From positions 1-46,916 of the forward strand of contig NZ_AOHZ01000085.1 of assembly GCF_000337215.1 (NCBI RefSeq): DNA of 46,916 nucleotides. The letters run 5' to 3'. The notes beneath the pieces are model-generated. The model was given only the letters and a program-made list of their open reading frames with translations, made no database searches and was not told where the DNA came from. Shown here in pieces: positions 1 through 46,916 of the stretch. This stretch comes from Natronolimnohabitans innermongolicus JCM 12255. GTDB taxonomy: Archaea > Halobacteriota > Halobacteria > Halobacteriales > Natrialbaceae. Numbering within the stretch: position 1 is the stretch's first letter; every line of letters begins with the position of its first letter. A program made the translations under genes and the position numbers.

Positions 1-1457
1 GGGAACTCGTAGACGGTCTGGAACATCTCGTCGACGTCCATGATCTCGGCGGGGTCGTCGGCGGTGAAGCCGGTGATGTCCGCGCCGGAACTGAACGCCT
101 TGTCGCCGGCTCCCTCGAAGACGACGCAGGCGACCTCGTCGACGTCGACGTCGGTGAGGAGTCGGTCGATCTCCATGAACATGTCGTCGGACATCGAGTT
201 CATCCGCTCCTGGCGGTCGAGTTCGATCTCGAGAACGCCGTCGTCGTCGACTTCCCAGTTGATGTAGTGGTAGGGCGGATCGACGCGGTAGTCGTAGAAC
301 CCCTTGCCGGCGTCTTCGCCGGTCCAGCCCTCCTCGACGAGTTCGACGAGGTAGTCGGCGGGCTCGTAGCGGTCCTCGCCGTACTCCTCGTACAGCGACT
401 CGAGTTTCTCGAGGACGATATCGAGGCCGAGTCGGTCGCCGCGCCGGCACATCCCTTCGGGGAAGCTGCCGCCGAGGCGGAGGCCGACGTCGATCGCTTC
501 GGGCGTGGCGACGTCGTTACCGACGAGCCAGGCGGCCTTGTTGATCATCACGGCCTCGGCTCGCAACACGTCGTAGTCGCCGGCGTCCTCGGGTTCGTAG
601 TCGACGCCGTCGCCGTCCTCGTAGTCGTAGAAGCCCTTCCCGCTTTTATTGCCGAGGTTGTCGTTCTCGACCTTTTCTTCGATCGCCGGCGGGACGGGTT
701 GTCCCGACGCATCGCGGAAGTGGTACGCGATGTCGATGCCGCCGAAGTCGTTGAGTTCGAACGGCCCCATCGGGTAGCCACGCTTGTAAACCATCGACGC
801 GTCGGCTTCCTGAACGGTGGTCTCGTCGTTCGAGAGCATCCAGGCGGCCTCCTCCATGAACGGGACGAGGACGGTGTTGACGACGAAGCCGTGGACGTCC
901 TTGCGGACGTAGATCGGCGTCTTGTCGACCGACTCGGCCCACTCGTAGGCCGCCTCGGCGGTTTCGTCGCTCGTCGCCTCGCCGTAGGTGACCTCGACGA
1001 GATCCATCTTCACCGGCGGGTTGAAAAAGTGCAGGCCGACGACCTGGTCCGGCCGGTCGGTCGCCGACGCGATATCCGAGATCGAGAGACTCGAGGTGTT
1101 CGACGCCAAAATGGCGTGGTCGGGGGCGTGCTCGTCGACCGTCGAGAACGTATCCTCCTTGATCTCGAGTTGTTCGGGGACGGCCTCGATGACCAGATCG
1201 GCGTCCGAGACCGCGTCGGCGAGATCCGTCGTCGTCTCGACTCGGTCGAGCACGGTCTCCGCGGACTCGTCGATCTGGCCCTTCTCCGCGAGTTTTTCGA
1301 CGCTCCATTCGATGTTGTCGTACCCGTCCTGGACGAGGTCGTCCTCGATGTCGCGCATCGTCACGTCGTAGCCGCCGATCGCGGCCACCTCCGCGATTCC
1401 GTGACCCATGCTGCCGGCACCGAGCACTGCTACTCGTTCGACTAGCTCGTTCGCCAT
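1..1457 (-). CDS. 3-hydroxyacyl-CoA dehydrogenase / enoyl-CoA hydratase fusion, 3' end outside window
   Basis: This is a bifunctional beta-oxidation enzyme: the N-terminal domain oxidises (S)-3-hydroxyacyl-CoA with NAD+, and the C-terminal crotonase domain hydrates enoyl-CoA. The start is the ATG at 1457 (MANELVERVAVLGAG). The Rossmann motif GAGSMG follows at about residues 13-18. The dehydrogenase domain runs to a GFYDY sequence near residue 390. A linker then leads into a crotonase domain with its first oxyanion loop (GAGDKAFSSGAD) before the window edge. About 485 residues are visible; the family is usually about 650, so the C-terminal part is missing only because the window ends. A TATA-like box lies at 1483-1493, so it can be transcribed separately although it follows the ADP-forming synthetase genes by 53 bp. 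Positions 18033-19205 hold a paralogue that stops at the domain junction. Family identification is secure; substrate is unknown. Confidence 0.93.
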   Translation of the reverse strand, partial: MANELVERVAVLGAGSMGHGIAEVAAIGGYDVTMRDIEDDLVQDGYDNIEWSVEKLAEKGQIDESAETVLDRVETTTDLADAVSDADLVIEAVPEQLEIKEDTFSTVDEHAPDHAILASNTSSLSISDIASATDRPDQVVGLHFFNPPVKMDLVEVTYGEATSDETAEAAYEWAESVDKTPIYVRKDVHGFVVNTVLVPFMEEAAWMLSNDETTVQEADASMVYKRGYPMGPFELNDFGGIDIAYHFRDASGQPVPPAIEEKVENDNLGNKSGKGFYDYEDGDGVDYEPEDAGDYDVLRAEAVMINKAAWLVGNDVATPEAIDVGLRLGGSFPEGMCRRGDRLGLDIVLEKLESLYEEYGEDRYEPADYLVELVEEGWTGEDAGKGFYDYRVDPPYHYINWEVDDDGVLEIELDRQERMNSMSDDMFMEIDRLLTDVDVDEVACVVFEGAGDKAFSSGADITGFTADDPAEIMDVDEMFQTVYEF

Positions 1458-1482
1458 CACGAGTATCTGCGCTACCTCGTCA

Positions 1483-1493
1483 CATATATCTTT
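1483..1493 (-). promoter_or_regulatory. TATA-like box of the dehydrogenase/hydratase fusion
   Basis: On the minus strand this reads AAAGATATATG, about 30 bp upstream of the ATG at 1457, in the 53-bp gap after the synthetase beta gene. This spacing implies a leader of only a few bases. Confidence 0.6.
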
Positions 1494-1510
1494 GGAAGCG
1501 ATTCCGCCGC

Positions 1511-2212
1511 TCAGGCGTCGTCGGTTCGCGTCACGAGCGCGTCGAGCGCGACCGCGTCGTCGGGCCGCGCGAGCACCGGGTTGATCTCGACGTCGCGGAC
1601 GTCCTCGCGCTCGGCGAGCAGGTCGCCGACGGTGACGATCGCTTCGGCGACGGCCAGCCGATCGACCGTCGGCCCGCCGCGATAGCCGTCGAACAGCGGC
1701 GACGCCTCGAGTTCCTCGGTCATCTCGAGGGCTTCGGCCGTCGAGATCGGCGCGATCCGGTGGGTCGTATCCTGCAACACCTCGACGGCGGTGCCGCCGA
1801 GTCCGAGGAGGACCGTCGGACCGAACGAGGGATCGCGCGTTCCGCCGACGATGACCTCGAGTCCGGCCTCGAGATCGACGGCTTCCTCGACCAGGACGTC
1901 GGCGTCGACGTCGCGGTCGGCTGCGGCCTCGAGGATCGCCGACGCGGCCGACCGAACCGCCGCGTCGTCCTCGAGGTTGACGTTCACGCCGATACCGTCG
2001 GCCCACTCGCTTTTGTGCTGGATCGACGGCGAGGCAACCTTGACGACGACGGGGTAGCCGATCCGCTCCGCGACGTCGACGGCCTCCGCGGGCGATCGGA
2101 CGCGCTCGCCGTCCGGGACGGAGAGCCCGCGCTCGCCGAGCAACGCCTTCGCCTCGGGTTCCGTCAGCGCCGATCGACCGCTCTCGGCCGCCGCGTCGAT
2201 CGGATCACTCAT
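1511..2212 (-). CDS. ADP-forming acyl-CoA synthetase, beta subunit (ATP-grasp)
   Basis: Small subunit of an ADP-forming acetyl/acyl-CoA synthetase, which interconverts acyl-CoA + ADP + Pi with acid + ATP + CoA. The 233-residue length fits the ATP-grasp_5 beta subunit of archaeal two-subunit enzymes. GYPVVVKVASPSIQHKSE (about residues 52-69) holds His66, which corresponds to the second phosphorylated histidine (His71 beta) described in the Pyrococcus furiosus enzyme. The nucleotide-binding end has the usual DVEINPVLA motif. Its start overlaps the end of the alpha gene by 8 bp, so the two are translationally linked. Direction in vivo (acid activation or ATP production) and substrate cannot be read from the sequence. 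Haloarchaeal homologues are often alpha-beta fusions; this one is split. Confidence 0.93.
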   Translation of the reverse strand: MSDPIDAAAESGRSALTEPEAKALLGERGLSVPDGERVRSPAEAVDVAERIGYPVVVKVASPSIQHKSEWADGIGVNVNLEDDAAVRSAASAILEAAADRDVDADVLVEEAVDLEAGLEVIVGGTRDPSFGPTVLLGLGGTAVEVLQDTTHRIAPISTAEALEMTEELEASPLFDGYRGGPTVDRLAVAEAIVTVGDLLAEREDVRDVEINPVLARPDDAVALDALVTRTDDA

Positions 2213-3593
2213 CGGCGGTCACCCCCGAGACCGCGTCGTCGACGTTCGGATCGGCGTTTCGCCGCGCGTACTGTACGAGCCCGGCGACGGCGTCGGCGCC
2301 GCTCTCGGGCGTCCGGTAGGTCGGAATCCCGAGTTCCTCGAGTTTCGGGAGCTCCTCGTCCAGTACGCGCTCGGGCCCGCCGCTGGCGAAGACGATCGGC
2401 TTGTCGACGTCCTCGACGACCTCCTCGAGCGTCTCGACGGGATAGCCGAGCCCCTTCTCGTAGAGTTCGTAGACGAGCACGACGTCGACGTTCTCGTCGC
2501 GGGCGACGGCGCCGACGACCTCGCCGAACTCGGGCATCGGTCGACCGGTGTCGACGGGGTTCTCCGAGAACGTGATGCCGGGAAGGATCTCCTCGACGAC
2601 GTCCTGGGTCTCCTCGGTGAGCGACGGCAGGACCGCCCCGTTCGCCTTTAGTCGGTCCGTGATCGCGATCCCCGGGCCCGCCTGGGCGGTGACGACGCCG
2701 ACGTTCGGGCCGTCGGGCTCGGGGCAGGTCGCGAGCGCCGTTCCGGCGTCGATCAACTCCGCACAGGATCGAACCGTCGGAACGCCGTACTGCGCGAACC
2801 CGGCCTTGTACAGTTCGTACTCCCCGGTCAGTGCGCCCGTGTGCGATTCGGCGAAGTCGCCGACGTCCTGTTCGCCGACGTGGTACGCGACGACCGGCGT
2901 GTCGACTGACTCGCACGTCTCGAGGAGTTCGCGCGCATCGGCCGTTCCCTCGACGTGTAGCAGGATCGTCTCTGTTCGCTCGTCGTCGTCGAAGTACTCG
3001 ATCGCCTCTTTGAAGCCGATGTTCGCGCGGTTGCCGAGGCCGACCATCGCCGAGACGCCGATACCGAGGTTCTGGGCTCTGAAGCCGAGCGAGTAGGAGA
3101 GGCCGCCGCTCTGGGCGACGATCGCCAGGTTCCCGGCCGGAATCGTCTCGAGGTCGGTCGTGAACGTCGCGTAGAGGTTCTTCTCGGGGACGAGAAAGCC
3201 GCTCGTGTTCGGCCCGAGCAACGCGACGCCGCTGGATTCGGCCGCGTCGATGAGCCGTTCCTGGAGCTGTTCGCCGTCGCCGCCGGTTTCGGCGAAGCCG
3301 CCCGCGAAGATGACAGCGCCGCCGACGCCGGCCTCCCCGCACTCTTCGATGACGTCCGGCACCGCTGCCGCCGGGACACAGAGCAACGCGAGGTCGGGGT
3401 CGTCGTCGATTTCGGTTACCGAGGCGACGAACTCCCGGCCGAACACGTCACCCTCGCCGGAGGGGTTGACCGGATAGACGTCACCGCCGAACTCGAGGGC
3501 GTTTCGCATCGCTTCGTAACCGATCTTTCCCGGGGTATCCGACGCGCCGATGACGGCGATACTTCCCGGATCGAACAATCGTGTGACGGACAT
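2205..3593 (-). CDS. ADP-forming acyl-CoA synthetase, alpha subunit
   Basis: Large subunit (462 aa) of the same enzyme. An N-terminal CoA-binding Rossmann domain (SIAVIGASDTPGKIG, residues 11-25) is followed by succinyl-CoA-ligase-like domains. The SHTG motif at residues 250-253 contains His251, matching the phosphorylated active-site His257 alpha of the P. furiosus enzyme. I chose the ATG at 3593 because the longer reading frame upstream is not conserved in character and because a TATA-like box at 3615-3623 lies about 26 bp before this ATG. It is first in a likely operon with the beta subunit and perhaps the downstream dehydrogenase/hydratase fusion. It is divergent from an IclR regulator, a common arrangement for a local regulator and its target. 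Confidence 0.93.
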   Translation of the reverse strand: MSVTRLFDPGSIAVIGASDTPGKIGYEAMRNALEFGGDVYPVNPSGEGDVFGREFVASVTEIDDDPDLALLCVPAAAVPDVIEECGEAGVGGAVIFAGGFAETGGDGEQLQERLIDAAESSGVALLGPNTSGFLVPEKNLYATFTTDLETIPAGNLAIVAQSGGLSYSLGFRAQNLGIGVSAMVGLGNRANIGFKEAIEYFDDDERTETILLHVEGTADARELLETCESVDTPVVAYHVGEQDVGDFAESHTGALTGEYELYKAGFAQYGVPTVRSCAELIDAGTALATCPEPDGPNVGVVTAQAGPGIAITDRLKANGAVLPSLTEETQDVVEEILPGITFSENPVDTGRPMPEFGEVVGAVARDENVDVVLVYELYEKGLGYPVETLEEVVEDVDKPIVFASGGPERVLDEELPKLEELGIPTYRTPESGADAVAGLVQYARRNADPNVDDAVSGVTADE

Positions 3594-3614
3594 GGTTCGC
3601 AGTTCCGGTAAGAC

Positions 3615-3623
3615 GATAAAAGT
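3615..3623 (-). promoter_or_regulatory. TATA-like box of the synthetase alpha/beta operon
   Basis: Minus-strand ACTTTTATC about 26 bp upstream of the ATG at 3593. It shares a 208-bp divergent intergenic region with the IclR gene. Confidence 0.6.
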
Positions 3624-3770
3624 CTTTTCCCTCCCGCTCTCGCGATCGGCCGATACCGCGTCCACCGGGCGCGAATCGGCTGAAACGATAGTCTCGCGAC
3701 CCGCCGACCGGTCGATCCCACCCGTGCCGTTTCTCGCCGTCTCTCCCGAACCGTCCAAAATAGTCGAACA

Positions 3771-3779
3771 GCTTAATAG
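3771..3779 (+). promoter_or_regulatory. TATA-like box of the IclR regulator
   Basis: GCTTAATAG centred about 26 bp before the ATG at 3802, supporting that start and a leaderless transcript. Confidence 0.6.
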
Positions 3780-3801
3780 CGGGAGTCGTATACGTACTGG
3801 T

Positions 3802-4551
3802 ATGTCCGGCATGAAATCGGTTCAACGAGCCTTCGACGTAATAGACGTCCTCTGGAAGCTCGACGGCGCTGGGCCGACCGAGATCGCAAACGAGATGGAT
3901 ATCCCGCGAAGCACGGCCCACGTCTACCTCCAGACGCTCGAGTCGACGGGATACGTCGTGAGCACCGCTGGCACGTACAAACTCAGCCACGCGTTCCTCT
4001 CGATGGGATCGCGGATCCAACAGCGAAACCAGATCTACCAGGTCTCGCGGCGCGCCATCCCGGATCTGGCCGAGGAAACGGGGGAGGTCGTGACGCTCGT
4101 GATTGAGGAGGCGGGCGAAGCCGTCTTCCTCCAGCGGGAGTCCGGCGAGAAGGCGATCGAACTCGGGCTGTACGCCGGCCTCACGCTCCCGCTTTACTCC
4201 CACGCGGCCGGAAAGACCATCCTCTCGCAACTCCCGTCGAAGCGCGTCGACGAGATCATCGATACACGGGGGCTCGAACCGGTCACGACCGAAACGATAA
4301 CCGATAGAGAACGCCTTCGCGAGGAACTCGAGACGATCCGATCGGACGGCTACGCCGTCGACTGGGACCAACAGATCGAGGGGATGGGGACGATCGCCGT
4401 TCCGATCGTGGTCGACGATACGGTCGAGGGGAGCATCGGTATCGCCTGTCCGACCGAGCGGGTGAAAAACGAGTCCTATCGGATGGAGCTGGTGAACAAG
4501 CTCCGAGAGACCAACGAGACGATCACGATCAAGTATCGGTACGGCACCTGA
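3802..4551 (+). CDS. IclR family transcriptional regulator
   Basis: A 249-residue DNA-binding regulator. An N-terminal winged helix-turn-helix (about residues 1-65, with GPTEIANEMDIPRSTAHVYLQ-like recognition helices) is followed by an IclR effector domain (about 80-245) of the kind that binds small organic acids or their derivatives. The start MSGMKSVQRAF is supported by the TATA-like box at 3771-3779; a longer frame upstream overlaps the divergent gene and is not plausible. It is transcribed divergently from the ADP-forming synthetase genes, so control of that operon is the simplest hypothesis. It may also control the convergent YjiH-like gene. The effector is unknown. Confidence 0.93.
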   Translation: MSGMKSVQRAFDVIDVLWKLDGAGPTEIANEMDIPRSTAHVYLQTLESTGYVVSTAGTYKLSHAFLSMGSRIQQRNQIYQVSRRAIPDLAEETGEVVTLVIEEAGEAVFLQRESGEKAIELGLYAGLTLPLYSHAAGKTILSQLPSKRVDEIIDTRGLEPVTTETITDRERLREELETIRSDGYAVDWDQQIEGMGTIAVPIVVDDTVEGSIGIACPTERVKNESYRMELVNKLRETNETITIKYRYGT

Positions 4552-4747
4552 TCGGCGCTCCGTCTCCTGATTCGTTCTCTTGATTCTCTCGAGAATCGCC
4601 GCTTTGCTATCGCATCCCTTTCCGACGGTCGACGACCGAGTTCGACCCGTTCTGGCAGTAGTACTCGTTCTGCGGGACGCTGGCGTCATCGAACTCGGAG
4701 ACGCGTCGCGGCCGTCGGGTCGCCGGATACTCGAGACGGCGGCCGTC

Positions 4748-6202
4748 TCAGAGTAGCCCGGCGAGGTTGACGGCGTGGGTCAGCGCGGCGCTAATCGGGA
4801 TCAACACGAGCGTTCGGACCACGAAGATAGCGGTGATGTCGCGGAGGCGGACCGGAATGTCCGTGAACATGTCCATCATCATCGGGCCGGAGGCCGCAAG
4901 GAAGAGGATCTGGCCGCTCACGACGAGGATGACGAAGAACTGCGCCATCGGCGCGAGTCCGGTCGCCATCAGCGCGCCGACGTACATTTCGGCGAAGCCG
5001 ATGATGAGCGCCGACGCGACGACGTCCGCGTCCGGGATGCCAAACGCCGCGATGACGGGCTCGAGGGGTGTGGAGATGAGCTGGAACAGCTGCGTGTTGT
5101 GGTAGGTGAGCAGGACCAGCGTCCCGACGGCGACGACGGTGCCGGTGATCGTCGCGGTGAGGACGATGCCGTCGACGAGTCCCTTCCAGCCCGCGCGCAC
5201 GGACGACGTTCCTTTCGATTCCTCCATCGCTTCGCTGAGGGCGAGACGGACGTAATCGCCGGCCGAGCCGTTGAGCTTCGGTTCGACGTTCGGCTCGGCG
5301 ATGTACTCCTCGGGAACGCGAGACAGCGGCGGGATACGGATCGTCACGATCGCCGCTGCGAGGATCGCGATGAGATAGGCGAGCAGAATGACGGGGAAGA
5401 TGTGGAGCATGTCGAACGCGGCCGCGAAGACGCCGATCGTCCCGATACTCGCCGTCCCGAAGCACGAGCAGATGATGAAGACCTCGCGTTTGTTGTAACC
5501 GCCCCTATCGAACACCGTTCGCGTGACGTAGAAGCCAATCGCGAACGAGCCCGCCCACGACGCGGCGCCGTCGAGCGCCGATCGGCCGGGCAGTCCGAAC
5601 AGCGGCTGCATGACGGGCCGCGCGAGCGTCCCGACGAACTCGAGGGCGCCGCACTCGATGAGCATGTTGACGAAGATCGAGCCGAGCGGGATGATGATCA
5701 CGATGCTCAAGATGAGCGTCCCCCAGACGATGCCGGAGACGTCCGGATCGAGTACCAGCGCCGGACCGACCTCGAAGAGGAAGCCGGTCGCGATCACCGC
5801 GCCGAGGATCCGTAACGCCCAGAAGGCGGTGTTCGTCTCCCAGAGTTCGAGGCTCAGCCGATCAACTGTCTCGTCCTCGAGTTCGTAGATCCGTCGCGAG
5901 TGAAACTCCGAAACCGTCGTCAGCAGCGCCGAGCCGACGACCATCAGCCAGGCCATGCCGAGGACGTACTGGGCGGCGTTCGCCTCGATAATGCCGACGA
6001 AGATGTCGAACGGAACCGTGACCGTCTCCCCCCACGGAACCGGGAGTACGAAAAACGCTAGCCCGATCGAGAACACGGTGACGAACCGGACGAACGGAAT
6101 CGTCTCCGTCTCGGTGAGGGAGTCCTCGTCGATCGTTTGCTCGTCGGGTTCGGCGTGTTCCCACGTCTCTGTATCACTACGCCACGCGTCTTGCCGAAGC
6201 AT
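4748..6202 (-). CDS. YjiH family membrane protein (nucleoside-recognition/Gate domain)
   Basis: A 484-residue integral membrane protein with an acidic cytoplasmic N-terminus (about residues 1-35) and roughly ten to twelve hydrophobic segments. It resembles YjiH family proteins, which carry a Gate (nucleoside recognition) domain and are thought to be carriers, though their substrates are poorly known. A long hydrophilic stretch near residues 290-340 separates two membrane halves. The ATG at 6202 is preceded by a good TATA-like box at 6226-6234. It stands alone on the minus strand between the IclR gene and a 677-bp gene-free region. In this setting, transport of an organic acid or nucleoside-like compound is possible but unproven. 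Confidence 0.85.
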   Translation of the reverse strand: MLRQDAWRSDTETWEHAEPDEQTIDEDSLTETETIPFVRFVTVFSIGLAFFVLPVPWGETVTVPFDIFVGIIEANAAQYVLGMAWLMVVGSALLTTVSEFHSRRIYELEDETVDRLSLELWETNTAFWALRILGAVIATGFLFEVGPALVLDPDVSGIVWGTLILSIVIIIPLGSIFVNMLIECGALEFVGTLARPVMQPLFGLPGRSALDGAASWAGSFAIGFYVTRTVFDRGGYNKREVFIICSCFGTASIGTIGVFAAAFDMLHIFPVILLAYLIAILAAAIVTIRIPPLSRVPEEYIAEPNVEPKLNGSAGDYVRLALSEAMEESKGTSSVRAGWKGLVDGIVLTATITGTVVAVGTLVLLTYHNTQLFQLISTPLEPVIAAFGIPDADVVASALIIGFAEMYVGALMATGLAPMAQFFVILVVSGQILFLAASGPMMMDMFTDIPVRLRDITAIFVVRTLVLIPISAALTHAVNLAGLL

Positions 6203-6225
6203 ATCATGTGACTATGTTACATTAG

Positions 6226-6234
6226 TTATATATG
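6226..6234 (-). promoter_or_regulatory. TATA-like box of the YjiH-like gene
   Basis: Minus-strand CATATATAA about 28 bp upstream of the ATG at 6202; one of the clearest archaeal TATA boxes in the window. Confidence 0.65.
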
Positions 6235-6338
6235 TTTCGGTACCTTCGCAGACTGGTTCGCGACCGTACAACTATCGCCGAACATCGTCTCGTTTTTCAG
6301 AGTGTCACGGAACAATGTCTCTCTTGTGACGCTTTTAG

Positions 6339-6418
6339 CGTAGCTACTGAACGCCACTACACAGCCGACCGTCAGATGGTGTTCCGATCAGTGTGCAACT
6401 CGTTTCAGTGGCTCCTAC
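6339..6418. repeat. Short palindromic interspersed repeat, degenerate copy
   Basis: The right arm, read in reverse complement, is TAGGAGCCACTGAAACG... with TGCACAC further in. It shares AGCCACTGAAA and TGCACAC with the copy at 9982-10067. The left arm (TAGCTACTGAACG) is a decayed inverted version, so the unit is an imperfect hairpin of about 80 bp. It encodes nothing. Confidence 0.5.
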
Positions 6419-6850
6419 CGTTCCCGTCGCCCCTTCTTGCGTCGGATGGTCGGTCGTCTCGAGCCGGTCACGTCCACAACTGTTGGATACCTCTCTTTCT
6501 AGCGAGAGTATTCGGACGGAGCGTACGCTGCACGGATTGTACGGGCCGGTCGGCCGCCGCGTCGAAACAGACTGATGAGCGACGGTCGTTCAATTGATTT
6601 ACGAGGGTACTTCTGTAATACCCTGGGCTCTGTTGTGAACGATTCTCTCTGTCTGAGGCTACCACGGCACAGCACATATCCACTACTGTTGGATGAATTC
6701 CGTTCTCGTGTCGGTACGTCTGTCGTTGTCGCTCGCGTTCGTCTCCGCCATTGATTCCGCCGTCTACGGTCGGACTGGGCCGCTACAGGGTGTCGCTGCA
6801 CCGCCGACTTCCGTTCGACGCCCCCGGGACGAGGCGCGTAACGACAATCC

Positions 6851-6860
6851 GTAAATTTAG
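6851..6860 (+). promoter_or_regulatory. TATA-like box of acyl-CoA dehydrogenase 1
   Basis: GTAAATTTAG about 28 bp before the ATG at 6885. Confidence 0.55.
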
Positions 6861-6884
6861 GTGGACCCAGTCGTACTATCCGAT

Positions 6885-8030
6885 ATGGACTTCGCGATAC
6901 CGTCCGAACAGCAGGCGATGCTCGAGGAGATCCGCCGGTTCGGCGAGAACGAGATCGAGCCGGTCGCCGGGGAGTACGACCGCGACGAGACGTACCCTCA
7001 CGAGATCATGGACAAAGCCGCCGAGATGGGGCTGCTCGGCTCGGCGTTCCCGGTCGAGTACGGCGGCGCCGACTACTCGATGCTCGAGCGCGCGCTGATG
7101 ATCGAGGAACTGTTCTCGATCGACCCCGGAATCGCCCTCTGTATCACGTCCGCCGACTTCGGCAGCGAGGCGATCCTCGAGTTCGGCACCGAGGAACAGA
7201 AAGAACGGTACCTGCCGCCGATCGCGGCGGGCGAGGCGGTGATGGGCGCGGCGATCTCGGAACCGCAGGCCGGCTCCGACGTGACCTCGCTGACGACGCG
7301 CGCGGAGAAAAGTGGTGACGAGTGGGTCATCAACGGCAACAAGATGTGGATCACGAACGGAACGATCGGCGACTACTTCGTCGTTCTCTGCGAGACGGAT
7401 CCCGACGCCGAGAGCCGCCACGCCGGCTACTCCCAGCTCATCGTCGAGGCCGACCGCGACGGGTTCGACGCGGACAAGATCAGCGGCAAGATGGGCGTCC
7501 GCGCCAGTCCGACGGCCGAACTGATCCTCGACGACGTCCGCGTCCCCGAGGCAAACCTCGTCGGCACGCGCGGCGAGGGCTTCTACCAGCAGATGCAGTT
7601 CTTCGACGAGACGCGCGTCACCGTCGCCGCACAGGGCGTCGGCATCGCGACGGGCGCGGCCGACCGCGCACGCGAGTACGCCCAGGAGCGCGAACAGTTC
7701 GACCAGGCCATCGCCGAGTTCCAGGCGATCCAGCACAAGATCGCGGAGATGTACACCGACATCGAGGCGGCGCGCCAGCTCACCTACAAGGCCGCCTGGG
7801 CCGCGGACCGGGACGACGTCGACGGAACGCGGTACTCCTCGATGGCTAAGGAGTACGGCTCCCGCGTGGCCGTCGACGTCGCCAACGAGGCGGTCCAGAT
7901 CCACGGGGGCTCGGGCTACGTCGACGACTTCGCCGTCGAGCGCTTCTACCGCGACGCGAAGATCACCCAGATCTACGAGGGGACGACCGAAGTTCAGAAG
8001 AACATCATCGCTCGAGAACTGCTCTCGTGA
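6885..8030 (+). CDS. Acyl-CoA dehydrogenase 1 (canonical catalytic Glu)
   Basis: FAD-dependent acyl-CoA dehydrogenase, 381 aa, the usual length, oxidising acyl-CoA to trans-2-enoyl-CoA and passing electrons to electron-transfer flavoprotein. N-terminal helical domain, middle beta domain (SEPQAGSDVTSL; WVINGNKMWITNG) and C-terminal helical domain are all present. The C-terminus has the classic IYEGTTEVQ motif, so the catalytic base is Glu365. At the alternative base position used by isovaleryl-CoA dehydrogenase it has Thr (FDETRVTVA). It is therefore of the short/medium-chain type, unlike the other three dehydrogenases in the window. The TATA-like box at 6851-6860 supports this ATG over one 24 bp upstream. 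An acyl-CoA ligase follows 83 bp downstream on the same strand. Confidence 0.95.
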   Translation: MDFAIPSEQQAMLEEIRRFGENEIEPVAGEYDRDETYPHEIMDKAAEMGLLGSAFPVEYGGADYSMLERALMIEELFSIDPGIALCITSADFGSEAILEFGTEEQKERYLPPIAAGEAVMGAAISEPQAGSDVTSLTTRAEKSGDEWVINGNKMWITNGTIGDYFVVLCETDPDAESRHAGYSQLIVEADRDGFDADKISGKMGVRASPTAELILDDVRVPEANLVGTRGEGFYQQMQFFDETRVTVAAQGVGIATGAADRAREYAQEREQFDQAIAEFQAIQHKIAEMYTDIEAARQLTYKAAWAADRDDVDGTRYSSMAKEYGSRVAVDVANEAVQIHGGSGYVDDFAVERFYRDAKITQIYEGTTEVQKNIIARELLS

Positions 8031-8113
8031 GCCGATGACCCGACGACCCGACCGAGCCGAGCCACCGAAACCGATATGCTGATAGAGACACACACCCACA
8101 CACTGATCCAACC

Positions 8114-9814
8114 ATGATGGACTACGACCTCACCCTGACGAAAACGCTCACCCGCGCGGTCGAACAGTTCGGACACAAGGAGATCGTCACCAAGCTCGAC
8201 GACGGTAGTTACCACCGCTACACCTTCGAAGACGCCTACGAGCGCATCTGCCAGCTCGCCCACGCCCTCGACGAGTACGGCCTCGAGCGGGGCGACCGCG
8301 TCTCGGTCATGGCGGTCAACCACTACCGTCACTACGAACTGTACTACGGGCCCTCCTGTAGCGGCCGGAGCATCCACATGACGAACCACCGGCTCCCCGA
8401 GGAGCACCTCATCGAGATCATCAACGAGGCCGAAGACCGCCTGCTGTTCGTCGATCCCGCATTCGTCGAGACGATCGAGTCGGTCGCCGACGATCTGGAG
8501 ACTGTCGAACAGTACGTCGTTCTCGACGATTCGGTCCCGGAGACGTCCCTGTCGCCGGTCACAGACTACGAGTCGTTCATCGGTGGCCACCCGACCGAGT
8601 ACGACTGGCCGGACCTCGACGAAGAGACTGAATGTGGCATCTGTTACACCTCGGGAACGACGGGCCTCCCGAAGGGCGCCGCCTACTCCCATCGCGGACT
8701 GTACCTCTTGAGCATGTCCTACGGCGCGAAGGACAGCTTCGGCGTCTGCGAGCAGGACGTCATCCTCCCGGTGGTGCCGATGTTCCACGTCAACGGCTGG
8801 TGTCTCCCCTACAGCGGCACCCTCTACGGTTCGTCGTTCGTGCTCCCCGGCTCGCACACCGACCTCGAGAGCGTCGAGGAGATGATCCGCGACGAGGGCG
8901 TGACGCTCGCGGCGGCCGTGCCGACGATCTGGACGGAGATGGCGACGTACATCGACGAGAACCCGGCGGCGGACATCAGCACGCTCGACCGCATCCTCAC
9001 CGGCGGAAGCTCGCCGCCGCCGGCGATCATGCGCCGGTTCGAAGCGGAGTTCGACGCGCCGATCATCCAGGGCTACGGGATGACCGAGGCTTCCCCGCAC
9101 CTGGTCAACACGCTCGTGACGACGGAGGTTCAGGAGCTTCCCGAGGAGGAGCAGTACGACCTCCGAACGAAGCCGGGACAGCCGACGCCGGGCGTCGAGC
9201 TCAGGCTCCGCGATCAGAACGGGGATCCGGTGCCCCACGACGGCGAGTCGACGGGCGAGATTCAGGCCCGGAGCCCGTGGGTCATCGACGAGTACTTCGC
9301 CCGGCCTGGAGCAACCCAAGAGTCGTTCACCGAGGACGTCCCTAGGAGCGAAGCGGCTGGGGAGTTGGAAGACTCGTCTTCCAGAAGGTGGTTCAAGACC
9401 GGCGACATCGGCACGATCGACGAGTACGGCTACCTCGAGGTCGTCGACCGCTTAGACGACGTGATCAAAAGCGGCGGGGAGTGGATCTCCTCGGTCGAAC
9501 TCGAGAACGAGCTGATGGCCCACGAGGCGGTCGCCGAAGCGACGGTCGTCAGCGTCGACCACGAGCGCTGGCAGGAGCGCCCGGTCGCCTACGTCGTGAC
9601 CACCGACGACGTCACCGAGGACGATCTTCGGGACCACCTCCTCGAGCGGTTCCCCAAGTGGTGGCTGCCGGACCTGTTCCTCTTCGCCGACGACATCCCG
9701 CGCACGTCGACGGGCAAGTACGACAAGCAGTCGCTCCGAACGACGTTCCACGACGAACACGGCTCGCTCCCGACCGACGAGGCGACGCTCGAGGGGACGC
9801 CCGAGCAGGACTGA
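8114..9814 (+). CDS. AMP-forming acyl-CoA ligase 1, with in-frame hairpin insertion
   Basis: Adenylate-forming ligase (566 aa) that activates a carboxylic acid to its acyl-CoA through an acyl-AMP. Visible motifs are the ATP P-loop SGTTGLPKGA, GYGMTEASPH, FKTGDIG, and the C-terminal lysine motif STGKYDKQ. The general sequence (HYELYYGPSCSGRSIHMTNHRLP, NEAEDRLLFVD) resembles the AlkK/medium-chain group. Two ATG codons lie side by side at 8114 and 8117. Residues 409-425 (9338-9388) are a 17-codon insertion rich in Arg, Ser and Glu between SFTED and WFKTGDIG that other members normally lack; the frame is kept. It lies 83 bp behind acyl-CoA dehydrogenase 1 and is probably co-transcribed with it. 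Confidence 0.94.
   Translation: MMDYDLTLTKTLTRAVEQFGHKEIVTKLDDGSYHRYTFEDAYERICQLAHALDEYGLERGDRVSVMAVNHYRHYELYYGPSCSGRSIHMTNHRLPEEHLIEIINEAEDRLLFVDPAFVETIESVADDLETVEQYVVLDDSVPETSLSPVTDYESFIGGHPTEYDWPDLDEETECGICYTSGTTGLPKGAAYSHRGLYLLSMSYGAKDSFGVCEQDVILPVVPMFHVNGWCLPYSGTLYGSSFVLPGSHTDLESVEEMIRDEGVTLAAAVPTIWTEMATYIDENPAADISTLDRILTGGSSPPPAIMRRFEAEFDAPIIQGYGMTEASPHLVNTLVTTEVQELPEEEQYDLRTKPGQPTPGVELRLRDQNGDPVPHDGESTGEIQARSPWVIDEYFARPGATQESFTEDVPRSEAAGELEDSSSRRWFKTGDIGTIDEYGYLEVVDRLDDVIKSGGEWISSVELENELMAHEAVAEATVVSVDHERWQERPVAYVVTTDDVTEDDLRDHLLERFPKWWLPDLFLFADDIPRTSTGKYDKQSLRTTFHDEHGSLPTDEATLEGTPEQD
9338..9388. repeat. 51-bp in-frame insertion with perfect hairpin inside ligase 1
   Basis: The segment contains TGGAAGAC (9366-9373) and its exact inverted copy GTCTTCCA (9376-9383) separated by two bases, and encodes VPRSEAAGELEDSSSRR. 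It sits between two conserved motifs of the ligase and looks like a mobile or palindromic mini-insert fixed in frame. Confidence 0.5.
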
Positions 9815-9848
9815 ATTCTCCGGAACGCTGCTCGCTTCGCCAGCCTCG

Positions 9849-9854
9849 TTTTTT
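9849..9854 (+). terminator. T-tract terminator candidate after ligase 1
   Basis: A run of six T within CTCGTTTTTTCTTC about 35 bp after the stop codon at 9814, a typical archaeal intrinsic termination signal. Confidence 0.4.
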
Positions 9855-9981
9855 CTTCGCCGCTTGAGTGGATAGTCCTCGGCTACGCGTTCGTGTCTCG
9901 GTTGTCAGTCGCTGTGCTGCTTATCGTCAGGGGAGACCGAGAGCACCGCTTTTGATTGTTCGGTGAATACGTTCTGGTCCG

Positions 9982-10067
9982 CTATAGTAGCCACTGAAAG
10001 TCAGTGCACACCCAATCGTACGACGGCTGTACGGTTGGTGTGTAAGCAGTTTCAGTCGTCATTATAG
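9982..10067. repeat. Short palindromic interspersed repeat, best copy
   Basis: An 86-bp imperfect inverted repeat. The outer ends are CTATAGTAGCCACTGAAA and the inverted CTATAATGACGACTGAAA (14 of 18 identical). The inner stem is CACACC-C-AATCGTAC against CACACCAACCGTAC around a short loop. It has no coding capacity. The left arm matches a half copy at 46751-46790 at 32 of 40 positions. It looks like a miniature mobile element or REP-like hairpin. Confidence 0.6.
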
Positions 10068-10388
10068 AAACACGTCCATTTTGATGACGCACTTATCGGG
10101 GTGTCGGCACGTGTTCTCGTCGCTATGCGATGTCGCCAGTTCTTGCCGGTTCGACCGTGCGTGTCCTGACGACCTCTTCCTTCGAAATTGACCGACTCTA
10201 TCGCGCATCTTTGGCCCCTTCGCAGCGTCCTCTGATATAATATCAAGACCTCGAGCACTCGGTACATCCACTATCGAAATCGTACGGCCTTCGTTTTGCA
10301 GTCTTTCGTCCGGAAGCCGAGATAGACGCGTAAATTAGTGTAGTGTTCCATTATACTACCTCATCCCCTGATTACTCATCACACGAAA

Positions 10389-10398
10389 CCATATAACA
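10389..10398 (+). promoter_or_regulatory. TATA-like box of the cyclase-family gene
   Basis: CCATATAACA about 32 bp before the ATG at 10426. Confidence 0.55.
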
Positions 10399-10425
10399 AA
10401 GCGTTCCATTGACAACTCGTATCAT

Positions 10426-11715
10426 ATGTGTGATAACCGAGAGGAAAGCGGAGAAGCGAGTCGACGAAACTTCATGGTCGGATGCGGTGCCGCGGCGGCG
10501 ATGGCCGTAAGCGGACTCGGTGCCGGTACGGCGGCGGGACAAATGGAGTCGATGGGGGACATCGAAACGCTAGTCGACGGATTGCCGACCAACTGGGGGC
10601 GGTGGGGCGAAGACGACGAGATCGGCGCGCTCAATTTGCTCGACAGCGAGCAGACGTTTGCCGGACTGCAGGCGGCGATGCGCGGCGGTCCGAACAACAT
10701 CCAGCAGTACACGCTGCAGGTCCCGATGACGGGCGACGCGCTGGAATCGGTCGTCGACGAGACCGCAGAGTCGTCGGTGGACGCTGGCGATCCACTGTAC
10801 CCGCCGCGGACGCCGGCCAGACGGGATAATACCGACGACGCGACGACCATCGACGATCCCGCCGCGAACGCCGGAGTCAAGTCGTCCGACGACGCGTTCG
10901 TCACGAAGCTGTTCCTCCACGGGACGACTCACATCGACGCGCTCGGACACGTCTGGTACGGCGACCAGCTCTACAACGGGTACGACGAGATGGCGACGGC
11001 GGCGGTGACGGAGTTCGACCAGCCGATTCCGGGGCTCGATGCCGAGGGCAACGCGACCGAGGTGACCGAAACCAGGGGACACGCCGAGGCCAGCGTCGCG
11101 CCGCTCGCCGAGTCCGGAATCACGGGTCGCGCGGTCCTCCTCGACGTCGGTCGTCACGCGGGCGACGAAAACGGCTGGCTCGAGCTCGGCGCCTCGATAA
11201 CGCTGTCGGATCTCCTGGAAACGGCGGATACACAGGGCGTCGACGTTCGGGAACGGGACATCGTCCTCGTCCGAACCGGCGCCGTCGAGCGGGCGGTCGA
11301 TCCCGACGCGGAGTGGGGACCGGACGCGGAACCGGGCCTTACCTTCAGCGAGGAACTCGTCGAGTGGGTCCACGAGATGGACATTCCGCTCATCGGCGCG
11401 GACAATATCGCGGTCGAAAAACTCGTCCAGAAAATCGACGGCGAAACCTACGTGATCCCGCTCCACGCGGCACTGCTTCGCGACCTCGGCGTCTCGCTGA
11501 ACGAAATACTCTGGCTCGGTGACGTGGCCGAACAGTGTGCAGAAGACGGCATCTACGAACTCATGTACGCCGCGGCGCCGTTACACGTCGACCGTGCGAC
11601 GGGGGCGCCGGCAAACCCGATCGTCCTGAAAGCGACTCGAGACGGCGACCGCGGACGGGACACTGATCGCCGAGGGGACGCCGCAAACGGCGAAAACCGG
11701 CGGCCACGCAACTGA
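10426..11715 (+). CDS. Tat-exported cyclase family hydrolase
   Basis: A 429-residue protein of the cyclase/kynurenine formamidase-like family (PF04199), metal-dependent hydrolases that open cyclic amides, esters or related bonds. The metal-binding motif HGTTHIDALGH is at residues 165-175. The N-terminus has a twin-arginine signal: SRRNFM at 12-17 followed by a hydrophobic Ala/Gly-rich segment to about residue 38. This predicts export through the Tat pathway, unlike the cytoplasmic members of this family. The C-terminus after about residue 400 is a charged, low-complexity tail. It stands alone between two gene-poor stretches upstream of the dehydrogenase/MFS/CoA-transferase cluster. A role in extracellular processing of a lactone or amide before uptake is an inference. 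Confidence 0.88.
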   Translation: MCDNREESGEASRRNFMVGCGAAAAMAVSGLGAGTAAGQMESMGDIETLVDGLPTNWGRWGEDDEIGALNLLDSEQTFAGLQAAMRGGPNNIQQYTLQVPMTGDALESVVDETAESSVDAGDPLYPPRTPARRDNTDDATTIDDPAANAGVKSSDDAFVTKLFLHGTTHIDALGHVWYGDQLYNGYDEMATAAVTEFDQPIPGLDAEGNATEVTETRGHAEASVAPLAESGITGRAVLLDVGRHAGDENGWLELGASITLSDLLETADTQGVDVRERDIVLVRTGAVERAVDPDAEWGPDAEPGLTFSEELVEWVHEMDIPLIGADNIAVEKLVQKIDGETYVIPLHAALLRDLGVSLNEILWLGDVAEQCAEDGIYELMYAAAPLHVDRATGAPANPIVLKATRDGDRGRDTDRRGDAANGENRRPRN

Positions 11716-12141
11716 GCGCCGACGAGTGGGCTTTCGCTCGAGTACCGTTCGTCTCTGCCGGCCCCCGTCCGTCCCCGTCGTCCCGATCTTCTGCCCGTCG
11801 CGTCCGCTGCGACCTGTTCTTCGAATCCGTGGCGCTTCCAGTTACGGACGCCATACTATACAAGTGTATTACTGTAAATAGTCTCGGATTTTCAACTCTC
11901 GAGTTGCCAAACCAGTCTCCGGATTCGACTGGCAAACATCCGTTATCAGATACCATACATCGTCAACGACCGGGTCGGCGTGAGCGTCCGCACTCGTCCG
12001 AGTTATATTTTACAAGAGAACGCAGTGAATTGTACTTCGAGGCGCGTTCGCGGCGCTGATCGATTCGCTGATCCGGGAATCGCCAACGGTGATCGACCGT
12101 TTCCGAACGCCCGCGTTCTCGGCGGTTTCTTTCGTCGAAAC

Positions 12142-12148
12142 GTTATTG
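12142..12148 (+). promoter_or_regulatory. TATA-like box of acyl-CoA dehydrogenase 2
   Basis: GTTATTG about 27 bp before the ATG at 12172. Confidence 0.5.
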
Positions 12149-12169
12149 TACCACGGTGGTGACTGGTAC
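12148..12169. promoter_or_regulatory. Candidate operator between TATA box and start of acyl-CoA dehydrogenase 2
   Basis: GTACCA (12148-12153) and its inverted copy TGGTAC (12164-12169) flank 10 bp. An inner palindrome ACCAC-G-GTGGT spans 12150-12160. A protein bound here would cover the expected transcription start, so it would most simply act as a repressor site. Confidence 0.4.
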
Positions 12170-12171
12170 GC

Positions 12172-13428
12172 ATGATCGGCGAACGATCGTTGCTCGAGGA
12201 CGACGAAACGGCGTATCTCGAAGCGACCAAGCGCGTGCTTCGCGAGGAGGTCTTTACGGGCCAACTCGACAGAGACCACATCGAGTCGCTGGACCGAAAC
12301 GAGGAGACCGAAGACGACTGGGCGACGTACGCAGAGCGGATGGGCGAACACGATTTGCTGGGCGTCTCTATTCCGACCGAGCACAACGGCGGCGGCGAGG
12401 GGATTATCGAGACGGTGCTCGCCGAACAGGCGATCGGATACGAAGGGAGCATCGTCCACGCCTGTCAGACCTCCCTGACCCAGCACATCGGTCGGACGAT
12501 GTACGAACACGGCAGCGACTACATCGTCGAAAACTACCTCGAGCCGATGCTCGCCGGCGAGTTCGTCGTCGCGCAGGCCTTTACCGAACCCGGGAGCGGC
12601 ACCGACATCGCCAACCTCGAGACGAGTGCGGAACGCGACGGCGCGGACTACGTCGTCAACGGCGAGAAGCGATTCATCGACTTCGCGCCGTACGCCGACG
12701 TGTTGTTCGTTCCGGTCCGAACCAGCGGTTCGGCCGGCGACCGAGACGGGCTCTCGATCCTCGTCGTCGACGGCGACACGGACGGTCTCGACGTGCTCGA
12801 GCCCCACACTGACTGGCACGGGTTCCGGGGCACCGGCGCCTCCTGGATCGAGTTCGACGACGCGCGGGTTCCGGCGGAGAACGTCGTCGGCGAACCCGGC
12901 GAGGCCTGGACGTACATCACGAACGAACTCAACCTCGAGCACCTCACGATCTCGCGGTACTGTCTCGGCGCCAGCGAACGCGCACTCGAGATCGCGATCG
13001 ATTATACGGCCGAACGAGAGGTAAACGATCAGTCGCTCTCGCGGTACCAGGGTGTCAACCACAAGATCGCCGATCTCAGCACTCGCCTCGACGCGGCTTA
13101 CGCGCTGAACACGCGGGCGGCCCGGATTCTCGACGACCGGGGGATGGACGCCGGACGCATGGAAGGGGCGATGGCCAAGCAGTTCGGCAACGAACTCGCC
13201 CACGAGATCGCCGACACGGCGATGCAGGTGATGGGCGGCATCTCTACGACGACGAAGTATCCGGTCGAACGCATCCAACGCGACGTGCGGGCGGGTCGGT
13301 ACATGGGCGGTGCGACCGAGGTGATGCAGAGTATCGTCCAGCACGACGTCTACGCGTCCGTCCGCGACGAGACGTTCGACGGCGACCTCGTCGGAAACGA
13401 ACTCGAGGGCAAACCCTGGCGGACGTGA
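12172..13428 (+). CDS. Acyl-CoA dehydrogenase 2 (isovaleryl-CoA dehydrogenase-type base)
   Basis: FAD-dependent acyl-CoA dehydrogenase, 418 aa, with an N-terminus about 30 residues longer than usual. Motifs AFTEPGSGTDIANL (136-149) and YVVNGEKRFID (160-170) mark the middle domain. At the classic catalytic position the sequence is RYMGGATEV, so Glu is replaced by Gly379. Instead, LNLEHLTISR places Glu256 where isovaleryl-CoA dehydrogenase (Glu254) and long-chain acyl-CoA dehydrogenase carry their base. An active enzyme for branched or otherwise bulky acyl-CoA is therefore likely. It is followed 129 bp downstream by an MFS carrier and then a CoA-transferase, all on the plus strand. Confidence 0.93.
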   Translation: MIGERSLLEDDETAYLEATKRVLREEVFTGQLDRDHIESLDRNEETEDDWATYAERMGEHDLLGVSIPTEHNGGGEGIIETVLAEQAIGYEGSIVHACQTSLTQHIGRTMYEHGSDYIVENYLEPMLAGEFVVAQAFTEPGSGTDIANLETSAERDGADYVVNGEKRFIDFAPYADVLFVPVRTSGSAGDRDGLSILVVDGDTDGLDVLEPHTDWHGFRGTGASWIEFDDARVPAENVVGEPGEAWTYITNELNLEHLTISRYCLGASERALEIAIDYTAEREVNDQSLSRYQGVNHKIADLSTRLDAAYALNTRAARILDDRGMDAGRMEGAMAKQFGNELAHEIADTAMQVMGGISTTTKYPVERIQRDVRAGRYMGGATEVMQSIVQHDVYASVRDETFDGDLVGNELEGKPWRT

Positions 13429-13557
13429 CGGCCGTCATACTGTCGGACAGCAGTCAGTGAGCAGTCGGTCGCTCTGTCGTGAGCGGACGGCGACGAGACG
13501 ATCGGAACGCCCGGCTGCGTGTGTCGATGCACGCCGAAATATTGATCATCACCTCGC

Positions 13558-14823
13558 GTGAATGTGGAAACAGTGAACATTGTCGCTCGGTACCGCGGGG
13601 CACTCGAACGGAGCGTCCGAGCGCTCTGGAACGACGGCCGCGGCAAGATCCTGCTCGTCATCGCCGTCGGCTGGGGGCTCTCGATGGGGACGCGAATGGT
13701 TTACCCAGTCTTGCTCCCCCACCTCCGTACGGCGTACGGGATCGACCATACGACGGCCGGTCTGCTGGTCACCGTGCTGTTCGTCGCGTACGCGATCGGA
13801 CAGCTCCCCGGCGGGATCCTCGCGGATCGAATCGGTGAACGGACGATTTTGATCGTCAGCGCGCTCCTCGCCGGAGGCACGCTGGCGCTGGTGACGACCG
13901 CGGGCTCGGTGGCGGTGCTGTTCGCCACGACGGCCCTGTTCGGGCTCGCGATCGCGCTCTACGCGGTGGCCAGGTACACCGTCCTGACGCGGCTGTACCC
14001 CGACAATCTAGGCGCGGCGAACGGGGCGACAGCGGCGTCGGCGGACGCGGCCCAGTCGGTGTTGCCGCCGCTTGCGGGAGTGCTCGCGGCGGGACTCTCC
14101 TGGCAGGCGGGATTCGGGTTCGCGGTCCCGCTGTTCTTGCTCACCGCACTCGCGCTCTGGCTGATCGTTCCGGCGCGAACGGACGACGACGAATCCGGCG
14201 TTGACGACGATCGAACGGACGAGAACGCTGCCGCAGACGATTCCACTTCGAACCCCATGTCGGACGCGCTCGTCGCTCTCCGCCGTCCCGCGATCGCGAA
14301 GGGCGCGCTCGTCTACGCACTCGCACTCTGTATCTGGCAGGCGTTTACCGCCTTCTACCCGACGTACATGATCGAGATCAAGGGACTGTCGCCGTCGCTC
14401 GCCGGCGTGTTATTCGGACTGTTTTTCGTGCTGGGAATCGGCGTCAAGCCGCTTTCGGGCGGCGTGTACGACCGTATTGGTGCGCGCCGATCGCTGTTTA
14501 TCGTCACGAGCGTCTCCGGCGTGGCGCTCGGTCTGCTCCCCTTCGTCGACGCCGTCTGGCTCCTCGTAGTGATCACGGCCCTGATCAGCGCGCTTCTCGG
14601 CATCAGTACGATCGTCGAATCGTTTCTGCTCAACCCCCTTCCGGAGAACGTCCGCGGAACCGGATTCGGCGTCGTTCGCACCGTTGCGTTCCTGATCGGT
14701 GCGACGAGTCCCGCACTGTTCGGCGCGGCCGGCGATCGCAACCTGTTCGACGAAGCGTTCCTCTCGCTTGGCGTCCTCGCCGGGGTGGCGCTCGTGGTCA
14801 TCGCACTGCTTCCCGACGAGTGA
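13558..14823 (+). CDS. MFS transporter 1
   Basis: A 421-residue major facilitator with about 12 membrane segments. The loop between helices 2 and 3 reads GGILADRIGERTIL, the usual MFS signature region, and the second half has the matching KPLSGGVYDRIGARRS. A charged cytoplasmic loop at about residues 200-240 joins the halves. The GTG at 13558 is used here, but GTG codons at 13564 and 13573 are alternatives; an AT-rich box at 13536-13544 would suit the last one better. It is close in sequence to the carrier at 31569-32792 (same YPV-LP-LRTAYG segment). Its place between an acyl-CoA dehydrogenase and a CoA-transferase suggests uptake of the acid they handle. Confidence 0.9.
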   Translation: MNVETVNIVARYRGALERSVRALWNDGRGKILLVIAVGWGLSMGTRMVYPVLLPHLRTAYGIDHTTAGLLVTVLFVAYAIGQLPGGILADRIGERTILIVSALLAGGTLALVTTAGSVAVLFATTALFGLAIALYAVARYTVLTRLYPDNLGAANGATAASADAAQSVLPPLAGVLAAGLSWQAGFGFAVPLFLLTALALWLIVPARTDDDESGVDDDRTDENAAADDSTSNPMSDALVALRRPAIAKGALVYALALCIWQAFTAFYPTYMIEIKGLSPSLAGVLFGLFFVLGIGVKPLSGGVYDRIGARRSLFIVTSVSGVALGLLPFVDAVWLLVVITALISALLGISTIVESFLLNPLPENVRGTGFGVVRTVAFLIGATSPALFGAAGDRNLFDEAFLSLGVLAGVALVVIALLPDE

Positions 14824-14866
14824 CGGCGCTCGATCCAGTAACTACATAGTCTACCGTGGTAATTGT

Positions 14867-16072
14867 ATGCGTGTGCCACTCTCAGACATCTCCGTCGTCG
14901 ATTGCGGACAGGTGATCGCCGGGCCGTTGTGTGCGACGTTTCTCGCCGACCTCGGCGCCGACGTCGTCAAGGTCGAACCGCCGAACGGCGAAATGTACCG
15001 CAGCTACAGACGAACCCTCAACGGCGAGCCGTACAATCCGGGATTCGAACTGTTCAACCGGAACAAACGCGCCCTCTCGATCGACCTCAAATCCGACGAG
15101 GGCGGCGCGCTCATCCACGACCTGATCGAAGAGACCGACGTGTTCATCCAGAACTGGCCGCCGGGCGTCGCCGAGCGACTCGGCGTCGACTACGACACGC
15201 TCACGGACATCAACGAGGACCTCATCTACGTTCACATCACGGGGTACGGACAGTCCGGACCGATGGCCCACCTGCCGGGAATGGACGCGATGACCCAGCA
15301 CGTCTCGGGCTTTACGAGCATACTCGGATACGAAGACGACCGTCCGCCGATCCGATCGCAGTCGTCGCTCGCCGACTACTTCGCGGCGTACAGCGCGACG
15401 GTGAGCGTCCTCGGCGCGTTGATCGGCCGCGACGACGCGGGCGGTCAGAAGGTCGAAATCTCGCTCCTCGAGGCCCTGTCGCACAACCTCGACGCGGCCT
15501 ACGAGTTCTACAACAACCTGGGTGAAGTCCCCGGCAAGGGCGGTCGCAACCTGTACTACCAGCCGGACATGCTCTACGGCGCGGCCGAAGCGGCCGACGG
15601 GTACGTCTCCGTCGCGTTGTTGCTGTACTCCGAGCGGATCTGGGAGGCGTACTGCGAACTCCTCGATCGGCCGGAACTCCTCGAGAAAGAGCGGTACCAG
15701 ACGACGCAGGGCCGTGCCGAGGACGCCGACCACCTCTGTTCGCAGTTCGAAGACTGGCTGCGCGAGCAGCCGGTCTCGGCGGCGGTCGAACGGCTCAACG
15801 AACTCGGAATCCCCGCCGCGCCGTACCAGACGATCGAGGAGGCCGCGGAGATGGAGCACATGGACCATCTCGGCGTCTTCGAAGAGATCGATCATCCGGT
15901 GTACGAGTCGCTGACGCTGACGTCCACGCCGCTTTCGCTCTCCGAATCCGACGTCTCCATCCGCAGCCGCGCGCCGCTGCTCGGCGAACACAACCGGGAC
16001 GTCCTTCGGGAGCAGGGGTACGACGACGACGAGATCGACCGTCTCGTCGAGGAAAACGTGCTGTCGGAGTAG
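14867..16072 (+). CDS. CaiB/BaiF family III CoA-transferase 1
   Basis: A 401-residue family III CoA-transferase, moving CoA between acyl thioesters through aspartyl-CoA anhydride chemistry. The N-terminal nucleotide-fold motif DISVVDCGQVIAGPLCATFLADLG is followed by ADVVKVEPPNGE. Asp170 in SSLADYF matches the catalytic Asp169 of formyl-CoA transferase. The ATG at 14867 was chosen over a longer frame that overlaps the MFS gene; the gap to that gene is 43 bp, so they are probably co-transcribed. The sequence TACCGTGGTA (14852-14861) lies just before the start. The acid and CoA donor are unknown. Confidence 0.93.
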   Translation: MRVPLSDISVVDCGQVIAGPLCATFLADLGADVVKVEPPNGEMYRSYRRTLNGEPYNPGFELFNRNKRALSIDLKSDEGGALIHDLIEETDVFIQNWPPGVAERLGVDYDTLTDINEDLIYVHITGYGQSGPMAHLPGMDAMTQHVSGFTSILGYEDDRPPIRSQSSLADYFAAYSATVSVLGALIGRDDAGGQKVEISLLEALSHNLDAAYEFYNNLGEVPGKGGRNLYYQPDMLYGAAEAADGYVSVALLLYSERIWEAYCELLDRPELLEKERYQTTQGRAEDADHLCSQFEDWLREQPVSAAVERLNELGIPAAPYQTIEEAAEMEHMDHLGVFEEIDHPVYESLTLTSTPLSLSESDVSIRSRAPLLGEHNRDVLREQGYDDDEIDRLVEENVLSE

Positions 16073-16150
16073 TTTCGGTTCGAACGCCCCTCCGGTTCCA
16101 GGCGGGGCGATCGAACGCGGTTTCGACACCGAAACCGAACGTCGGCGTCC

Positions 16151-16630
16151 TTACGTCGATTCGTCCGGCGGTCGCGGCGTCAGGTAATCGTCGACGGTCG
16201 TATCGCGGCTCGTTTCGATCGAAAACTCGATGTCGGCGACGGTGTCGATCTCCCTGACGTGCTGGACGAGCGCGTCGACGTCCTCGTTCGAGACGGCGGT
16301 CGCGACCGCGTAGATGTCGTAGGTGCCGATGCCCTTGCAGACGAGCCAGAACGGCATCTCGGCGATTTCCTCGAGGAGGGCGTCTTTCGCGCCGGGCTCG
16401 TCCGTAACGGAGATCGCGAGCCGGACGATTTCCCAGTCGTGTTCTTCCGGCTCGAGCAAAAAGAACGGCGACGTTCGGTCCAGGAGCTTCGAGACGCGCT
16501 TTCGGACGCCCTCGGTCGAGAGTTCGTGGCCCTTGTCGGCGAGCACCCTCGCGATCTCCGAGTACGGCATCCGCGGATCGTCCGCGAGGATCTTGAGAAT
16601 CGCCCGGTCGATGTCGTCGACGTCGTTCAT
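16151..16630 (-). CDS. AsnC/Lrp family regulator 1
   Basis: A 159-residue regulator with an N-terminal helix-turn-helix (IDRAILKILADDPRMPYSEIAR, about residues 7-28, then a recognition region to about 50) and a C-terminal ligand-binding RAM-like domain (about 60-145). It is a clear paralogue of the protein at 45906-46394: both share PFWLV/DFWFV, GxGTxDxY and the same length. It has its own TATA-like box at 16653-16661, overlapped by a palindrome that could be its autoregulatory site. It lies downstream of a CoA-transferase and a 3-hydroxyacyl-CoA dehydrogenase on the same strand, probable targets. Confidence 0.9.
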   Translation of the reverse strand: MNDVDDIDRAILKILADDPRMPYSEIARVLADKGHELSTEGVRKRVSKLLDRTSPFFLLEPEEHDWEIVRLAISVTDEPGAKDALLEEIAEMPFWLVCKGIGTYDIYAVATAVSNEDVDALVQHVREIDTVADIEFSIETSRDTTVDDYLTPRPPDEST

Positions 16631-16643
16631 AATCGAACCGTGC

Positions 16644-16657
16644 TATGCGTTTGCATA
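16644..16657. promoter_or_regulatory. Palindrome overlapping the AsnC/Lrp 1 promoter
   Basis: TATGC-GTTT-GCATA, 14-27 bp upstream of the regulator start and overlapping its TATA-like box at 16653-16661. Position and symmetry fit an autoregulatory operator. Confidence 0.45.
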
Positions 16658-16661
16658 TACG
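16653..16661 (-). promoter_or_regulatory. TATA-like box of AsnC/Lrp regulator 1
   Basis: Minus-strand CGTATATGC about 26 bp upstream of the ATG at 16630. Confidence 0.55.
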
Positions 16662-16727
16662 TGTACCGGTCGACGATCGAACGACGGCGCTATTTCGCCC
16701 TGCCCGTCACGAATCGACGTGGCGCGA

Positions 16728-17921
16728 TTACGCTTCCTCGTCGGCCGGTCCCGCAGTGCCGGCTTCGATCATGCGCTCGATCTGCTCGTCCGAGTAGCCG
16801 AGTTCCTCGAGGACGGCGCGGGTGTGTTCTCCCTGCTCGGGCGGGCGGTCGCCGAGTTCGGGTCGGCCGTCGGTCGTGCTAAACGGCGGGTTGGACGTCT
16901 TGACCTCGGTGTCCGTCCGGATGTTGTGCGAGTTGGTGAGCATGTTCCGGGCGGCGACGTGCGGGTCCTCGACGAGTTCGTCGGTGTGCTGGAGCGGGCC
17001 GGCCGGAACGCCGGCGGTTGCGAGTTGCTCGCAGAGCTCCGACCGTTCGTAGTCGCTGAACTCGTTGTTTAGGATCTCGCGGAGTTCGTCGCGGTTCTCC
17101 CAGCGTCGGTCGTTCGTTTCGAACCGGTCGTCGGTGATGAGGTCCTCGCGGTCGATGGTGTTGCACAGCCGCTCGTAGAAGTGGTCGTTGACGACGCTGA
17201 GGTAGAACGGCTCCTCGTCGGCGGCGTGGAACACCTCGTTGGGGGCCAACCCGGCGAAGCCGGAGCCGGACCGCTTGGCGACTTCGCCGGTGCCAGTGTA
17301 GTGGGCCACCCAGTAGCCCATCCAGGCGGTCGCGACCTCGAACAGGTTGACGTCGATCCGTTCGCCCTCCCCCGTCTTCTCTCGGTCGAGCAGGGCCGAC
17401 GAAAGGAGAAACGCCGCCGTCGTCCCGGTCCCCCAGTCGATCACGCTCGCGCCGATGCGAACGGGCGGTCGGTCCCGGTAGCCGATCGTGGACATCAGTC
17501 CGCTCATCGCCTGGATGATCGGGTCGTAGGCGGGCCACTCGGAGTACGGGCCCTCCTGTCCGAAGCCGGTGAGAGACAGGTACACCACGTCCTCGTTGGT
17601 TTCGGCGACCGACTCGTAATCGAGTCCGAACTTCTCGACGACGCCGGGGCGGAAGCTCTCGACGACGACGTCGGCCTCCTCGGCGAGGTCCTGTGCCGCC
17701 GCCTGTCCCGATTCGCTCTTTAGATCGAGGCAGACGCTTCGCTTGCCGGCGAGGTTGACCGACGCGAACATCGCTCCGTCGAGCAACCCGCGAAACGCGT
17801 CTCCTTCTGGCGGTTCGACTTTAACGACGTTCGCGCCGAGCATGCCCAGGAACTGGGTCGAAACCGGTCCTGCGATCGATTGTGTCAGGTCGAGTACATC
17901 GATACCGTCGAATGGCTGCAT
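16728..17921 (-). CDS. CaiB/BaiF family III CoA-transferase 2
   Basis: A 397-residue family III CoA-transferase. DVLDLTQSIAGPVSTQFLGMLGA and NVVKVEPPEGD mark the N-terminal fold, and Asp162 in ASVIDWGTG fits the catalytic aspartate. GLAPNEVFHAADEEPFYLSV and a C-terminal RAVLEELGYSDEQIERM tail are typical. It follows the stand-alone 3-hydroxyacyl-CoA dehydrogenase by 111 bp and precedes AsnC/Lrp regulator 1 by 97 bp. Sequence divergence from the other two CoA-transferases in the window suggests different substrates. Confidence 0.93.
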   Translation of the reverse strand: MQPFDGIDVLDLTQSIAGPVSTQFLGMLGANVVKVEPPEGDAFRGLLDGAMFASVNLAGKRSVCLDLKSESGQAAAQDLAEEADVVVESFRPGVVEKFGLDYESVAETNEDVVYLSLTGFGQEGPYSEWPAYDPIIQAMSGLMSTIGYRDRPPVRIGASVIDWGTGTTAAFLLSSALLDREKTGEGERIDVNLFEVATAWMGYWVAHYTGTGEVAKRSGSGFAGLAPNEVFHAADEEPFYLSVVNDHFYERLCNTIDREDLITDDRFETNDRRWENRDELREILNNEFSDYERSELCEQLATAGVPAGPLQHTDELVEDPHVAARNMLTNSHNIRTDTEVKTSNPPFSTTDGRPELGDRPPEQGEHTRAVLEELGYSDEQIERMIEAGTAGPADEEA

Positions 17922-18032
17922 ATGACATGGTCATCGGACGGGAGGACCAAAACAGTATCGCCCGTTCGCGGCGCGGCGCGTGTGCCGGACGCAGTCGGTT
18001 CCGAGCGACCGCGACGCTCGAGTACACCCGAC

Positions 18033-19205
18033 TCAGTAGTCGTAAAACCCGGCGCCGGCGTCCGTCCCGGTTCGGCCGTCCGAGACGAGTTCCCGAAGGT
18101 ACGGCGCGGGTTCGTACCTGTCGGCGCCGTACTCCTCGTGGAGCGACTCGAGTTTCTCGACGATGACGTCGATTCCCGTTTCGTCGGCGTACGTACAGGG
18201 GCCTTCGGGGAAGCCGGTGCCGAGGCGCATCCCGGTGTCGACCGCGTCGGCGGTCGCGACGTCGTTGCCGATGAGCCGGGCGGCCTCGTTGACGATCATG
18301 GCGTCGACCCGCAGCGTGTCGAACTCCGCGCCGTCACCCTCCTCGTAGTCGGGTCCGTCGCCGTTTTCGTACTCGTAATGGCCCGTCCCCGTCTTCCGGC
18401 CGAGCTCTTCGTTCTCGACTTTTTGTTCCATCAGGGGCGGGACGTCGACGTCGCCGGCCTGTCTGACGTGGTAGGAGACCTCGATTCCGGTCATGTCGAT
18501 GAGTTCGAACGGCCCCATCGGATACCCCCGCCGGTGAACCATCGCGGCGTCGACCTCCCGAACCGTCGCCTCGTCGTTCGAAACCATCCAGTGGGGTTCG
18601 TCGAGGAACGGACCGAGGACGTTGTTGACGACGAACCGGTGGACGTCCTTTCGGACGTGGATGGGTTCCTTGCCGATGGCTTCCATAAACTCGGCTGCGC
18701 GCTCGGCCGTCTCGTCCGCCGTCTCCGAACCGTAGACGACTTCGACGAGCTCCATCTTTACGGGCGGATTGAAAAAGTGCAGGCCGACCACGTCGGACGG
18801 TCGCTCCGTCGCGCTCGCGATCTCCGTGATCGAGAGCGACGAGGTGTTCGACGCGAGGATCGCCCCCTCCGGCGCGAACCGATCGACGTCCGCGAACACG
18901 TCCTGCTTCAGTTCCATCTGCTCCGGTACGGCCTCGATGACGATATCGGCGTCGGCGACGCTCTCCTCGAGATCGACCGCCGTCTCGATCCGCGCCATCA
19001 CGTCCTCGACCGGTTCCTCGAGAGCGCCGCCGTCCTCGAGTTTCTCGAGCGACCACTCGACGTTTCGATACCCCTCCTCGACGGTCTCGTCGTCGACGTC
19101 TCGCATCGTGACGTCGTAGCCGGCCATCGCGACGACCTCGGCGATCCCGTGACCCATGCTTCCGGTACCGATTACGGTCGCGTGCTGAATGTCCTCACCT
19201 TGCAT
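18033..19205 (-). CDS. 3-hydroxyacyl-CoA dehydrogenase, stand-alone
   Basis: NAD+-dependent 3-hydroxyacyl-CoA dehydrogenase, 390 aa. NAD-binding motif GTGSMG is at residues 13-18, SNTSS at 119-123, and the catalytic His-Glu pair lies in GLHFFNPPVKMELVEV (His143 with Glu152 or Glu155). It is closely similar to the N-terminal half of the fusion protein at the left edge but ends with GFYDY exactly where that protein continues into its hydratase domain. The ATG at 19205 is preceded by a TATA-like box at 19228-19238; a longer frame would overlap the divergent promoter. It is divergent from a crotonase-ligase operon. Confidence 0.94.
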   Translation of the reverse strand: MQGEDIQHATVIGTGSMGHGIAEVVAMAGYDVTMRDVDDETVEEGYRNVEWSLEKLEDGGALEEPVEDVMARIETAVDLEESVADADIVIEAVPEQMELKQDVFADVDRFAPEGAILASNTSSLSITEIASATERPSDVVGLHFFNPPVKMELVEVVYGSETADETAERAAEFMEAIGKEPIHVRKDVHRFVVNNVLGPFLDEPHWMVSNDEATVREVDAAMVHRRGYPMGPFELIDMTGIEVSYHVRQAGDVDVPPLMEQKVENEELGRKTGTGHYEYENGDGPDYEEGDGAEFDTLRVDAMIVNEAARLIGNDVATADAVDTGMRLGTGFPEGPCTYADETGIDVIVEKLESLHEEYGADRYEPAPYLRELVSDGRTGTDAGAGFYDY

Positions 19206-19227
19206 TGTGAACTTCCTGCACGCCTCA

Positions 19228-19238
19228 CTACTTAACCC
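19228..19238 (-). promoter_or_regulatory. TATA-like box of the stand-alone 3-hydroxyacyl-CoA dehydrogenase
   Basis: Minus-strand GGGTTAAGTAG about 28 bp upstream of the ATG at 19205. Confidence 0.6.
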
Positions 19239-19311
19239 CACCGACTCGAGCGGTACGAACCGTCTGTGGCTGGTTTGGGAGGACGTTCGTTCGGACGCGG
19301 TGTTCTCGATG

Positions 19312-19324
19312 AAAAAAGATAATA
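19312..19324 (+). promoter_or_regulatory. TATA-like box of the crotonase/ligase 2 operon
   Basis: AAAAAAGATAATA about 28 bp before the ATG at 19348; shares a 142-bp divergent region with the dehydrogenase promoter. Confidence 0.6.
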
Positions 19325-19347
19325 CTCCCGTTGGCAAACGAACACAC

Positions 19348-20007
19348 ATGAGTGTAGATAGCACGGATCTCGTCGAACTGGATCGAACGGACGACCTCCT
19401 CGAGGTTCGGTTGAACCGGCCCGACAAACTCAACGCGTTGAATCCCGAGCTCATCGAGGGACTTCACGAGGCGTTCACTGCGGTCGCCGACGAGCGAGGA
19501 CTGGGTATCGTGATAACGGGCGCCGGTCGCGTCACCTGCGCGGGAATGGACACGGAGATCGTCTCCGGCGACTACGGCGAGTACCCGGACCTCCACGCCA
19601 CGCTACAGGAGGTGTATCAGCTGATCGAGACGCACCCCGGCCCCGTCGCCATCGCCGGTAGGGGCGCGCTCGTCGGCGCCGGGGCGATCATCTCGCTGTC
19701 CTGCGAGTTCGTCGTTCTCAGCGAGGACGCGACGTTCGCGATTCCGGAGGTGAAGTACGACATCGCGTCGGCGCGAGCCGCTGATCGACTCCCCGACGTC
19801 GTCGGTCCGCGGGCGGCCGCGGAGCTGTTGCTCACCGGGGAGGAGATCGATCCGGAGCGGGCTCGATCGCTCGGGCTCGCGACCGACGTCGTCCCGTCGG
19901 ACGCGGTCGAGGACCGCGCTCGCGAGCTGGTCGCGACCGTCGGCGACCACGACCCGGAGACGATCGCCGAGCTGATCGAGCTGTTGAACGGAGGGGCCGA
20001 CACGTGA
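19348..20007 (+). CDS. Enoyl-CoA hydratase/isomerase family protein (short)
   Basis: A crotonase-fold protein of 219 aa, shorter than the usual 250-260 because the C-terminal helices are reduced. The oxyanion-hole loops are ITGAGRVTCAGMD (about 57-68) and GRGALVGAGAI (about 104-114). Of the two hydratase glutamates, only Glu134 (AIPEVKYD) is present; the other position is Ile114. This pattern is more like an enoyl-CoA isomerase or a specialised crotonase than a standard hydratase. Start chosen from the TATA-like box at 19312-19324. Its stop overlaps the GTG start of ligase 2 (GTGA), so the two are translationally coupled. Confidence 0.9.
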   Translation: MSVDSTDLVELDRTDDLLEVRLNRPDKLNALNPELIEGLHEAFTAVADERGLGIVITGAGRVTCAGMDTEIVSGDYGEYPDLHATLQEVYQLIETHPGPVAIAGRGALVGAGAIISLSCEFVVLSEDATFAIPEVKYDIASARAADRLPDVVGPRAAAELLLTGEEIDPERARSLGLATDVVPSDAVEDRARELVATVGDHDPETIAELIELLNGGADT

Positions 20008-21722
20008 GCCACCTTCCGCCGCCGGACGAACGCTTCGAGGTCACGCGGGAGAGCTGGCCCGACGACCTCCCCCGAACCCTCTCGTTTCCCGACGGGCGAC
20101 GCCCCATCCACGAGTCGGTTCGGATCCGCGCTCGAGAGCACCCCGACGCGCCGGCGGTGACGTTCTACGGTCGAACGCTCTCCTGGAGCGACCTCGAGGC
20201 GGCCGTCGACGCGTTCGCGAAATCGATGCGGGCACGGGGGTACGACACCGGCGACGTCTGCGGCCTCTACCTCCAGAACTCGCCGCAGTTTCTCGTCGCG
20301 TACCACGGCGCGCACAGAGCCGGGATGGCGGTGACGCCGATCAATCCGCAGTTCAAGGCGCCGGCCGTCGCCAGACAGCTCGAGGACAGCGACGCGGCGG
20401 TCGTCGTGACTCACACGGACGCAGTCGACGTCGTTCGAACGGCGAGCGCCGAGACCGCCGTCGACGACGTCGTCGTGACCGCCTACGGGGAGTTCGCCGG
20501 CGACGGCGACGACGTCCCCCTCCCCGCCGTCGTCGCGGACGAATCACCGGTGGCGGACGTGGTGGACGACGACGTGCCGTTCGAGCGGTTGCTCGAGGAG
20601 GATCGATCGGTCGAGCTGCCCGACGTCGCCCTCGACGACGCGGCGTTGCTCCAGTACACGGGCGGCACGACGGGCTTGCCGAAGGGCTGCGTCCACACCC
20701 ACTGGAACGTGCTGTTCAAAGCGGCGACGACCGCGCGGGTTCGGGGCTACGGGCGACCGGACGTGCTCCTCGGGACGATGCCGCTGTTTCACGTCGCGGG
20801 GAAACAACGGTACTGCGACGCGCTGCCGATAACGGGCTGTCACGCGGTCCTCCTCGCCCGGTACGAGCCGGACGCCGTGTTGGCGTCGATCGACGAACAC
20901 GAGGTGACGTCGACGTGGCTCGCCGTTCCGTCGATCCAGGAACTCCTCGAGCACCCCGACGTCGACGACTACGACCTCACGTCGCTGTCGGACCGCCGCG
21001 AGTTCACCAACTGCTCGAGCTTCGGAACGGCGCTCACCCGGGAGCTGAGCGACGCGTGGCGCGAGCGCACGGGCGCGTACGTCCAGGAGTCCGGATACGG
21101 GCTCACCGAGACGCACACGACGGATACGCACACGTACGGCGACTCGCGGGTCGACCCCGGATTCGTCGGGCAGCCGTGCTACGGGGTCGAAATCGAAATC
21201 CGAGACTTCGAGACCAACGAGGCGCTTCCCGCGGGCGAGTCCGGCGAGATCGTGGTGCGGTCGCAGGCGACGATGGAGGAGTACCTGAACCGGCCGGACG
21301 CGACGGCGGCGGTCCTCGAGGCCGACGGCTTCCTCCACACCGGCGACGTGGGGCGGCTGACCGAGGACGGCTTCCTGTACTTCCTCGGGCGCCGCAAGGA
21401 CACGCTCAAGGTCTCCGGTCACACCGTCTCGCCGCGAGAGGTGGAGACGGTGCTGTCCGACCACGACGCCGTCGACGAGGTGCTGGTCGTCGGCGCGCCA
21501 CACGAGCGACGCGGATCCGTCCTCGAGGCGCACGTCGTTCCGACCGACGAGGCGACGACCGAGGACGCCCTCGAGGAGGCCATCTTGCCGTTCGCCGAGG
21601 CGAATCTGGCCGAGTACAAGGTGCCAAAGCGCGTCGTTCGCCGCGATTCGTTCCCCCGGACCGACGTCGGGAAGGTCGACCGCGTCGCCTACCGGGAGAC
21701 GCTCCCGGCGGACTACGAGTGA
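20004..21722 (+). CDS. AMP-forming acyl-CoA ligase 2
   Basis: A 572-residue adenylate-forming ligase starting with GTG at 20004. Motifs include YTGGTTGLPKGCVHTH (P-loop), GYGLTETHTTD, FLHTGDVGRL, GRRKDTLKVSG and the C-terminal FPRTDVGKVDR with the catalytic lysine. It overlaps the preceding crotonase by 4 bp and probably acts in the same pathway. It is most like long-chain or general acyl-CoA synthetases; the substrate cannot be told from sequence. Confidence 0.93.
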   Translation: MSHLPPPDERFEVTRESWPDDLPRTLSFPDGRRPIHESVRIRAREHPDAPAVTFYGRTLSWSDLEAAVDAFAKSMRARGYDTGDVCGLYLQNSPQFLVAYHGAHRAGMAVTPINPQFKAPAVARQLEDSDAAVVVTHTDAVDVVRTASAETAVDDVVVTAYGEFAGDGDDVPLPAVVADESPVADVVDDDVPFERLLEEDRSVELPDVALDDAALLQYTGGTTGLPKGCVHTHWNVLFKAATTARVRGYGRPDVLLGTMPLFHVAGKQRYCDALPITGCHAVLLARYEPDAVLASIDEHEVTSTWLAVPSIQELLEHPDVDDYDLTSLSDRREFTNCSSFGTALTRELSDAWRERTGAYVQESGYGLTETHTTDTHTYGDSRVDPGFVGQPCYGVEIEIRDFETNEALPAGESGEIVVRSQATMEEYLNRPDATAAVLEADGFLHTGDVGRLTEDGFLYFLGRRKDTLKVSGHTVSPREVETVLSDHDAVDEVLVVGAPHERRGSVLEAHVVPTDEATTEDALEEAILPFAEANLAEYKVPKRVVRRDSFPRTDVGKVDRVAYRETLPADYE

Positions 21723-21842
21723 GACGGACGAGGTCGCTCGCCGATTTCTCGCGGACTCGGTTTCGAGGTCGAACGCGTTCGAACGAGTCGAGGCGGTCGA
21801 CGGGTCGAAAAGAGCAGTTCCGGATCGTCGGCGCGCTCGGAA

Positions 21843-22259
21843 CTAGTCGTCAGCCGGAACGAAGACGGGGACGGCCACGTCGTCGGTCGCCGTCGGCACG
21901 AAGCGGGCGTCGACCGCCATCCCCACCTCGACGTCCTCGGCCGGACAGCCGACGACGTTCGTGATCACGCGGGGGCCCTCCTCGAGTTCGACGTAGGCGA
22001 AGACCGCCGGCAGGTCGTCGTCCGGCCAGAACTCGAGGTGGCGGTGAATCGCGAACGAGTAGACCGTCGCGGCTCCCGTCGCCTCCCGCCACTCGGCGTC
22101 GGCGAAACAGTCCGGACACAGCGCGCTCGGATAGTGGTAGACGAGGCCGCAGTCGGGACACTCCCGGACGAGGAATCGCCCGTCCGCGGCGGCCGACCAG
22201 AACGGCTCGGTCTCGGGGGTGACCGTCGGCACCGGACGTGGCTCCCAGGCGTCGATCAT
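21843..22259 (-). CDS. Zn-ribbon OB-fold protein (DUF35), thiolase partner
   Basis: A 138-residue DUF35 protein: an N-terminal helical segment, a zinc ribbon with CPDC (about residues 34-37) and a second CPDC (about 48-51), and a C-terminal OB fold. DUF35 proteins pair with thiolase-fold enzymes, forming complexes such as Ltp2-ChsH2 of steroid side-chain degradation, the BbsA-BbsB thiolase and archaeal acetoacetyl-CoA thiolase/HMG-CoA synthase. Its ATG overlaps the thiolase stop as ATGA, so a stable complex with the upstream gene product is expected. Confidence 0.92.
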   Translation of the reverse strand: MIDAWEPRPVPTVTPETEPFWSAAADGRFLVRECPDCGLVYHYPSALCPDCFADAEWREATGAATVYSFAIHRHLEFWPDDDLPAVFAYVELEEGPRVITNVVGCPAEDVEVGMAVDARFVPTATDDVAVPVFVPADD

Positions 22260-23422
22260 CGGTCTTCCCTCCCGAGAACGGCGGTGATCGATCCGTGTCT
22301 CGTCCCGAGGCTTCCGCCGGTTCCGTGGGCAATCGCGACGTCGGCGTCGACCTGAACCTCGTCGTTCGCCTCGCCGCGGAGCTGTCGAACCGCCTCGATT
22401 ACCTTCGTCATACCGCCCCTGTTCCCGGGGTGGTTCGAACAGAGCCCCCCGCCGTCGGTGTTAAACGGCAGGTCGCCGTCGGGCGCCTGCAGCGTGCCGC
22501 CCTCGACGAACGACCCGCCCTCGCCCTTCTCGCAGAAGCCGAGATCCTCGAGCGTCTGCAGGACGGTGATCGTAAACGAGTCGTAGATCGACGCGTAGTC
22601 GACGTCGTCCGGACCGATCCCCGCGTCCTCGAACGCCCGCGGTCCGGACTCCCGGGCCGCGGTGTGGGTCAGGTCGATTCGCCCGCCCTCGCGGTGGCCG
22701 ATCGCCTCGCCGTACCCGAGAACCTCCACGCAGTCGCGCTCGAGTTCGGCGCGAACGTCCTCGCTCACGACGAGGAGGGCGCCGCCGCCGTCGGTGACGA
22801 CGCAGCAGTCGAGCAGGTGCAGGGGGTCCGCGACCGGCCGCGACTCGACGACGTCCTCGACCGTCACCGGATCCCGAAAGAGCGCGTGCTCGTTGTACTG
22901 GGCGTGGTGTGATGCGGCGACCCGGATCTCGGCGAGTTGCTCGCGCGTCGTCCCGTACTCGTGCATGTGACGCTGTGCCGCGACGGCGTACTTGCTGAGC
23001 GTCGTCGCGCCGTAGGTCACCTCGAAGGCGTCTTGATAGGTGTGAAACTCGTCGCCGCCGGCGTTCTTCCCGGATCGGGGACGTCCGGCGAGCGTGATGA
23101 GGGCGACGTCGCAACGCCCCTCGCGGATCGCGTCCGCCGCGTGGCCGACGTGGCCGACGTAGGACGACCCGCCCCAGTCGGTCGTTCCCGCGTGACTCAC
23201 GTCGAGCCCCAGATAGTCGGCCATTATCAGCGGCGTGAGACCGCGCTCGTACCACGGCATTCCGGCGGTGAAGTAGCCGTCGACGTCGTCCTTCGCGAGC
23301 CCCGCGTCGGCGAGTGCGCCGCGAGCGACTTCGGCGTGTAACTGCATCGTCGATTTGTCGGGCGCCTCTCTGGTCGGGTGCTCGTAGGCACCCGCTATGA
23401 ACACTGGTTCCGAATCGACCAT
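22256..23422 (-). CDS. Thiolase-fold (SCP-x/lipid-transfer type) protein lacking the usual Cys residues
   Basis: A 388-residue thiolase-superfamily protein of the SCP-x type (ADPLHLLDCCVVTDGGGALLV; IYDSFTITVLQTLEDLGFCEKGEGG; HPGNRGGM). The normal nucleophile region reads TDWGGSSYVGHVGHA (residues 81-95) with no cysteine, and the C-terminal Cys motif is replaced by HGTGGSLGTRHG. It may catalyse a retro-aldol or other non-classical C-C cleavage, like Ltp2 of sterol catabolism, rather than standard thiolysis. The partner DUF35 gene overlaps its stop. The ATG at 23422 is favoured over a GTG 12 bp upstream by the TATA-like box at 23445-23456. Confidence 0.9.
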   Translation of the reverse strand: MVDSEPVFIAGAYEHPTREAPDKSTMQLHAEVARGALADAGLAKDDVDGYFTAGMPWYERGLTPLIMADYLGLDVSHAGTTDWGGSSYVGHVGHAADAIREGRCDVALITLAGRPRSGKNAGGDEFHTYQDAFEVTYGATTLSKYAVAAQRHMHEYGTTREQLAEIRVAASHHAQYNEHALFRDPVTVEDVVESRPVADPLHLLDCCVVTDGGGALLVVSEDVRAELERDCVEVLGYGEAIGHREGGRIDLTHTAARESGPRAFEDAGIGPDDVDYASIYDSFTITVLQTLEDLGFCEKGEGGSFVEGGTLQAPDGDLPFNTDGGGLCSNHPGNRGGMTKVIEAVRQLRGEANDEVQVDADVAIAHGTGGSLGTRHGSITAVLGREDR

Positions 23423-23444
23423 GCGCGAAGTCACTCGGCACTGC

Positions 23445-23456
23445 TACGTAAACATT
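23445..23456 (-). promoter_or_regulatory. TATA-like box of the thiolase-fold/DUF35 operon
   Basis: Minus-strand AATGTTTACGTA about 28 bp upstream of the ATG at 23422. Confidence 0.5.
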
Positions 23457-23567
23457 GCTATGGGATCCCACACCTTCCACGTCTCGACGACGATGGCGGC
23501 GAAGGTGGTGTCAGCTCACGGACGGCTGCACACGCTCGGGTCGCGACCGTGGGGGACGGAGGCACAC

Positions 23568-23576
23568 CTTTAATAG
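23568..23576 (+). promoter_or_regulatory. TATA-like box of acyl-CoA dehydrogenase 3
   Basis: CTTTAATAG about 27 bp before the ATG at 23600. Confidence 0.6.
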
Positions 23577-23599
23577 CGCTGGTTCAGAATCAGAACCCG

Positions 23600-24736
23600 A
23601 TGATTTCGCTCTCCCCCGAACAGGAGATGCTAGTATCGTCGCTGGAGGACCTCGCCGAGCGCGAGTTCACCGACAAGGCCTTCGAGTGGGACGGCCCGCC
23701 CTGGGAAAACGTCGAGTTGCTGGCCGAGCAGGGCTTTCTCGGCATCAACATCGCCGAGGAGTACGGCGGCGGCGGCATGACCGAGTTCGACGCCGTCCTC
23801 ACGATCGAAGCCGTCGGCCGCGTCTGTCCGGACACCGCGGAGTTCCTCTACAACCAGCAGATGGTCGCGCCTCGAGCCATCGAGATGTTCGGCACCGAGG
23901 CGGCGAAAGAGCGGTACCTGCCGCCCGTAATGGACGGCGGGGATGCGATTGCGATCGCGATCTCCGAGCCCGAAGCCGGTTCGGACGTGGGATCGATGCG
24001 GACCCGCGTCGAGGAGGACGACGACGGAACGCTCGTCCTCAACGGCGAGAAGATCTGGGTCAGCCACGTCGAGCAGTCGAGCGCCGCGGTCGTCTGGGCG
24101 AAATTCCCGGAGGGGCTCGGCTCCGTGATCGTCGAACTCGACGCCGAGGGCGTGGAGATCGAACAGCACTACGCGAACATGGCCGACCAGCACCAGACGC
24201 ACTTCCGAATGAACGACGTCGTCGTTCCGGACGAGAACGTCCTGACGCGCGGCAAGGACGGGTTCAAGAACCAGCTGCAGGCGCTCAACTGGGAGCGCCT
24301 CGGCAGCGCGACGGTCGCGAACGCGTGGGCTCGCTGCGCGCTCGATAAGGCCCTCGAGTACGTCGAGACGCGCGAGCAGTTCGATCAGCCGATCGGCGAC
24401 TTTCAGGGCGTCGAGTGGATGCTGGCCGACATGACCAAGGAGGTCGAGGCGTCGCGTGCGCTCACCCACCGCGCGGCGGTGCGGGCACACAACCGTGGCG
24501 AGGCGCCGGACCGACTCGACTCCTCGCTGGCCAAACTCTACGCGAGCCAGATGGTCGAGGACGTCGTGAGCACGTCGCTACAGCTTCACGGCGCTAACGG
24601 CTACCAGCAGGGTCACCCGCTCGAGTACCTCTATAGACTCGCCCGAGGTCGCCGACTCGCGGCCGGAACCGACGAAATTCAAAAGAATCAGATCGCCGCC
24701 GCCGTCAAGCGAAACGGACTGCCGGACCTCGCCTAA
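23600..24736 (+). CDS. Acyl-CoA dehydrogenase 3 (isovaleryl-CoA dehydrogenase-type base)
   Basis: A 378-residue FAD-dependent acyl-CoA dehydrogenase. AISEPEAGSDVGSM (120-133) and LVLNGEKIWVSH mark the middle domain. The C-terminal motif is LAAGTDEIQKN, with Ala355 in place of the classic catalytic Glu, very like the GAGTSEV of isovaleryl-CoA dehydrogenase. Glu232 in LNWERLGSA occupies the isovaleryl-type base position. The ATG at 23600 is fixed by the promoter at 23568-23576; the longer upstream frame is spurious. It is divergent from the thiolase-fold/DUF35 operon and could supply its enoyl-CoA precursor. Confidence 0.94.
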   Translation: MISLSPEQEMLVSSLEDLAEREFTDKAFEWDGPPWENVELLAEQGFLGINIAEEYGGGGMTEFDAVLTIEAVGRVCPDTAEFLYNQQMVAPRAIEMFGTEAAKERYLPPVMDGGDAIAIAISEPEAGSDVGSMRTRVEEDDDGTLVLNGEKIWVSHVEQSSAAVVWAKFPEGLGSVIVELDAEGVEIEQHYANMADQHQTHFRMNDVVVPDENVLTRGKDGFKNQLQALNWERLGSATVANAWARCALDKALEYVETREQFDQPIGDFQGVEWMLADMTKEVEASRALTHRAAVRAHNRGEAPDRLDSSLAKLYASQMVEDVVSTSLQLHGANGYQQGHPLEYLYRLARGRRLAAGTDEIQKNQIAAAVKRNGLPDLA

Positions 24737-24770
24737 GGCGACGTTCCGTTCTGGATCGCCGAATTCCGGT

Positions 24771-24789
24771 CCGATCGCGCGCGGATCGG
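24771..24789. terminator. Hairpin between convergent genes
   Basis: CCGATC and GATCGG arms around a 7-bp GC loop in the 66-bp space between the ends of acyl-CoA dehydrogenase 3 and the next crotonase. No clear T-tract, so termination is only suggested by position. Confidence 0.3.
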
Positions 24790-24802
24790 CCCCGCGTTCG
24801 GC

Positions 24803-25588
24803 TCAGGAACTGTACTCGCGATCGTACTCCGGATCTCGTTTTTCCTGGAACGCGGCGATCGCCTCGTGGTGTTCGTCGTCGTTGACGCACTCCCACTGGT
24901 GTTCGATCGCGTCCTTGCAGTAGTCCTCGAAGGAGTTGCGCCAGTCGACGAGTCGATTCGTGCGACGAACCGCGGTCGCCGGAAGGTCGAGGAGATCCTC
25001 GGCGAGGGCTCGCGAGGCGCCTACCGGGTCGTCGGCGAGCTCGACGGCGAGTCCGAGGTCGACCGCGTCTTCGGGGGTGATATCCTTCCCCGTCAGCAGG
25101 TACTCTTTCGCCTTCGCCTCGCCGATGAGCCGCGGCAGGAGCCAGCCGCCGCCGTCGCCGGGAACGAGTCCGACGCGGACGAACCCCTCCCGAAGAACGG
25201 CGTCGTCGCCGACGATACGGAAGTCACACGCGAGGGCGAAGTCACAGCCCGCGCCGATCGCCGGCCCACCGACGGCGGCGATCGACGGCTTGTCGGTCGT
25301 CCGCAGCTGTCTGACGACGTTCTGAACTCCCCAGAGGTAGCCCGCATAGTCCTCCTTCGACATGTCCTCGTGCCAGTTCGGCATCTCGCTGACGTCCGCC
25401 CCGGCGCAGAATCCGTCGCCGGCGCCCGTAACGAGGATGACGTACACCCCGTCGTCGTCGGTCGCGTCCCTGAGGGCGACGTTGAGCTCGGCGATCGTCT
25501 GCTGGCGAAACGCGTTGTACACGTCCGGCCGCTCGATGGTGATCGTCGCGATTCCCTCGTCCGTCTCGTAGCTGATATCCTCGTACAT
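24803..25588 (-). CDS. PaaG-like enoyl-CoA hydratase/isomerase family protein
   Basis: A 261-residue crotonase-fold protein. Oxyanion loops are TGAGDGFCAGADVSEMP (54-70) and GGPAIGAGCDFALACD (107-122). The hydratase glutamates are replaced by Asp116 and Phe136, while FVRVGLVPGDGGGWLLPRLIG matches the PaaG-type isomerase pattern (FVKVGLVPD-GG), with Asp145 nearby as possible catalytic acid. It could therefore be an enoyl-CoA or oxepin-forming type isomerase rather than a hydratase. It is a single gene on the minus strand, divergent from the TAXI receptor. Confidence 0.92.
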   Translation of the reverse strand: MYEDISYETDEGIATITIERPDVYNAFRQQTIAELNVALRDATDDDGVYVILVTGAGDGFCAGADVSEMPNWHEDMSKEDYAGYLWGVQNVVRQLRTTDKPSIAAVGGPAIGAGCDFALACDFRIVGDDAVLREGFVRVGLVPGDGGGWLLPRLIGEAKAKEYLLTGKDITPEDAVDLGLAVELADDPVGASRALAEDLLDLPATAVRRTNRLVDWRNSFEDYCKDAIEHQWECVNDDEHHEAIAAFQEKRDPEYDREYSS

Positions 25589-25756
25589 AGCTTGCCTGGT
25601 GCGAGCGAGCGAGTTTCATCGCTCGCCGCGAACAAACGAAAGCAGCGACGGCTACTCACTTGAGTGTATCTATCACGCCGGTCGTTCTCACACCCGATCG
25701 CGGTCATCGGCGCGGCCGCTCGAGCTATCACTGGAAATATCTTCCTCTACCACAAA

Positions 25757-25766
25757 AGTAAAATAC
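25757..25766 (+). promoter_or_regulatory. TATA-like box of the TAXI receptor
   Basis: AGTAAAATAC about 27 bp before the ATG at 25788. Confidence 0.55.
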
Positions 25767-25787
25767 GTGAAGAAGCATTCGTACGTT

Positions 25788-26795
25788 ATGGGTTATCAAG
25801 AGACAACTCGGCGAAAAACCCTTGCAGCTATCGGTGCAGCCGGCACGATAGGAATCGCAGGGTGCATGGGTGGAGACGGGGGCGACCAACTGCAGATGCG
25901 CACCTCCACGGAGGACACCTCCGCCTACCAGCTCTCCGCGGGACTCGCCGCAGTCGCCGACGACCACGACGAACTGTCGATCGACGCCCGTCCCTCCGAC
26001 GGCGCGTTACAGAGTATGCGCCAGCTCGACGCGGGCGACGCCGACCTGGCGTATACGGACTCGTACAACTCGTGGGAGATCGTCAACGAGATGGGCGAGT
26101 ACGAGGAGAACCCCTTCGAAAACGAGATCCAGTCAGCGTTCTGGTACTACGACATTTACGGCGGCCTCGTCTCCGCCGACCAGGAGACCGCCGAAACGGT
26201 GGAGGACCTCGAGGGACTTTCTGTCAATCCGAACCCGGTCGGGACGGCGATGCGGACGATGACGGAAGCCCACCTCGAACACGCCATCGACCTCGATAGC
26301 TACGACGAACTCGCACTCGATTACGGCGAAGAGGGGTCCGCACTCGGGGAGGGGACGGCGGACGTCGTCAGCGACATTCGCATCAACGTCGACCTGCAGC
26401 CGAGTTACGTCGAGGAGCAGTACTCCATCAACGACGACGCGTGGCTGGTCCACTGGCCCGACGACGTCGTCGAGAGCATTCAGGACGACGAAGCGCCAGT
26501 TACCGGGGCGTACCTCGACGCTGAGGATACGCCCGGTCCGGAGTTCGGCGACCGCGACGAAGAGTGGTGGGTCGCGACGGTGTACAACGTGTACGTCCGC
26601 GAGGACTTCGACAACGACACCATGTACTCGCTGCTCGAGATGATCCGCGACAACTCCGAGGAGCTCGCGGACTATCAGGACCTCGCCGGCGACTGGGCCG
26701 ACATGGAGAATCTCGCGGAGCCCGCCGCGGATATCCCCGACGTCGAGATGCACGAGGGGGCGCGCGACTTCTTCGAGGACGAAGGCGTCCTCTAA
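25788..26795 (+). CDS. TAXI-type TRAP transporter solute receptor, lipoprotein
   Basis: A 335-residue extracytoplasmic solute-binding protein of the TAXI subfamily, which captures small organic acids and delivers them to a TRAP permease. The N-terminus combines a twin-arginine signal (TTRRKTL, residues 6-12) with a lipobox ending at Cys26 (IAGC), so it should be Tat-exported and lipid-anchored. DLEGLSVNPNPVGTAMRTM fits the TAXI pattern. The start at 25788 is fixed by its promoter and signal sequence. The cognate permease is most likely the fused TRAP gene at 27729-29765, on the opposite strand beyond an SDR gene. Confidence 0.92.
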   Translation: MGYQETTRRKTLAAIGAAGTIGIAGCMGGDGGDQLQMRTSTEDTSAYQLSAGLAAVADDHDELSIDARPSDGALQSMRQLDAGDADLAYTDSYNSWEIVNEMGEYEENPFENEIQSAFWYYDIYGGLVSADQETAETVEDLEGLSVNPNPVGTAMRTMTEAHLEHAIDLDSYDELALDYGEEGSALGEGTADVVSDIRINVDLQPSYVEEQYSINDDAWLVHWPDDVVESIQDDEAPVTGAYLDAEDTPGPEFGDRDEEWWVATVYNVYVREDFDNDTMYSLLEMIRDNSEELADYQDLAGDWADMENLAEPAADIPDVEMHEGARDFFEDEGVL

Positions 26796-26798
26796 TCG

Positions 26799-26820
26799 CG
26801 CTCGTCGTATTTTGCGAGCG
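26799..26820. terminator. Bidirectional hairpin between TAXI receptor and SDR genes
   Basis: CGCTCG (26799-26804) and CGAGCG (26815-26820) flank a loop containing TATTTT, placed between two convergent stop codons. It may end transcription from both sides. Confidence 0.4.
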
Positions 26821-26864
26821 ACCTCGTCGAACTGATCGTCTCGCAGGAAAATTGCCGGCCGCCG

Positions 26865-27635
26865 CTAATCCTGTCTCGCGCCGGAGTCGATGTTGATATC
26901 CTGCGCGGTGATGTTCCGGGCTCGATCGCTGGCCAGGAACGCAACGAACGCGCCGATGTCGCCCGGGTCGACGATACTATCGAGCGGTAGTTTTCCGGTA
27001 ATCCGCTGTCGCCTCGCTTCGTCGATTGAGACGTCACGGTGCTCCGCTTGTTTCTCGATCATCCGTTCGATCCGTTCGCCCTCGACGGCGCCCGGACAGA
27101 CCGTGTTGACGGTGATGTCGTACTCGCCCCACTCGTACGCGAGATCCCGCGCGAAGCCGATCATGCCGGCCTTCGACGCAGAGTACGGCGTGCGCGTCGG
27201 ATACGGATCCTTCGCGGCGATCGAGGAGATATTGACGAGACTCGCCTGATCGCTCTCTTTCAGGTACGGGAGGGCATGCTTGCAGACGAGAAACGCCCCG
27301 GTCAGGTTGACCTCGAGCGTGCGCTCCCACTCCTCGAGGGGCAGTTCTTCGACGGGTTTGTGCGGGCCGCCGATGCCGGCGTTGTTGACGACGCAGTCGA
27401 TGCCGCCGAACTCGTCGGCGGTGCGTTCCAGCGAGTCGACGATCGAGTCCGCGTCGGTGACGTCGGTTTCGACGGGAAGCGCGCGGTCCTCTCCGATTCG
27501 GTCGGCGGTGTCGTAAATCCCGTCGCCGCGGGCCGCGACCGCCACGGACGCGCCGGCGTCGGCGAGTTCGAGCGCGATCTGTTGGCCGATTCCCTGACTG
27601 CCGCCGGTGACGTACGCGGTCACTTCATCGAGCAT
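26865..27635 (-). CDS. Short-chain dehydrogenase/reductase (SDR)
   Basis: A 256-residue classical SDR using NAD(P)H. The cofactor motif TGGSQGIG is at residues 10-17, NNAG at 84-87, and the catalytic Ser137/138, Tyr151 and Lys155 in YSASKAG. A hydroxyl or ketone group on the imported compound or a 3-hydroxyacyl-CoA is a plausible substrate. It follows the fused TRAP permease by 93 bp on the same strand and has its own TATA-like box at 27658-27666. Confidence 0.94.
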   Translation of the reverse strand: MLDEVTAYVTGGSQGIGQQIALELADAGASVAVAARGDGIYDTADRIGEDRALPVETDVTDADSIVDSLERTADEFGGIDCVVNNAGIGGPHKPVEELPLEEWERTLEVNLTGAFLVCKHALPYLKESDQASLVNISSIAAKDPYPTRTPYSASKAGMIGFARDLAYEWGEYDITVNTVCPGAVEGERIERMIEKQAEHRDVSIDEARRQRITGKLPLDSIVDPGDIGAFVAFLASDRARNITAQDINIDSGARQD

Positions 27636-27657
27636 GTGCTACTGGTTCGCAAATGAT

Positions 27658-27666
27658 CGATAAGTG
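27658..27666 (-). promoter_or_regulatory. TATA-like box of the SDR gene
   Basis: Minus-strand CACTTATCG about 26 bp upstream of the ATG at 27635. Confidence 0.5.
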
Positions 27667-27728
27667 TGTTGTGGTCTTGGTGTGATCCGATACGCAGCGG
27701 ACGGTCGCACGAAGGGAGGAGAAGACCG

Positions 27729-29765
27729 TTACCGGGACGTCATGAGCTTCTCCAGGCTCGGGACCGTCTCGTTGAAGACCGCGACGACCCAGACGAGAAG
27801 CACGAGGCTGAGCCCGATCTTGACGGTCATATTCGGCACGAACCAGATCGCGAACGCGAACGCCATGTACAGCGCGCGGGACACGTAGTTGAGCTTCGCC
27901 TGCAGATCGTAGCCGACCAGCGCGATGACGACCGAGAGGATGCCGACCGACGAGGTCAGGAAGATGATGGCGGTCGTCGTTCCCTCCCAGTAGATGAGCT
28001 GCTCGTTGAAGACGAACACCCACGGGATCAGGAAGGAGAACAGCCCGAGGCGAATCGTCTCCTTACAGACGTCGAAGAACGACGCGCCGGCGATTCCGCA
28101 CGCGACCGCACACGACAGGGCGACCGGCGGCGTGATCGTCGACAGCAACGCGAAGTAGAAGACGAACATGTGCGCGGTGATCTCGCCGATCCCCAGCTGG
28201 ACGAGACCCGGTGCCGTGAGCACGGCCACGACGACGTAGGCGGCCGGCGTCGGCATCCCGAGGCCGAACAGGATGCTCGAGGCCATCGCGAGGAGCAACA
28301 CGAGGATGAACACGCCACCGGCGATGGCGACCATCTGGAGCGAGAAGCTGAGCGCGAATCCGGTCTGGCTGATGATCTGGATGACGATCCCGAGCGAGGC
28401 GAGCACCGCGGTTAGCGGCGCCATGTTTACGACGCCGATTTTACACCCTTCGATGGTCCGGCGCCCCCAGATCTTGACCGTCGACGGCGACGACTGATCG
28501 AGGATGAGGTCCCGAACCAGGGCGGCCGGCACCAGCGCGATGATCGCGTACAACCCGGCGGTCATCGGATCCCATCGAAGGATGACGAGCGTGTAGATGA
28601 GCACCACAAGCGGTATCGTGTACGGCGCGGTACTGATCAGCATTTCCACGGGGCTCAGCCGTTCTTCCTCGGGGACGGCCATCACGTCGCCGTCGCGCAT
28701 CAACCAGCCGTATCGGTGTGCCGAGAGGTGGACGACGAACGCCATCCCGATGTAGAACAGTATCGCCGGGAGGATCGCCGCTTGGATAATATCGACGAAC
28801 GAGACGCCGATCAGGTCCGCCATCAGGAAGGCCGCAGAGCCCATCACCGGTGGCAGGATCTGCCCGCCCGTGCTGGCGATCGATTCGATCGACGCGGCGT
28901 ACTTGTCGCCCACCTTGTTGTCCTGCATCAACGGAATCGTAAACGAGCCGGTCGTGGCGACGTTGGCCGCCGAACTCCCCGTGATCGATCCCATCAGCAT
29001 ACTCGAGACGACGGCGACCTGCGGAATCCCCGACGAGATCCGTCGCCCGACCGACCGCCCGATCTTGATCACGTAGTCCATCCCGCCGTAGGATTCGATG
29101 ATCCCGGCGAACAGGATGAAGATGACGACCCAGGTTGCGCCGACGCCGAGCAGAAACCCGTAGACGCCGTTTAGCGCGACCGAATTGCTGTAGATGATCG
29201 TCTCGAGGTCGAACCCGCCGTGGTTGAGGATGCCGGGAAACATCGGGCCGAAGTAGCCGTAGCCGATCGCTCCGACCGTCACGAACGCGAGTAGCTTTCC
29301 GTAGGCTTTCCACGTGGCGTGGATCGTGATGAGGATGATGATGGCCCCGATCAGGAGGTCCACGTTCGTGTAGATGTACTGCTCGCGAGCCTGGCGCAAC
29401 CAGCGCCAGTAGTGAACGTGGACGTAGGCCGTCGTCGCGAGGACCGTCACGACCAGCCCGGCGGAGATCGCGTTACCGACCCTATCACGAACGCCGCTAG
29501 GCGAGAAATTGATGCTGGCGAGATAGAACGCGGCGAGCATCAGCCCTAGGTGAATGTTCGCGTGTTGCGACCGGGGCATCCTCCCGCTCGAGGCGTAGTA
29601 CAGGTGCCATAGAACGGTTATCACGCCAAGCGTGTAGAGGAGAATTCGAACGAATCGCCGAACGGACAGATCAGATCGAGAGCGGGGAAGAATTTGGGGT
29701 AAATCGTCTATCCCCCCAGCGCCAGCAGCATCGCTGACATTTTTCTCAGTGTCTGGTTTACCCAT
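27729..29765 (-). CDS. TRAP transporter fused permease (4TM + 12TM)
   Basis: A 678-residue membrane protein joining the small (DctQ-like, about residues 35-190) and large (DctM-like, about 195-660) TRAP subunits, the form normally partnered with TAXI receptors. Signature segments include GSITGSSAANVATTGSFTIPLM and GQILPPVMGSAAFLMADLIGVSF, and later GLGMPTPAAYVVVAV and STITPPVALS. It should drive Na+ or proton-coupled uptake of a carboxylate captured by the receptor encoded at 25788-26795. A TATA-like box (29786-29797) sits 26 bp before the ATG, and a UspA-like gene lies just upstream. Confidence 0.95.
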   Translation of the reverse strand: MGKPDTEKNVSDAAGAGGIDDLPQILPRSRSDLSVRRFVRILLYTLGVITVLWHLYYASSGRMPRSQHANIHLGLMLAAFYLASINFSPSGVRDRVGNAISAGLVVTVLATTAYVHVHYWRWLRQAREQYIYTNVDLLIGAIIILITIHATWKAYGKLLAFVTVGAIGYGYFGPMFPGILNHGGFDLETIIYSNSVALNGVYGFLLGVGATWVVIFILFAGIIESYGGMDYVIKIGRSVGRRISSGIPQVAVVSSMLMGSITGSSAANVATTGSFTIPLMQDNKVGDKYAASIESIASTGGQILPPVMGSAAFLMADLIGVSFVDIIQAAILPAILFYIGMAFVVHLSAHRYGWLMRDGDVMAVPEEERLSPVEMLISTAPYTIPLVVLIYTLVILRWDPMTAGLYAIIALVPAALVRDLILDQSSPSTVKIWGRRTIEGCKIGVVNMAPLTAVLASLGIVIQIISQTGFALSFSLQMVAIAGGVFILVLLLAMASSILFGLGMPTPAAYVVVAVLTAPGLVQLGIGEITAHMFVFYFALLSTITPPVALSCAVACGIAGASFFDVCKETIRLGLFSFLIPWVFVFNEQLIYWEGTTTAIIFLTSSVGILSVVIALVGYDLQAKLNYVSRALYMAFAFAIWFVPNMTVKIGLSLVLLVWVVAVFNETVPSLEKLMTSR

Positions 29766-29785
29766 ACCATGACCATTTGCTACGG

Positions 29786-29797
29786 GGTATTAATTCT
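29786..29797 (-). promoter_or_regulatory. TATA-like box of the TRAP permease
   Basis: Minus-strand AGAATTAATACC about 26 bp upstream of the ATG at 29765. Confidence 0.6.
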
Positions 29798-29857
29798 TGT
29801 GCGAAGATGGCGGACGGCGGCCGCGTGTCCGGCGGCCACCTGGTGGGGCTGTCCGTC

Positions 29858-30286
29858 TCACTCCATCGGCGCAACGGTGACCGGTCGGTTCGTGCCGAGG
29901 ATCACCGCTTGCGTGACGCTTCCGAACAGGACCTTTCCCGCGGGACTTCGTCTGCGGCCGCTGAGTACGATCGCATCGGCGTCGATCTCGTCGGCGACCC
30001 CGAGGATCAATTCGGCGGGATCGCCGTGTTCGCGACGGGTTTCGACGGTATCGACTGCCGATTCGAGTGCGGTCGCTGCGGTGGTAACGGCCGCCGGAAG
30101 CGATTCCTCGTCGTAGACGTCCGCCGAGGTCACCTGTCCGCCGTCGTCAACGCCGCCGAACTCCTCTAGAACGTTCAACACCACGACCGCAACGTCGCTC
30201 GAGTCGCCCGGGAGATCCGCGATTGTCTGGACGATCGCGTCGGCGCGATCCTCGTTCGTGTCGATCGGCGCAAGCACGCGGTACAT
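29858..30286 (-). CDS. Universal stress protein (UspA) family, TRAP-associated
   Basis: A 142-residue single-domain UspA protein. MYRVLAPIDTNEDRA at the N-terminus and IVLSGRRRSPAGKVLFGSVTQAV near the C-terminus form the nucleotide-binding fold; the latter is close to the ATP-binding G-rich loop. UspA proteins are often linked to TRAP systems; TeaD of Halomonas elongata regulates the ectoine TRAP transporter TeaABC. Here it lies 92 bp upstream of the permease on the same strand, so regulation of that transporter is the best guess. The start at 30286 is supported by a TATA-like box at 30309-30319. Confidence 0.9.
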   Translation of the reverse strand: MYRVLAPIDTNEDRADAIVQTIADLPGDSSDVAVVVLNVLEEFGGVDDGGQVTSADVYDEESLPAAVTTAATALESAVDTVETRREHGDPAELILGVADEIDADAIVLSGRRRSPAGKVLFGSVTQAVILGTNRPVTVAPME

Positions 30287-30308
30287 ACACGGATAGGCGA
30301 CGTCAGTG

Positions 30309-30319
30309 CACTTAAACCC
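30309..30319 (-). promoter_or_regulatory. TATA-like box of the UspA-like gene
   Basis: Minus-strand GGGTTTAAGTG about 28 bp upstream of the ATG at 30286. Confidence 0.55.
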
Positions 30320-30353
30320 AGACGGCCGTTCGCATCGGATCGCCGACGCACCA

Positions 30354-30363
30354 ACGTATTTCA
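30354..30363 (+). promoter_or_regulatory. TATA-like box of the crotonase at 30387
   Basis: ACGTATTTCA about 28 bp before the ATG; divergent from the UspA-like promoter. Confidence 0.45.
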
Positions 30364-30386
30364 CCCACCACCGCGATGTGTGTGGT

Positions 30387-31184
30387 ATGTCCACAGAAGC
30401 CGTACTGGCGGAGTTCGACGACGGGATCGCGACGATCACGCTCAACCAACCGGATCGGATGAACGCGCTTTCGGACGACATCAAGCGAGGGCTCGAGAGC
30501 GCCCTCGACGCGGTCGAGGAACGCGACGACGTCCGCTGTCTCGTCCTCCAGGGCAACGGGACGGCGTTCTGTGCCGGCGGCGACGTCGGCGGGATGGGCG
30601 ATCGAGACGAGTCCGACCGAACGTCGCGGGACCGGATCAAGGACCTCGTCGACCTCTGCGAGCAGGTTCCGATCCGAATCTACGAGGCCGACGTGCCGAC
30701 GGTCGCGAAGATCGACGGCTACTGCGTCGGGGCCGGCGTCGGACTGGCGCTCTCCTGTGACCTGCAACTGGCGAGCGACGACGCGTCGTTCGGGCTCGTG
30801 TTTCGAAACGTCGGGCTGTCGCTCGACCTCGCGACGTCGTTTCTGGTGCCGCGGGCGGTCGGCTGGAACGTCGCGAAAGAGCTCGCGCTCACCGGCGAGA
30901 TTATCGACGCGGACCGCGCCGAGGCGCTCGGGCTGATCAACCACGCCTACCCGTCCGACGAGTTCGAACGGGAGGCGACTGAACTGATCGACACCGTCGC
31001 GACCGGGCCGACGGTCGCGCTCGAGCAGTCCCTCCGGAACATCGACCGATCGTACGGCGGAACGATCCGGGAAGCGTCCGAACGGGAGGCGCAGGCGCAA
31101 AACATCGCGTTCGAGACCGCAGACCACCGGGAGGGAGTTGCCGCGTTCGGGGAGGACAGGGAGCCGGAGTTCCAGGGTCGCTAG
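30387..31184 (+). CDS. PaaG-like enoyl-CoA hydratase/isomerase family protein
   Basis: A 265-residue crotonase-fold protein. Oxyanion loops are GNGTAFCAGGDVGGM (57-70) and GYCVGAGVGLALSCD (111-125). Both hydratase glutamates are missing: Gly119 replaces the first and Phe139 the second. The FGLVFRNVGLSLDLATSFLVPRAVG segment follows the PaaG-like pattern, with Asp147 as candidate acid. An isomerase role is more likely than hydration. It is divergent from the TRAP/UspA unit and followed by a small membrane protein and an MFS carrier. Confidence 0.92.
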   Translation: MSTEAVLAEFDDGIATITLNQPDRMNALSDDIKRGLESALDAVEERDDVRCLVLQGNGTAFCAGGDVGGMGDRDESDRTSRDRIKDLVDLCEQVPIRIYEADVPTVAKIDGYCVGAGVGLALSCDLQLASDDASFGLVFRNVGLSLDLATSFLVPRAVGWNVAKELALTGEIIDADRAEALGLINHAYPSDEFEREATELIDTVATGPTVALEQSLRNIDRSYGGTIREASEREAQAQNIAFETADHREGVAAFGEDREPEFQGR

Positions 31185-31253
31185 TGGCCGCGAACCGCCG
31201 TAAAACGGCCGCAACGAACGCCAAACTCGCTCGCGAGCAGTACGGTGTCGATA

Positions 31254-31263
31254 CCGTTTTACC
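31254..31263 (+). promoter_or_regulatory. TATA-like box of the small membrane protein
   Basis: CCGTTTTACC about 26 bp before the ATG at 31285. Confidence 0.4.
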
Positions 31264-31284
31264 GCCGCTGTGTGCAGTTGCAGT

Positions 31285-31482
31285 ATGGATCGGGACTCGA
31301 CTGGCTACCTGTTGTTCCATTACGTCGCGTTGCTCGCGATCATCTTCGGCGTCGTCGCCCTCCTCGAGGGTCTCGGAATCGAGGTGTCGCTGTGGGTCGG
31401 CGTCGCCGTCGCCGTCCTCGTCGGAATCGGCTATCCGATCGTGCTCTCCGTCGCGGGTATCGAACCCGAACAGTGGTCGTGA
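31285..31482 (+). CDS. Small membrane protein, function unknown
   Basis: A 65-residue protein with two predicted membrane helices: about residues 8-27 (YLLFHYVALLAIIFGVVALL) and 33-55. It has a short acidic N-terminus MDRDSTG and an acidic end. Third codon positions are GC-rich as in real genes here, and a promoter-like box lies about 26 bp upstream, so I consider it genuine. I do not recognise the family. It sits 100 bp after a crotonase and 86 bp before an MFS carrier, but nothing ties it to either. Confidence 0.7.
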   Translation: MDRDSTGYLLFHYVALLAIIFGVVALLEGLGIEVSLWVGVAVAVLVGIGYPIVLSVAGIEPEQWS

Positions 31483-31568
31483 GCGCCCCCCACATCCGGG
31501 AGAGCAGATGCGGCAAGTGTTAGCCGGTAGCGAGTAGTAATACCTATGCACAGTGTTATCTCCGTTAC

Positions 31569-32792
31569 GTGAGTCAGAAACGGATCTACTCGAGTATCCG
31601 GGGCGTCGTCGCCGGGGTGCAAGCCGACGGTCACGGCAAAGCACTCCTCGCTATCGCGAGCAGTTCGTTTCTCCTGATCGGCGTCCAGATGATCTACCCG
31701 GTCGTCCTGCCGGAGCTTCGAACGGCGTACGGACTGAACCTCGGAACGGCAGGTGTGTTGCTGACGGTGCTGTGGCTGTCGAACGCGGCGGGACAGGTTC
31801 CCGGCGGGGTACTGGCGGATCGGTTCGGCGAGGGGCGAATCATGGTCGCGAGTACGGTGGTCACCGCCGCGATGGTCGTCTTCATCGTCGCGGTGGATTC
31901 GATAGTCCTCCTCTTTCTCGCGACGGTACTGCTCGGGCAGGGAATCGCGCTGTTCGGGGTCGCTCGGTACACGGCGCTCGACGACCTCTTTCCGAACCAC
32001 GTTGGAACGACCGTGGGCGTCGTACTCGCCGCTGCTGACGCCGGCCAGGCGCTGCTTCCGCCGCTTGCCGGCGTGCTCGCCGCCGCCGTCGTCTGGCAGC
32101 TCGGATTCGCCTACACGCTCCCGCTGTTTGCCTTCGTCGCGCTCGCACTCTGGCTGTACGTGCCCGCGAGCACTTCCGGGCCGGGGAGTGGGTTCGATAC
32201 GTTCTCGAGAGCGCGTCTCCGAGACGTCGGTACGGCGCTCCGGAAGCGAACGGTTCTGTACGGTTCGGCGGCGTTTATCGTCTACATGATCGTCTGGATC
32301 ACCTTCACCGGCTTCTATCCGACGTACCTTCTCGAGATGAAGGATCTCTCCACGACGGCCGTCGGACTGCTCTTCGGGAGCTTTTTCGCCGTCGGCGTCG
32401 CCATCAAACCGCTGTCTGGAATGGCCTACGACCGATTCGGAATTCGCCTCTCACTGCTGACAGTTATGGCAATCTCCGGTACGGCGCTCGTCGTTCTTCC
32501 GTTCGTCGAGGGGCTCTTACCGATCGCGATCATCACGGTTCTTATCGCGCCGATACTCGGAAGCGGGACGATCACGCAGTCTCATCTCATCCAGGGGATT
32601 CCCAACGACATCAAAGGAACCGGTCTCGGCGTCGTTCGAACCGGCGGGATGGCGATTGCTGCGGTGAGCCCGGCGATATTCGGTACTATCGCCGACTGGG
32701 GGTACTTCGACGAAGTGTTTCTGTTCCTGGCCGGATTAGCGGCGTGTATCATGCTGTTCGTCCGCCGGATTCCTCCGGGCGAGCACCACTAG
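31569..32792 (+). CDS. MFS transporter 2
   Basis: A 407-residue major facilitator with about 12 helices, starting with GTG at 31569, about 30 bp after an AT-rich box (GTAGTAATAC, 31534-31543). Motifs GGVLADRFGEGRIM and KPLSGMAYDRFGIRLS mark the two halves. It is a close relative of MFS transporter 1 (13558-14823): both share YPV-LP-LRTAYG, the GQ-PGG segment and the LPPLAGVLAA segment. A carboxylate or similar catabolic substrate is likely given the neighbours, but it cannot be specified. Confidence 0.92.
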   Translation: MSQKRIYSSIRGVVAGVQADGHGKALLAIASSSFLLIGVQMIYPVVLPELRTAYGLNLGTAGVLLTVLWLSNAAGQVPGGVLADRFGEGRIMVASTVVTAAMVVFIVAVDSIVLLFLATVLLGQGIALFGVARYTALDDLFPNHVGTTVGVVLAAADAGQALLPPLAGVLAAAVVWQLGFAYTLPLFAFVALALWLYVPASTSGPGSGFDTFSRARLRDVGTALRKRTVLYGSAAFIVYMIVWITFTGFYPTYLLEMKDLSTTAVGLLFGSFFAVGVAIKPLSGMAYDRFGIRLSLLTVMAISGTALVVLPFVEGLLPIAIITVLIAPILGSGTITQSHLIQGIPNDIKGTGLGVVRTGGMAIAAVSPAIFGTIADWGYFDEVFLFLAGLAACIMLFVRRIPPGEHH

Positions 32793-32847
32793 TTCGCTCC
32801 TTCGAACCGTCGGGAGAACCGTTGCGAGAATCGGGATGGAGACGACG

Positions 32848-33738
32848 CTAGTCGCTCACCATCGGACATGACTCGTCTCGGCCCCACTCCGCAAGCGATC
32901 CGTCGTAGACGGCGACGTCGTCGACGCCGAGCAGCGCCAGTGCGAACGCCACGCTGCTGGCCGCAATGGCGCCGCCGCAGTAGGTGATTACCCGGTCGGC
33001 GTCCAGCGCGCCGGCTTCGGCGAACCACCGGCGAAGTTCCTCACGCGAGCGATACTGCGCGGTCTCTTGATCGACGATTCCGGTCTCGCCGACCGCGGGA
33101 ACGTTCGCGCTCGAGGGAATGCGCCCCGGCCGTCCGTACTTCACCGTGCCGTCTCCGTCGTGGTCTTCGGGACGGAGGCCGTTGATCAGACAGCAGGTCT
33201 CGTCGTCGATCGCCGCCAGAACGTCGGCCTTGTCGACGATCAACTCGGGCCGGACGTCCGGAGTAAAGCTCGCTCGAGACGGGGTCGGCCGATCGTCGGC
33301 GCTCGAGACCGGTCGATCCTGTGCGGTCCACGTCGCAAAGCCCCCGTTCAACACGCCCGCGCGGTCGAAGCCGAACGTTCGAAGCAGCCACCAGACGCGG
33401 GCCGCCCACGCGTTCCCTTCGGAATCGTACAGCACCACTCGGTGGTCGTCACCGACGCCGAGTTGCTCCATCGTCGCGGCGAACTCGTCCTCCGATGGGA
33501 GCTGGTAGGGGTAGTCGGGGTCGTCCGTCTCCGAGAGCGCCGTCGGAATGTTGACGAAGACACTCCCCGGAACGTGCGCCCGGTTCCAGTCGTCCCGGCC
33601 CGATTCCGTGTGTCGCTCTCCCGTCTCCGGATCGAACTCGAGATGGACCGTACAGTCGATAATCCGCAGGTCGGGTTCATCGAGGCGCTCTTCGAGCCAG
33701 TCCGGTTCGACGAGTTGCGGGATCGCTGCGTCCGTCAT
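32848..33738 (-). CDS. Sulfurtransferase with two rhodanese domains
   Basis: A 296-residue tandem rhodanese protein like thiosulfate or 3-mercaptopyruvate sulfurtransferase. The N-terminal inactive domain contains VVLYDSEGNAWAARVWWLL; the C-terminal domain has the active-site loop ITYCGGAIAAS with the catalytic cysteine near residue 255. It transfers sulfane sulfur to an acceptor. No obvious TATA-like box was found. It is the only sulfur-metabolism gene in a cluster of CoA enzymes and may be unrelated to them. Confidence 0.93.
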   Translation of the reverse strand: MTDAAIPQLVEPDWLEERLDEPDLRIIDCTVHLEFDPETGERHTESGRDDWNRAHVPGSVFVNIPTALSETDDPDYPYQLPSEDEFAATMEQLGVGDDHRVVLYDSEGNAWAARVWWLLRTFGFDRAGVLNGGFATWTAQDRPVSSADDRPTPSRASFTPDVRPELIVDKADVLAAIDDETCCLINGLRPEDHDGDGTVKYGRPGRIPSSANVPAVGETGIVDQETAQYRSREELRRWFAEAGALDADRVITYCGGAIAASSVAFALALLGVDDVAVYDGSLAEWGRDESCPMVSD

Positions 33739-33863
33739 CGTGTCTCAGGACAGGTCGGAGGCACTTCACCGTTCTCGTCGCTCGTCCCGCGCCCAACGCT
33801 GACCCGACACGGGGGCACCCAGTCGACCAGTTGGCAACGGTTCTCGCGGTGTGGGGCGTCCAA

Positions 33864-33873
33864 ACACTTACTG
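33864..33873 (+). promoter_or_regulatory. TATA-like box of CoA-transferase 3
   Basis: ACACTTACTG about 28 bp before the ATG at 33896. Confidence 0.4.
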
Positions 33874-33895
33874 TAGCTCGACCGAATCACGATGT

Positions 33896-35101
33896 ATGGA
33901 CGCAGCAGGCCGAACTGAAAGCGGAGCGCTGCCGCTCGAGGGTATCACGGTCGTCGATCTCACGCAGGTCGTCGCGGGACCGTTCACGACGATGATGCTT
34001 GGCGACCTCGGCGCGGAGGTCATCAAGATCGAAGCGGTCGGCCGGGGCGACCGCAGTCGGAGCATCCAGCCGAACCCCGCGTACTTCGACAGCGTCAACC
34101 GAAACAAACACAGCGTCGCGCTCGACCTCAAAAGCGACGCCGGACAGCGGGCCGCCCAGCGGCTCATCGCGGACGCCGACGTCTTCGTCGAGAGCACGAA
34201 ACCCGGCCGCGCCGCCGCCTTCAATCTCGACTACGAGACCGTCTCGGAGCTGAACCCGGAACTGATCTACTGCTCGATCGTCGGCTTCGGCCGCGACAGC
34301 CCCTACGAGGAGCTCCCGGCGTGGGACATGCTGATCCAGGGGATGAGCGGAATCATGAGTATCACCGGCGAGGAGGGCGGCGAACCGCTGTGGTCCGGCC
34401 TCCCCAGCGGCGACCTGATCGCCGGCTCCTACGCTTCCCAGAGTGTTCTCGCCGCGCTCTACGCGCGCGAACGCGGACGCATCGACGGCGAGTGGATCGA
34501 GGTCCCCATGCTGGACGCGGCGATCTCGTGGCTCACCGCCCGCGCCGGCCACACGTTCGGGTCCGGCGACCCGTTCCCGCGGCTCGGCACCCATCACCCG
34601 TCGATCGTCCCCTTCGGAAAGTACGAGTGTGCCGACCGACCGATAATCGTCGCCGCCGGCACGGCCGACTTCTGGCGCGGGTTCTGTCGGGCGATCGACC
34701 GGCCGGAACTGCTCGACGACGACCGGTTCGCCACGATGGACGACCGCGTCGACAACCGGGCGGAGCTGGCCGAGATCGTCGAACCGATCCTCCGCGGGGA
34801 GGAAAGCGACTACTGGATCGACCGGTTCCACGCGGAGGACGTCCCGGCCGGCCCGATCTACGACACGAAGTCAGTCTGGGACGACGACCACGTCCAACGA
34901 CGAGCGCTCCACAAGACCATGGAACGCGACGACCGGGCGGACGCCGACGTGATCGACCACCCCGTCCACTTCACCGCGCTGACGACGCAACTCGAGGTCG
35001 CCCCCGAACGGCTGGGTGAGAGCACGGATTCGATCCTGGAACGCCACGGCTACTCTCCCGAGGAGATCGAGACGCTTCGCGAGGAGGGCGTACTCGAGTA
35101 A
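33896..35101 (+). CDS. CaiB/BaiF family III CoA-transferase 3
   Basis: A 401-residue family III CoA-transferase. GITVVDLTQVVAGPFTTMMLGDLGAEVIKIE forms the N-terminal signature in two halves, and Asp173 in GLPSGDLIAG is the probable catalytic aspartate. The chosen ATG at 33896 lies about 28 bp from a promoter-like box; a frame 45 bp longer exists but is less likely. It heads a plus-strand series with a carboxymuconolactone decarboxylase-like protein, an MFS carrier and a crotonase, though each of these also has a possible promoter of its own. Confidence 0.93.
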   Translation: MDAAGRTESGALPLEGITVVDLTQVVAGPFTTMMLGDLGAEVIKIEAVGRGDRSRSIQPNPAYFDSVNRNKHSVALDLKSDAGQRAAQRLIADADVFVESTKPGRAAAFNLDYETVSELNPELIYCSIVGFGRDSPYEELPAWDMLIQGMSGIMSITGEEGGEPLWSGLPSGDLIAGSYASQSVLAALYARERGRIDGEWIEVPMLDAAISWLTARAGHTFGSGDPFPRLGTHHPSIVPFGKYECADRPIIVAAGTADFWRGFCRAIDRPELLDDDRFATMDDRVDNRAELAEIVEPILRGEESDYWIDRFHAEDVPAGPIYDTKSVWDDDHVQRRALHKTMERDDRADADVIDHPVHFTALTTQLEVAPERLGESTDSILERHGYSPEEIETLREEGVLE

Positions 35102-35136
35102 CCGGCTGACCGCGGATCGCCAGTCGTCACGTACCG

Positions 35137-35146
35137 AACAATTATC
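35137..35146 (+). promoter_or_regulatory. TATA-like box of the carboxymuconolactone decarboxylase-like gene
   Basis: AACAATTATC about 28 bp before the ATG at 35170. Confidence 0.5.
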
Positions 35147-35169
35147 ACCATTTGTGTGCGTGTCTTACT

Positions 35170-35733
35170 ATGGCGCGAATCGACCTTCCGCAACAGTCGG
35201 ATCTCCCGGACGAGTACCAGTACCTGCTCGGCGACGACGCCCTCGGCGAACTCGAGCTGTTGCAGGGCATCGGCGCGAACCCGCGCGTGCTCCAGACGTA
35301 CATGCGCCACGGAACCGCGCTGTGGGAGCACGCGGGGCTGGCGTCGCGAGACGTCGAACTGGTCATCCTCGCGGTCGCCCGCGAACTGCGAAGCGAGTAC
35401 GAGTGGCACCAACACGTCGGCCTGGCTCGAGACGTCGGCGTGGAACCCGACGAGATCAGGGCCATCGCCGCCGACTGCCGCGAGGCGTTCGCCCCCGCGG
35501 ACCGGGCGCTGATCGACTACGCGCGCCGGGCGGCGCGCAGGGCCGTCGACGAGGACACGCACGACGCGCTCGCGGAACACGTCGGTGAGGAGACGGCCGC
35601 GGGCGTCGCGACGCTGGTCGGTCACTACGTCGGGACGGCCGTCGTCATCGACGCGCTGGCGCTTCGACCCGAGACGGAGTTCGTCGGCTGGGAGCCCGAC
35701 GACGAGACGATCGAAACATACGACGATGCGTAG
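35170..35733 (+). CDS. Carboxymuconolactone decarboxylase family protein
   Basis: A 187-residue all-helical protein of the AhpD/CMD family. The core ELVILAVARELRSEYEWHQHVGLARDVGVEPDEI (about residues 61-95) has the conserved Glu and His residues but no CxxC pair, so it resembles the gamma-carboxymuconolactone decarboxylase side (PcaC-like) rather than the AhpD peroxidase-reductase side. It may act on a carboxylated ring-derived lactone or an unrelated substrate. The ATG at 35170 was preferred over one 18 bp earlier because of promoter spacing. Confidence 0.9.
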   Translation: MARIDLPQQSDLPDEYQYLLGDDALGELELLQGIGANPRVLQTYMRHGTALWEHAGLASRDVELVILAVARELRSEYEWHQHVGLARDVGVEPDEIRAIAADCREAFAPADRALIDYARRAARRAVDEDTHDALAEHVGEETAAGVATLVGHYVGTAVVIDALALRPETEFVGWEPDDETIETYDDA

Positions 35734-35842
35734 CGCCGGGTGCGGTCGTCGATCCGGATCTCGACTTCGACCCCGGCGAAACCGGACAGATCGAGCGGCA
35801 GTTCCGACGCTCGAGCCGGAACAGTTCGTGGGGAATCCGAAC

Positions 35843-35852
35843 GATTAATCCG
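35843..35852 (+). promoter_or_regulatory. TATA-like box of MFS transporter 3
   Basis: CGATTAATCC; about 27 bp before the GTG at 35874 but only about 15 bp before the first GTG at 35862. Confidence 0.5.
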
Positions 35853-35873
35853 CCCGACCGGGTGGTGTCGGAC

Positions 35874-37145
35874 GTGATTCCCGATCCGAGACGCGTCATC
35901 GCTCGCCGCGTGTACTACGGGTGGGTGATCGTCGCGGGCTGTCTGGCGATGTCGATGGTCGTGTTCGGCACGAGCTACGCGTTTGGCGTCTTTTACGACG
36001 CCTTCGCTGCCGAGTTCGACGTTTCGCGGTCGGTCCTGGCGCTCGCGTTCGGGATTCAGACCGTGTTCATCTACGTCGTCGGCCTCGCGGCCGGCTGGCT
36101 CGTCGACCGGTACGGGCAACGGCGGATCGTCGCCTGCTCGACCGTGATCCTTACCGCCGGCCTCGTCTGGACGGCGTTCGCGCGGTCGTACGTCGAACTC
36201 GTCGCCGCCTTCGGCGTCGTCACGGCGGTCGGGATGTCCGGGCTGTACGTGGTCGCCTACGCGACCATCCCGCTGTGGTTCGAGCGCCGCCGCGGCACGG
36301 CGGCCGGCATCGCCTCGGCCGGCCTCGGCGTCGGGCTCTTTCTCATCCCCCAGACCGCGGACGTCTTCATCTCGGCGCTCGGCTGGCGAGAAGCGATGCT
36401 CGCCATCGCCGCGGGCGTCGGCACAACGATGCTCGTCGTCACGCTGCTGTTCGTCGACGAGCCGGAGGCGGTCGCCGCGGAGACGAGCGACGAGTTCGCC
36501 GACGCGGCCGCTCGAGCGGACGGTCTCGCGGATCGGCCGTCGAACAGTCGAGCGATCATCGCGTCGCCCTCGTTCGGTTTCGTGTTCGTCGGCTGGGTCC
36601 TGCTCTTCACGCCGGTGTTCGTCGTTCTCACCCACGTCGTCCTCTACGCGTCGGCGATCGGCATCAGCCGCTCGGTCGGCGTCGCCGCGATCGCGATCGT
36701 CGGCGCGACCACCACGATCACCCGTCTCGGCATCGGCACCGCTTCGGATCGGCTCGGCCGAACGCGGACGTTTCTCGGGTGTAGCGGACTGATGGCTCTC
36801 GTGACGGCGGGAATGGGGGGTCTCGGACTCCTCGAATCCGCGTCGGTACGGACCGCCGCGTTCGTCCTCCTCATCGTTTGCTTCGGTTTCGCCTACGGCG
36901 GCTGTGGCGGGCTCATTTCGGCGCAGGTCGCGGACCTGTTCGGGAACCGAAACCTCAACACGCTGTTCGCCGCGATGTCGGTCTCGTTTGCGGTCTCGGG
37001 ACTGCTCGCACCGCCGCTCGCGGGGCTGTCGTTCGACGTCCTCGGCAGCTACACGCCGGCGTTCGTCGCCGCCGGCCTGTGTGCCGCGCTCGGAACGGGA
37101 TGTGTCTACGGCGCGGCGCGACGGATTGCGGGTCCCTCGGCGTAG
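35874..37145 (+). CDS. MFS transporter 3 (OFA/monocarboxylate-type)
   Basis: A 423-residue major facilitator of the oxalate/formate antiporter-monocarboxylate carrier type: RRVYYGWVIVAGCLAMSMVVFGTSYAFGVFYDAF at the start is the family hallmark, and GWLVDRYGQRR the MFS loop. It differs clearly from transporters 1 and 2. The start at GTG 35874 is chosen because the promoter-like box then lies at the usual distance; GTG 35862 would add four residues. Transport of a short carboxylate is likely. A crotonase follows 97 bp downstream. Confidence 0.93.
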   Translation: MIPDPRRVIARRVYYGWVIVAGCLAMSMVVFGTSYAFGVFYDAFAAEFDVSRSVLALAFGIQTVFIYVVGLAAGWLVDRYGQRRIVACSTVILTAGLVWTAFARSYVELVAAFGVVTAVGMSGLYVVAYATIPLWFERRRGTAAGIASAGLGVGLFLIPQTADVFISALGWREAMLAIAAGVGTTMLVVTLLFVDEPEAVAAETSDEFADAAARADGLADRPSNSRAIIASPSFGFVFVGWVLLFTPVFVVLTHVVLYASAIGISRSVGVAAIAIVGATTTITRLGIGTASDRLGRTRTFLGCSGLMALVTAGMGGLGLLESASVRTAAFVLLIVCFGFAYGGCGGLISAQVADLFGNRNLNTLFAAMSVSFAVSGLLAPPLAGLSFDVLGSYTPAFVAAGLCAALGTGCVYGAARRIAGPSA

Positions 37146-37210
37146 CGCTCGAGAGACCTCCCGACGGACGACGGATCGAGCGCCACGCTCGGCCGTGTCC
37201 GCCGCAGAAA

Positions 37211-37220
37211 GGTTAACGTC
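37211..37220 (+). promoter_or_regulatory. TATA-like box of the crotonase at 37243
   Basis: GGTTAACGTC about 28 bp before the ATG. Confidence 0.45.
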
Positions 37221-37242
37221 GCCGCCTCGTGAACCGACGGCT

Positions 37243-38031
37243 ATGTCAGTTACCGTCGACCGCGATCCCGAACTGGACACCGTAGCGCACGTTCGCCTCG
37301 ATTTCGGCGATCTGAACCTCCTTTCGCCGGGTGCGCTCGTCGAACTCAACGAGGGGCTCGCGACCGTTCCCGACGACGCGTCGGTGGTGACGGTCGGTCC
37401 CGACGCGAGCGACGCCGACGGCGACGTCGGCGGACTTACCGCCGGACTCAAACTCGACGAAGTACGGGACCTGTCGGTCTCCGAAGCGCGGGACGTGCTG
37501 ACGTCGCTCTACGAGGCCAACCAGCGCGTGCGAGACCTCGAGGCGATCACCGTCTGTCGGTGTGGCGAGTACGCACTCGGCGGCGGACTCGAGCTGGCGA
37601 TGTCGTGTGACTTCCGGATCGCGACCGACGACGCCGTCCTCGGCCTGCCGGAGATCGACGCCGGTCTCGTCACCGGCATCCAGGGCGGACTCCTCGTGCG
37701 ACTCGTCGGGCTGCAGGCCGCAAAGGAGCTGATCTACACGGGCGAGCCGGTGTCCGGTGTGGAAGCCGAGGAGCTGGGACTCGTCAACGACGCCGTTTCA
37801 CCGTCGGCGTACGGGGCGACCGTCGACGAACTGGTCGAGACGCTGGCGAGCAAGAGCCCGATCATCGCCGCGCGACAAACACAGGTCTTCCGGGCGCTCC
37901 GGTCGAACGGCATCGAGTCCGGAATCGATCACAGCCTCGAGACGATCGCGGCCTGTTTCGACACTCACGACCAGCACGAAGCGATGACCGCGTTCCTCGA
38001 GAAGCGAGAGCCGGCGTTCGAGGGGCGGTGA
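37243..38031 (+). CDS. Enoyl-CoA hydratase family protein with both catalytic Glu
   Basis: A 262-residue crotonase-fold protein. GGGLELAMSCD (113-123) supplies Glu117 and LPEIDAGLV supplies Glu137, the two glutamates of true enoyl-CoA hydratases. This is the only free-standing crotonase in the window with both. Its first oxyanion loop, however, is VGPDASDADGDVGG (51-64) instead of the usual GAG-x-FCAGAD, so substrate binding at the thioester may be altered. The ATG at 37243 was chosen by promoter spacing; a longer frame overlaps the MFS gene in another frame and is spurious. Confidence 0.92.
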   Translation: MSVTVDRDPELDTVAHVRLDFGDLNLLSPGALVELNEGLATVPDDASVVTVGPDASDADGDVGGLTAGLKLDEVRDLSVSEARDVLTSLYEANQRVRDLEAITVCRCGEYALGGGLELAMSCDFRIATDDAVLGLPEIDAGLVTGIQGGLLVRLVGLQAAKELIYTGEPVSGVEAEELGLVNDAVSPSAYGATVDELVETLASKSPIIAARQTQVFRALRSNGIESGIDHSLETIAACFDTHDQHEAMTAFLEKREPAFEGR

Positions 38032-38109
38032 GGACGACGGTAGAGGGCAGTCAGCTTCGCGTTCGACCACCTCTCCCGTCCGGCGGGCCCGCGGACGGCG
38101 AAACCGCGG

Positions 38110-39279
38110 TCAGTACGACCGCGGGAGATCGAGCACGTGCTGTGCGATGTAGTTTTTCACCATCTCGTTCGAGATCGGCGCGATGACGTTGATCATGACC
38201 TCGCGCCAGTAGCGCTCGACGTCGTACTCCCTCGCGTACCCCATCCCGCCGTGGACGCGAACGGCGCGCTCGCAGGCTTCGATCGCGTCCTCGCTCGAGC
38301 GAAGTTTGACGGCGTTGGCCTCCGGCCCCGCGTTCTTCCCCTCGTCGTACAGCCAGGCGGCCTTTCGGATCATCAGTTCGTCCTGGGCCAGCTTGCTCCA
38401 GGACTCCGCGAGGGGGTGTTGGATCGCCTGGTAGGAGCCGATCGCGGCGTCGAAGACCTCGCGCTCTCTGGCGTAGGAGGCGGCCTTCTCGAGGGCGGCC
38501 TGTCCGATTCCGACCGCGTTCGCGGCGATGCTGATCCGTTCGGAGTTCGCGAAGGAGAGGAGGTATTTGAACCCCTCTCCCTCCTCGCCGATGCGGTCTT
38601 CGACCGGGACGCGGAAGTCCTCGAACCAGACCTCGTTCGAATCCGCCGCGCCGCGGCCCGCCTTCGGAATCTCGCTGACGTCCACGCTGTCCATCTCCTC
38701 GTTGAATTCCGTAAAAAACAGCGTGAGTCCGCCGAACCGCTCGCTCGCTTCCCTGGGCTGCGTTCTGGTGAGCAACATGATGACGTCGGCTTCCTGGGCC
38801 TTCGAGGTCCAGATCTTCTGTCCGTTTACGACGTACTCGTCGCCGTTTCGCTCGGCGACCGTCTCGATCCGGGACGTGTCCGTGCCGGCGTTCGGTTCCG
38901 TGACGCCGGTACAGACCATGACGTCCCCGTCGGCGATACGCGGCAGGTACCGTTCTTTGTGGTCCTCGGAGCCGTACTCGACGAGCGGGGCGGCGCTGAA
39001 AACGTGGTGGGAGGTGATCGACGTCCCGGCCATCGCCGCGCCGGAGCGGGCGATCTCCTGCTGGACGATGCTCGCTTCCTGAACGCCGTACCCCTGGCCG
39101 CCGTACGCCTCCGGAATCGTGATGCCACACCAGCCGCCCTCGGCGAACGCCTCGTAGAACTCCCACGCGAATTCGTGGTTCGCGTCCTTCTCGCGCCAGT
39201 ACTCGTCGCCGAACTGGTCGCAGAGCGTCTGAATCTCGTTCCGGATGAGCCGCTGCTCGTCGCTGAGCGCAAAGTCCAT
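38110..39279 (-). CDS. Acyl-CoA dehydrogenase 4 (isovaleryl-CoA dehydrogenase-type base)
   Basis: A 389-residue FAD-dependent acyl-CoA dehydrogenase. GVTEPNAGTDTSRI (125-138) and YVVNGQKIWTSK (149-160) mark the middle domain, and RVHGGMGYAREYDVERYWREVM the C-terminal domain. The classic catalytic motif is lost: the aligned region is INVIAPISNEM, with Pro368 at the Glu position. Glu247 in FANSERISIA lies at the isovaleryl-CoA dehydrogenase base position. The ATG at 39279 has a good TATA-like box about 27 bp upstream. It is alone on the minus strand, convergent with the crotonase. Confidence 0.94.
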   Translation of the reverse strand: MDFALSDEQRLIRNEIQTLCDQFGDEYWREKDANHEFAWEFYEAFAEGGWCGITIPEAYGGQGYGVQEASIVQQEIARSGAAMAGTSITSHHVFSAAPLVEYGSEDHKERYLPRIADGDVMVCTGVTEPNAGTDTSRIETVAERNGDEYVVNGQKIWTSKAQEADVIMLLTRTQPREASERFGGLTLFFTEFNEEMDSVDVSEIPKAGRGAADSNEVWFEDFRVPVEDRIGEEGEGFKYLLSFANSERISIAANAVGIGQAALEKAASYAREREVFDAAIGSYQAIQHPLAESWSKLAQDELMIRKAAWLYDEGKNAGPEANAVKLRSSEDAIEACERAVRVHGGMGYAREYDVERYWREVMINVIAPISNEMVKNYIAQHVLDLPRSY

Positions 39280-39299
39280 ACTGATGTTTTCCGAGGCGA

Positions 39300-39311
39300 C
39301 ACCTTATAGCC
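39300..39311 (-). promoter_or_regulatory. TATA-like box of acyl-CoA dehydrogenase 4
   Basis: Minus-strand GGCTATAAGGTG about 27 bp upstream of the ATG at 39279. Confidence 0.65.
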
Positions 39312-39437
39312 TCCGTCGGTCGCTGCCCCGACACGTCGGTTTCCAGCGGCTGCGTGGACCGTCTTTTGTTCTGTTCTGTGGAACAGTCGAGGTCCCCTGT
39401 TCACGGCAACTATCGCCCGAAATTCCCACTCCTGACG

Positions 39438-39467
39438 TGTATTTACAACAGTATAGATGTAAATACA
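39438..39467. promoter_or_regulatory. 30-bp symmetric element, likely regulator site
   Basis: TGTATTTACA and its exact inverted copy TGTAAATACA are separated by 10 bp. Each arm is itself a near-palindrome TGTA-NN-TACA, so the element reads as two half-sites spaced 20 bp centre to centre, about two helical turns. It is 159 bp upstream of the acyl-CoA dehydrogenase 4 start. Confidence 0.5.
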
Positions 39468-39911
39468 TCCCGCTGCACATCAGACCGTTTGTTTGTTCGT
39501 GACACACACGATAAGGCGAGAGTACCAGTCAGTAGTCGTTCGTGGACGCATCGCTGGTCGACGCCTCGAGGAGCGCCCTCGCAAATTTCCCAACTAACGT
39601 GCTGGGATATTACTACTACCAGCACTGGATTGCGTTCCGATGCGGGGAACGGATACCGGTCCGTCTTCCGTGGTCTCGACAGTTATTCACTTCGTTGAAC
39701 CGTCCACCAGCCATGAACTACTCGTCCGTCGGTTTTGTTAGCGCGGCGACCGCGTTGCTGGTCGACGGACGCACCGACGAGACGGACATCGGCTCTTGGC
39801 AAATATAACAAGAACTAGTCACTAACGCTGAAATTTATGCGGCTTGGTTGCGTGGTGGCTGCTAATGGCTATCAACCAACCGACCCACCAGTCAGTACGG
39901 AGCGCAGACCC

Positions 39912-40919
39912 GTGAACGCCGAACTCGACCTGCTGATCCGGCTCTACGACTACGAACGGCCACAGGACGTCGGCGACCGCGCCGCCGAGGCGGAGGAACT
40001 CGGCTTCGATCGCATCACCGTGGGCGAGACGACGGACTGGAACATCGTCCCGCCGCTGACGCTGGCCGCCGACCGGACCACGGACCTCGGCATCTCGAAC
40101 GACGTCGTCTCGCCGTACGGGCGCTCGCCGGCGCTGCTCGCTCAAACCGCGTTGACGCTACAGGACGCGTCTGACGGACGATTCCGACTCGGCCTCGGAC
40201 CGAGTTCGCCGGCGCTGACCGAACGGTGGCACGGCCAGGAGTTCGACCGTCCGCTGCGGCGCACCCGCGAGACGATCGAAATCATCCGCGCCGTCTACGA
40301 GAACGGGAATCCGGCCTACGACGGCGAAATCTTCGACATCGCCGGGCTCAACTACGACCGCGGCGTCCCGGAGAACCCGCCGCCGATCGACGTCGCAACT
40401 CTCGGGCCCAAGGCCACCGAGCTGGCCGGTCGCTTCGGCGACGGCTGGACGCCGCAGCTGTTCACGAAAGACGGCCTCGAGGAACGACTCGAGGACCTCG
40501 AGCGCGGGGCGGAACTCGGCGACAAGGCCCTCGACGACCTGCGCGTGGCGCCGATCGTTCGCTGTATCGCAAGCGAGGATCGCGAGACCGCCCGCGAGAA
40601 AGCCCGCAGCACGTTCGCGTTCCTGCTCGGCGCCTACGGCCCCTACTACGGCAACTCGGTCGCCGAACAGGGCTACGAGGACGTCGTCGACGAGATCAGG
40701 GCGGCGTGGGACGACCGCGACACCGAGGCCATGGCGGCCGCGCTCCCGGAGGAGGTCGTAGACGAGCTAGGACCCGCGGGAACGCCCGACGAGGTGCGGG
40801 CGTGGGTCGAAGAGTACGCCTCGATCGACGGCGTCGACGCCGTCCGGATCGGCTTCGTCAACGAGATGAGCGAAGACGAAAAACGGACGACGATGGAGGC
40901 GGTCACTGAGGCGATCTGA
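39912..40919 (+). CDS. LLM-class flavin/F420-dependent oxidoreductase (NP1902A-like)
   Basis: A luciferase-like TIM-barrel oxidoreductase, 335 aa from the GTG at 39912, resembling the haloarchaeal NP1902A group of coenzyme F420-dependent enzymes. DLLIRLYDYERPQDVGDRAAEAEELGFDRITVGET is the N-terminal barrel strand region, followed by GRFRLGLGPSSPAL and DVATLGPKATELAGRFGDGW, which shape the cofactor site. An ATG at 39837 would add 25 residues, but those codons have only about half G/C in third position, so I regard them as non-coding despite a TATA-like box near 39800-39809. The substrate is unknown; hydride transfer to or from F420 is the expected chemistry. Confidence 0.9.
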   Translation: MNAELDLLIRLYDYERPQDVGDRAAEAEELGFDRITVGETTDWNIVPPLTLAADRTTDLGISNDVVSPYGRSPALLAQTALTLQDASDGRFRLGLGPSSPALTERWHGQEFDRPLRRTRETIEIIRAVYENGNPAYDGEIFDIAGLNYDRGVPENPPPIDVATLGPKATELAGRFGDGWTPQLFTKDGLEERLEDLERGAELGDKALDDLRVAPIVRCIASEDRETAREKARSTFAFLLGAYGPYYGNSVAEQGYEDVVDEIRAAWDDRDTEAMAAALPEEVVDELGPAGTPDEVRAWVEEYASIDGVDAVRIGFVNEMSEDEKRTTMEAVTEAI

Positions 40920-41584
40920 CCGTCCCCTCACGGCGTTCTAGAACGGGGTGCGATAGTCGTCGGGCTAGAAATGGTAATTGAGTTGCCTACTCCTAACACT
41001 CTCTGGTATTGCTCCAATGAGGAAATACAGGTAGTGGAGGTAAGACGCTATGACTGTCAATACTGTTCGCTTCGAGAATCGATTAGCGACACGCCCTCGA
41101 GACCACACGACGAAATCTAACCGCCTAGCGCTCGTTTGAAGTGGTAGTTCGTTCCGTCATTACCGAGTGTGATTTGGAGAATCGGCGATCTCGTGTTTCG
41201 ATGGAGGAACGCCCCTCTAGCCGACACTGTGTCCTTCTTTCGCCACGTTAGACGTGTATAAGTCGCAGACGGAGCGGGCTCCGCTCTGGATCAGAATTGA
41301 CTTATACGTGAGTTACTGCTCTGTTCTACAGGCGGAGTGGTCGTATAACCGAGAGATACACTGGGCGGGAGCGTACGACCCCCTCGATCGACTCACGCCT
41401 CTCGAGCGGACCGATCTCGCCGCGCTCCGGTACCGCTCGGCTTCGTGGACGGCCGGCGGCGATCCGCACTCTGGATCGCCGGTCGCTCGCACCGATGACA
41501 CCGCGTCGGCCGGTGAGTCGCTGGCCTCGAGCGGTCGCCCCGGGAAAACACCTATCACGAACCGTGTTATCTTTCACCAATGCA
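40920..41584. other. Gene-free region of 665 bp
   Basis: Contains a perfect 12-bp palindrome CGTTCTAGAACG (40934-40945) just after the oxidoreductase stop, and a nested hairpin: outer arms TATAAGTC (41257-41264) and GACTTATA (41299-41306), inner arms GAGCGG and CCGCTC (41272-41286). A frame overlapping the start of the next gene has poor codon use and is rejected. Confidence 0.55.
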
Positions 41585-43243
41585 ATGGAGCTACACGATC
41601 AGGAGTTGATCGCGGAGTACGAAGCGGCGGATGCTTGGGGAAACGAGACGTTGCTCGATCGGTTCGCGGAGACGGTCGAGCGCCACCCCGACCGGACGGC
41701 CGTGGTGGATCCGCCGAACGCGCGCGAACTGGTCGATCGCGACCCGGAACGACTGACGTACGCTGAACTGTCCGACGCCGTCGACGCCGTCGCGACCGCG
41801 CTCCGCGAGCGGGGCATCGGCAAAGACGATTTCGTCGTCCTGCAGTTGCCGAACACGTTGGAACTGGCCATGCTGTATCTGGCGATCGCCCGAGCGGGCG
41901 CTATCGCGTCGCCGATGCCGATCCAGTGGCGCCGACACGAACTCGAACACGTGGTCGACGTGACCGACGCCGTCGCCTACATCGGCCCGCGGGAGTTCAA
42001 GGGGTTCGACCACGTCGAGATGGCGACGGCGTTCGCGGCGGAATCCGACGCGCTCGAGCGTATCCTCTCGCTTTCGGATATTCAGGAGTTTGCGACCGCG
42101 ACGCCGGATCCGTCCGCACTCGAGTCGGTCGACGTCGGCGCGAACGAGGTGTTCAACCTCCAGTGGACGTCGGGGACGACCGCGGATCCCAAGGCCTGCC
42201 CGATGACGCACAACAACTGGCGATCGAATCCGACGCCGCCGCTGTGCGAGATGTCCGAGGGCGGGACGATCCTCTGTGCGGCGCCGCTGGTCAACATGAC
42301 AGCGCTCGGCGTCAACTACGTTCCGTGGCTGCTCACGAGCGGCACGCTCGTCCTTCACCACCCGATCGATCTCGGGATGATGGTCGAGCAGATGCAAGAC
42401 GAGGGCGTCACGTTTACCATTCTGGTGCCGACGATGCTGAACCAGGTGCTCAAACACCCCGACGTCGACGAGTTCGACCTGAGCGGCGTCGAAACGATCA
42501 CGACCGGGTCGGCCGCGCCCTCGGAGTGGGCGATGCGCGAGTTCGACGATCGGTGGGGGATCGAGATCATCAATATCTGGGGGCAAAACGAGGGCACGTC
42601 GGCTATCAGCGGCCCGAAGACGACGCCGCTGGAGCGGCGGGCGACCGACTTCCCTCGGTTCGCGTCGGACGTCGACTGGGGGATCGACGACCCGCGGGTC
42701 GACGCCGTCGACATCAGAATCGTCGACCCGGAACGCGGCGACGAACTGACCGAACCCGGCGAGGTCGGCGAAGTCGCGTTTCGGGGGCCGGGGCTCATGG
42801 CGGGCTACTACAACCAGCCCGACCTCACCGAAAACGCGTTCGACGAGGACGGGTACTTCTACACCGGCGATCTGTTCCGGGTCGAAGAAGACGACTACAT
42901 GAGCTTCTTCGACCGCAAAAAGGACGTCATCATCCGCGGCGGGTTCACCATCAGCGCGAAGGAAGTCGAAAACATCGTCATCGAACATCCGGACGTGGCG
43001 GACGCGGCCGTCGTCGGCGAACCGCACGACGACCTCGGCGAACGGGTTGCGGTCTTTGCCGTCCCGCAGCCGGAGACGGATCTCGAACTCGAGGACATCA
43101 CCGAGTACATGGGCGACGACGTCGCCGTGTACAAGCGTCCCGAACGGCTTGAAGTCGTCGAGGAGATCCCTCGAAATCCGGTCGGGAAGATTCTCAAGAC
43201 GGACCTCCGGGATCGACTGGGAGCGGACGGATTCGGCGAGTGA
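41585..43243 (+). CDS. AMP-forming acyl-CoA ligase 3
   Basis: A 552-residue adenylate-forming ligase. The P-loop is TSGTTADPKACPMTH, where the usual final Gly after PK is Ala; other motifs are IINIWGQNEGTSA, YFYTGDLF, DRKKDVIIRGGF and RNPVGKILKTDLR with the catalytic lysine. It resembles ligases for crotonobetaine or other small and aromatic acids more than fatty-acid ligases. The ATG at 41585 was chosen because the protein then begins at the usual position of the family; upstream residues are not protein-like. Confidence 0.92.
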   Translation: MELHDQELIAEYEAADAWGNETLLDRFAETVERHPDRTAVVDPPNARELVDRDPERLTYAELSDAVDAVATALRERGIGKDDFVVLQLPNTLELAMLYLAIARAGAIASPMPIQWRRHELEHVVDVTDAVAYIGPREFKGFDHVEMATAFAAESDALERILSLSDIQEFATATPDPSALESVDVGANEVFNLQWTSGTTADPKACPMTHNNWRSNPTPPLCEMSEGGTILCAAPLVNMTALGVNYVPWLLTSGTLVLHHPIDLGMMVEQMQDEGVTFTILVPTMLNQVLKHPDVDEFDLSGVETITTGSAAPSEWAMREFDDRWGIEIINIWGQNEGTSAISGPKTTPLERRATDFPRFASDVDWGIDDPRVDAVDIRIVDPERGDELTEPGEVGEVAFRGPGLMAGYYNQPDLTENAFDEDGYFYTGDLFRVEEDDYMSFFDRKKDVIIRGGFTISAKEVENIVIEHPDVADAAVVGEPHDDLGERVAVFAVPQPETDLELEDITEYMGDDVAVYKRPERLEVVEEIPRNPVGKILKTDLRDRLGADGFGE

Positions 43244-43333
43244 ATCGCTCGGTCGGCCCGGTGGCGACTCCGTACTGCCGGTAACGAGCGCGGATCGGCA
43301 GACGCCACGTTATTATAGTTGCTCGAACCGCTG

Positions 43334-43343
43334 TACTTATTTA
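43334..43343 (+). promoter_or_regulatory. TATA-like box of the RdfA/SMC-like operon
   Basis: TACTTATTTA about 27 bp before the ATG at 43366. Confidence 0.55.
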
Positions 43344-43365
43344 GAGCCGGTGTGAAGAACGACCG

Positions 43366-43950
43366 ATGAGCGAGTACGGCTGTAAAGTGTGTCGAATACT
43401 GGACGAGTACGGAATGCAGCGATACGAGACGCAACTGCTCGAACAGTGGCAGGCGGACCCGCCCCAGCGGAAAGGCTATCGACAGCTCGCCGAGTGGTTC
43501 AACACGCTCATGTTACGCCGCGAGATGGACCGCGCGGGGCTCTCGACTCTCGGTGACGAAGCCGAATCGAAGTACGAGCGACTCCGCTCGGACGAGGCAA
43601 TCGCCGAGGAAGTCGCGACGGAGCTGTCGAACGCGGGCGTCCCGATCGAGCGGTTGCGAGCCGATTTCGTCTCCTACGGCGTGATCCGTACCCATCTGAA
43701 GGACTGTCTCGACTCCGACGTCGACCTCTCGAGCGGAGAGTGGGAACGGGAAGCGATCGAAATTTCGACGAGCCACGCGACGACGAAGATCGAAGAGGCC
43801 GTCCGGTCGCTTCGAAACAAGGATCGGTTGTCCGCGGGCGGCGACGTTACCGTCTCCGTCGACGTCGAACTCGAGTGCGAGAACTGCAACGCGCGTCTTC
43901 CCGCGGATCGAGCGATCAGAAGAGAGTACGTCTGTAACTGCACTAACTAA
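43366..43950 (+). CDS. rdfA: RdfA family protein (rod-determining factor)
   Basis: A 194-residue protein matching the RdfA family, known from Haloferax volcanii as a factor needed to form rod-shaped cells. The N-terminal CKVCRILDEYGM (residues 6-17), the following RQLAEWFNTLMLRREMDRAGLSTLGDEAESKYERLRSD-type region and ERLRADFVSYGVIRTHL are family features. The C-terminal end carries a Cys-rich segment with CENC and CNC that could bind zinc. It is 6 bp upstream of an SMC-like ATPase gene; the same pairing exists in H. volcanii as far as I recall. The molecular mechanism is not known. Confidence 0.85.
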   Translation: MSEYGCKVCRILDEYGMQRYETQLLEQWQADPPQRKGYRQLAEWFNTLMLRREMDRAGLSTLGDEAESKYERLRSDEAIAEEVATELSNAGVPIERLRADFVSYGVIRTHLKDCLDSDVDLSSGEWEREAIEISTSHATTKIEEAVRSLRNKDRLSAGGDVTVSVDVELECENCNARLPADRAIRREYVCNCTN

Positions 43951-43956
43951 CTAACT

Positions 43957-45804
43957 ATGTCCGATCGAACGCTACATATCGAACTGGAAAATATTGGGGG
44001 TATCGAACGAAAAGAAGTCTCGATTTCTGCGGGGGCAACGTTCATTCAGGGCCCGAACGCGGCGAACAAGAGTTCGCTCCTGAAGGGACTGCTCTTCGCG
44101 CTCGGCAGTCGGGACGTTCCGATCCGAAGCGGGGCCGACGAAGCCCGCGTGCGGCTCTCCGTCGGTGACGAGAGCATCGAACGGGTCGCTCGACGAACGG
44201 ATGCCGGCGTCAAGACGAACGGGGACGCGTGGGTCACGGAAACCGACGACGTCACGCTCCTCGAGCGGTTTGCGGGACTCCTGGAGACGAACTCGCTCAG
44301 AAGCGCCGTGGCTCGCAACGACGACGTCGAGTCGCTGCTGAAAGAGCCGATGAACATCGAGGCGCTCGAGGCGCAGCGATCGGCGAAGATGAACCGAAAG
44401 CGAGAGCTTACCGCCGACATCGAGTCGGCCGGCGACGTCGAGGACCGCCTCGAGAATACCGAGCGGGAACTCGGGGAGAAACGCGACCGGCTCGACGACC
44501 TCGAGTCGACGCTCGAAGCGCTGTACGACGAACAGGAGACGACCGAAACCGACGACGCACTCCAGGAACTTCGCGAGGAACGGGCCGATCTGCGGTCCGA
44601 CGAAGCCGACTGCGAGACCCAGATCGATCAACTCGAGTCCGCGATCGACCGACTCAAGCAGCGACGAACCGAGATCGAGGACGAACTGGAAGCCGCACGC
44701 GACGCCGCCGAGGGAACCGACGTCGAGACGCTCAAGAACCGACGCGAGTCCGCGCGCTCGGAACTCGACGAGATTCAGGAGCGCCTCGAGGTGTTGCAGT
44801 CGGCTCTCACCGCGAACCGGGAGATGCTCGACTCCGAGTTCACCGGCGTCCTCGGACGCGATTCGGGGCTGATGGGCGACGAAGTGACCTGCTGGACGTG
44901 CGGTCGGTCCGCCCCCGTTGACGAGCTAGAGGAGACGGTCGCGGAGCTAAACGAACTCGTCGAGGCCGACAAGCGACGAAAGCGAGAGCGCGAACCGGAG
45001 ATCGACGACCTCACCGAGCAGATCGAGGACGTTCGACAGTCTGAGTCGGAAGTGAAACGCCTCGAGACCGAAAAACGGGACCTCGAGCAGAAACTCGAAA
45101 GCCGCCGCGACTCCCTCAAAGAGCAACGCGAGCGACGCCGGTCGATCCGCGACCGACTCGACGAACTCGACGACGACATCGCCGACCGGGCGGCCGACCA
45201 GCGCTCCGAGCAGTCCGAACTGACCGGCGAAATCGAGGAGACGCGCGTCGAAATCCAGACGCTTCGACGAGAGATCGAACGGCTCGAGGACACCTGTGAG
45301 TCGCTTCGCGAAACGCGCGTCGAGCTAGAACAGAAGCGCGAGGACGTCGAGCGCCTCTCCGAGGAGATCACGGCGCTGACGGATCGAATCGAGAACCTCG
45401 AGACCGAACTCAGAACGGTGTTCAACGAGACGATGGACGACCTGCTCGACGTCCTCGAGTTCGACCGGATCGAGCGCGTCTGGCTCGACGGCGAGTTCGA
45501 ACTCGTCATCGCCCGCGAGATCGACGGCCGAACCCAGTCCGACTCGATCGAGCACCTCGCCGAGAGCGAGCGGGAGATGATCGGACTCGTCCTCGCGCTG
45601 GCCGGCTTCGTCACGTTCGACGTCACTGACGTGGCGCCGGTCCTCGCGCTGGATTCGCTCGGCGCGTTCGACGACGAACGGACACGCCGTCTCGTCGAGT
45701 ACTTCGCTGACGAATCCGACTTCCTGGTCGCGACCGCCCATCCGGAATCGACCGTCGATGCCGACTTCGAAACGGTGATCTTCGAGTCGCCGGTCCAGAA
45801 CTGA
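43957..45804 (+). CDS. Archaea-specific SMC-related ATPase (Sph-like)
   Basis: A 615-residue SMC/Rad50-like ATPase. The Walker A region is QGPNAANKSSLL (31-42), lacking the usual second glycine, as in archaea-specific SMC-related proteins. Two long coiled coils (about 145-290 and 325-500) flank a hook with TCWTCG (Cys312, Cys315), like the zinc hook of Rad50. The Walker B/D-loop LALDSLGAFDDE begins near residue 563, and AESEREMIGLVLALAGF stands where the LSGGE signature would be. It probably dimerises through the hook. It forms an operon with rdfA (6-bp gap). Confidence 0.93.
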   Translation: MSDRTLHIELENIGGIERKEVSISAGATFIQGPNAANKSSLLKGLLFALGSRDVPIRSGADEARVRLSVGDESIERVARRTDAGVKTNGDAWVTETDDVTLLERFAGLLETNSLRSAVARNDDVESLLKEPMNIEALEAQRSAKMNRKRELTADIESAGDVEDRLENTERELGEKRDRLDDLESTLEALYDEQETTETDDALQELREERADLRSDEADCETQIDQLESAIDRLKQRRTEIEDELEAARDAAEGTDVETLKNRRESARSELDEIQERLEVLQSALTANREMLDSEFTGVLGRDSGLMGDEVTCWTCGRSAPVDELEETVAELNELVEADKRRKREREPEIDDLTEQIEDVRQSESEVKRLETEKRDLEQKLESRRDSLKEQRERRRSIRDRLDELDDDIADRAADQRSEQSELTGEIEETRVEIQTLRREIERLEDTCESLRETRVELEQKREDVERLSEEITALTDRIENLETELRTVFNETMDDLLDVLEFDRIERVWLDGEFELVIAREIDGRTQSDSIEHLAESEREMIGLVLALAGFVTFDVTDVAPVLALDSLGAFDDERTRRLVEYFADESDFLVATAHPESTVDADFETVIFESPVQN

Positions 45805-45905
45805 CCGACGGCTGGTCGTCGCATCGAGTTGTCAGTCGCTTGTTTCACTCGATCGAGCAGGGTGGAACGAACGTTTCGAGGGCCATTCATCCCGTCACGC
45901 GACTC

Positions 45906-46394
45906 TCATTCGTAAACTGGGAGGTAGTTTCTAATATTCACCGCGCGATCCGTTTCGATGAAGTGCTCGACCTCGGTCACGGAGTCGAGGGCCTGTAACC
46001 GAACGAGCAGGTCGTTGATCTCCGGATTCGATTTCGCGGTGGCGATTCCGTAAAGATCGATGGTTCCGAACCCTTCGGCGACGAACCAGAAGTCCATCTC
46101 CGACATCGCCTCGAAGGTGTCCCGCTTCGAGTTCGGTCCGGTGGCGGTGCTAACCGTTATGAGGACGATCTCCCAACTGTTCCGTTCGGGACGCGGCAGG
46201 AAGAAACTCGTCATGTTCTCGAGCAGCGTCGTCACGCGCCGTCGGACTCCCTCGCTGCTGAGTTCGATGTCGTATTCGGCCAACTCGTCCGAGATGTCGG
46301 CGTACGGACTCCGCGGATCGTTCGCGAGGATCTCGAGGATGCGTCGATCGATCTCGTCTATCTCGAGTACGTCGTCGTCGGAGCGGTTCGTCAT
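45906..46394 (-). CDS. AsnC/Lrp family regulator 2
   Basis: A 162-residue regulator with an N-terminal helix-turn-helix (IDEIDRRILEILANDPRSPYADISDEL, about 12-38) and a RAM-like ligand domain. It is a paralogue of the regulator at 16151-16630, conserved over the whole length. It lies convergent with the RdfA/SMC-like operon, so its target is not evident from position. A TATA-like box (46418-46427) precedes the ATG at 46394. Confidence 0.9.
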   Translation of the reverse strand: MTNRSDDDVLEIDEIDRRILEILANDPRSPYADISDELAEYDIELSSEGVRRRVTTLLENMTSFFLPRPERNSWEIVLITVSTATGPNSKRDTFEAMSEMDFWFVAEGFGTIDLYGIATAKSNPEINDLLVRLQALDSVTEVEHFIETDRAVNIRNYLPVYE

Positions 46395-46417
46395 GGTCGA
46401 GTACTGTCTCTACCACC

Positions 46418-46427
46418 CCTTAAAATC
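46418..46427 (-). promoter_or_regulatory. TATA-like box of AsnC/Lrp regulator 2
   Basis: Minus-strand GATTTTAAGG about 28 bp upstream of the ATG at 46394. Confidence 0.55.
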
Positions 46428-46750
46428 GCTAGATAACCACCGTCCGATATCGACCGTGCATGCCCGTCTCGATCGACGGAGCGAATAAACGACCGGGCAG
46501 TTAACGACGCCGTCGGCTGCCAGCGCAACGACGGAACCGATCCGGGATCGAGTGGCGCTCGTCGTCACGGCGGTCCGCGATGAGCGATCCTGATACTGAC
46601 GGTAGCGGCTGGGACTCGCGAACCGAAACTGCGGAGATGTTATTATAGTAATATCTGAAACGATTTCCACACTGCTCACACAGCTCACGGGTCGTCCCTC
46701 TCCGTTCGCGTTTCTGTGGCTCTCACTTCGTTCCGAGCCGCGCGTCCGTC

Positions 46751-46790
46751 GGGCGATCAGGTGTGCAGTGACGTTCAGTGGCCACTATCG
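46751..46790 (-). repeat. Half copy of the palindromic interspersed repeat
   Basis: Read in reverse complement this 40-bp stretch matches the left arm of the repeat at 9982-10067 at 32 of 40 positions, including GCCACTGAA and TGCACACC. The other arm cannot be aligned with confidence. Confidence 0.5.
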
Positions 46791-46890
46791 CTCGCAGACG
46801 TCACGATAGTAGCGTTACTCTGACCGGGCATCGGCGAGTCGACGGTTACCGCTTTTCGAGCGCGATCGCTCGAGACTCCGGCGCCTCACC

Positions 46891-46916
46891 CTGTCTCTTA
46901 TACACATCTCTGATGG
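46891..46916. other. Sequencing adaptor (Tn5 mosaic end plus early Nextera adaptor)
   Basis: CTGTCTCTTATACACATCT (46891-46909) is the 19-bp Tn5 mosaic end used in Nextera libraries. The following CTGATGG matches the start of the original Epicentre Nextera adaptor 1 as I remember it. These bases are synthetic and mark an untrimmed contig end. Confidence 0.95.

Follow-up and report, generated by a model that had tools for sequence, protein, structure and literature searches.

A gene pair in a haloarchaeal genome probably encodes a heteromeric retro-aldolase made of a thiolase-fold and a DUF35 subunit, a reading based on the active-site residues, the phylogeny, the fold, and the partner protein. 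The pair lies in the stretch of 46,916 nucleotides from Natronolimnohabitans innermongolicus JCM 12255 that was analyzed as a whole and is called the window here:

22256..23422, minus strand: thiolase-fold protein, Cys-less, 388 aa, NCBIfam PRK08142 (NF006010)
21843..22259, minus strand: DUF35 protein with zf-ChsH2 zinc ribbon and OB_ChsH2_C domain (Pfam), 138 aa

Both reading frames and their coordinates agreed with the first-pass annotation of this DNA, as did the ATGA at 22256-22259 shared by the stop codon (TGA) of the thiolase-fold gene and the start codon (ATG) of the DUF35 gene. The peptides highlighted there, DWGGSSYVGHVGHA (residues 82-95) and HGTGGSLGTRHG (residues 366-377), were also found in the thiolase-fold protein. 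Pfam assigned Thiolase_N and Thiolase_C_1 to this protein, and its full-length match to PRK08142 scored 580 bits against a curated cut-off of 462. The curated NCBIfam name of PRK08142 is "thiolase domain-containing protein". However, the active-site residues of the window protein do not fit the name, and this widespread family is probably mislabelled as thiolase.

For the alignment, 113 non-identical sequences of the family, from haloarchaea and many of them from bacteria, were combined with IpfD, sequences from the PDB, and the other thiolase-fold proteins of this genome. Ltp2 Tyr294 and Tyr344 were at their expected places in the alignment, and Sal Tyr302 and Gln352 fitted with a constant offset of 24. 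The sites of most concern are:

23168..23170, minus strand: codon of Gly85, at the position of the nucleophilic Cys in thiolases; conserved as Gly in 113/113 members, CtSal, TcLtp2, and IpfD
22574..22585, minus strand: Y280-D281-S282-F283, the YDxF motif, invariant in 113/113
22430..22432, minus strand: His331 (NHP), in the column of Ltp2 Tyr344, Sal Gln352, and the thiolase HP-His; 112/113

With respect to thiolase membership, the nucleophilic Cys and the HD[CA]F motif were absent from all 113 members, which have Gly85 and YDSF instead, and the HP histidine was present as His331. Seven Cys thiolases from the same genome have Cys in the nucleophile column and the HDCF motif. An intact Cys-His-Cys site, which the first-pass annotation had named as evidence against its own suggestion, was not found in the alignment. 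Its description of the nucleophile region as free of cysteine stood, with the refinement that the column is occupied by Gly85 and not by a serine. An ordinary thiolase using Ser86 or Ser87 as an unusual nucleophile would agree with the curated name, the thiolase fold, and the retained HP-His. However, residue 86 is other than Ser in 17 of the 113 members, residue 87 is Ala or Val in 12, the Cys column is uniformly Gly, and the tree sets the family apart from Cys thiolases. We rejected serine as the replacement nucleophile because both residues vary, and consider such a thiolase highly improbable. The C-terminal Cys motif had also been described as replaced; the peptide is indeed present, but the CxG cysteine is the wrong yardstick for the SCP2/archaeal type (Thiolase_C_1). 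That cysteine is also missing from the Cys thiolases encoded in this genome, which have THNVGG or AHNAGG at that site, and in SCP-2 thiolases the HDCF motif supplies the second catalytic Cys (PMC12329534). The change from HD[CA]F to YDSF, missed in the earlier reading, is more telling than that of the C-terminal motif.

The YDSFT segment is kept in 113/113 members, a signal far beyond chance, as are N330 and P332, and His366 is retained in 107/113. The invariance of Gly85, Y280, D281, S282, and F283, together with His331 in all but one member, indicates an active site that is maintained and not decayed. This conservation bears on the alternative that the thiolase-fold protein is catalytically inert or regulatory and, with the DUF35 protein, just binds acyl-CoA. 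Such a partner could have lost the thiolase cysteines, and DUF35 proteins serve as scaffolds in other complexes (PMC12329534). Yet the active site ranks with the best-conserved positions of the family, and most loci have no adjacent active thiolase; we regard an inert partner as very improbable.

In the columns of the nucleophilic Cys, the HD-His, the HDC-Cys, and the HP-His, the window protein has Gly, Tyr, Ser, and His; CtSal has Gly, Tyr, Cys, and Gln; TcLtp2 has Gly, Tyr, His, and Tyr; and IpfD has Gly, Tyr, Ala, and Tyr. Tyr280 occupies the catalytic-base column (Ltp2 Tyr294, Sal Tyr302). Both tyrosines were found to be catalytic by mutagenesis, and Sal, with Gly in place of the thiolase nucleophile, is incapable of thiolysis (PMC12329534). 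The two enzymes use different acids: Ltp2 pairs the YDHF Tyr as base with Tyr344, and Sal pairs Tyr302 as base with Cys304 (PMC12329534).

Ltp2-ChsH2(DUF35) (PDB 6ok1), an aldolase of steroid side-chain cleavage, has the Gly at the Cys column, the Tyr of YDHF/YDSF, and a C4 DUF35 protein in common with the window pair, but the general acid Tyr344 corresponds to His331, the oxyanion-hole His of YDHF to Ser282 (113/113), and ChsH2 bears an extra hydratase-type domain, unlike the window DUF35. Sal-Shy(DUF35), the bile acid aldolase of Comamonas testosteroni (PDB 9myr), likewise combines Gly at the Cys column, the Tyr of YDxF/Y, and a DUF35 subunit. It differs in its acid Cys304 (YDCY), which is Ser282 in the window protein, in Gln352, which is His331, and in Shy, a MaoC fusion with a C3H1 zinc site, whereas the window DUF35 is stand-alone with a C4 pattern. 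Since the Cys304Ser variant of Sal is dead (PMC12329534), Ser282 is unlikely to be the acid. IpfDE from ibuprofen degradation (pIBU218), credited with the retro-aldol step releasing propionyl-CoA (PMC9195938), also consists of a Cys-less thiolase fold (motif YDAF) and a stand-alone DUF35 protein, although IpfD has Tyr, unlike the His331 of the window protein, at the Ltp2 Tyr344 column. In sterol degradation by Mycolicibacterium, the thiolase-fold aldolase Atf1, which has a steroid substrate and is likened here by its description, pairs with ChsH4, a stand-alone DUF35 protein of 138 aa (PMC10398937). A stand-alone DUF35 protein serving an aldolase thus has precedent in Atf1-ChsH4 and IpfDE. The archaeal AACT/HMGCS/DUF35 complex also unites a thiolase fold with DUF35 in Archaea. 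However, the archaeal thiolase 7yvy, related to this type, has Cys and HDAF, unlike the window protein, and of those window genes that were checked against Pfam, none encodes an HMG-CoA synthase partner.

The "putative thiolase" of Sphaerobacter thermophilus (PDB 4u4e), a solved structure, is 47-48% identical to the window protein and shares with it the Gly, YDSF, the HP-His, and HGTGG. The window protein contains further cysteines (C104, C206, C207, C297, and C328), of which Cys328 is near-invariant in PRK08142 (111/113). As a general stand-in for Sal Cys304 it was rejected, the column being Ser in the sister group and in 4u4e.

Judged by these residues, the window protein has the base of the known retro-aldolases and a second residue of its own. 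Because His331 stands in the Ltp2 Tyr344 column, it is the natural candidate for the general acid, and Tyr280 as base with His331 as acid probably constitutes a third catalytic arrangement. The analogy with Ltp2-ChsH2 drawn in the first-pass annotation therefore held in part: the protein is Cys-less, has a DUF35 partner, and counts Ltp2 among its closest characterized relatives by sequence, tree, and fold, but with His331 in place of the second Tyr it is not an Ltp2.

In the retro-aldol mechanism that we propose, a crotonase or MaoC enzyme would hydrate enoyl-CoA to 3-hydroxyacyl-CoA. Tyr280, replacing the His of the thiolase HDCF motif, would remove the proton from the 3-hydroxyl, which the backbone NH of Gly85 could bind. 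The C2-C3 bond would be cleaved with no acyl-enzyme intermediate, as Gly85 stands instead of the nucleophilic Cys. The CoA enolate would be protonated, most likely by His331, yielding acetyl-CoA or propionyl-CoA and an aldehyde or ketone. The active site would be walled on one side by the DUF35 subunit, which may also anchor a hydratase. The residues and their invariance, the gene pairing, the phylogeny, and the fold were observed; from there we infer the reaction, the role of His331, the complex with DUF35, and the substrate class. We know of no activity for any PRK08142 member or for the sister 4u4e, and a literature search for activity of the PRK08142 family found no report.

Two features of the active site count against a retro-aldolase: the second residue is neither the Tyr344 of Ltp2 nor the Cys304 of Sal, and the thiolase residues His331 and His366 are both retained. 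The two histidines would also suit an enzyme that, like Cys-less ketosynthases (KSQ), decarboxylates its substrates, here of the malonyl-CoA type or 3-carboxyacyl-CoA, by means of oxyanion-hole His residues, and the thiolase-like TbSLP slowly decarboxylates malonyl-CoA (PMC12329534). However, TbSLP itself is now proposed as an aldolase, CtSal did not decarboxylate malonyl-CoA (PMC12329534), and the invariant Tyr of YDxF would be left unexplained. A decarboxylase is very unlikely.

The phylogeny agrees with the retro-aldolase reading. In the unrooted main tree of 39 sequences, one branch (100/97) separated PRK08142, the 4u4e group, Sal, Ltp2, and IpfD from the Cys thiolases, and the same branch was recovered (100/99.8) after removing four active-site segments and leaving out the long rows. 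The clustering with classical thiolases that had been put forward as counter-evidence was not observed. PRK08142 formed one clade (100/100) with the 4u4e group as its sister (97/95). The branching order within the Cys-less side was weakly determined, and IpfD was very distant, with an end branch of 2.0. An AU test with PRK08142 held with the thiolases gave a p value of 0.46, the constraint in an unrooted tree merely joining Sal and Ltp2 as a clade.

The AlphaFold2 model of the thiolase-fold protein (27 aligned sequences, pLDDT 78, pTM 0.85) has the thiolase fold, with Z scores of 36-44 against thiolases and aldolases in the PDB. The best match was Sal of 9myr (CtSal, Z 44.0, 2.8 A, 367 residues), followed by 4u4e (42.8), the thiolase 7yvy (42.5), Ltp2 (41.5), and TbSLP (41.5); classical thiolases had Z near 30. 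As 7yvy falls between Sal and Ltp2, the fold score was rejected as a means of telling aldolases from archaeal-type thiolases. Low-confidence loops comprise residues 115-139, equivalent to the beta4-alpha4 loop, for which disorder has been reported in Sal and Ltp2, residues 197-211, and residues 325-334, which contain His331 and have pLDDT < 50.

The partner protein also points to the aldolase complexes. Its zinc ribbon is encoded at:

22107..22160, minus strand: DUF35 zinc ribbon Cys34-x2-Cys37-x10-Cys48-x2-Cys51, with C4 spacing as in ChsH2 (PMC12329534)

The C4 pattern is conserved in most DUF35 partners of the family. Among PDB proteins, the window DUF35 matched ChsH2(DUF35) best (7e-18), ahead of Shy(DUF35) (3e-14) and the archaeal AACT/HMGCS DUF35 (2e-10). 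Moreover, a DUF35 gene was present within 6 kb of the family member at 35/35 haloarchaeal and 79/80 bacterial loci. On the whole, the earlier suggestion of a retro-aldolase was supported in part, by the missing Cys site, the DUF35 partner, and the grouping with Ltp2 and Sal, but not by the equivalent of Tyr344, which is His331.

Genes for acyl-CoA catabolism crowd the window, which encodes four acyl-CoA dehydrogenases, several crotonases, AMP ligases, and CoA-transferases, as well as a 3-hydroxyacyl-CoA dehydrogenase, an SDR, and TRAP and MFS transporters. The genes around the pair are:

23600..24736, plus strand: acyl-CoA dehydrogenase, divergent neighbor, without the YEGT Glu and with Glu in NWER
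24803..25588, minus strand: enoyl-CoA hydratase (crotonase family)
20004..21722, plus strand: AMP-forming acyl-CoA ligase
19189..20007, plus strand: enoyl-CoA hydratase/isomerase family protein
18033..19454, minus strand: 3-hydroxyacyl-CoA dehydrogenase with intact LHFFNP...LVEV motif

Three of the four acyl-CoA dehydrogenases (23600-24736, 38110-39279, and 12172-13428) lack the YEGT Glu and have Glu in the xER/xEH helix, which we take to be the position used by isovaleryl-CoA dehydrogenase; the fourth (6861-8030) is canonical. The isovaleryl-CoA-dehydrogenase-like Glu hints at branched substrates, and the substrate class proposed at first, branched or tertiary 3-hydroxyacyl-CoA, is plausible. 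At 10426-11715, a putative cyclase (PF04199) lies between ligase and acyl-CoA dehydrogenase genes and may indicate a cyclic or amide substrate.

The order of enoyl-CoA hydratase, acyl-CoA dehydrogenase, and divergent thiolase-fold/DUF35 pair also occurs in Halomarina sp. BCD28 and in another genome (L167). Elsewhere the neighbors vary (MaoC, enoyl-CoA hydratase, SDR, ligase, CoA-transferase, P450), too much between loci for a fixed pathway to be deduced from context. The sole constant is the pair itself, which suggests a reusable module for C-C cleavage and not a part of one pathway.

The main counter-evidence is the 3-hydroxyacyl-CoA dehydrogenase beside the pair, which a simple retro-aldol route does not explain. 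An intact enzyme of this kind was found within 6 kb of the pair at 15/35 haloarchaeal loci and directly upstream at 6/35, all of one subtype (THWFNPPMLMELVEV), and most of these loci have no nearby Cys thiolase. At some haloarchaeal loci, it is as if the protein occupied the thiolase slot of beta-oxidation, which also counts against a retro-aldolase. The dehydrogenase could supply a ketone for a Cys-independent, Claisen-type cleavage of 3-ketoacyl-CoA in which His331 and His366, both kept from thiolases, activate CoA or water; SDR genes within 6 kb at 38/80 bacterial loci would fit as well. Against this stand the lack of a nucleophile, with Gly85 in 113/113 and S86 and S87 not conserved, and the near absence of the 3-hydroxyacyl-CoA dehydrogenase from bacterial loci. 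Moreover, we know of no thiolase-fold precedent for such a cleavage, which counts against it, and we consider it unlikely. The specific form in which Tyr280, His331, and His366 catalyze direct attack of CoA or water on the dehydrogenase-made ketone, with no covalent acyl-enzyme, is distinctly unlikely; if true, it would be a catalytic mode new to the thiolase fold. In sterol degradation, 3-hydroxyacyl-CoA is a branch point for the dehydrogenase Hsd4A and the aldolase Atf1 (PMC10398937), and the co-occurrence of a dehydrogenase is therefore not decisive.

If the pair is a retro-aldolase, hundreds of bacterial and haloarchaeal "thiolase" genes would be C-C lyases of another mechanism, and pathway annotation would change accordingly. 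No thiolase-fold retro-aldolase from Archaea came up in the literature searched, so the pair would be the first to be assigned there, and its Tyr/His arrangement would join Tyr/Tyr of Ltp2 and Tyr/Cys of Sal. Cells could thereby cleave 3-hydroxyacyl-CoAs that are not oxidizable to ketones, such as tertiary alcohols from beta-branched chains, which may bear on the breakdown of isoprenoid and cyclic carboxylates in brines.

PRK08142 members above the cut-off were found in 26 of 391 sampled haloarchaeal genomes and, with hundreds of matches, in bacteria, where they are common in Proteobacteria and Actinobacteria. The haloarchaeal sequences form a moderately supported cluster (85/80) separate from the bacterial members, and transfer between the domains is likely. 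The window genome carries two members, 78% identical. The second copy of the pair (L013, G000:C86:67899-69056) is near two acyl-CoA dehydrogenases, a MaoC, a 3-hydroxyacyl-CoA dehydrogenase, and a Cys thiolase.

Other Cys-less thiolase folds were also observed. In the same genome, L006 (G000:C3:30127-31245) has TSSS where the nucleophilic Cys is absent, together with HDMF and a kept GHP, and is placed among the Cys thiolases in the tree. L011 (G000:C86:20174-21229), with GGTS and YAPF, adjoins a DUF35-like frame, acyl-CoA dehydrogenases, and a ligase; its placement is unsure owing to a long branch. Haloarchaea have a further, second group of Cys-less proteins, with GGSSFE, YDSF, and CHPG and scores of about 320 bits, which includes L051, L050, L048, and L049; this group is near Sphaerobacter 4u4e and occurs in about 20 sampled genomes. 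Finally, a divergent Cys-less YDSF protein of Methylobacterium (pMaq22A_2p, L065:23512-24639), with GHCG at the HP site, adjoins an OB-fold gene and an ADP-type CoA ligase and may represent a further subfamily.
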